Of a stretch of DNA of 24,577 nt, positions 1 to 24,577 are shown in pieces. The notes below the pieces were generated by a model that saw only the letters and a program-made list of their open reading frames with translations, searched no databases and was not told where the DNA came from. The DNA is from a virus: positions 1-24,577 of IMG/VR virus record IMGVR_UViG_3300048117_000167; one strand, given 5' to 3'. Within the stretch, counting starts at the first letter, position 1. Each line of letters opens with the position of its first letter. Both the position numbers and the translations under genes were made by a program.

Positions 1-1465
1 ATGTAGCAGCCTGACCTAGAGTCAAGTCAGAAGCTGGAGCAGAAGTTCCATTCATAACTCCGTTAGTGTCTGGCATATACCAAGTCGTGTTAGTAGGGTC
101 ATCAGTGTAAGTGTGAGTATGTGACGTTCCAGTTCCTCCGTTTTGCTCATCGTAATAGTTAGCTTCCTCAGCTGTAGCGAACAAAGGATATTCGAAGTTA
201 CCGTCAGGAGACTCTATATATCTAAAGTACATAGTAGGAGCTTCTGGCTCTAACAAGTGAACTTTAGGAGATGAAGAGACTCTAGCAGATGAGTTAGCTG
301 TCTTAACGCCTAGCCTAAATTCAGCACCCTGAGAAGTTGGATAGGTGGTTCTAGCGTGAACTCCCCAGCTTCCGTCATCATTAAGGGTCTCTATAGAGAT
401 AAATCCGTTAGTGTCTAAGCCTACTCTTACCTTAACATTCTCACCGTCTAGCCAGTCTTGTTTCTTATCCCAGTTAGTACTCCAGTGTTCTCTCATAGAA
501 TAAGAAGTGTTCGCTCCGTAGTTAGTCCAAGAGCCGTTAGGAGTTGGGTGGAACCAGTGTGAGAATTGGAATCCGTAGTGAGCTGAGTTACTAGTGGCAA
601 AAGTACTAGGGTTAGCGTAGCTAGTGTTACCAGAGAAGTGTCCAGAATCGTATGAAGCCTGAGTGTGTACAAGTCCGAATCCTATCTGACCTTCACCTCT
701 GATATCGAAAGTAAAGTACTCTCCAGCTTGATCTATAGTTTCGGTGGACAAAAGTCCAGCGAGATTTCCTGAGCTAGAGTTAGTGAAAACATCGTCTCCT
801 ACAGGGTCAATAGAGGTAGAGCCTACTAGAGTGTGTCCAGCAGCTACACCACCTACGTCAGCAATCATAGTAGAGTAAGGGTCAGATATTACAACAGCCT
901 CAAATGCACCTACAGTGAATAGTTCGTTAAGAGTGTTCACAACGTCATTAAGACCTCCAGACACTGGTAGGTCATTAATACATACGTTAGCAGCGTCTAG
1001 GTTAGAGAATAAGGTTCTATCTCCTGTAATAGAGTGAAGCTCAATAACTCCACCCTCAGAGACAGCCTTAATAGTGTTCACTCCGAATGAATATCCGTTA
1101 TCTATAATGATGGACGTAGACGTGTCATCTAGTTTAAAGCATACAGTCTCTCCAGTCAAATCGTTACCAGTAGACTCTGGAGATATACCTACCACTCTGG
1201 CAGCAGCTGTAATGTAGTCAGCAGTTTCCTGAGCCGTAGAGAAGTCTGAGTTATCCGCTCTTGTAAACTCCGTGAAAGGAATCTGGAAAAACTCATATTC
1301 AGTGATTCCAGTCTGAGCTGTAATAATGTCATTTACTACGTTAATAGTGTCAGTTATAGTTTCATCTACAGAAGCTGTTAAACAAGCATTCCAGTATGTT
1401 GGGTTTGATGAACCGTGGAAGTTAACACAGTTTCCTTGTTCGTTTCTTTCTACTCTTATTGCCAT
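1..1465 (-). CDS. Tail-fibre-like virion protein, 3' end cut off by the window
   Basis: An open frame begins with MAIRVERNEQGNC and runs 488 codons to the window edge without a stop, so the C-terminus is missing. The start follows an A-rich leader and lies 4 nt after the upstream stop. The N-terminal part is a Thr/Ser/Asp-rich beta protein. From about residue 200 a lectin-like beta domain appears, with phrases such as GEYFTFDIRGEGQIGFGLVH and later GENVKVRVGLDTNGFISI. Codons stay regular throughout. The position after the tape measure and beside other virion genes suggests a receptor-binding or decoration protein. Virion protein is fairly secure from context; the fibre role is inference. Confidence 0.7.
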   Translation of the reverse strand, partial: MAIRVERNEQGNCVNFHGSSNPTYWNACLTASVDETITDTINVVNDIITAQTGITEYEFFQIPFTEFTRADNSDFSTAQETADYITAAARVVGISPESTGNDLTGETVCFKLDDTSTSIIIDNGYSFGVNTIKAVSEGGVIELHSITGDRTLFSNLDAANVCINDLPVSGGLNDVVNTLNELFTVGAFEAVVISDPYSTMIADVGGVAAGHTLVGSTSIDPVGDDVFTNSSSGNLAGLLSTETIDQAGEYFTFDIRGEGQIGFGLVHTQASYDSGHFSGNTSYANPSTFATSNSAHYGFQFSHWFHPTPNGSWTNYGANTSYSMREHWSTNWDKKQDWLDGENVKVRVGLDTNGFISIETLNDDGSWGVHARTTYPTSQGAEFRLGVKTANSSARVSSSPKVHLLEPEAPTMYFRYIESPDGNFEYPLFATAEEANYYDEQNGGTGTSHTHTYTDDPTNTTWYMPDTNGVMNGTSAPASDLTLGQAAT

Positions 1466-1469
1466 TTTT

Positions 1470-2258
1470 TTATCTTAAAATAGTTATTAATAAGCCGAGT
1501 GGCTGAATGATCACTGGGTTATCAGACTTAATTGCTGGTAACGTCAAGGCGTTTACATCTTCGTTAGATGTTATCCAAGCTGAGATATCAACTCGGTTTA
1601 AGTATGTTTTTCCTACAGTTCCACCTCCGTAGAATATAGGAGTTGTAGTTAGTGGGAATGTGAATGTAATTTCGTCAGAGTCGTTTCTGTTAGAATACCA
1701 TAGAGCTGGCTCGACAGTAGTGTTAGCGATCTGAGGGATGACATTAAAGTCAAAGCGAACTCTAAGCTGGTCTCCATAAACACAGTCAGATAAGTCTATA
1801 CGTCCAGTAGAACCCTCAAATCCAGTAGAGCCGTTTTCGTCGTAATTATCATTGTATACAAAATCGTAGTCTACTAGAGAGTTCACCCCTTCTGGTAAGT
1901 TAGCACCTCTAAAGAGACCGACTCCTAGCTCGTTGCTAGGTTGCGGAGTAGACCAGTAAGGGTTATCTACGGCTTCGTGTACGCTCCTAGATAAGCTCAT
2001 AACCTTGTAGAGCTCATCGTTTACATTTTGAGAAGTGTAGTTAATACCAGCTCCAGCCTCCCATACGAAGTTATTGTCTGTAGGTTTGTCAGCAAAAGCT
2101 CCAGTGTGTGAGTAGCCAGACTTACCTTTGTTAATTAGAGAGTCCTCTCCTTTTCTTTTTACCACAGAGCTAGCGTTGTTGTTCACTAGCGTACCTTGAG
2201 ACTGGTCGTCAAATAACGGAGAGCCATCGTTAACTCCTGTAATTTCTCTTATTGGCAT
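1470..2258 (-). CDS. Conserved phage virion protein, probable beta-rich structural protein
   Basis: 262 residues with no signal peptide or membrane segment. The first 110 residues are polar and Asn/Asp-rich. The second half is beta-rich, with GDQLRVRFDFNVIPQ, NTTVEPALWYSNRN and a C-terminal block ending in IQPLGLLITILR. I recall this C-terminal pattern from structural proteins of marine Bacteroidota phages, where its role is unassigned. The start follows an A-rich leader (GATAAAAAATAAG), lies 4 nt after the protease gene, and is 4 nt before the fibre-like gene, so the three form one unit. It could be a head decoration, neck or fibre-base protein; nothing in the sequence separates these. Confidence 0.6.
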   Translation of the reverse strand: MPIREITGVNDGSPLFDDQSQGTLVNNNASSVVKRKGEDSLINKGKSGYSHTGAFADKPTDNNFVWEAGAGINYTSQNVNDELYKVMSLSRSVHEAVDNPYWSTPQPSNELGVGLFRGANLPEGVNSLVDYDFVYNDNYDENGSTGFEGSTGRIDLSDCVYGDQLRVRFDFNVIPQIANTTVEPALWYSNRNDSDEITFTFPLTTTPIFYGGGTVGKTYLNRVDISAWITSNEDVNALTLPAIKSDNPVIIQPLGLLITILR

Positions 2259-2262
2259 AGTC

Positions 2263-3216
2263 TTATTTTTTATCTATTGATTTTAATTTTTGGATAGCCC
2301 AGTTAACACCAGAAGCTCCACCCCATCCGAGCCAAGCTATATATCCTTTATCTTTCCAAGGGGTTGACTTATATTTGGGGTCTATAGCAGCGTTCTTTTG
2401 GTGACGCTTAAAGCTAGCCATTCTAGCAATTGTTGAGCGGCTTAGATTAGCTTTGCGTGCCAACTGAGAGGCTCTAGTCCATCCTACTCTAGTCATTCCT
2501 TTAACTTCATCTCCATACTTCTCTCTCCACGCTAGAACCTTCTTAGCGTTATTGACAGCGGACTGCGGATAGTCGTTATAGGTCTTTAGTTCAGTCTTTT
2601 TTTTTTCGTAGTGTTCAGATACGATCTCTCTGAGTTCGACTAGTAGGCTGTCTACTCTCTGGTCTGATAACATCTCAGGAAGTGGAGTCTCTACTTCACG
2701 TCTAAGAGCGTTAGCGAACTGACCTTCTATTGAGAATCCGAAAACCTTATCGTCTTTAACGTAATTTTGCCATACTTCATCGTCATCTACTTTCATTGTA
2801 ACCATCCAAGTTCCTACTGGCACGTTAAGACCGTACTTTCTACTCTTGTCGAATTGAGTATCTTCAACTATCCAAGACTCAAAAACAGTCATTCCGTTCA
2901 ATTTGTCTTTGTGCTCTAACGTAGCGTTTTGGTGATTCGAGTTTTTGTAGAATAGCTCAGCAGCCTTTCTAACGGTATCTTTACTAAAGAATATGTAAAA
3001 CTCCTCACCGTTCATATTTCTGTATATAGGCTTGTCAGGGATTAAAGCAGCACCCATAAGTAGACGCTTATCTCCGTCAACCTCAGACAAAGTTACTTGT
3101 TCGTTTTCAGCTAGAGCTACAAAATCAGACTGGATAGCTGGGTTCTCTACGATAGAGATAGCTTCAACTCCCATAGTCTGTTCTAGTTCGTCAATAAGTA
3201 GCTCGTATAACTTCAT
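2263..3216 (-). CDS. XkdF-like prohead protease with an extra C-terminal domain
   Basis: 317 residues. Residues 15-35 (VEAISIVENPAIQSDFVAL), LLMGAALIPDKPIYR (52-66), YIFFSKDTVRKAAELF (74-89), H102, ESWIVEDTQFD (113-123) and KVFGFSIEG (157-165) fit the XkdF/S78-like phage serine protease family, which cleaves scaffold and capsid precursors inside the prohead. H102 with S114 or S162 are possible catalytic residues, not proven. After a charged linker, residues 216-317 form a separate domain (YPQSAVNNAKKVLAWREKYG ... SRSTIARMASFKRHQ ... IAWLGWGGASGVNWA) that I recall in other phage head proteins, both fused and alone. The 14-mer late element stands 8 nt before the ATG. A protease normally sits beside portal and capsid genes, and neither is in view. 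Confidence 0.75.
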   Translation of the reverse strand: MKLYELLIDELEQTMGVEAISIVENPAIQSDFVALAENEQVTLSEVDGDKRLLMGAALIPDKPIYRNMNGEEFYIFFSKDTVRKAAELFYKNSNHQNATLEHKDKLNGMTVFESWIVEDTQFDKSRKYGLNVPVGTWMVTMKVDDDEVWQNYVKDDKVFGFSIEGQFANALRREVETPLPEMLSDQRVDSLLVELREIVSEHYEKKKTELKTYNDYPQSAVNNAKKVLAWREKYGDEVKGMTRVGWTRASQLARKANLSRSTIARMASFKRHQKNAAIDPKYKSTPWKDKGYIAWLGWGGASGVNWAIQKLKSIDKK

Positions 3217-3224
3217 TATGTCTC

Positions 3225-3238
3225 TTTATTTAAAAACA
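3225..3238 (-). promoter_or_regulatory. Late-gene leader element TGTTTTTAAATAAA (copy A)
   Basis: A perfect copy of a 14-mer found four times in the window. It ends exactly 8 nt before the ATG of the protease gene and lies in the 27-nt gap after the tape-measure stop. It may be a late promoter core or an AT-rich translation leader. Confidence 0.55.
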
Positions 3239-3243
3239 ATTTT

Positions 3244-5532
3244 TTAACCAATTGACGCAGTGCCCTCAGCTTTTCTCTCAAGTTCCTGAGAGTTGGATAC
3301 GTCTCCAGATACTACATATGTTCTTATTGGTTTCTGGTTAGCGTTAGATATACTGTCAGCGATCATAGACTCTCCAGCAGAAGCCTGTCCTACGACATTA
3401 AACTCAGGTGCTGTAACTCCAGAACCTCCGCCTATTGACGCAGTAGGGGCTTGTATATCAGCTCCACCACTAAGTCCAGCAGTAGCTTTATTCTTTTTGA
3501 ATACAGACCTTAGTTGCATAAATAAAGGTAGTGCTGTAGCAATGTGTCCAGCAATTAACGGAACGTTCATAGGGAATGGAGCGGCAGAAGCAGCTTTACC
3601 AATACCTTTAAAGTAGTCGACTCCAGCCTCAGCAGTGGCTTTTAGCATTTTACTCATAGTGACCTCTCCGTCTATCTTCATCTCTATTTTACTCATTTGA
3701 GCCTTAGCGATAAGTGCTAGCTTACCCATCTTACTCTCCTCTCCAAAGATTCTAGCCATTAAGTCTAAGTTTTCTAGCTCCTTGTTAATCTTCTCTTGAT
3801 TCGCTTTGTGATGGTCATCTACATCCTTTTGTCTAGCAGCATCTATGCGACCCTGAAAGGACTGCCTTATAGTATCTAACTGCTCTTGACTAGCTCCTAG
3901 TAACTCAGCCTCCTCTAGGGCTCTCTCTCTAGCTCTCTCCATTTTAGCGAGGTGAGTCTCATCTTCGAAGTCCTGTTCTGCTTTTTTGAGTTTCTCCAAG
4001 TACCTCATCCTATCAGCTAGAGGGTCGTCTCCTCCGTCTCCTTCGGCTTCACCTTCTACAAATTCATCTATAGGGAGTGCTGTAGTTGACGGTGCGGTGT
4101 CTCCTTCTGAAGTTACATCTGTAGTAACACCATAGTTATCGATCTCGGTCTGGATGTCCTCGCGTCTCTTACCGTAAGCTTCATATTTGCCAGTTATCTT
4201 ATCTAAACTTTCCTGAATACTTTTTTCAGATTCATCTAAGTTTTTCTTATCTATAACCCTACCAATTAAAGGAATGTCGGCTATTTTTCTCTGTAGCTTT
4301 ATGAACGCCAAACGCATCTCTAGCACACCCTCTTGTATGTTAAGACCAAATTTATTAAAGGCTATACCAGTTTTTTCAGACTTTAGACCCATAGTGCCAA
4401 AGAATTTGTCTATAGAGCCAACAAAGCCAGTGAACTTTTGAGTAACGAACCTCATAGCTTTCTCCAGTCCTAGTGTTTCCGATATGGTAATTCCTAGTCC
4501 CTCAAGCGCAGATCGCATCTTCTTTTTATCACCAGAGAGGTTCTCCTCCATAGTCGTAACCATTCCCTTAGCAGCACCTCCAGCGTTCTGATAAGACACA
4601 GTTAACTCGTCTAACTTATCTCTGTTTGCAATAAGAGAGAGTAGTACATCTTTATTCCTCATACCTACAGCCTCAGTAGCTATAGCCATTTTTCCAGACG
4701 TGCTGGTGACGTTTTCTAACCTCTCTGCATAAATATCTAGAGACTGTCGGAAGTCCTTACCAGTCTTAGCGGATAATTCAGCTAGAACCCTTCTGAGTGA
4801 CGTTCCAGCCATAGAGCCAGCAATACCTTGGTCAGCGAGTACAGCTATAGCAGCGGTAGACTGCTCTAAGCTAACCTTCATATTCTTAGCAGCTGGAGCT
4901 ACTAATTTCATAGACTCTCTAAACTTATCAGCATCCAAGGCGCTGGTTACGAATGACTTAGCCATTACGTCAGTAATTCTACCAGCCTCAGAAGTCTCCA
5001 TTCCAAAACCGTTCATAGTTGCTGCCATAGTCTCTGCAGCCTCAGCCATCTCGATTCCAGATGAAACGGCTAAATCAAGTGCTCCAGAAGTAGCGTTCAA
5101 TATACCAGTGGTAGTAAAGCCCATCTTTGCGAGCTCTGTCTGAGCGTCTGCAACCTGAGCAGCAGTAAACTGAGTGGACTTACCTAAGTTCTCAGCGTTC
5201 TCCTTTAGTTTGTTTAAGTCATCACCAGTAGCTCCAGAGATAGCAGATAGCCTACTCATAGACTTAGAGAAGCCTTCAGCTACATTGAGAGCAGCCTTAA
5301 GACCAGTAACTATACCAGCTACAGCAGCAGCTACTAGAGTCGCTGGATGTTTAGCAAATGCAAGGAAACGAGCTCCTAAGCCCTTCATAGCTCCACCTAA
5401 CTTACCAGCAGAACCTTTAGCTCCGTCTAGTTTACCTTTTAGCTTGTCAGCTCCAGCTCCAGCTTTACCAGTAATTCCTTTTACGTTAGAAGTAACGTTA
5501 ATATGTACGTTTTTAGTAACTTTTTTAGCCAT
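3244..5532 (-). CDS. Tail tape measure protein
   Basis: 762 residues. It sets tail length and lies in the tail lumen. A basic, Gly/Ala/Lys-rich N-terminus is followed by a hydrophobic stretch (residues about 55-80). Residues about 88-380 are a TP901-type core, with SKSMSRLSAISGATGDDLNK, FTAAQVADAQTELAKMGF, MAATMNGFGM and LADQGIAGSMAGTSLRRVL. A charged coiled-coil region (about 515-600) and an Ala/Gly/Ser-rich tail follow. At the usual rule of about 0.15 nm per residue the tail would be roughly 115 nm, which is an inference. The ATG overlaps the last 8 nt of the preceding 45-residue ORF, suggesting coupled translation. Confidence 0.9.
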   Translation of the reverse strand: MAKKVTKNVHINVTSNVKGITGKAGAGADKLKGKLDGAKGSAGKLGGAMKGLGARFLAFAKHPATLVAAAVAGIVTGLKAALNVAEGFSKSMSRLSAISGATGDDLNKLKENAENLGKSTQFTAAQVADAQTELAKMGFTTTGILNATSGALDLAVSSGIEMAEAAETMAATMNGFGMETSEAGRITDVMAKSFVTSALDADKFRESMKLVAPAAKNMKVSLEQSTAAIAVLADQGIAGSMAGTSLRRVLAELSAKTGKDFRQSLDIYAERLENVTSTSGKMAIATEAVGMRNKDVLLSLIANRDKLDELTVSYQNAGGAAKGMVTTMEENLSGDKKKMRSALEGLGITISETLGLEKAMRFVTQKFTGFVGSIDKFFGTMGLKSEKTGIAFNKFGLNIQEGVLEMRLAFIKLQRKIADIPLIGRVIDKKNLDESEKSIQESLDKITGKYEAYGKRREDIQTEIDNYGVTTDVTSEGDTAPSTTALPIDEFVEGEAEGDGGDDPLADRMRYLEKLKKAEQDFEDETHLAKMERARERALEEAELLGASQEQLDTIRQSFQGRIDAARQKDVDDHHKANQEKINKELENLDLMARIFGEESKMGKLALIAKAQMSKIEMKIDGEVTMSKMLKATAEAGVDYFKGIGKAASAAPFPMNVPLIAGHIATALPLFMQLRSVFKKNKATAGLSGGADIQAPTASIGGGSGVTAPEFNVVGQASAGESMIADSISNANQKPIRTYVVSGDVSNSQELERKAEGTASIG

Positions 5533-5662
5533 TCCAGCGAACTTTAATAAGTTTTTTTAAGTCTTTTGTATTCTCTGGGAGTTTGTAGTAACCTTTAGCT
5601 CTGCGTACATCCTCATTATACTTTATAGGGAGTGATAGTAGGAGTTGGATAGTCTTTAGCAT
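5525..5662 (-). CDS. 45-residue protein coupled to the tape measure gene
   Basis: An ATG 5 nt after the 14-mer late element opens a frame reading MLKTIQLLLSLPIKYN, then EDVRRAKGYYKLPEN, ending VRWNG. Its stop overlaps the tape-measure start by 8 nt. It is basic and short, and I do not recognise it. The late element, the overlap and ordinary amino-acid composition argue that it is translated. Its place before the tape measure suggests a virion or chaperone-like role, or simply a leader that couples ribosomes to the tape measure. It could also be an upstream ORF with no stable product. Confidence 0.6.
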   Translation of the reverse strand: MLKTIQLLLSLPIKYNEDVRRAKGYYKLPENTKDLKKLIKVRWNG

Positions 5663-5667
5663 TACCG

Positions 5668-5681
5668 TTTATTTAAAAACA
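5668..5681 (-). promoter_or_regulatory. Late-gene leader element TGTTTTTAAATAAA (copy B)
   Basis: A perfect copy of the 14-mer, here 5 nt before the ATG of the 45-residue ORF that leads into the tape measure gene. It follows a gene-free stretch, so it probably marks the start of a transcription or translation unit. Confidence 0.55.
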
Positions 5682-5918
5682 ACAGAGGTGTGAAAACAAA
5701 ACATACTAAAAACTGTTTTTAATATGGAGACCCCCTCCTAAACTTCTAAACCCTAATAAAGATGGACGTTAGTTGGAACAGATAACTGTCGCTTTTACGA
5801 TAGCCTGTGAATCTTTGTAAATTTCTCCAGCTAGCTAGCAGATACTACGTAAACACTCTACGAGTGAGACAAAATTTTCTTTTAAATTTACAGAGGTAGA
5901 GGGCTAGCAAAATACATA
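5682..5918. other. Gene-free stretch between tail protein and tape measure units
   Basis: About 240 bp without a convincing gene. Visible structure: TAAAAAC-T-GTTTTTA palindrome at about 5706-5720, GGAG-ACCCC-CTCC at about 5726-5738, CACTC-TAC-GAGTG at about 5855-5867, and GCTAGCTAGC at about 5830-5839. No canonical terminator with a T-tract was found. It may hold a 3' end or leader RNA, but I cannot name one. Confidence 0.4.
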
Positions 5919-8138
5919 TTAATTTATTTGAGCTAACAACCCACCTACAGAAGTATCTGAGCCTCCGTTAGATATAGATACGTTATCTAATATGCCAGTA
6001 GATGGTTGTAGTATAACAAATCTATCAGTACTACCAGTAGAGTTAACTACAGTAGTAGTGTCAAATAGACTCTTATCTTCCTCAGTTATTAATATCAATT
6101 CAAGTCTACTTTCTCCTGTAAGATAATTAGTCTCTATAGACTCTATAAGATGTCTAGAGTTATGTATAATTAAAGTATCATTAGGCTCTATGTCTTTTAC
6201 CAGTCTTAAGGGGAGGTATGCCGTGTAAGAAGCTCTACGCTTATTCTCGTCAAACGTGAGAGATATCGTGTTTTTCCATAGTAAATTAAATAGACCTAGA
6301 TTAGAGTAAGTGTCCTCTCCAGACTCGTTAAATTCAGAGCCAAAATATCCACCTACAATACCCAGAGTGGAGCTAATAGTGTTCTCTGTATATATCACAC
6401 TAGGCATCCAGTAATTAACCTTAGAAGTTACCGAAGTTCCAATGTCATAAGCTACAGGGTCAGAGAATCCAGCTCTATCTAAGTATGTGAATACAGGCTT
6501 ACACACTTGCTCAGTTCCATCCTTGTCAGTTAGAGTTATTACATTAAGATCAGAGAGGCTAGCGTCGTTGAGGTCTGTTAGGTTCTCAACTGGCATAAGG
6601 TGAGATTTTATGTCTACGGAGTAAACACTTCCATCTATAACATTACCTTCTGACTGAGGTAAGTACTTAAGTTCTCCAAACTTTCTAGCGTTAACTTTAG
6701 AGAATCCGTGCTCTAGTATAGTTTTTTTCTCAGCTCCAGTAAACTTAACTCCAGAGTAGTAGTTAGGTCTATTGATATTGTAGTCTGATATATCTACATA
6801 CTGAGACACATTATACTCATTACCTTGATTGATGTAGTAATCGTAGTGGTAGGTGTTCACAGTCAAGTCGTCAGCAACTTGAGCCACTATATTAAATCTC
6901 TTGAACATATCTCCTAAAAAGTCAGAAACTTTCATCTCTGGTAGGTTAGGAGTAACGTTATAAGCTCCAGTTCCACCAGCAACAGTTCCGACACTGCCAG
7001 ATATAGTATAAGTGTCCACGTCGATATAAGTCTCACCGTCAGAAGGGTCAAACTCTGTCTCTGTTACAACAAGGTTTGATGTTAACGTAAAGGTAGCCGT
7101 CTCTGCTGTAGAAACTCTGAATGTAACCACGTCACCTCTATTCACTCCCACGTATGTGCTGTAAGTATTGGATGCGTTTACCGTTCTAGATACACCCCCG
7201 TTAACCAGTAGCTCTCCGTCAAAATTTGACGCTGTAGTAACCAGCTTAAGTCTTATCGTTGCTTCATAGCTAACAAAAGCCTCGTTATCTGGTAAGTCAA
7301 CAGATATAGAAGTACTAGTAAGAGTACTCTCTGAGTTTACAGAGCCAGATAGGTTGTGTATATTGTAGTCAGTCTTGGCGGAAGCTCCCTCTATTGTAGT
7401 CTGATCTGTTTTTTGCAGTATAAGATGTAAGTCCTCTACATAGTTAGCTCTCATAGCTCCAGATATAGTAAGACCGTACTTTGACTCTATTGCATCTAGT
7501 ATATTCTTAACCCTAAGAGCCCCTATAAGATCATTGTCCACTAGGCCATAGTGGTCAGGAGACCTAAACGTACTAGAGTATCTTATGTTTTTAGTATTCG
7601 TCAACCCCTCTGTAGATGCGAAGTCGAAGTCTCCAGAGTGAGCTATATACCTACCGCTCCTACAAACTAAAGGAAACTTAACTGGGCTTGTTGATGTCCT
7701 GTCGCTGAATAGTGACGAGAAGTTAGGGTTATCTATGTCTAGAGAGCTGAAGTCTAAGTCAGTTAGCTCGTCTTGACCTATAAGCTTGTTTAATTCAGTT
7801 AACTTACCGTAGAAGCGAACCTTGTAAGCGTATGGTTTACCGTCTTTGAACTGAGTACCCTCTACAGATACGTTTCCGCTCTTGAAGTCAACTCCGTTTA
7901 GCTTGAGTGTAGCTGGTATCAATACCCTAGAGTCTACAGCAGTAGTGTCAACCCTATAGACGTGCTTAAATAGCTTATTATTCTTTTTTGATGTAGGTAT
8001 ACTAAAAGTTTTAGAGAACTCAGTAAAGAGCTTCTTAACATCCTTAAAAGACTTGACTGACTTTTTTATAGTGACACTCTCATCACTGAACTGATCTACT
8101 TCTACTCCGTTTATATATATCTCTAGAGGGTACTTCAT
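5919..8138 (-). CDS. Large tail tip / baseplate-like protein
   Basis: 739 residues, no signal peptide. The N-terminus (MKYPLEIYINGVEVDQFSDE, then KLFTEFSKTFSIPTSKKNN and LFKHVYRVDTTAVDSR) matches a pattern I recall from large structural proteins of Bacteroidota phages. The middle (residues about 260-390) is Thr/Val/Ser-rich with Ig-like beta character. Residues about 395-460 (MKVSDFLGDMFKRFNIVAQV, then TYHYDYYINQGNEYN) resemble the hub region of tail-tip proteins. It lies between the 555-residue tail protein (shared boundary base at 8138) and the tape measure unit. Tail tip or distal tail assembly is the likely role; the exact part is not determined. Confidence 0.65.
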   Translation of the reverse strand: MKYPLEIYINGVEVDQFSDESVTIKKSVKSFKDVKKLFTEFSKTFSIPTSKKNNKLFKHVYRVDTTAVDSRVLIPATLKLNGVDFKSGNVSVEGTQFKDGKPYAYKVRFYGKLTELNKLIGQDELTDLDFSSLDIDNPNFSSLFSDRTSTSPVKFPLVCRSGRYIAHSGDFDFASTEGLTNTKNIRYSSTFRSPDHYGLVDNDLIGALRVKNILDAIESKYGLTISGAMRANYVEDLHLILQKTDQTTIEGASAKTDYNIHNLSGSVNSESTLTSTSISVDLPDNEAFVSYEATIRLKLVTTASNFDGELLVNGGVSRTVNASNTYSTYVGVNRGDVVTFRVSTAETATFTLTSNLVVTETEFDPSDGETYIDVDTYTISGSVGTVAGGTGAYNVTPNLPEMKVSDFLGDMFKRFNIVAQVADDLTVNTYHYDYYINQGNEYNVSQYVDISDYNINRPNYYSGVKFTGAEKKTILEHGFSKVNARKFGELKYLPQSEGNVIDGSVYSVDIKSHLMPVENLTDLNDASLSDLNVITLTDKDGTEQVCKPVFTYLDRAGFSDPVAYDIGTSVTSKVNYWMPSVIYTENTISSTLGIVGGYFGSEFNESGEDTYSNLGLFNLLWKNTISLTFDENKRRASYTAYLPLRLVKDIEPNDTLIIHNSRHLIESIETNYLTGESRLELILITEEDKSLFDTTTVVNSTGSTDRFVILQPSTGILDNVSISNGGSDTSVGGLLAQIN

Positions 8139-9805
8139 TACCTTATGTTATTAATGAGTGAATGTGATTCTTTTACTGATACTGTGAATTGAACTAGTCC
8201 GTTATTGGCGTGCGTTTTCTTTTGTAAGCTATTTGTAGTTACGTTTACTGGCTTAACATTACCTTTGTGTTCCATCCACACCTCCTCAGATACGATAAGC
8301 TGTCTAAACACCTCAGAATAGCTCTCGTGGAGGTAGTCGGTATTCAAAGTATGACGAACTGTCGCGTTCTTATTGAAATCCCTGACAGAATGTCTGCCGT
8401 AGTTGTTGGATAGGTTATCATAATCAAAGTTGATACTATTGTAGCTACTGCCTTTGGCTGACATAGACTCAGTAGTCTTAGCTGAGAAGTGGATATCTTG
8501 TAGAGCTCCAAATTTGTTAACGAAAGTTAGCCTTACATTCTCATACTTATTACACGGTAACGTCTCAACAGAGATAACCTCTACTTTGCCGTCAGACTTA
8601 ATAACGTGAGCCTCATCTATGTCTAGCTCAGATACGTACTCCATAATGTCGTCAGAGCAGTTCTCGTCTATAATAGTACCTCCGTCCTTCATCACTCTAG
8701 CGTAGAATGTAGAGGCAGACTGTCCAGCAGATGTAGCGTAGTTGATAGCTCCATATGAATCGCTATCACTAGCGTTGTACTCAGTTAAAACAGAGCTCTT
8801 TTCAACTTGAGCACCCCATATATACACACCGTTAGAAGTGCTGCCAGTAAAAGAGATTAGTCTAGAGCTAGTTAAGCTTTGTGATGTAGCGAAAAGTAGC
8901 CTTCCTAAGGATGTAGAGCCTGTAGATGTTAGTGTTGCAGATATTCTGCACCAGCCGTCACTCATTTTGTCTATACTAACCGAATCTATGCCGCTAGATG
9001 GAGCTCCAGCTACACCGTCATCTAGGTCAAAGTTGACGTGTGAATTAGTGAATCCAGAAGAACCACATATCTGAACATATCTCCTACCGTTATTTTTAAC
9101 AAAAAAGCTGACAGTGTAGGTGACTCCTGACGTTACGCTTACATCTTGTCTTATAAAGTGAGAGCCAGTTACAGCTGTCTCCATTATTGAGTCTGCATTG
9201 AGAGTACCTGTAGGGGATTCGGTTACGTTTGCGTTAGCAGTAGTCCTATTCATTGCCCAGTCAGAGTCGGTAAAGTCCTCAGAGTGGTCAAATAAGTTTT
9301 TACCAGCTAACTTAGAGATAAACTTGACCTCTCCGTCCTTATAAAATACAGCCGTGTCAGCACCCTTTGTAGGGATAACTGCTGTAGTGTCCTCAGGAAC
9401 TGAGACATAGTCGTTAGACATTAACACTTCGTCTGATTTTAGGTTGTTATCTGAACTACTGCTCCAGTATTGAACAAAGTCCTCATCTATATACCCATCT
9501 GTAGCTAGATACTTATTACTAGAAACAGTTCCACCGCCACCTCCAGAACTAACTGACATAGATATATAAACCCATACAGCTTCTGTAACGTAGTCTCCGT
9601 TGAATGATTGGTCTACATAGTCTCTAATGAGCTCAGATACCTCAAATGTAGCTTTTCCTGAGCTGTTGTGTGCCTTTGTTAGTGTATATTGTACGGAAGT
9701 GGGTACATCACTAGAGTTGCCGTTCCAGACATATAGAGATACGGTTGTAGAATCTCCACTTGTTGATTGGATAAAAAACGGAGAGCGTGTGTATATTAAA
9801 CTCAT
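8138..9805 (-). CDS. Tail protein with an inserted carbohydrate-binding-like domain
   Basis: 555 residues. The N-terminus (MSLIYTRSPFFIQ, then KATFEVSELIRDYVDQSF) and the C-terminal half (NYATSAGQSASTFYARVMKD, NKYENVRLTFVNKFGALQDI) look like one conserved tail protein. Residues about 168-345 form a separate beta domain: GKNLFDHSEDFTDSDW, RQDVSVTSGVTYTVSFFVKN, SDGWCRISATLTSTG and NGVYIWGAQVEKSSVLTEY. This is the pattern of a carbohydrate-binding-like module common in phage adhesins. The layout suggests a surface-binding module inserted into a tail-tip scaffold. The ATG overlaps the upstream gene by 4 nt (ATGA). Tail location is well supported by neighbours; sugar binding is inference. Confidence 0.65.
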   Translation of the reverse strand: MSLIYTRSPFFIQSTSGDSTTVSLYVWNGNSSDVPTSVQYTLTKAHNSSGKATFEVSELIRDYVDQSFNGDYVTEAVWVYISMSVSSGGGGGTVSSNKYLATDGYIDEDFVQYWSSSSDNNLKSDEVLMSNDYVSVPEDTTAVIPTKGADTAVFYKDGEVKFISKLAGKNLFDHSEDFTDSDWAMNRTTANANVTESPTGTLNADSIMETAVTGSHFIRQDVSVTSGVTYTVSFFVKNNGRRYVQICGSSGFTNSHVNFDLDDGVAGAPSSGIDSVSIDKMSDGWCRISATLTSTGSTSLGRLLFATSQSLTSSRLISFTGSTSNGVYIWGAQVEKSSVLTEYNASDSDSYGAINYATSAGQSASTFYARVMKDGGTIIDENCSDDIMEYVSELDIDEAHVIKSDGKVEVISVETLPCNKYENVRLTFVNKFGALQDIHFSAKTTESMSAKGSSYNSINFDYDNLSNNYGRHSVRDFNKNATVRHTLNTDYLHESYSEVFRQLIVSEEVWMEHKGNVKPVNVTTNSLQKKTHANNGLVQFTVSVKESHSLINNIR

Positions 9806-10359
9806 TTCTTTTTCTTTAATTGTTTTACTATTTGATTTCCTATGTTGTGAGCTATATCCATAGAGATAGCTTCGTGATATTGTTTTAGCATAGGTTGATA
9901 TCTACGCATAAAGGGTTTACTGAAAAATAGAGTTTTAGTGATACCTTTTTTATGTACTGATCTGGCTACAGCGTAAGGATTAAGTCCTCGCTTCTCAGCC
10001 CAGTCTTTAATAGCTTTGATAGGTAGAGCTTTTTTAGACTTTCTAAAACGCCCCTGTCTACCGAATATAGAGTTACCAGTCTTAGCTGCGTGTCTATTGT
10101 CAACTGGACTAGTGCCCTTAACACCTTGATCTTGAAACACTCCGTAGTCGTTAAGCTCAAACCTAACTGAAGGCATAGATGAACCTCCTAAGAATTTAGC
10201 AGAAACTGACCTATTAAACTTCTTTGTAACGTACCCCTTTATAGAGCTATGTAGATCACCTTTAGACTTAAGGTTTCTCTTAGCCTGAGATACTACATAT
10301 TTCTTGTAGACCTCCAGTACCTTCGTAGCTCTAGGATATGTAGAAGTAATTTTTAGCAC
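9802..10359 (-). CDS. HK97 gp10-like tail completion protein
   Basis: 185 residues, strongly basic (C-terminus IVKQLKKKK). SVRFELNDYGVFQDQGVKGT (about 75-95), then SIFGRQGRFRKSKKALPIKA and IKDWAEKRGLNPYAVARSVH, then KPFMRRYQPML are the usual features of small head-tail joining or tail completion proteins of the HK97 gp10 kind. They act at the top of the tail tube. It overlaps the upstream gene by 7 nt and the downstream gene by 4 nt, so translation is probably coupled. Confidence 0.65.
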   Translation of the reverse strand: MLKITSTYPRATKVLEVYKKYVVSQAKRNLKSKGDLHSSIKGYVTKKFNRSVSAKFLGGSSMPSVRFELNDYGVFQDQGVKGTSPVDNRHAAKTGNSIFGRQGRFRKSKKALPIKAIKDWAEKRGLNPYAVARSVHKKGITKTLFFSKPFMRRYQPMLKQYHEAISMDIAHNIGNQIVKQLKKKK

Positions 10360-10799
10360 AAGTCAACGCTGTTTTGTATGGTTATATTTAAGTCTAATCC
10401 TACCCCAGCCAATTTGTCCTCGAACCTGTCAGAGAAAAACTCTACGTCAGCGTCCTCCTCAACTTGATATCCTTGCTCATATAGGTTACCTCTCTTAAGC
10501 TCTTGAGTGGTCTTAGTGGCAGCTGCTAGCATATTATTAAGCTTGTATATCTCGGAGTCATTGAAGTCCTCCTCATTATCGTTAGATACGTCAACTATGT
10601 CTAGAAATAATATAGAGACCTCTATCTCGCTAGTAGCGTCAGATATTGAGCCAGCAGAGATGCCAACGTGAGCTAAAGGATAGATGTCCTGTTTCAATAA
10701 CTCAACCTCGTCAATGTTTCCAAATGTAACTGAGTTAATAAGCTTGTTGTTAGTTAGCTCAGTCTTAATAGCGTTTGTTAAGTTTAATAGTGATTTCAT
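10353..10799 (-). CDS. Probable tail terminator / tail completion protein
   Basis: 148 residues, acidic. The N-terminus MKSLLNLTNAIKTEL, LAHVGISAGSISDATSEIEV and VSILFLDIVDVSND followed by helical and acidic C-terminal parts fit small alpha/beta tail terminator proteins that cap the tube. Similarity is weak at sequence level, so the call rests mainly on size and position between the tail assembly chaperone and the gp10-like gene. Its ATG overlaps by one base (TAATG) the stop codon of the chaperone's -1 frame extension, not that of the zero-frame product, which ends 82 nt earlier. Confidence 0.5.
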   Translation of the reverse strand: MKSLLNLTNAIKTELTNNKLINSVTFGNIDEVELLKQDIYPLAHVGISAGSISDATSEIEVSILFLDIVDVSNDNEEDFNDSEIYKLNNMLAAATKTTQELKRGNLYEQGYQVEEDADVEFFSDRFEDKLAGVGLDLNITIQNSVDLC

Positions 10800-11550
10800 T
10801 ACTTCCTTCTTTTTGAAATTTTATTCTCAGTATCTTGTTTATCCTTTTCGAACGATAACCACGTTAAGGCATCGTATACGTTTATTTTAGTGCTTTCTCT
10901 AAATTTCGTTGCATCTCCTCCACTAAGCGAGTGTAGTGCTCCGAACCACCCCCACCTTTGGCTAAACTGCCCTTCAAGAGAGAAGTCAGTGAGTTCTTTT
11001 GTTTCATCTTTTTGCTTAATTTCTCCAAATAGATAGCTGAATGTACTAACAAGTGACTGCTTAAACGGTAAAAAAAAAGCGTTGCATTTACAAATTGACT
11101 AGCTGGTAGAGACTTCATAATCTCGTGATCTCCCTTAGAACCCCTGTAAGGCTCTATATTGTACATATTACCTACCTTATCGTTAACTGGTCTGAATAGA
11201 ACAGCAGCAGCCTTATGCCACTCTGACGGCTTAGTTAAGTACTCCTCTAAGTCTATATACTCTCCTAGAGTTAATTCCTCTAGGTCAGGAATGAATCCGT
11301 AAGTAGTATTGTTGAATTCAAAGGTATATTCTAGCGGAGGCATCTCGTCCATAGCGTCGACTATGTCTTTTATAAGTTCGTCAGCCTGAGATTGAGGTAT
11401 AGACCTAACCTCACTCATAGGTGTATCTAAAAATATGTTCAGCATCTTATGACCTACAAAGTCCTTATCTTCATCGTCAGCTATCATTGTATACTTCTGA
11501 TACTGATCTAGAGTGATTCCAGCTCCGTTAAGTGGGATTTGTGCTATCAT
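10799..11550 (-). CDS. Tail assembly chaperone, -1 frameshift (GT-type) product
   Basis: Ribosomes slipping by -1 at the T9 run after codon 160 would enter an open frame of 90 residues, giving a 250-residue product. The -1 frame contains EIKQKDETKELTDFS, RWGWFGALHSLSGGD and ALTWLSFEKDKQDTENK, which I recall as typical of the second tail chaperone frame in Bacteroidota phages. The -1 frame has a TAG at 11099-11101, just upstream of the T-run, and no ATG, GTG or TTG, so independent initiation is unlikely. Its stop TAA overlaps the next ATG. The layout matches gpG/gpGT of lambda, which recruit the tape measure during tail assembly. Confidence 0.75.
10882..11550 (-). CDS. Tail assembly chaperone, zero-frame (G-type) product
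   Basis: 222 residues directly after the tail tube gene and before tail completion genes, the standard place for a tail assembly chaperone. EYTFEFNNTTYGFIPDLEEL and LTLGEYIDLEEYLTKPSEWH (residues about 73-112) form the conserved core, followed by the AAVLFRPV motif. After the T9 run (Leu158-Phe159-Phe160) the zero frame continues 62 residues as a basic helical tail ending EEMQRNLEKALK. The gene shares one base with the tube gene. About 190 nt of its 3' end are also read in the -1 frame, so two frames appear constrained here. Confidence 0.7.
   Translation of the reverse strand: MIAQIPLNGAGITLDQYQKYTMIADDEDKDFVGHKMLNIFLDTPMSEVRSIPQSQADELIKDIVDAMDEMPPLEYTFEFNNTTYGFIPDLEELTLGEYIDLEEYLTKPSEWHKAAAVLFRPVNDKVGNMYNIEPYRGSKGDHEIMKSLPASQFVNATLFFYRLSSHLLVHSAIYLEKLSKKMKQKNSLTSLLKGSLAKGGGGSEHYTRLVEEMQRNLEKALK
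11070..11078 (-). other. T9 slippery run, probable -1 frameshift site
   Basis: On the coding strand the run reads C-TTTTTTTTT-A, phased CTT TTT TTT TAC in the zero frame. This contains a perfect T_TTT_TTT slippery heptamer. It lies at the very start of the interval where the -1 frame is open (after the TAG at 11099-11101). Confidence 0.65.
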
Positions 11551-12143
11551 TAGAACCCTATTATTTGTTTCGATATAAACTCACCGGTTTTACCAGCATC
11601 TCCTAAGTCATCATTAGACTCGATAACTACAGTAACTCCAGTGAAGTCTCCCATAGAGCTACCAGTTACTACATTCGCTGACACAAGTTCAGCACCTCTA
11701 GCAGATATCTTAGCGTCCTCTTGAGTGTACCTATTCCCGCATCCCATAAGTATCAAGCAATCTTCAGGAGATACTGATAGGTCACCAACAGCTACACCAG
11801 CTCTAGTCTCTACACCTACATAGAAGCGACCCTTAGCTAGAGTCATAATAGTGTCGAATAACTGATGCTCTAAGCCTTTTAGGTTTATCTCCAGAGTTTT
11901 CTTTTGGTATGCAGTTCCGTTCTCTCTAGAAGATATTATCTCGGAGCTAAAAGTATTACTTCCTTGCAAGTCAAACTTAAAAGCTGAAGGAGTTCCAGTT
12001 ATACCTCTAGGAGTTAGCAGAGTGTCATCGTCACTTCTCCACCAGAACAAATCTTCATCGTATATAATTATATACATAGCCTTAAGACCACCGATCTGAT
12101 CTTTACACGCTTCTAGCCTTCCAGCTGTTACATTGCAACTCAT
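11550..12143 (-). CDS. Major tail tube protein
   Basis: 197 residues. The N-terminus MSCNVTAGRLEACKDQIGGL, TPSAFKFDLQGSNTFSSEI and the SSRENGT motif (residues about 72-78), followed by KTLEINLKGLEHQ and a C-terminal SSMGDFTGVTVVIESND, match the major tail protein family I recall from flavobacterial phages. It polymerises into the tail tube. It opens the tail gene run, 8 nt after a 14-mer late element, and is followed at once by the tail assembly chaperone, the standard order in siphophages. No sheath gene is next to it, which favours a non-contractile tail. Confidence 0.75.
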   Translation of the reverse strand: MSCNVTAGRLEACKDQIGGLKAMYIIIYDEDLFWWRSDDDTLLTPRGITGTPSAFKFDLQGSNTFSSEIISSRENGTAYQKKTLEINLKGLEHQLFDTIMTLAKGRFYVGVETRAGVAVGDLSVSPEDCLILMGCGNRYTQEDAKISARGAELVSANVVTGSSMGDFTGVTVVIESNDDLGDAGKTGEFISKQIIGF

Positions 12144-12151
12144 TATAATAG

Positions 12152-12165
12152 TTTATTTAAAAACA
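12152..12165 (-). promoter_or_regulatory. Late-gene leader element TGTTTTTAAATAAA (copy C)
   Basis: A perfect copy of the 14-mer, 8 nt before the ATG of the tail tube gene. It lies after the terminator of the tRNA unit, so the tail run needs its own transcription start nearby. This is the best positional argument that the element is part of a late promoter. Confidence 0.6.
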
Positions 12166-12187
12166 GTGGTCTAGATATACTGTAACG

Positions 12188-12212
12188 AATAAAGCCCTCT
12201 ATTACAAGGGCT
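12188..12212 (-). terminator. Rho-independent terminator of the tRNA-Ala unit
   Basis: Read on the minus strand: AGCCCT, 8-nt loop, AGGGCT, then a T-rich tract (TTATT). The 6-bp stem is perfect. It separates the tRNA unit from the tail tube gene. Confidence 0.7.
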
Positions 12213-12339
12213 CTAATTCAACAAAACAAACAAATGAAAAAAGTAATTTTATAGCCTCGTCTGACTTTCCTGACTTCCTAGAGGCAACCTAGGTACTCTA
12301 TTCTACGCTTTCACGCTTTTTACCATCGCTAGGTTAATG
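12213..12339 (-). other. Transcribed segment between tRNA-Ala and its terminator, possible small RNA
   Basis: About 127 nt with no ORF. It holds CCTAG-N7-CTAGG (12278-12294), a longer-range ACCTAG/CTAGGT pair spanning about 12288-12335, and short direct repeats (AGTCAG-GAA-AGTCAG; AAAGCGTG-AAAGCGTA on the minus strand). It should be co-transcribed with the tRNA. It could be an ncRNA or simply a 3' trailer. Confidence 0.35.
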
Positions 12340-12413
12340 TGGAGGATATCGGAGTCGAACCGATGACCTCTTGAATGCAAATCAAGTGCTCTAGCCAGCT
12401 GAGCTAATCCCCC
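12340..12413 (-). tRNA. tRNA-Ala (anticodon TGC)
   Basis: The minus strand starts GGGGGATTAGCTCAGC and folds as a full cloverleaf. The acceptor arm GGGGGAT/ATCCTCC contains a G3:U70 pair, the known alanine identity element. The anticodon stem is CTTGA/TCAAG with loop TTTGCAT (anticodon TGC, reading GCA). The T-arm is ATCGG-TTCGACT-CCGAT. The discriminator is A, and CCA is not encoded. It has its own promoter about 100 nt upstream and a terminator about 130 nt downstream, unusual isolation for a phage tRNA. Confidence 0.93.
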
Positions 12414-12513
12414 AAGATACTAAGACTTACACTTTACTATTTCCTTGGATTTCACTCCTTCGGCTTCGGTTGCTTAGTTTATATTTTAAAGAACGTTTAT
12501 CGTTTTGTTAGTA

Positions 12514-12545
12514 CAAACATACGAAATATATTTGACACTACCAAA
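12514..12545 (-). promoter_or_regulatory. Bacteroidota-type promoter (second class) for tRNA-Ala
   Basis: On the minus strand TTTG at 12545-12542, 20-nt spacer, TATGTTTG at 12521-12514. The spacer holds TGTCAAATAT and the palindrome AAATATATTT. It shares TGTCAAATAT-N4-CGTATGTTTG with the promoter at 22150. Transcription would run into a leader of about 100 nt (12414-12513, no gene) and then the tRNA. Confidence 0.7.
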
Positions 12546-13007
12546 TTATCCACGAAATTTTCTGATATTTTTTATTACAGCGTCTACTCTAAGCTTGTCA
12601 GCTATGCCGTTACCTACTGATGTGTATGGCTTCACTAAGCAAGTTGTGGTAATAACTCCGTCTCTAACTATAGCGTAATACATAGTGCCTTGAGACTCAC
12701 CTCTACTATTGTGTATAGATGCTACTAACTGCTTACCTTTACTTGACTGCTTGTCAGCTTCGCTATTAAACTTAGTTAAGCTCATTTGTAGTTGGCCTAA
12801 CATAAAAGCATAAGACTTCCTAGAGCTCGTCTTAAGAGCTGAGATAGCCTCTAACTTGTCCTTAACTTGTTGTTTGAAGCTGTCTGATATAGACATAGTA
12901 CCTACTTTAGTGTAGTTAGCTGTAGTAGACTCTACTTTAACGTCTACGCTTGCAAGAGCTTCTAATCTCTGCTCCATTCTCTCGTTAGTGTGATTCGTTA
13001 CTGTCAT
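12546..13007 (-). CDS. Small phage protein of unknown function
   Basis: 153 residues, soluble and basic, no signal peptide. The first 70 residues look helical (NERMEQRLEALASVDV, FKQQVKDKLEAISALK). The C-terminal part has a beta hairpin-like stretch, GTMYYAIVRDGVITTTCLVK, then a Lys/Arg-rich end. I recall similar short 'AIVRDGxIxT' proteins in flavobacterial phages without assigned role. It shares one base with the upstream 93-residue gene and belongs to the unit driven by the promoter at 13299. Its end abuts the -33 box of the next promoter. Confidence 0.6.
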   Translation of the reverse strand: MTVTNHTNERMEQRLEALASVDVKVESTTANYTKVGTMSISDSFKQQVKDKLEAISALKTSSRKSYAFMLGQLQMSLTKFNSEADKQSSKGKQLVASIHNSRGESQGTMYYAIVRDGVITTTCLVKPYTSVGNGIADKLRVDAVIKNIRKFRG

Positions 13008-13288
13008 TATTGCTTTATTTTTACATTCATAACTCTACCGAAGCTATCTTTATAGCTGCCTTTCACACTCCCCATAAGTTGGTCATACATAAAGTCGGAG
13101 CGTACACCGTCCCAAGCGTTTCTATCCCCCTCTAGAGTTATGTATTGAACTGAGTCTAAGTAACCTTTGTAGTCCCTAAAGTGAACTATAGCTTTATGGT
13201 CTGCTGTAAGAGAGCCCAATTTTTTCAGGGTTTCTATTGTTACTTCTTTTTTCGGGAACTTGTTAGAGAATGTCATATCTTGTTTCAT
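13007..13288 (-). CDS. Small phage protein of unknown function (start moved inside the longer frame)
   Basis: 93 residues starting MKQDMTFSNKFPKKEV. A longer frame starts at 13309, but that ATG overlaps the -7 box of the promoter at 13299-13306, so transcripts would begin downstream of it. The ATG at 13288 is therefore the better start, giving a very short leader. MTFSNKF a few codons on is a further option. The protein is soluble and mixed alpha/beta (HKAIVHFRDYKGYLDSVQYI), and I do not recognise it. The next gene starts on its last base, which indicates a two-gene unit. Confidence 0.6.
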   Translation of the reverse strand: MKQDMTFSNKFPKKEVTIETLKKLGSLTADHKAIVHFRDYKGYLDSVQYITLEGDRNAWDGVRSDFMYDQLMGSVKGSYKDSFGRVMNVKIKQ

Positions 13289-13298
13289 TTTGATAGTA

Positions 13299-13329
13299 CA
13301 AATATACATAAAAAAATAAAGCCACCAAA
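13299..13329 (-). promoter_or_regulatory. Bacteroidota-type promoter with upstream palindrome
   Basis: Minus strand: TTTG (13329-13326), 19-nt spacer, TATATTTG (13306-13299), an exact fit to the Bacteroidota consensus. The palindrome at 13350-13370 lies 20 bp upstream of the -33 box. It drives the 93- and 153-residue genes. Confidence 0.8.
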
Positions 13330-13349
13330 CTATTTGATGACTTTTTTCT

Positions 13350-13370
13350 TATTTATATTCATTATGAATA
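13350..13370. promoter_or_regulatory. Palindromic operator-like site (copy 1)
   Basis: TATTTATA-TTCAT-TATGAATA, a 21-bp dyad with one mismatched pair. The gap to the -33 box of the promoter at 13299 is 20 bp. It sits just after the stop of the 56-residue ORF. Confidence 0.65.
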
Positions 13371-13371
13371 A

Positions 13372-13542
13372 CTAGCCTAGAGCTCTGTCTATTCTAGTAA
13401 GTTGCTTTTTTAACTCTGCTCTAGTAGCCGTTATCTGATTGATACGCTCTAGAATGGCCTCACGTCTATATCTAAGAGACGCCTCTGTCTCTGGAGCTGT
13501 GTGAGTAGTGAGCTTATTAAGCATTAACTGTAATTCTCTCAT
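13372..13542 (-). CDS. 56-residue helical protein
   Basis: Starts MRELQLMLNKLTTHTAPETE and continues as a highly charged helix (RYRREAILERINQITATRAE, then LKKQLTRIDRALG), probably a coiled coil. It starts 3 nt after the stop of the 25-residue membrane peptide and ends at the operator-like palindrome, so it is the last gene of the unit driven from 14665. Amino-acid pattern and tight packing support translation. I do not recognise it. A small DNA-binding or anti-factor role is possible but not shown. Confidence 0.6.
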   Translation of the reverse strand: MRELQLMLNKLTTHTAPETEASLRYRREAILERINQITATRAELKKQLTRIDRALG

Positions 13543-13545
13543 ATA

Positions 13546-13623
13546 CTAATATAAAGTTATTGCCCTAATGGCTATGTAGATGACTACAAACAGACAAACT
13601 GCTGTGCCCTCCTTCCTACTCAT
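13546..13623 (-). CDS. 25-residue single-span membrane peptide
   Basis: Reads MSRKEGTAVC, then LFVVIYIAIRAITLY: a positively charged N-terminus and one hydrophobic span filling the rest. The ATG overlaps the stop of the upstream 76-residue membrane protein (ATGA), which implies coupled translation. It resembles many tiny phage inner-membrane peptides. A holin-like or inhibitory role is conceivable, but length and sequence alone do not show it. The stop lies 3 nt before the next gene. Confidence 0.5.
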   Translation of the reverse strand: MSRKEGTAVCLFVVIYIAIRAITLY

Positions 13624-13850
13624 ATTACGTTGAATATTTGTAGAGTGTATCCTATTACGCTGGATATATTAAGTAATACTAAATTCCATTGCTTAGCCTT
13701 GTACACTTGAGGTGTAAGCATAGCTATGCCTAGAGCCAGCAACACAAAGCCTATTTGATAGCTGACTAGATATGGAGCTACTAGGAGTACGCCAGTACCC
13801 ATATAAGCCACCTTATCCGTTAAATCTATCTTCTTTTTAACTGTTTTCAT
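13620..13850 (-). CDS. Small integral membrane protein
   Basis: 76 residues. A basic N-terminus (MKTVKKKIDLTDK) precedes three hydrophobic segments: VAYMGTGVLLVAPYLVSY, IGFVLLALGIAMLTP and LVLLNISSVIGYTLQIF. An inner-membrane location is clear from hydrophobicity. It overlaps the upstream gene by 14 nt and the 25-residue peptide by 4 nt. Holin or membrane-modifying protein are possible roles, but no endolysin is visible next to it, so neither can be assigned. Confidence 0.6.
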   Translation of the reverse strand: MKTVKKKIDLTDKVAYMGTGVLLVAPYLVSYQIGFVLLALGIAMLTPQVYKAKQWNLVLLNISSVIGYTLQIFNVI

Positions 13851-14121
13851 CTGGATTAGCTTTTAGGTAGTAATGTACGTATATCTCGTTAACCTTGTCA
13901 GTCATCTGCTGCCCTTGTTCATATTCGTGCTTACCTACGTGTCTAGCGTTCCCAGTCTCTATAACTAGGTTGACATAGCTCTTAGTCTTTGTCTTTGGTT
14001 TACCGTTAGCACCTACACCTCTATATGTATATGTATTAACAGTACACTGAGGGTACACCCTTAGAGAGTTAGTGCTCATAGCCCAGCTCTTAGCTTTCTC
14101 TATAGTTTTATAACTGGACAT
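13837..14121 (-). CDS. Small phage protein of unknown function
   Basis: 94 residues, basic, soluble. It contains VYPQCTVNTYTYRGVGANGK, a Lys/Thr-rich patch PKTKTKSY and an acidic C-terminus. Beta-rich character with many Tyr and Thr. I do not recognise a family. It overlaps its neighbours by 14 nt on each side within the unit driven from 14665, which supports it being a real gene. Confidence 0.55.
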   Translation of the reverse strand: MSSYKTIEKAKSWAMSTNSLRVYPQCTVNTYTYRGVGANGKPKTKTKSYVNLVIETGNARHVGKHEYEQGQQMTDKVNEIYVHYYLKANPDENS

Positions 14122-14326
14122 CTATCTTACCGTTTTTATAGTGGTTGACAACTACTCCAGTCTTAAGCGTTACAGTTCTGTAAGGCTTTACGTTTATCTT
14201 AATAAGTATATTGTTTATCATATCCTTAGGATTGAGTTTCCATAGTGCAATGTATCTCACTGTGTTACCTACCTTTAAAACAAGGTAGTCATCATACGTT
14301 ACGTGATAGCTTATGTATTTTTTCAT
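14108..14326 (-). CDS. Small phage protein of unknown function
   Basis: 72 residues, basic and beta-rich: MKKYISYHVTYDDYLVLKVG, then VRYIALWKL, and the C-terminal hairpin-like VTLKTGVVVNHYKNGKIDVQ. No signal or membrane segment. Not recognised. It shares one base with the upstream 106-residue gene and 14 nt with the downstream gene, so it is part of the same coupled cluster. Confidence 0.55.
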   Translation of the reverse strand: MKKYISYHVTYDDYLVLKVGNTVRYIALWKLNPKDMINNILIKINVKPYRTVTLKTGVVVNHYKNGKIDVQL

Positions 14327-14646
14327 TATATATCTGTGTAAGGGTTAAAAGGTTCTCCGTAAGCTTCGACAGATAGCTCCTCGTGTATCTCTCTTCCTTC
14401 CTCTGTTAGTACGTAGTCTACCTTACCTCCGCCTAACATAAAGTAGTCTATATGCTCAACAGTCTCCTCAAACTCAACTCCAGCTTGTTCTATAAGCCAG
14501 TTATAAGCGAAGTGACCAGTGTACTCGTCTATAATGTACGAGCCTCTGTAATCACTGTTTATGTAGTCTTTAAGGTCGAACACAGTCTCCACCTCATTCT
14601 CTGGCAGTGTTGGGTCAAATTTCTGATTGGTATATGTTACTTTCAT
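14326..14646 (-). CDS. Acidic phage protein of unknown function (start moved downstream of promoter)
   Basis: 106 residues starting MKVTYTNQKFDPTLP. A frame start 48 nt further up lies within the promoter at 14665-14695 (its first codons encode the -33 box), so it cannot be transcribed from that promoter. The protein is acidic with FDLKDYINSDYRGSYIIDEY and FEETVEHIDYFMLGGGKVDY. Early phage proteins of this charge often bind host proteins, but that is only a general observation. First gene of a six-gene cluster. Confidence 0.6.
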   Translation of the reverse strand: MKVTYTNQKFDPTLPENEVETVFDLKDYINSDYRGSYIIDEYTGHFAYNWLIEQAGVEFEETVEHIDYFMLGGGKVDYVLTEEGREIHEELSVEAYGEPFNPYTDI

Positions 14647-14664
14647 TGCTTTGTTATTATGATA

Positions 14665-14695
14665 CAAATATAAGGTAAATTCTATAACTACCAAA
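14665..14695 (-). promoter_or_regulatory. Bacteroidota-type promoter with upstream palindrome
   Basis: Minus strand: TTTGGTAG with TTTG at 14695-14692, 19-nt spacer, TATATTTG at 14672-14665. The palindrome at 14706-14726 ends 10 bp upstream. It drives the cluster 14646 to 13372. Confidence 0.85.
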
Positions 14696-14705
14696 CATTA
14701 TGCGT

Positions 14706-14726
14706 TATTTATATTGATTCTAAATA
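14706..14726. promoter_or_regulatory. Palindromic operator-like site (copy 2)
   Basis: TATTTATA-TTGAT-TCTAAATA, a 21-bp dyad with one mismatched pair, 10 bp from the -33 box of the promoter at 14665. It starts directly after the stop codon of the gene at 14728. Confidence 0.7.
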
Positions 14727-14727
14727 G

Positions 14728-15264
14728 CTATATCTGTATGTAGAGTCCTGAGTTAATGAAAGCTGGACTAAGATTGAACTGTAAACCTATTAAGTTAGTT
14801 AGCCTAACCTTGTAGGTGGCCGTCACTATAGGTATACGTGAATTCTCTATCATAGTGCTAGGTAGATATCTGTTCATAAGCCTAGCGTTAACCTCGTCTA
14901 GATAAGCTTTGCTATAGTTGTCAGCAACCCCTAGCTGTATAGATAGCTGGCTGGTATCACTCTCTGACAAGTTAAAGCCAAACATTAAGTACTTACTGTA
15001 GTCTCCGTAGCTGTTCTGCATTATACCCATAGTAAAGTGAAGTCCATTACTACTTCTAGTTATAAGGAAGCCCTCAGAGCCTCCCTCAGAGCCTAGTCTA
15101 GAGTTATCATATAGCGGATTACTAGAGAAGTGCTTAGTGTGTACTGGTGTGTAGATGTGAGTACCCTCCCAGCTTTGAGCGTTAGCCTGTGTTCCTATCA
15201 ACATAGCTCCTAGAAATGCTAATCCTACTAGGAGCGTTGCTATTATGTTTTTTATTGTTTCCAT
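14728..15264 (-). CDS. Exported outer-membrane-barrel-like protein
   Basis: 178 residues. A clear signal peptide (METIKNIIATLLVGLAFLGA, then cleavage near TQANAQ-SW at about residue 30) directs export. The mature part has alternating beta strands: GFLITRSSNGLHFTMGIMQN, SKYLMFGFNLSE, QLSIQLGVADNYSK, TATYKVRLTNLIGLQFNLSP, and ends in GLYIQI with aromatic/hydrophobic alternation as in small outer membrane barrels. The layout recalls PagP-sized barrels seen in some phages, an uncertain comparison. The ATG overlaps the upstream stop (TAATG). A role in changing the cell surface or blocking superinfection is inference. Confidence 0.6.
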   Translation of the reverse strand: METIKNIIATLLVGLAFLGAMLIGTQANAQSWEGTHIYTPVHTKHFSSNPLYDNSRLGSEGGSEGFLITRSSNGLHFTMGIMQNSYGDYSKYLMFGFNLSESDTSQLSIQLGVADNYSKAYLDEVNARLMNRYLPSTMIENSRIPIVTATYKVRLTNLIGLQFNLSPAFINSGLYIQI

Positions 15265-15485
15265 TAGATTGACTTTATAAACTTGTTAGAGAACTCAACC
15301 GCATCAACTAGACTCAACCCTTCAGCGACCATCTGCATTCTGTGACCGAACTTATGCCAAACGTCGTGACTCCCATCTAAGCCTGAGATAGAAACTTCAT
15401 TGTTGCTATATAAGCTGTGTTTTATTGTTTGAGATGTAGTTCTTGAGATGTTGTTTTCTAGTTGGTTTTCGATAGTAAAGTACAT
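15264..15485 (-). CDS. Small phage protein of unknown function (start moved downstream of promoter)
   Basis: 73 residues starting MYFTIENQLENNISRTTS. The longer frame start at 15536 lies in the -33 box of the promoter at 15507-15537 and cannot be on that transcript. The protein has HDVWHKFGHRMQMVAEGLSL followed by an amphipathic helix VDAVEFSNKFIKSI. No signal peptide. Not recognised. It is the first gene of a two-gene unit with the exported barrel-like protein, overlapping it by one base. Confidence 0.55.
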   Translation of the reverse strand: MYFTIENQLENNISRTTSQTIKHSLYSNNEVSISGLDGSHDVWHKFGHRMQMVAEGLSLVDAVEFSNKFIKSI

Positions 15486-15506
15486 AACTGTTTGTTTTTG
15501 TTGATA

Positions 15507-15537
15507 CAAATATAAGACATATTTATATACTACCAAA
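15507..15537 (-). promoter_or_regulatory. Bacteroidota-type promoter without palindrome
   Basis: Minus strand: TTTGGTAG with TTTG at 15537-15534, 19-nt spacer, TATATTTG at 15514-15507. Upstream (15541-15568) are long A and T runs that could act as an UP-like element or weak terminator. The 21-bp palindrome is absent. Confidence 0.8.
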
Positions 15538-15578
15538 CTTTTTAGAAACTTTTTTTAAAAAACTTTACTTTTAATCTG

Positions 15579-16787
15579 TTAGCCTATGAAGTATCTACCC
15601 TTGTTAGGGTTGGCTAATTGGTAAGAGACAGCATATCTAAGTGCATCAAGCTGGTGATCAAAACCGTTCTGTAACGGTGTCTCTGCCTTAGTGTCGCTCC
15701 ATTGGTAGTTATTGAGCTCTTTAATGATGTTAGTGCTGTCAGGCGTTACTATAAGCTCATAGTCCTGTAGTAAAGCTATACCGTAGTTAACAGAACCCTG
15801 TCCTTTAATGGTAGGTACTATATTGCAATATCTCTTTAACTCACTAATAAGTCTAGGCTCAGCTGAGTCACCTACTATCACGTTTCTACCAGCCACTTGG
15901 CTAAATATAGCTCCTAGCTGGCTTGTATTGAGGTTAGGCTTATTGAGATGCTCCTTAATATATATACGCTTATTGGCCTTATCTATGCTCGTAGACAATA
16001 ACGTTGACGGGTCAGTGCTATAGCCGAAGTCAGCCCCTAGTACATCTATACCTTGACTCTTATACTCACCTATACTCCAGTTAGTAAAGATAACCCCCTC
16101 AGCTTTTTCTCTCCAGCCCCCTAGTATAGTGTGATTGTACTCGCTAGGCCTACGCTCCTTCATAGTGTCCATTGAGGTAAGGAAGGACTCACCTAGGTTC
16201 TCTATATTATCTAGGTAAGTGGTATGTATATATGTAGTGTCCTTCTCAGTCATATTGCTTCCTGAGTTGACACCAGCCTCCTGAAAGAATCTCTTGTATA
16301 TCCAATGCTCCTTTGTAGCTGGGTTTAATACTAGGATAACTCTGTTCTGTATGTCCTTAGCACGTATAGAGTAGTCTATCTTAGTGAATAGGTTGTTGTC
16401 TGGTATCTCCTCAGCCTCGTCACATATCCACGTTGTTATGTTAGCTAACGACTTGAGAGCAGCCGTTTGATTCCCTGAGCCAGTCTTAAGACCCTTGAAG
16501 TATATACGATTACCAGTAACTCTATTGGTTATCTCTGTCCTATTGATCTCAAAGTACTCCTCTAACCCTAGAGCTTCTATCTTATCTGTAAATTCAGGAA
16601 TGATAGACGTGTATGCTGACGACATAGTATAACGAGTGAAAAGTATATTCTGCTCCTTCTCGAATGTAAGAAATAGAGCCATTAAGTTCACACTATATGA
16701 CTTACCAGAGCCTCGACCTCCAGTGAGTACGAAGTATCTACTAGGGTCTTGTATAAGAGGTTTATATTTTCCGTGTAGAGTTATCAC
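15579..16787 (-). CDS. terL: Terminase large subunit
   Basis: 402 residues. The packaging motor: ATPase domain plus nuclease domain. Walker A is GGRGSGKS (23-30), preceded by YFVLT. Walker B is TTWICDEAEEI with D123 and E124. LVLNPATKEHW (153-162) is the coupling region. Nuclease acidic residues are visible as GADFGYSTDPS (D253), VGDSAEPR (D307) and FDHQLDALRYA (D377, D381). This is the Terminase_3 (SPP1 gp2-like) arrangement at usual length. It overlaps the small subunit gene by 4 nt. Virion genes do not follow; about 3.4 kb of small genes and a tRNA lie between it and the tail tube gene. Confidence 0.95.
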   Translation of the reverse strand: MITLHGKYKPLIQDPSRYFVLTGGRGSGKSYSVNLMALFLTFEKEQNILFTRYTMSSAYTSIIPEFTDKIEALGLEEYFEINRTEITNRVTGNRIYFKGLKTGSGNQTAALKSLANITTWICDEAEEIPDNNLFTKIDYSIRAKDIQNRVILVLNPATKEHWIYKRFFQEAGVNSGSNMTEKDTTYIHTTYLDNIENLGESFLTSMDTMKERRPSEYNHTILGGWREKAEGVIFTNWSIGEYKSQGIDVLGADFGYSTDPSTLLSTSIDKANKRIYIKEHLNKPNLNTSQLGAIFSQVAGRNVIVGDSAEPRLISELKRYCNIVPTIKGQGSVNYGIALLQDYELIVTPDSTNIIKELNNYQWSDTKAETPLQNGFDHQLDALRYAVSYQLANPNKGRYFIG

Positions 16788-17086
16788 TCCTCGTCCTTAA
16801 AATTGATTAGATTACTTAATGTGAAGTTAATATCTTGCTTACCGTCCATCTTAACGTCTACAGATTGCTTAGGAGTGCCGTGTACGTACTTCATAAACAA
16901 ATCTATAGCTCTATAGTCTCCTTTATTAATAAGCTCTCCTAGCTTCTCTATGACCATACCTTGGTCTATGTGCTCTGAGAGTATCTCTTTAACATTCTCT
17001 ATGTACTCCTTCTTAGGTCTACCAGAGTTCTCTCTACGACCACCCCAGTTAGGTGAGTCTCCATCTTGTTTCTTTCTACCAGCCAT
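16784..17086 (-). CDS. terS: Terminase small subunit
   Basis: 100 residues. The N-terminus MAGRKKQDGDSPNWGGRREN with NSGRPKK is a basic motif common in small terminases, followed by helical regions (EYIENVKEILSEHIDQ, AIDLFMKYVHGTPKQS) and a short acidic tail. It recognises phage DNA and loads the large subunit. It overlaps the large subunit gene by 4 nt and the upstream lipoprotein gene by 11 nt, so the three are likely translated together. Confidence 0.8.
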   Translation of the reverse strand: MAGRKKQDGDSPNWGGRRENSGRPKKEYIENVKEILSEHIDQGMVIEKLGELINKGDYRAIDLFMKYVHGTPKQSVDVKMDGKQDINFTLSNLINFKDEE

Positions 17087-17504
17087 TCTTAAGCTCTTTA
17101 GTGATTGTATTAATTGTAGTTTGATCTACATATCTAGGCATCCCCTTAACCATTAGTAGAGTGCCGTTATCGTGCTCCCAGTCCAATAGATCGTGTGCTA
17201 GCTCGTGGTACATAGTCATACGCTTCTGATACTTAGTCATACGTAGCCAACTGTTAGCGTTTATCTGTATGTGAGTTACATTGGCATTCATACCAAAGGC
17301 TATACCTAGAACGCCCTGAGGGAGGTTAGTAGAGAACTGTATATAGACAGTCTCACCCTTGTTAGCTCTATCACCTACTATATTAAGGAAGTCCTCGTAG
17401 TAAGACTTCAGCTCTGGATGTACATATTCCCAGTCTGGCGTCTCATTACTCTTACAACCTGATAAGATCATAAGGACTATTAATATAAGTGATCTTGATA
17501 ACAT
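17076..17504 (-). CDS. Putative exported zinc-metallopeptidase-like lipoprotein
   Basis: 142 residues. MLSRSLILIVLMILSGC is a lipoprotein signal with lipobox LSGC (Cys17). The mature part carries MYHELAHDLLDWEHD: HExxH at 100-104 and a further His at 111 (spacing of six residues), with candidate ligands H100, H104 and H111 and catalytic E101. I recall similar HEL(A/G)HD motifs in flavobacterial phage proteins. It heads the terminase unit, 8 nt after a 14-mer late element, so it should be made late. Cleavage of envelope protein or peptidoglycan peptides during exit would fit but is inference; substrate unknown. Confidence 0.65.
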   Translation of the reverse strand: MLSRSLILIVLMILSGCKSNETPDWEYVHPELKSYYEDFLNIVGDRANKGETVYIQFSTNLPQGVLGIAFGMNANVTHIQINANSWLRMTKYQKRMTMYHELAHDLLDWEHDNGTLLMVKGMPRYVDQTTINTITKELKNGW

Positions 17505-17512
17505 CTTGATTC

Positions 17513-17526
17513 TTTATTTAAAAACA
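17513..17526 (-). promoter_or_regulatory. Late-gene leader element TGTTTTTAAATAAA (copy D)
   Basis: A perfect copy of the 14-mer, 8 nt before the ATG of the lipoprotein-terminase unit and about 25 nt after a strong terminator. The position between terminator and first gene supports a role in starting a transcript. Confidence 0.6.
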
Positions 17527-17550
17527 TTCTAAATAACGTGATGTGACTAT

Positions 17551-17577
17551 AAAAAGAAAGCCCTCATTCCTGAGAGC
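17551..17577 (-). terminator. Strong rho-independent terminator overlapping a stop codon
   Basis: Minus strand: GCTCTCA-GGAA-TGAGGGC then TTTCTTTTT. The 7-bp stem has one U-G pair and a GNRA-type loop. The TGA stop of the 60-residue ORF lies inside the stem. It ends the unit that starts at the promoter at 18878. Confidence 0.85.
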
Positions 17578-17746
17578 GTTTCTTCCTGTTTAAGCTGGAT
17601 AACTGTTTCATCCTTGTAAGCCTGACCAATTCATTAGCCCAGTATAATACGTGTTTCTTGTGTATCAACTCATTTGGTGACTTGTTTAGGTTGTCTTTAG
17701 CCTCCTCTAGCTTAGACTTAGCTTTTAGTATTAACTTGTTCAGCAT
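17564..17746 (-). CDS. 60-residue basic helical protein
   Basis: Starts MLNKLILKAKSKLEEAKDNL and ends LSSLNRKKRSQE. Very basic, helical and probably coiled-coil, no membrane span. The reading frame ends within the terminator hairpin, which shares sequence with its last codons. It overlaps the upstream 63-residue gene by 29 nt, long for this window; a later start is possible but no better ATG lies near the overlap end. Not recognised. Confidence 0.5.
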   Translation of the reverse strand: MLNKLILKAKSKLEEAKDNLNKSPNELIHKKHVLYWANELVRLTRMKQLSSLNRKKRSQE

Positions 17747-17909
17747 CTCTAATAGCTTTTAGGAGGTTGGTTAAAGCCTCTTGTTTCATTGTTATAGTTC
17801 TAAGGCTTGTCTCTATATACTGGTAGACGTAGTCTTGTAAGTAATCTAGCCTCTCATTTGCTGGGAGCTCTTTGAACTCGTCACTGGTAATAAATTTATC
17901 TATCTTCAT
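17718..17909 (-). CDS. 63-residue helical protein
   Basis: MKIDKFITSDEFKELPANER then LDYLQDYVYQYIETSLRTIT and a second helix KQEALTNLLKAIRDAEQV. Acidic to neutral, soluble, predicted all-helical from heptad-like spacing. It starts one base after the stop of the 107-residue gene, in the same unit. The family is not recognised. Confidence 0.55.
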   Translation of the reverse strand: MKIDKFITSDEFKELPANERLDYLQDYVYQYIETSLRTITMKQEALTNLLKAIRDAEQVNTKS

Positions 17910-17910
17910 A

Positions 17911-18234
17911 TTATTTAGTTACTTCTATTTTAGTTATGTATGATTTGCAGTCAACAATAGTAAACTCTACTATAGCGTGTTTTGTCTCCATTGCTCCTAG
18001 ACCGTTCTCCGCTTGCATCTTAATAAGATACTTTAGCACGTTTCCTGACTTATATGTGAGCTCAGAGTCTATGCTGTGAACTTTGTAGTTAGCTTTACCC
18101 TCAATTACTTCCTCAGCTATATAACTCATAAGTATAGTGTCGCTAGTGTCACAAGTCTCTGGAGTTGGAGATAGCAATATGTAAGCAAATAAAGCTACTA
18201 TCGAAATTAATATATATTTAATTGTTTTTCTCAT
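17911..18234 (-). CDS. Membrane-anchored or exported small protein
   Basis: 107 residues. The N-terminus MRKTIKYILISIVALFAYIL is a signal sequence or membrane anchor. Two Cys in the remainder (ETCDTSD and VDCKSY) could form a disulphide outside the cytoplasm. The C-terminal half is beta-rich (AIVEFTIVDCKSYITKIEVT). Not recognised. It follows the exported papain-like gene and the 51-residue ORF in one unit, so two envelope-directed proteins are co-expressed; an immunity-like pairing is conceivable but unsupported. Confidence 0.55.
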   Translation of the reverse strand: MRKTIKYILISIVALFAYILLSPTPETCDTSDTILMSYIAEEVIEGKANYKVHSIDSELTYKSGNVLKYLIKMQAENGLGAMETKHAIVEFTIVDCKSYITKIEVTK

Positions 18235-18386
18235 AATACATCTTCTATTGTTGGGTTAGTAAAATCTACACAAGCGTCAGAAGGATATTGCTTAAGTATG
18301 TCCTCAGCTACTCTATCTACTGCCTTACTTTCTGTGTTTAGGAGGTATCTGTCTCCGTTTACTGTCATTACTGTTAAGTTACTCAT
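18231..18386 (-). CDS. 51-residue acidic protein
   Basis: Starts MSNLTVMTVNGDRYLLNTES, continues KAVDRVAEDILKQYPSDACV and ends TIEDVL. The ATG overlaps the stop of the papain-like gene (ATGA) and its own stop overlaps the next start (ATGA), so it fills the gap exactly and is almost certainly translated. Compact alpha/beta character, no signal peptide. Not recognised. Confidence 0.65.
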   Translation of the reverse strand: MSNLTVMTVNGDRYLLNTESKAVDRVAEDILKQYPSDACVDFTNPTIEDVL

Positions 18387-18856
18387 ATCTGTATTGCGTA
18401 TATAATGTTAAGTACACTGTCTAAAGGGTCTCCGTGTAGGTGTAGCTTACCAGTCTCACTATTGTATTTCAATGTATGCACGTGTCTCTGGCTTATTACT
18501 ATGTAGCTACTTCCTTCTGAGGCCAACTCTTTAGAGAACCTCCTAGAGTTTATGTGATTAACTGCGAAGTGTTTGGCTTCATTATCTAGCTCACTAACTA
18601 CCATACCTACTAAAGACTTAGCGTCCATACCTTTGCCTTTATCTCTACCGTACTTTGTAGTCAACTCTAAGGCTCTCTGGTAGCTTATGTCAAACGCTGA
18701 GGCTATAGCTCTAACTGAGCAGTCGTTAGACTCTCCTACTGCCTCTCTGTCTGCTGTGTGAACTTTGTATGTGTTCACTATCTTACCTTTAAGCTTAACT
18801 TGTGCAGAAGCCGTGACTCCTATTACTAACGCTATAATTAAAAATATTGTTCTCAT
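18383..18856 (-). CDS. Exported papain/C39-like cysteine peptidase-like protein
   Basis: 157 residues. A signal peptide (MRTIFLIIALVIGVTASAQ) is followed by NDCSVRAIASAFDISYQRAL with candidate nucleophile C46, then GRDKGKGMDAKSLVGMVV, and SSYIVISQRHVHTLKY with H125 or H127. Phage proteins with this Cys-helix plus late His layout are known to me as papain-fold (C39-like) proteins, usually cytoplasmic. Export here is unusual. It is the first gene of its unit, 22 nt after the -7 box at 18878. Activity is not proven; it may be a non-catalytic binder. Confidence 0.6.
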   Translation of the reverse strand: MRTIFLIIALVIGVTASAQVKLKGKIVNTYKVHTADREAVGESNDCSVRAIASAFDISYQRALELTTKYGRDKGKGMDAKSLVGMVVSELDNEAKHFAVNHINSRRFSKELASEGSSYIVISQRHVHTLKYNSETGKLHLHGDPLDSVLNIIYAIQI

Positions 18857-18877
18857 TGATCTGTTATTTTGTTAATA

Positions 18878-18908
18878 CAAATATACATATAAATATTACA
18901 CAAACAAA
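18878..18908 (-). promoter_or_regulatory. Bacteroidota-type promoter with upstream palindrome
   Basis: Minus strand: TTTG at 18908-18905, 19-nt spacer, TATATTTG at 18885-18878. The -33 box lies in a (TTTG)n-like run; only this copy gives the 19-nt spacing. The palindrome at 18930-18950 is 21 bp upstream. Confidence 0.75.
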
Positions 18909-18929
18909 CAAAAACTTACTTTTTTTAAC

Positions 18930-18950
18930 AATTTATACTGATTCTAAATA
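18930..18950. promoter_or_regulatory. Palindromic operator-like site (copy 3)
   Basis: AATTTATA-CTGAT-TCTAAATA, a weaker copy of the 21-bp dyad. The gap to the -33 box of the promoter at 18878 is 21 bp. The stop codon of the nuclease gene ending at 18944 lies inside the site. Confidence 0.6.
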
Positions 18951-19330
18951 AGCTTATTCATATTGATAGTATAACAGAGCTTATCTACATACTCATTATT
19001 GGAGAACTCTGTAGTCTTTGGGCATTTAATCTTAACAGGAGGCTTAGATAAGGTATCTCTGTCTTTACTGATATTCTTGTAATAGATGCCACTAGGGTCT
19101 TTAACTACATATACGAAGTCTTTACCCTTCTCTTGAGCTATAACAGTGTTTCTGCATATCTTATCGAACTCTATTAGCTTCTCGTCATACACCTTACCCC
19201 TGACCTTTAGCTCTATGATAGCCTTATCGCTCTCACAGTCATAAGGACTATAAGGATTCTCTGCTTCGTGTATATCTGTCTCTGATAGAAGCATAAGCTC
19301 TACCATTAAGTCTCTCTCTGATTGCTTCAT
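18944..19330 (-). CDS. Small PD-(D/E)XK-like nuclease
   Basis: 128 residues. ESDKAIIELKVRGKVYDEKL (about 33-52) contains an acidic residue followed by I-I-E-L-K, the (D/E)xK signature of this nuclease fold. GKDFVYVVKDPSGIYYKNIS gives a following strand pair, and PKTTEFSNNEYVDKLCYTIN closes the protein. I recall this C-terminal PK(T/S)TEF pattern from flavobacterial phage nucleases. A role in recombination or DNA processing beside the RecE-like gene fits. It overlaps the upstream gene by 4 nt. Catalysis and substrate are inference. Confidence 0.6.
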   Translation of the reverse strand: MKQSERDLMVELMLLSETDIHEAENPYSPYDCESDKAIIELKVRGKVYDEKLIEFDKICRNTVIAQEKGKDFVYVVKDPSGIYYKNISKDRDTLSKPPVKIKCPKTTEFSNNEYVDKLCYTINMNKLI

Positions 19331-19635
19331 AGTACTGCATTTATAGCGTCATTCTCATCTCCATCTGTCATCTGCATAAACTTCAACTCTACTTCTGAGG
19401 GCTTCTCGTCTAGCTTAGCTTTAAGGCTGTTAGCTATTCTCTTAGCGTCTCTAACTGCGTATCCCACTGACTTGTAGTCTAGCTCTAGCTGGTTAGTGTA
19501 GAAAACTGACTGTATTAAAGCCTCAGCTACAGCATTTAGCTCTTTGTTATCTGGCTTAGCCTCTAGCCACTTGGAGACAACTTCATTAGCTGCCTCCATA
19601 GCTGAATAATACTTAATTGATTGAAAGTCCTTCAT
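19327..19635 (-). CDS. Helical phage protein of unknown function (shorter start preferred)
   Basis: 102 residues starting MKDFQSIKYYSAMEAANEVV. An ATG 24 nt earlier would overlap the upstream gene by 25 nt; the chosen ATG overlaps its stop by one base (TAATG), the usual spacing in this window. The protein is helical (ELNAVAEALIQSVFYTNQLE, KSVGYAVRDAKRIANSLKAK) with an acidic end. Not recognised. It lies between recombination genes and could be an accessory factor. Confidence 0.6.
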   Translation of the reverse strand: MKDFQSIKYYSAMEAANEVVSKWLEAKPDNKELNAVAEALIQSVFYTNQLELDYKSVGYAVRDAKRIANSLKAKLDEKPSEVELKFMQMTDGDENDAINAVL

Positions 19636-19841
19636 TAATAGGTGTTTTTGATTCTGCATCCACCGTCATACTCCTTCCACTGAGCTAGAGCTACTGTCAT
19701 AGCAGCACAAGCTTCGTAGTTCTCGTCCTCCTCATAGTTCTCTAGGATGTATTCTAACATCTGAGGCTCTACACCTTGAGCTAGGCTTATATATGTGCTC
19801 TCTAGCACCATCTTGTACATAGGGTCGTTTTCTATATTCAT
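19635..19841 (-). CDS. 68-residue acidic protein
   Basis: MNIENDPMYKMVLESTYISL then QMLEYILENYEEDENYEACA, with MTVALAQWKEYDGGC. Strongly acidic, helical, two Cys. Not recognised. It overlaps the RecE-like gene by 4 nt (ATGA) and the next gene by one base, so it belongs to the recombination unit. Confidence 0.6.
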   Translation of the reverse strand: MNIENDPMYKMVLESTYISLAQGVEPQMLEYILENYEEDENYEACAAMTVALAQWKEYDGGCRIKNTY

Positions 19842-20647
19842 ATTACTGATTCTTTATGGTATTGTGATAAATCTATTAACTCGTCTATAAAAAAGGCTTC
19901 GTATAACTTGAGACACGCATCTAGCTTTAACTTACCAGACTCTAAGGTCTCTTGACTAGCTTTGAAGATTCCGATATCTGTAGTAGTCTTGTCTACTACT
20001 AGCCACCAGAAGTCAGGAACATTATACAGCTGAGTGTATAGATAAGCCTGTAGGTCATAATCGTATTTTTGAACGGTGAAAGCGAACTGATTCTTTATAG
20101 TGCCATTCTTTAAATCTACTGACTTTACTCCGTCGTTAGTGGTCTTTACGTCCGCTACATACTGTTTAGCCTTATATATGTCAGCCTTAGCTCTTATAGG
20201 TAGTCCATTCATAAGCTCTATAGCTGGGACTTCTGTCTCTGCACCCTGTAAGAAACTGACAGCTCTGTCGTTCTGTAGAAACGCTGTACTGATTCGGTCA
20301 TTCATATACTTCTCCTTAAGTGTAAAAGTATTAGCCTTACCAGATTCCTCAACCGCTAGCTTCCACTTCTTAGTGTTTTTGCTACTAACGTCAACAAAGC
20401 TAAACGTGTCATACTTCTGAGGTTCTAGTATTTGAGCGTGTACAAGTCTACCGTCTCTCAGAGCTTGAGTCTCAGGGTCTGGCTTCCTTAACTTGTAGTC
20501 GAACCACTTAGGAGACTTTAATAGCCACTTAAGCGAACTGTAGCTTAAGGCTCTCTCTAGTCCTAGAAACTGGTAGTAGAACGAGTCCTCTACCATATTG
20601 TCTAGGAGCTCTTTTTTATCGTATTCTTTATGGTCTAGTAGCTTCAT
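19838..20647 (-). CDS. RecE-like exonuclease (PD-(D/E)XK)
   Basis: 269 residues. LRDGRLVHAQILEPQKYD (63-80) carries H70 and E75, PIRAKADIYKAKQYVADVKT (150-169) carries D156, D166 and K168, and FTVQKYDYDLQAYLYTQLYN (190-209) carries the QxxxY motif (Q200). This is the RecE C-terminal/DUF3799 layout of 5'-3' double-strand exonucleases used in phage recombination. No annealing protein or SSB was recognised in the window. It follows two very short ORFs in the unit driven from 20900. Confidence 0.8.
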   Translation of the reverse strand: MKLLDHKEYDKKELLDNMVEDSFYYQFLGLERALSYSSLKWLLKSPKWFDYKLRKPDPETQALRDGRLVHAQILEPQKYDTFSFVDVSSKNTKKWKLAVEESGKANTFTLKEKYMNDRISTAFLQNDRAVSFLQGAETEVPAIELMNGLPIRAKADIYKAKQYVADVKTTNDGVKSVDLKNGTIKNQFAFTVQKYDYDLQAYLYTQLYNVPDFWWLVVDKTTTDIGIFKASQETLESGKLKLDACLKLYEAFFIDELIDLSQYHKESVI

Positions 20648-20648
20648 A

Positions 20649-20765
20649 TTAAAAGATTCCGAAGTCTCCAGATACTCCGTTGATTAAGTTATAGATTAAT
20701 GCTAAGATTCCAGACGTTGCTAGAGCGAATAAACAAAAGGATACTGTGTTTAATATATACTTCAT
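20649..20765 (-). CDS. 38-residue membrane peptide
   Basis: MKYILNTVSFCLFALATSGI then LALIYNLINGVSGDFGIF: a hydrophobic span from about residue 4 to 28 with a short polar end. It is either a single-span peptide or a signal-like leader. The stop lies one base before the exonuclease ATG. AT-rich tandem repeats just upstream may form its translation leader. Function unknown. Confidence 0.5.
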   Translation of the reverse strand: MKYILNTVSFCLFALATSGILALIYNLINGVSGDFGIF

Positions 20766-20770
20766 AATAA

Positions 20771-20792
20771 AGTTATTTAAAAGTTATTTAAA
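20771..20792. repeat. Tandem 11-bp repeat AGTTATTTAAA x2
   Basis: Two perfect copies with a four-base start of a third. They span the end of the 29-residue ORF and the leader of the 38-residue ORF. On the minus strand they contain TTTTAAATAA, similar to the late 14-mer. Confidence 0.7.
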
Positions 20793-20866
20793 AGTTCGTT
20801 GATTTCGTAGTCATAGACTCCGTAAGCGTTATCTATGTTATTGAGTGTGTTTATATAGTTGTTCAT
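20777..20866 (-). CDS. 29-residue leader ORF
   Basis: MNNYINTLNNIDNAYG, then VYDYEINELLNNF. Asn/Tyr-rich and acidic. It is the first ATG after the promoter at 20900, about 34 nt downstream of the -7 box, and ends in the tandem repeats before the 38-residue ORF. It could be a small protein or an upstream ORF that controls the exonuclease unit. Support is position only. Confidence 0.4.
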   Translation of the reverse strand: MNNYINTLNNIDNAYGVYDYEINELLNNF

Positions 20867-20899
20867 CGTGTTTGATTTAATTATTATTGTTTAACAGTA

Positions 20900-20930
20900 C
20901 AAATATAAGCATAGTTTTGTAACTACCAAA
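20900..20930 (-). promoter_or_regulatory. Bacteroidota-type promoter with upstream palindrome
   Basis: Minus strand: TTTGGTAG with TTTG at 20930-20927, 19-nt spacer, TATATTTG at 20907-20900. The perfect palindrome at 20941-20961 ends 10 bp upstream. It drives the RecE-like recombination unit. Confidence 0.85.
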
Positions 20931-20940
20931 CTTTTACGAC

Positions 20941-20961
20941 TATTTATATTGATTATAAATA
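20941..20961. promoter_or_regulatory. Palindromic operator-like site (copy 4, perfect dyad)
   Basis: TATTTATA-TTGAT-TATAAATA with perfect 8-bp arms, 10 bp from the -33 box of the promoter at 20900. It adjoins the T-tract of the preceding terminator. Confidence 0.75.
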
Positions 20962-20984
20962 AGAAAGCCCTCCGTTAAGAGGGC
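20957..20984 (-). terminator. Rho-independent terminator after the nucleotide hydrolase gene
   Basis: Minus strand: GCCCTC-TTAACG-GAGGGC followed by TTTCTTATTT. The stem is perfect (6 bp). It ends the phosphoesterase/hydrolase unit 8 nt after the stop codon. Confidence 0.85.
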
Positions 20985-20991
20985 GATCTAG

Positions 20992-21414
20992 TTACTGAGG
21001 GTTCTCCTCTAGATGTTTCTGCAATAGAGCTAGAGCTCTCCAAGCGACCTTACCAGCGTGAAGGATGCCATCGTCATCCATAGGGTCTACTGAGTGGTCT
21101 ATTAAGTGTCTAACTAGAGCATCTGGCTCATCTTGAGACTTAGACCTGTCCCAGTGTAGCGGTTGGTCTGGATTATGCTGGTCATTCCCAACCTTGCTAA
21201 CATATCCTATATACTTAACTGCGTCAGGAAAGTAAGATAAGACTCCAGAGAATACTGGCTGAGCTTTACGCTTTGCGTGTTTACTTAACACCTCCTCAGC
21301 CTCTACCTCCATATCGTTTACATCAACTTTGCCGTGCCACTGGCTGAGCTCATTATAGTACTCAGCAACTTCATCAGTGGTCTTTTCCGTATAGCTATGA
21401 CACTTATCACACAT
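20992..21414 (-). CDS. DUF5664-type dATP/dGTP diphosphohydrolase-like protein
   Basis: 140 residues. After an N-terminal Cys/His patch (MCDKCHSYTE) come RKAQPVFSGVLSYFPDAVKY (49-68), VSKVGNDQHNPDQPLHWDRS (72-91), DALVRHLIDH (98-107) and KVAWRALALLQ (122-132), the DUF5664 pattern linked to dATP/dGTP diphosphohydrolases. Such enzymes would adjust the nucleotide pool during replication. It starts one base after the phosphoesterase stop and is followed by a terminator. No purZ-like partner is seen in the window, so modified-base DNA cannot be claimed. Confidence 0.7.
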   Translation of the reverse strand: MCDKCHSYTEKTTDEVAEYYNELSQWHGKVDVNDMEVEAEEVLSKHAKRKAQPVFSGVLSYFPDAVKYIGYVSKVGNDQHNPDQPLHWDRSKSQDEPDALVRHLIDHSVDPMDDDGILHAGKVAWRALALLQKHLEENPQ

Positions 21415-21415
21415 A

Positions 21416-22129
21416 CTACAATACCATTAGTTCGTTGATTGCTGTGCGACCTCCTAACACTACAGCACAACCGATAGCTGGCTTCTTACCAGCCTTAGCA
21501 TAAGCCATAGCGTACGCAGAGAAGTCAATACCACATCCGACCTGAGTCCCAAAGATACGGCTATTAGCTCCTACATAGTACTCCGTATAAGCTTGAGTGT
21601 GTAGGTGACCTTGAACTGTAGAACGCATATCTGCTCTAGCCTTTGTTCTAGCCGTTCCAGCTTCTCCGTGAATATAGTGCACACCGTCAATATCTACTGA
21701 GGTTACAAAGTTCCACTTCGGAGTCTCTAGTACTTCTTTGTACTCCTTAATCCACTTGGTAGGAACTGCTGAGCTCTGAGCTTTACGCATAATGATTCTA
21801 TCGTGGTTACCAATAGTGACATCTGCAACTGGAAAACGGTGATACCAACGTCTAAGCCTATTGATAGCTAGCTCTAGCTCTTGAGAGCCTCCCATTCCGT
21901 TAGCGTCAGTCTCGTGATAGGAGCTGTAATGGTTGTCAATGACATCACCAATAAATACTACCTTATTGCAGTTATAACGCTCATAAACCTCTACACAGTG
22001 GTCGAAGTATGAGTCTAAGTCAAAGGGGGCGTGTAAGTCACCAATAACTAGAACTCGGCTCTCTTTTTGATTAAAGAACTCGAAGTTAATTTTTCTTTTA
22101 CCTGATAATCGTGGTCTAATTTCTGACAT
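21416..22129 (-). CDS. Calcineurin-like metallophosphoesterase
   Basis: 237 residues. The metal-binding motifs appear in order: GDLHAPF (D31, H33), GDVIDNH (D62), GNHDR (N108, H109), HYIHGEAG (H154) and VQGHLHT (H175, H177). This is a full set for a two-metal phosphoesterase. Substrates range from nucleic acids to nucleotides; none is indicated here, though the co-transcribed DUF5664 gene suggests nucleotide metabolism. The start follows an AT-rich leader after the promoter at 22150. Confidence 0.85.
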   Translation of the reverse strand: MSEIRPRLSGKRKINFEFFNQKESRVLVIGDLHAPFDLDSYFDHCVEVYERYNCNKVVFIGDVIDNHYSSYHETDANGMGGSQELELAINRLRRWYHRFPVADVTIGNHDRIIMRKAQSSAVPTKWIKEYKEVLETPKWNFVTSVDIDGVHYIHGEAGTARTKARADMRSTVQGHLHTQAYTEYYVGANSRIFGTQVGCGIDFSAYAMAYAKAGKKPAIGCAVVLGGRTAINELMVL

Positions 22130-22149
22130 ATTTGTTTATATTTAAAGGG

Positions 22150-22181
22150 CAAACATACGGCAAATATTTGACATATGCAAG
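22150..22181 (-). promoter_or_regulatory. Bacteroidota-type promoter (second class) inside a large dyad
   Basis: Minus strand: CTTG at 22181-22178, 20-nt spacer, TATGTTTG at 22157-22150. The spacer holds the perfect palindrome CAAATATTTG. The whole is bracketed by AAAGGGC (from 22145) and GCCCTTT (to 22187), so a repressor or hairpin could act here. The TGTCAAATAT-N4-CGTATGTTTG core matches the tRNA promoter. Confidence 0.65.
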
Positions 22182-22197
22182 CCCTTTGTTAAAAAAA

Positions 22198-22419
22198 TTA
22201 ATTATACTTGAACTTCTTGTTAGATTTTAAAGCTTCCTTCTCGTCTATAATCTGAGAGACGTGATATAACTCTAGAGCTACTCTCTTGTACTTCTCTGGC
22301 TCTGACTCATTTTTCCCTGTAGAGTGTAACCATTGTAGTTTAGTAGCGAACTGGTCAGCAATTTTAGTTAGCTCTGTTAAGCTAAGCTTCTTTAACTTCT
22401 TAGTCGTTAGCTGCATCAT
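22198..22419 (-). CDS. 73-residue basic helical protein
   Basis: MMQLTTKKLKKLSLTELTKI, then a central helix and a Lys-rich end (EALKSNKKFKYN). Highly basic and helical; the WLHSTGKNESEPEKYKRV stretch in the middle is polar. Not recognised. The stop lies just upstream of the promoter region. It overlaps the preceding gene by 20 nt. Confidence 0.55.
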   Translation of the reverse strand: MMQLTTKKLKKLSLTELTKIADQFATKLQWLHSTGKNESEPEKYKRVALELYHVSQIIDEKEALKSNKKFKYN

Positions 22420-22870
22420 ATATACGTTTAAGTTCTCTTACTAACCCAGCTACACAGGGCCCACAGGTGGAAACTACTCGCTTAGCGTTGAAGATGTTAT
22501 TATAAATACGAACTAACTCCTTTTGCTCTGAGGGCCTCACGGATGACCTAGTCTCTGCAAAATATTGACTTAAATAGCTGTAGTCGTCGTCCGACAAGTC
22601 ATTCAGCTTTCTGTTAGGGAAAACCTTGTTTAGAGTTTCCTTTCTAGCTTTACATCCGCAGTCAGTATCTAGAACCTTAGCCACAGTATCCACTACAGCT
22701 TTAATTCCAGTAGCCTCTGTGATTTTCTCAATAGTATCACCTAGACCCTTGTCTGCAGCGTCTCCTAGTATATCTAGAACGACTGCTTTTTTAACTCTAA
22801 GCTTCTGTGCTATCTTACCAGCCTTGAAGCCTTCTTCGTGTAATTCAAAAACCTTATTGTTAATATCCAT
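22400..22870 (-). CDS. Conserved phage protein with HTH-like start and two Cys pairs
   Basis: 156 residues. The first 35 residues (VFELHEEGFKAGKIAQKLRV, KKAVVLDILG) read as a helix-turn-helix of the resolvase/sigma-4 kind. GLGDTIEKITEATGIKAVVD (42-61) leads to DCGCKARKETLNKVFPNRKL with C71 and C73, and STCGPCVAGLVRELKRIYD with C136 and C139, together a possible zinc site. I recall this CGC...FP...CGxC layout in Bacteroidota phages, function unassigned. It is the only DNA-binding-like protein here besides the sigma factor, so it is a candidate regulator. Confidence 0.6.
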   Translation of the reverse strand: MDINNKVFELHEEGFKAGKIAQKLRVKKAVVLDILGDAADKGLGDTIEKITEATGIKAVVDTVAKVLDTDCGCKARKETLNKVFPNRKLNDLSDDDYSYLSQYFAETRSSVRPSEQKELVRIYNNIFNAKRVVSTCGPCVAGLVRELKRIYDAAND

Positions 22871-22874
22871 TTTC

Positions 22875-22946
22875 TTATTTATTATATATAGCTTGAGCGT
22901 GTGCGGTCATTCCGTCAGTAGCCTGAGCCAATAGTGAAACATTCAT
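22875..22946 (-). CDS. Possible 23-residue peptide
   Basis: MNVSLLAQATDGMTAHAQAI then YNK. It fills the gap between the 45-residue gene and the Cys-rich gene, with 4 nt on each side. The tight fit is the only support; it could be chance. Confidence 0.35.
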   Translation of the reverse strand: MNVSLLAQATDGMTAHAQAIYNK

Positions 22947-22950
22947 ATCC

Positions 22951-23088
22951 TTATCTTTTAGAACCCTGTCCTCTGTTGGGTTGTTTATATTTATTTTGAC
23001 TTTTACTAGCGTTTTTAGAGTGAACTCCTTTTCTTTTTCTTTTTGGCTTATCTAGTGAAGCCGTGTAGAATCCTGTTTTTCTAGCCAT
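22951..23088 (-). CDS. 45-residue very basic phage protein
   Basis: MARKTGFYTASLDKPKRKRK, then GVHSKNASKSQNKYK and a C-terminal NRGQGSKR. About one third of residues are Lys or Arg. This matches a short basic protein I have often seen in phages of Bacteroidota (KRKGVHSKN and RGQG motifs), of unknown function; nucleic-acid binding would fit the charge. It overlaps the sigma-like gene by 8 nt. Confidence 0.7.
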   Translation of the reverse strand: MARKTGFYTASLDKPKRKRKGVHSKNASKSQNKYKQPNRGQGSKR

Positions 23089-23656
23089 TGTAGTTTCCTT
23101 TTATATAATTAACGTAATCTTTGTACAGTTTATCTGCTATTATAAGCTTGCTCTTTTTTATTGATAGGTATATGGTTTGGATACCTAGACCACTCTCCTC
23201 AGCCAATACTCTGAACGACTTACCAGTCTTTAAGTACTTTCTGAATAGTTCGTAGTCGAACCAATCTTCTGAGCTCTCTTTCAGTACCTCGTACATTTTA
23301 GTCTCAAGAGACTCTATAGCTTCTATACTGGGGTCGATTCCCTCGTCTATAAGCTCGAAGCAGTAGTCCATATCGTACTGGTCCCCTACGTGGTTGTACT
23401 TAGGCTCTCTAACTTTCTTAAGGTCATTGAATATAATAGACCGCAGTGTGAAAAACATATATCCTTTACTAGCCTTCTCTCCGTCTACTATCTTGTCATA
23501 CAAATCGTCATACCTTAGTAGCTTAATATAAGCTTCCTGAACATAGTCCTCAGCGTAGTTTCTGACCTTAAAGTTGTTACCAGCTAAACTCTTAGCTGCG
23601 TCAATGAAGTCAGAGTGATGTACTGACAGTAATTCTATAGCTTTATACTTCGACAT
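23081..23656 (-). CDS. Phage RNA polymerase sigma-70-like factor
   Basis: 191 residues. Residues 35-46 (AEDYVQEAYIKL) match region 2 of ECF-type sigma factors, and GYMFFTLRSIIFNDLKK (65-81) fits regions 2.3-2.4 for promoter melting and -10 contact. Residues about 138-175 (FRKYLKTGKSFRVLAEESGL, then IQTIYLSIKKSKL) form a region-4 helix-turn-helix. It would redirect host RNA polymerase to phage promoters. The 14-mer before the late units is its most plausible target; this is inference. It overlaps the membrane protein gene by 14 nt and the basic protein gene by 8 nt. Confidence 0.75.
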   Translation of the reverse strand: MSKYKAIELLSVHHSDFIDAAKSLAGNNFKVRNYAEDYVQEAYIKLLRYDDLYDKIVDGEKASKGYMFFTLRSIIFNDLKKVREPKYNHVGDQYDMDYCFELIDEGIDPSIEAIESLETKMYEVLKESSEDWFDYELFRKYLKTGKSFRVLAEESGLGIQTIYLSIKKSKLIIADKLYKDYVNYIKGNYNG

Positions 23657-23855
23657 ACCAATCTATTGTTAAAATTACAAATGCAAATCCTAACTGGTAG
23701 TGGTAACCAGTCACACCTTCCTCTATTTCGACTTCACCGAAAACAAAGCCAAACATTAAGCCTTTAACGAAGCTCACTCGTACTGCTGCATTCTCATTCG
23801 TTTGGTATACATATACCGCTAAGAATACAAGTATTAAAATTCCTAATGTTAACAT
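23643..23855 (-). CDS. Small membrane protein
   Basis: 70 residues. The N-terminus MLTLGILILVFLAVYVYQ is a membrane span. A second hydrophobic block, YHYQLGFAFVILTIDWYVEV, ends the protein; between them lies a short loop with an acidic patch (GEVEIEEGVTG). The ATG overlaps the helicase stop (TAATG). Not recognised; possibly a two-span inner-membrane protein. Confidence 0.6.
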   Translation of the reverse strand: MLTLGILILVFLAVYVYQTNENAAVRVSFVKGLMFGFVFGEVEIEEGVTGYHYQLGFAFVILTIDWYVEV

Positions 23856-24577
23856 TAAAACTCTAGTTTAGTATCTACTTTTACAGAGCCTTGTATCACA
23901 GGTGCTCCAGCGACAGTGAATTGACAGTTAGCTGGCATCATTCTCATTGAGATAGGTGAGTCTAGGGGTGTTGGTCTACCGCCAGTCTCTGTCTCCTTTA
24001 CCTTTACTACGTGAATGTCACTGTACATCCATCTCTCAGGATGCTGGGTATATCTGTGAATTGAGACTACATCGTCAGCACGGTTGCCCCACTTACCGCC
24101 TCCTTCAACGTCTGCCATAGAGCAAGGTTGAGGGAATCCAGCCATTTCGTGGTCTGATGGGTGCTTTCTACGTAGTGCCTCTGTAACGCCGTGACAGTTA
24201 AGCCACATAGATACGTTATTCTCTTTACAAAATAATCTAAACTCAGAAGCTATCTGATAGTCATATTCGTGACCACCTACCGAGCGTAATAGCTGAGGGT
24301 CTTTAGCTAGTGAGTTATAAGGGTCTACCAATAGGCCGTCAAAGTCAAATACTTCTTTAATCTTTTTTGCTTCGCTCATTAATACTCGAGCTGTGTAGAT
24401 TTTCTCTACTAGAATGATTTTGAAGTGTTCGTTGACCCATTCGAGCTCTGATTCAATTACTGAGTCTGGTAACTGTTGGATAGGCGTAGCTGTTTTGAAC
24501 TCTATAAGCTTCCGTGCGATACTGTAGTCAGTATTCTCACTTGAGAAAATCAAGAATTTTAAGCCGTGTTTCATAGC
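23855..24577 (-). CDS. DnaB-like replicative helicase, C-terminal part (5' end outside the window)
   Basis: The frame stays open to the right edge (Ala codon before the visible Met), so the visible ATG is probably internal and Walker A lies outside. Visible parts: KHGLKFLIFSSEN (helicase motif 1a region), DFDGLLVDPYNSL (Walker B-like), SMWLNCHGVTEALRRKH (motif 3-like, with polar residue for ATP sensing), DVEGGGKWGNRADDVVSIHR (motif 4 region) and IHVVKVKETETGGRPT. This closely follows the DnaB/Twinkle-like helicases I recall from flavobacterial phages. It unwinds the replication fork. The N-terminal primase or DnaB-N domain cannot be judged. Confidence 0.85.
   Translation of the reverse strand, partial: AMKHGLKFLIFSSENTDYSIARKLIEFKTATPIQQLPDSVIESELEWVNEHFKIILVEKIYTARVLMSEAKKIKEVFDFDGLLVDPYNSLAKDPQLLRSVGGHEYDYQIASEFRLFCKENNVSMWLNCHGVTEALRRKHPSDHEMAGFPQPCSMADVEGGGKWGNRADDVVSIHRYTQHPERWMYSDIHVVKVKETETGGRPTPLDSPISMRMMPANCQFTVAGAPVIQGSVKVDTKLEF

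Follow-up and report, generated by a model that had tools for sequence, protein, structure and literature searches.

Four promoters in a 24.6-kb fragment from a marine flavobacterial phage (the whole stretch of DNA analysed, hereafter the window) are preceded by near-palindromic boxes of the flavobacterial Fur type, and the same box recurs in the same helical phase before promoters of very diverse phages and before host operons; in hosts it also occurs at genes connected with iron, haem and Fe-S proteins. The explanation that we consider probable is that host Fur activates the phage promoters from these phased boxes. The window encodes terminase, exonuclease and primase/helicase genes, and all genes concerned with the boxes lie on the minus strand. 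The 21-mers at 13350, 14706, 18930 and 20941 have 1, 1, 2 and 0 mismatches to TATTTATA-N5-TATAAATA. At up to 3 mismatches the window holds five such dyads against 0.67 expected from shuffles, and none of 100 shuffled windows reached five. Each of the four dyads lies upstream of a promoter of the form TTTG-N19-TATATTTG, with gaps from box end to the -33 TTTG of 20, 10, 21 and 10 bp in the same order. Dyads, promoters and gaps were found as the original prediction had described them. Two of the boxes precede units of small genes; of the other two, one precedes the unit with the exonuclease gene and one a unit whose first gene encodes a predicted exported protein. In the order of transcription, the features are:

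20967 to 20984, minus strand: terminator-like hairpin belonging to the preceding operon, immediately before box A (hairpin scan)
20941 to 20961, minus strand: Fur-type box A, gene-strand sequence TATTTATAATCAATATAAATA, 10 bp from TTTG
20900 to 20930, minus strand: promoter A, -33 TTTG at 20927-20930, 19-bp spacer, -7 TATATTTG at 20900-20907
19838 to 20647, minus strand: recombination gene of the DUF3799/exonuclease VIII-like type, the principal gene of unit A
18930 to 18950, minus strand: Fur-type box B, gene-strand sequence TATTTAGAATCAGTATAAATT, 21 bp from TTTG
18878 to 18908, minus strand: promoter B, -33 TTTG at 18905-18908, -7 TATATTTG at 18878-18885
18383 to 18856, minus strand: 157-aa protein, predicted to be exported, first gene of unit B
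15507 to 15537, minus strand: promoter C, without a box in the window
14706 to 14726, minus strand: Fur-type box D, gene-strand sequence TATTTAGAATCAATATAAATA, 10 bp from TTTG
14665 to 14695, minus strand: promoter D, -33 TTTG at 14692-14695, -7 TATATTTG at 14665-14672
13372 to 14694, minus strand: unit D, small genes (open reading frame list)
13350 to 13370, minus strand: Fur-type box E, gene-strand sequence TATTCATAATGAATATAAATA, 20 bp from TTTG
13299 to 13329, minus strand: promoter E, -33 TTTG at 13326-13329, -7 TATATTTG at 13299-13306
12546 to 13309, minus strand: unit E, two small genes without assigned function

Box B shares sequence with the stop codon of the gene before it. The open reading frame listed from 14694 overlaps promoter D, so its true start must be further in. 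A terminator-like hairpin with a T-tract at 13318-13344 (minus strand) overlaps promoter E, so that sequence is shared between the operon that ends here and the promoter of the one that follows. Two further gene-strand promoters of the window, at 15537 after the terminase gene and at 12545 before a tRNA-Ala gene, have no box. The stretch 12339-12545 holds the tRNA-Ala (TGC) on the gene strand together with this promoter of its own, and a second consensus promoter at 12504 points in the opposite orientation.

Many close relatives of the window were collected from IMG/VR and every promoter was scored for its highest-scoring box, all gaps between 3 and 69 bp being allowed. Box scores of 15-16 out of 16 occurred only at gaps of 10, 20, 21, 30 and 31 bp, and no out-of-phase gap was seen in the range scored. 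Gaps scattered over all phases, which the original prediction had named as contrary evidence, were looked for in relatives, and what was found were gaps in phase and full boxes before promoters. The same promoter retains its box among relatives, with the gap shifting by whole turns (10 to 20, 20/21 to 31, 20 to 30/31). Promoter A (20930), whose box is kept in at least 14 relative loci, has a gap of 10 in one relative group and 20 in another. At promoter B (18908) the gap is 20 or 21, and it is 31 in a 36-kb relative that carries about 10 bp extra between box and promoter. Promoter C (15537), unboxed in the window's own group, is boxed in relatives at gaps of 20, 30 or 31, and promoter E (13329) has gaps of 20 or 30 in relatives. 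All four full boxes of the 36-kb relative precede TTTG-type promoters. In the same relative (L352, L353) the genes that match the window change strand between one half of the contig and the other, either by inversion or as an assembly artefact. The box is not universal, since none was found before promoters in the sequenced relatives Nonlabens phage P12024L and Riemerella phage RAP44.

A phase-blind scan of IMG/VR, in which box and promoter were accepted at any gap from 3 to 33 bp, returned at least 119 stretches. Unique cases among the matches listed had gaps of 9-10, 12, 14, 19-22 and 29-33 bp, and none of these matches fell at 3-8, 11, 13, 15-18 or 23-28 bp. Extending the scan to gaps of 33-63 bp added cases near 41-42 and 53-54 bp. 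The matches listed formed 87 promoter clusters with gap peaks near 10, 20-22, 30-32 and 41-42 bp, and their Rayleigh R at 10.5 bp was 0.87 (best period 10.6-10.7 bp) with p ~1e-29, a value that is only indicative because the clusters were grouped by promoter similarity and are not a phylogeny. Measured to the -7 box, the distances in the clustered set were about 33, 43.5, 54.5 and 65 bp. A second scan required the box alone, took TAnnTTTG as the -7 element and gave at least 109 distinct sites. Among the matches listed, 54 of 109 distinct sites had TAnnTTTG 21-80 bp away, mostly at 33-34, 43-46, 52-56 and 65 bp (R 0.85, p ~2e-17 for these 54), and about a third of the boxes (37 of 109) had no -7 element within 80 bp. 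When the pattern was written backwards as a control, a single match was obtained against at least 119, and in viral contigs the box lay downstream of a promoter in 4 cases against at least 119 upstream. There is strong support for the earlier proposal of a DNA-bound protein that acts from one helix face, the phasing in the IMG/VR scans being far outside chance.

The Fur box published for Riemerella anatipestifer is the 19-bp sequence ATTTAGAATTATTCTAAAT, and gel-shift assays showed binding of purified Fur to promoter fragments that carry putative boxes (PMC5609570). The phage consensus encompasses this box with 0-2 changes. The consensus built from the clustered phage promoters, TATTTAGAATnATTmTAAATw, departs from the flavobacterial Fur box ATTTAGAATnATTCTAAAT mainly at position 15, and the four window sites have 2, 2, 3 and 4 mismatches to the latter. 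Box E, with 4 mismatches to the published Fur box, is the weakest of the four and is near-perfect in relatives.

Cellular genomes carry box plus promoter at 56 loci, nearly all in Bacteroidota. At most of these the box precedes a cytochrome gene with cytochrome c matches (Pfam, NCBIfam) and a sub-threshold match to menaquinone reductase QrcA, and we identify this gene as the first of an alternative complex III (act) operon. Other cellular boxes precede hemA, nqrA and a NuoE-like 2Fe-2S protein. In hosts the gap is mainly 22 bp and the promoter spacer 18 bp, an arrangement that puts the box in the same phase with respect to -7. In one genome the promoter of sdhC also carries a box in phase. In a search of seven genomes for symmetric boxes, sites were found between hemA and an AraC-type gene, at a 2-oxoacid:ferredoxin oxidoreductase gene and over the start of sufS, the last being the position expected of a repressor. 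The near-perfect form of the box is rare in host genomes, as a survey of 299 genomes of one family yielded nine exact box-plus-promoter matches. Each of seven hosts out of seven has 1-3 Fur-family genes, and no clear box indicative of fur autoregulation was present near the fur genes of the hosts examined. In Flavivirga-type genomes (L233, L241, L244) a phased box precedes a conserved 93-aa protein with no assigned function.

Class I activator promoters, for example those of CRP, are active only when the activator site lies at upstream positions about one turn apart. The phage boxes likewise lie at one-turn intervals upstream of the -33 element; the comparison is one of geometry, and the protein, its site and the class of promoter are not those of the CRP case. 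In the proposed mechanism host Fur would bind the dyads upstream of ordinary flavobacterial (-33/-7) promoters, helically phased like class I activator sites. Metal-loaded Fur would then sit on a fixed helix face and contact RNA polymerase, most likely through the alpha C-terminal domain, and transcription of the phage operons would be raised in an iron-replete cell. Fur identity, activation and polymerase contact are all inferred, activation from the geometry and the host targets, and the label "activator" for the dyad-binding protein carries the same qualification. The most plausible reading of a directional, phased, upstream box before iron-using respiratory genes is that of an activator site, and the iron state of the host may thus switch phage genes.

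Fur is known chiefly for repression. It might accordingly repress from the phased upstream box by contacting polymerase, so that the phage operons open in iron-starved cells. Phasing by itself cannot separate activation from contact-dependent repression, and the boxed phage promoters, which are no closer to or farther from the consensus than unboxed ones, are near-consensus, look strong unaided and might not need an activator. Nevertheless, repression of this kind appears unlikely, as host boxes in the same phase precede iron-using respiratory genes, which are expected to go up and not down in plentiful iron, and as the boxes that do occupy what look like repressor positions are symmetric and close to the -7 box. 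Among the matches listed in the box-only scan, fully symmetric boxes with a promoter were close to the -7 box in six of seven cases, whereas asymmetric boxes were upstream of the promoter in 53 of 65 (Fisher p 7e-4). The imperfect half faced the promoter in 49 of these 53 upstream asymmetric boxes (49:4, p 7e-11). At five loci of other phages (L375, L376, L396, L398, L443) symmetric boxes lie 13-15 bp before the -7 element, upstream of a MAV(E/K).. gene, and by their form and position look like repressor-type Fur sites.

The consistent difference of the upstream boxes from the symmetric repressor form could also mean that in-phase activation comes from another host protein that recognises the asymmetric box, for example a second Fur-family paralogue or some respiratory regulator unrelated to Fur. 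Some hosts do have 2-3 Fur-family genes. In the published R. anatipestifer data, act and sdh transcripts drop in low iron in the wild type and in the fur mutant alike, and Fur-dependent activation of act and sdh is therefore unsupported in that organism. One draft genome (G009) speaks against such a protein, as it has an act box and a sufS box and a single Fur-family gene, and the chance that another host protein is responsible is judged to be rather slim.

A phage-encoded activator, as the original prediction had supposed, would account for the window's phage group, in which one genome carries several boxes, each before a different operon. The same phased box, however, is found at host operons and in very diverse phages, and the Fur family (PF01475) was found in none of 19 box-carrying phage records, several of which are fragments. 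The box match, the host iron, haem and Fe-S genes behind it and this lack of a phage Fur homologue favour a host regulator and make a phage activator very improbable. Of the earlier claim, the DNA-bound regulator working from one helix face stands and its assignment to the phage probably does not; the regulator of the phage boxes is most likely host Fur. The genes under the boxes are diverse. Elsewhere, the first longer downstream genes of other phages fell into 115 PHROG families among 100 proteins, and those that could be named encode exonucleases, Erf-type annealing proteins, replication initiators, helicase loaders, methyltransferases and HNH nucleases. These genes point to a host regulator placed over DNA-metabolism and small-gene operons and not over accessory iron genes. 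The last alternative, that the dyads are intrinsic terminators or RNA hairpins at operon ends, draws on their location at or just past the stop codons of preceding genes and was rejected as having next to no chance, since the arms are all A/T in place of a G+C-rich stem, no T-tract follows them on the gene strand, a separate hairpin was called at 20967-20984, and helical phasing and directionality do not fit.

Phage promoters with a site for a host nutrient regulator are known from the PHO boxes of cyanophages and from a Fur-controlled gene of some lambdoid phages. Those cases concern accessory genes in few phages, whereas the operons involved here, in many phages, serve recombination and replication or hold small genes, and are apparently activated. 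The R. anatipestifer system shares with the phage boxes the 19-bp palindrome, the bacterial group and the -33/-7 promoters; there the box is reported as a repressor site near the start codon of iron-uptake and other genes, and the available part of the report describes neither phased upstream activation nor phage sites (PMC5609570). Metal-bound Fur acts as a positive regulator from an upstream position at Salmonella hilD, which, as far as the accessible text of that study shows, is a single chromosomal case, in contrast to the strict phase rule at many phage promoters (PMC3089636). Each element was thus known separately: the Fur box, class I phasing and the presence in phages of sites for host regulators. 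No prior description of Fur boxes in Bacteroidetes phages was found in the open-access literature, most subscription journals being outside this scope; what is new is the range of phages involved, the strictness of the phasing over as many as five turns and the directionality of the box. On balance, the data lean towards many unrelated Bacteroidota phages gating recombination, replication and small-gene operons on host iron by means of a directional Fur box. This asymmetric variant of the repressor palindrome would activate from up to five phased turns upstream, in a mode shared with host respiratory operons. Iron limits growth across much of the ocean. If the proposal is true, phage gene expression in a major marine and freshwater bacterial group would be wired to cellular iron, phase and box asymmetry would provide a sequence-readable and testable rule for Fur-dependent activation, and the host act and sdh operons would be named as candidate direct Fur-activated genes.

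The fifth dyad-like match of the window, at 17515, was rejected as a further member of the set because it has no promoter and is a half box fused to a conserved motif, TGTTTTTAAATAAAG. This second motif, T(T/C)TGTTTTTAAATAAA(G/C), here TGTTTTTAAATAAA, is found on the gene strand at 17524, 12163, 5679 and 3236 and is joined to the half Fur-type box at 17515-17535. It lies 7-20 bp before the starts of structural and packaging genes, recurs in relatives and is perhaps a late promoter or leader. A phage-encoded sigma-70/ECF-like factor at 23081-23656 (minus strand; PHROG 1740, weak NCBIfam matches) is a candidate reader of this motif.
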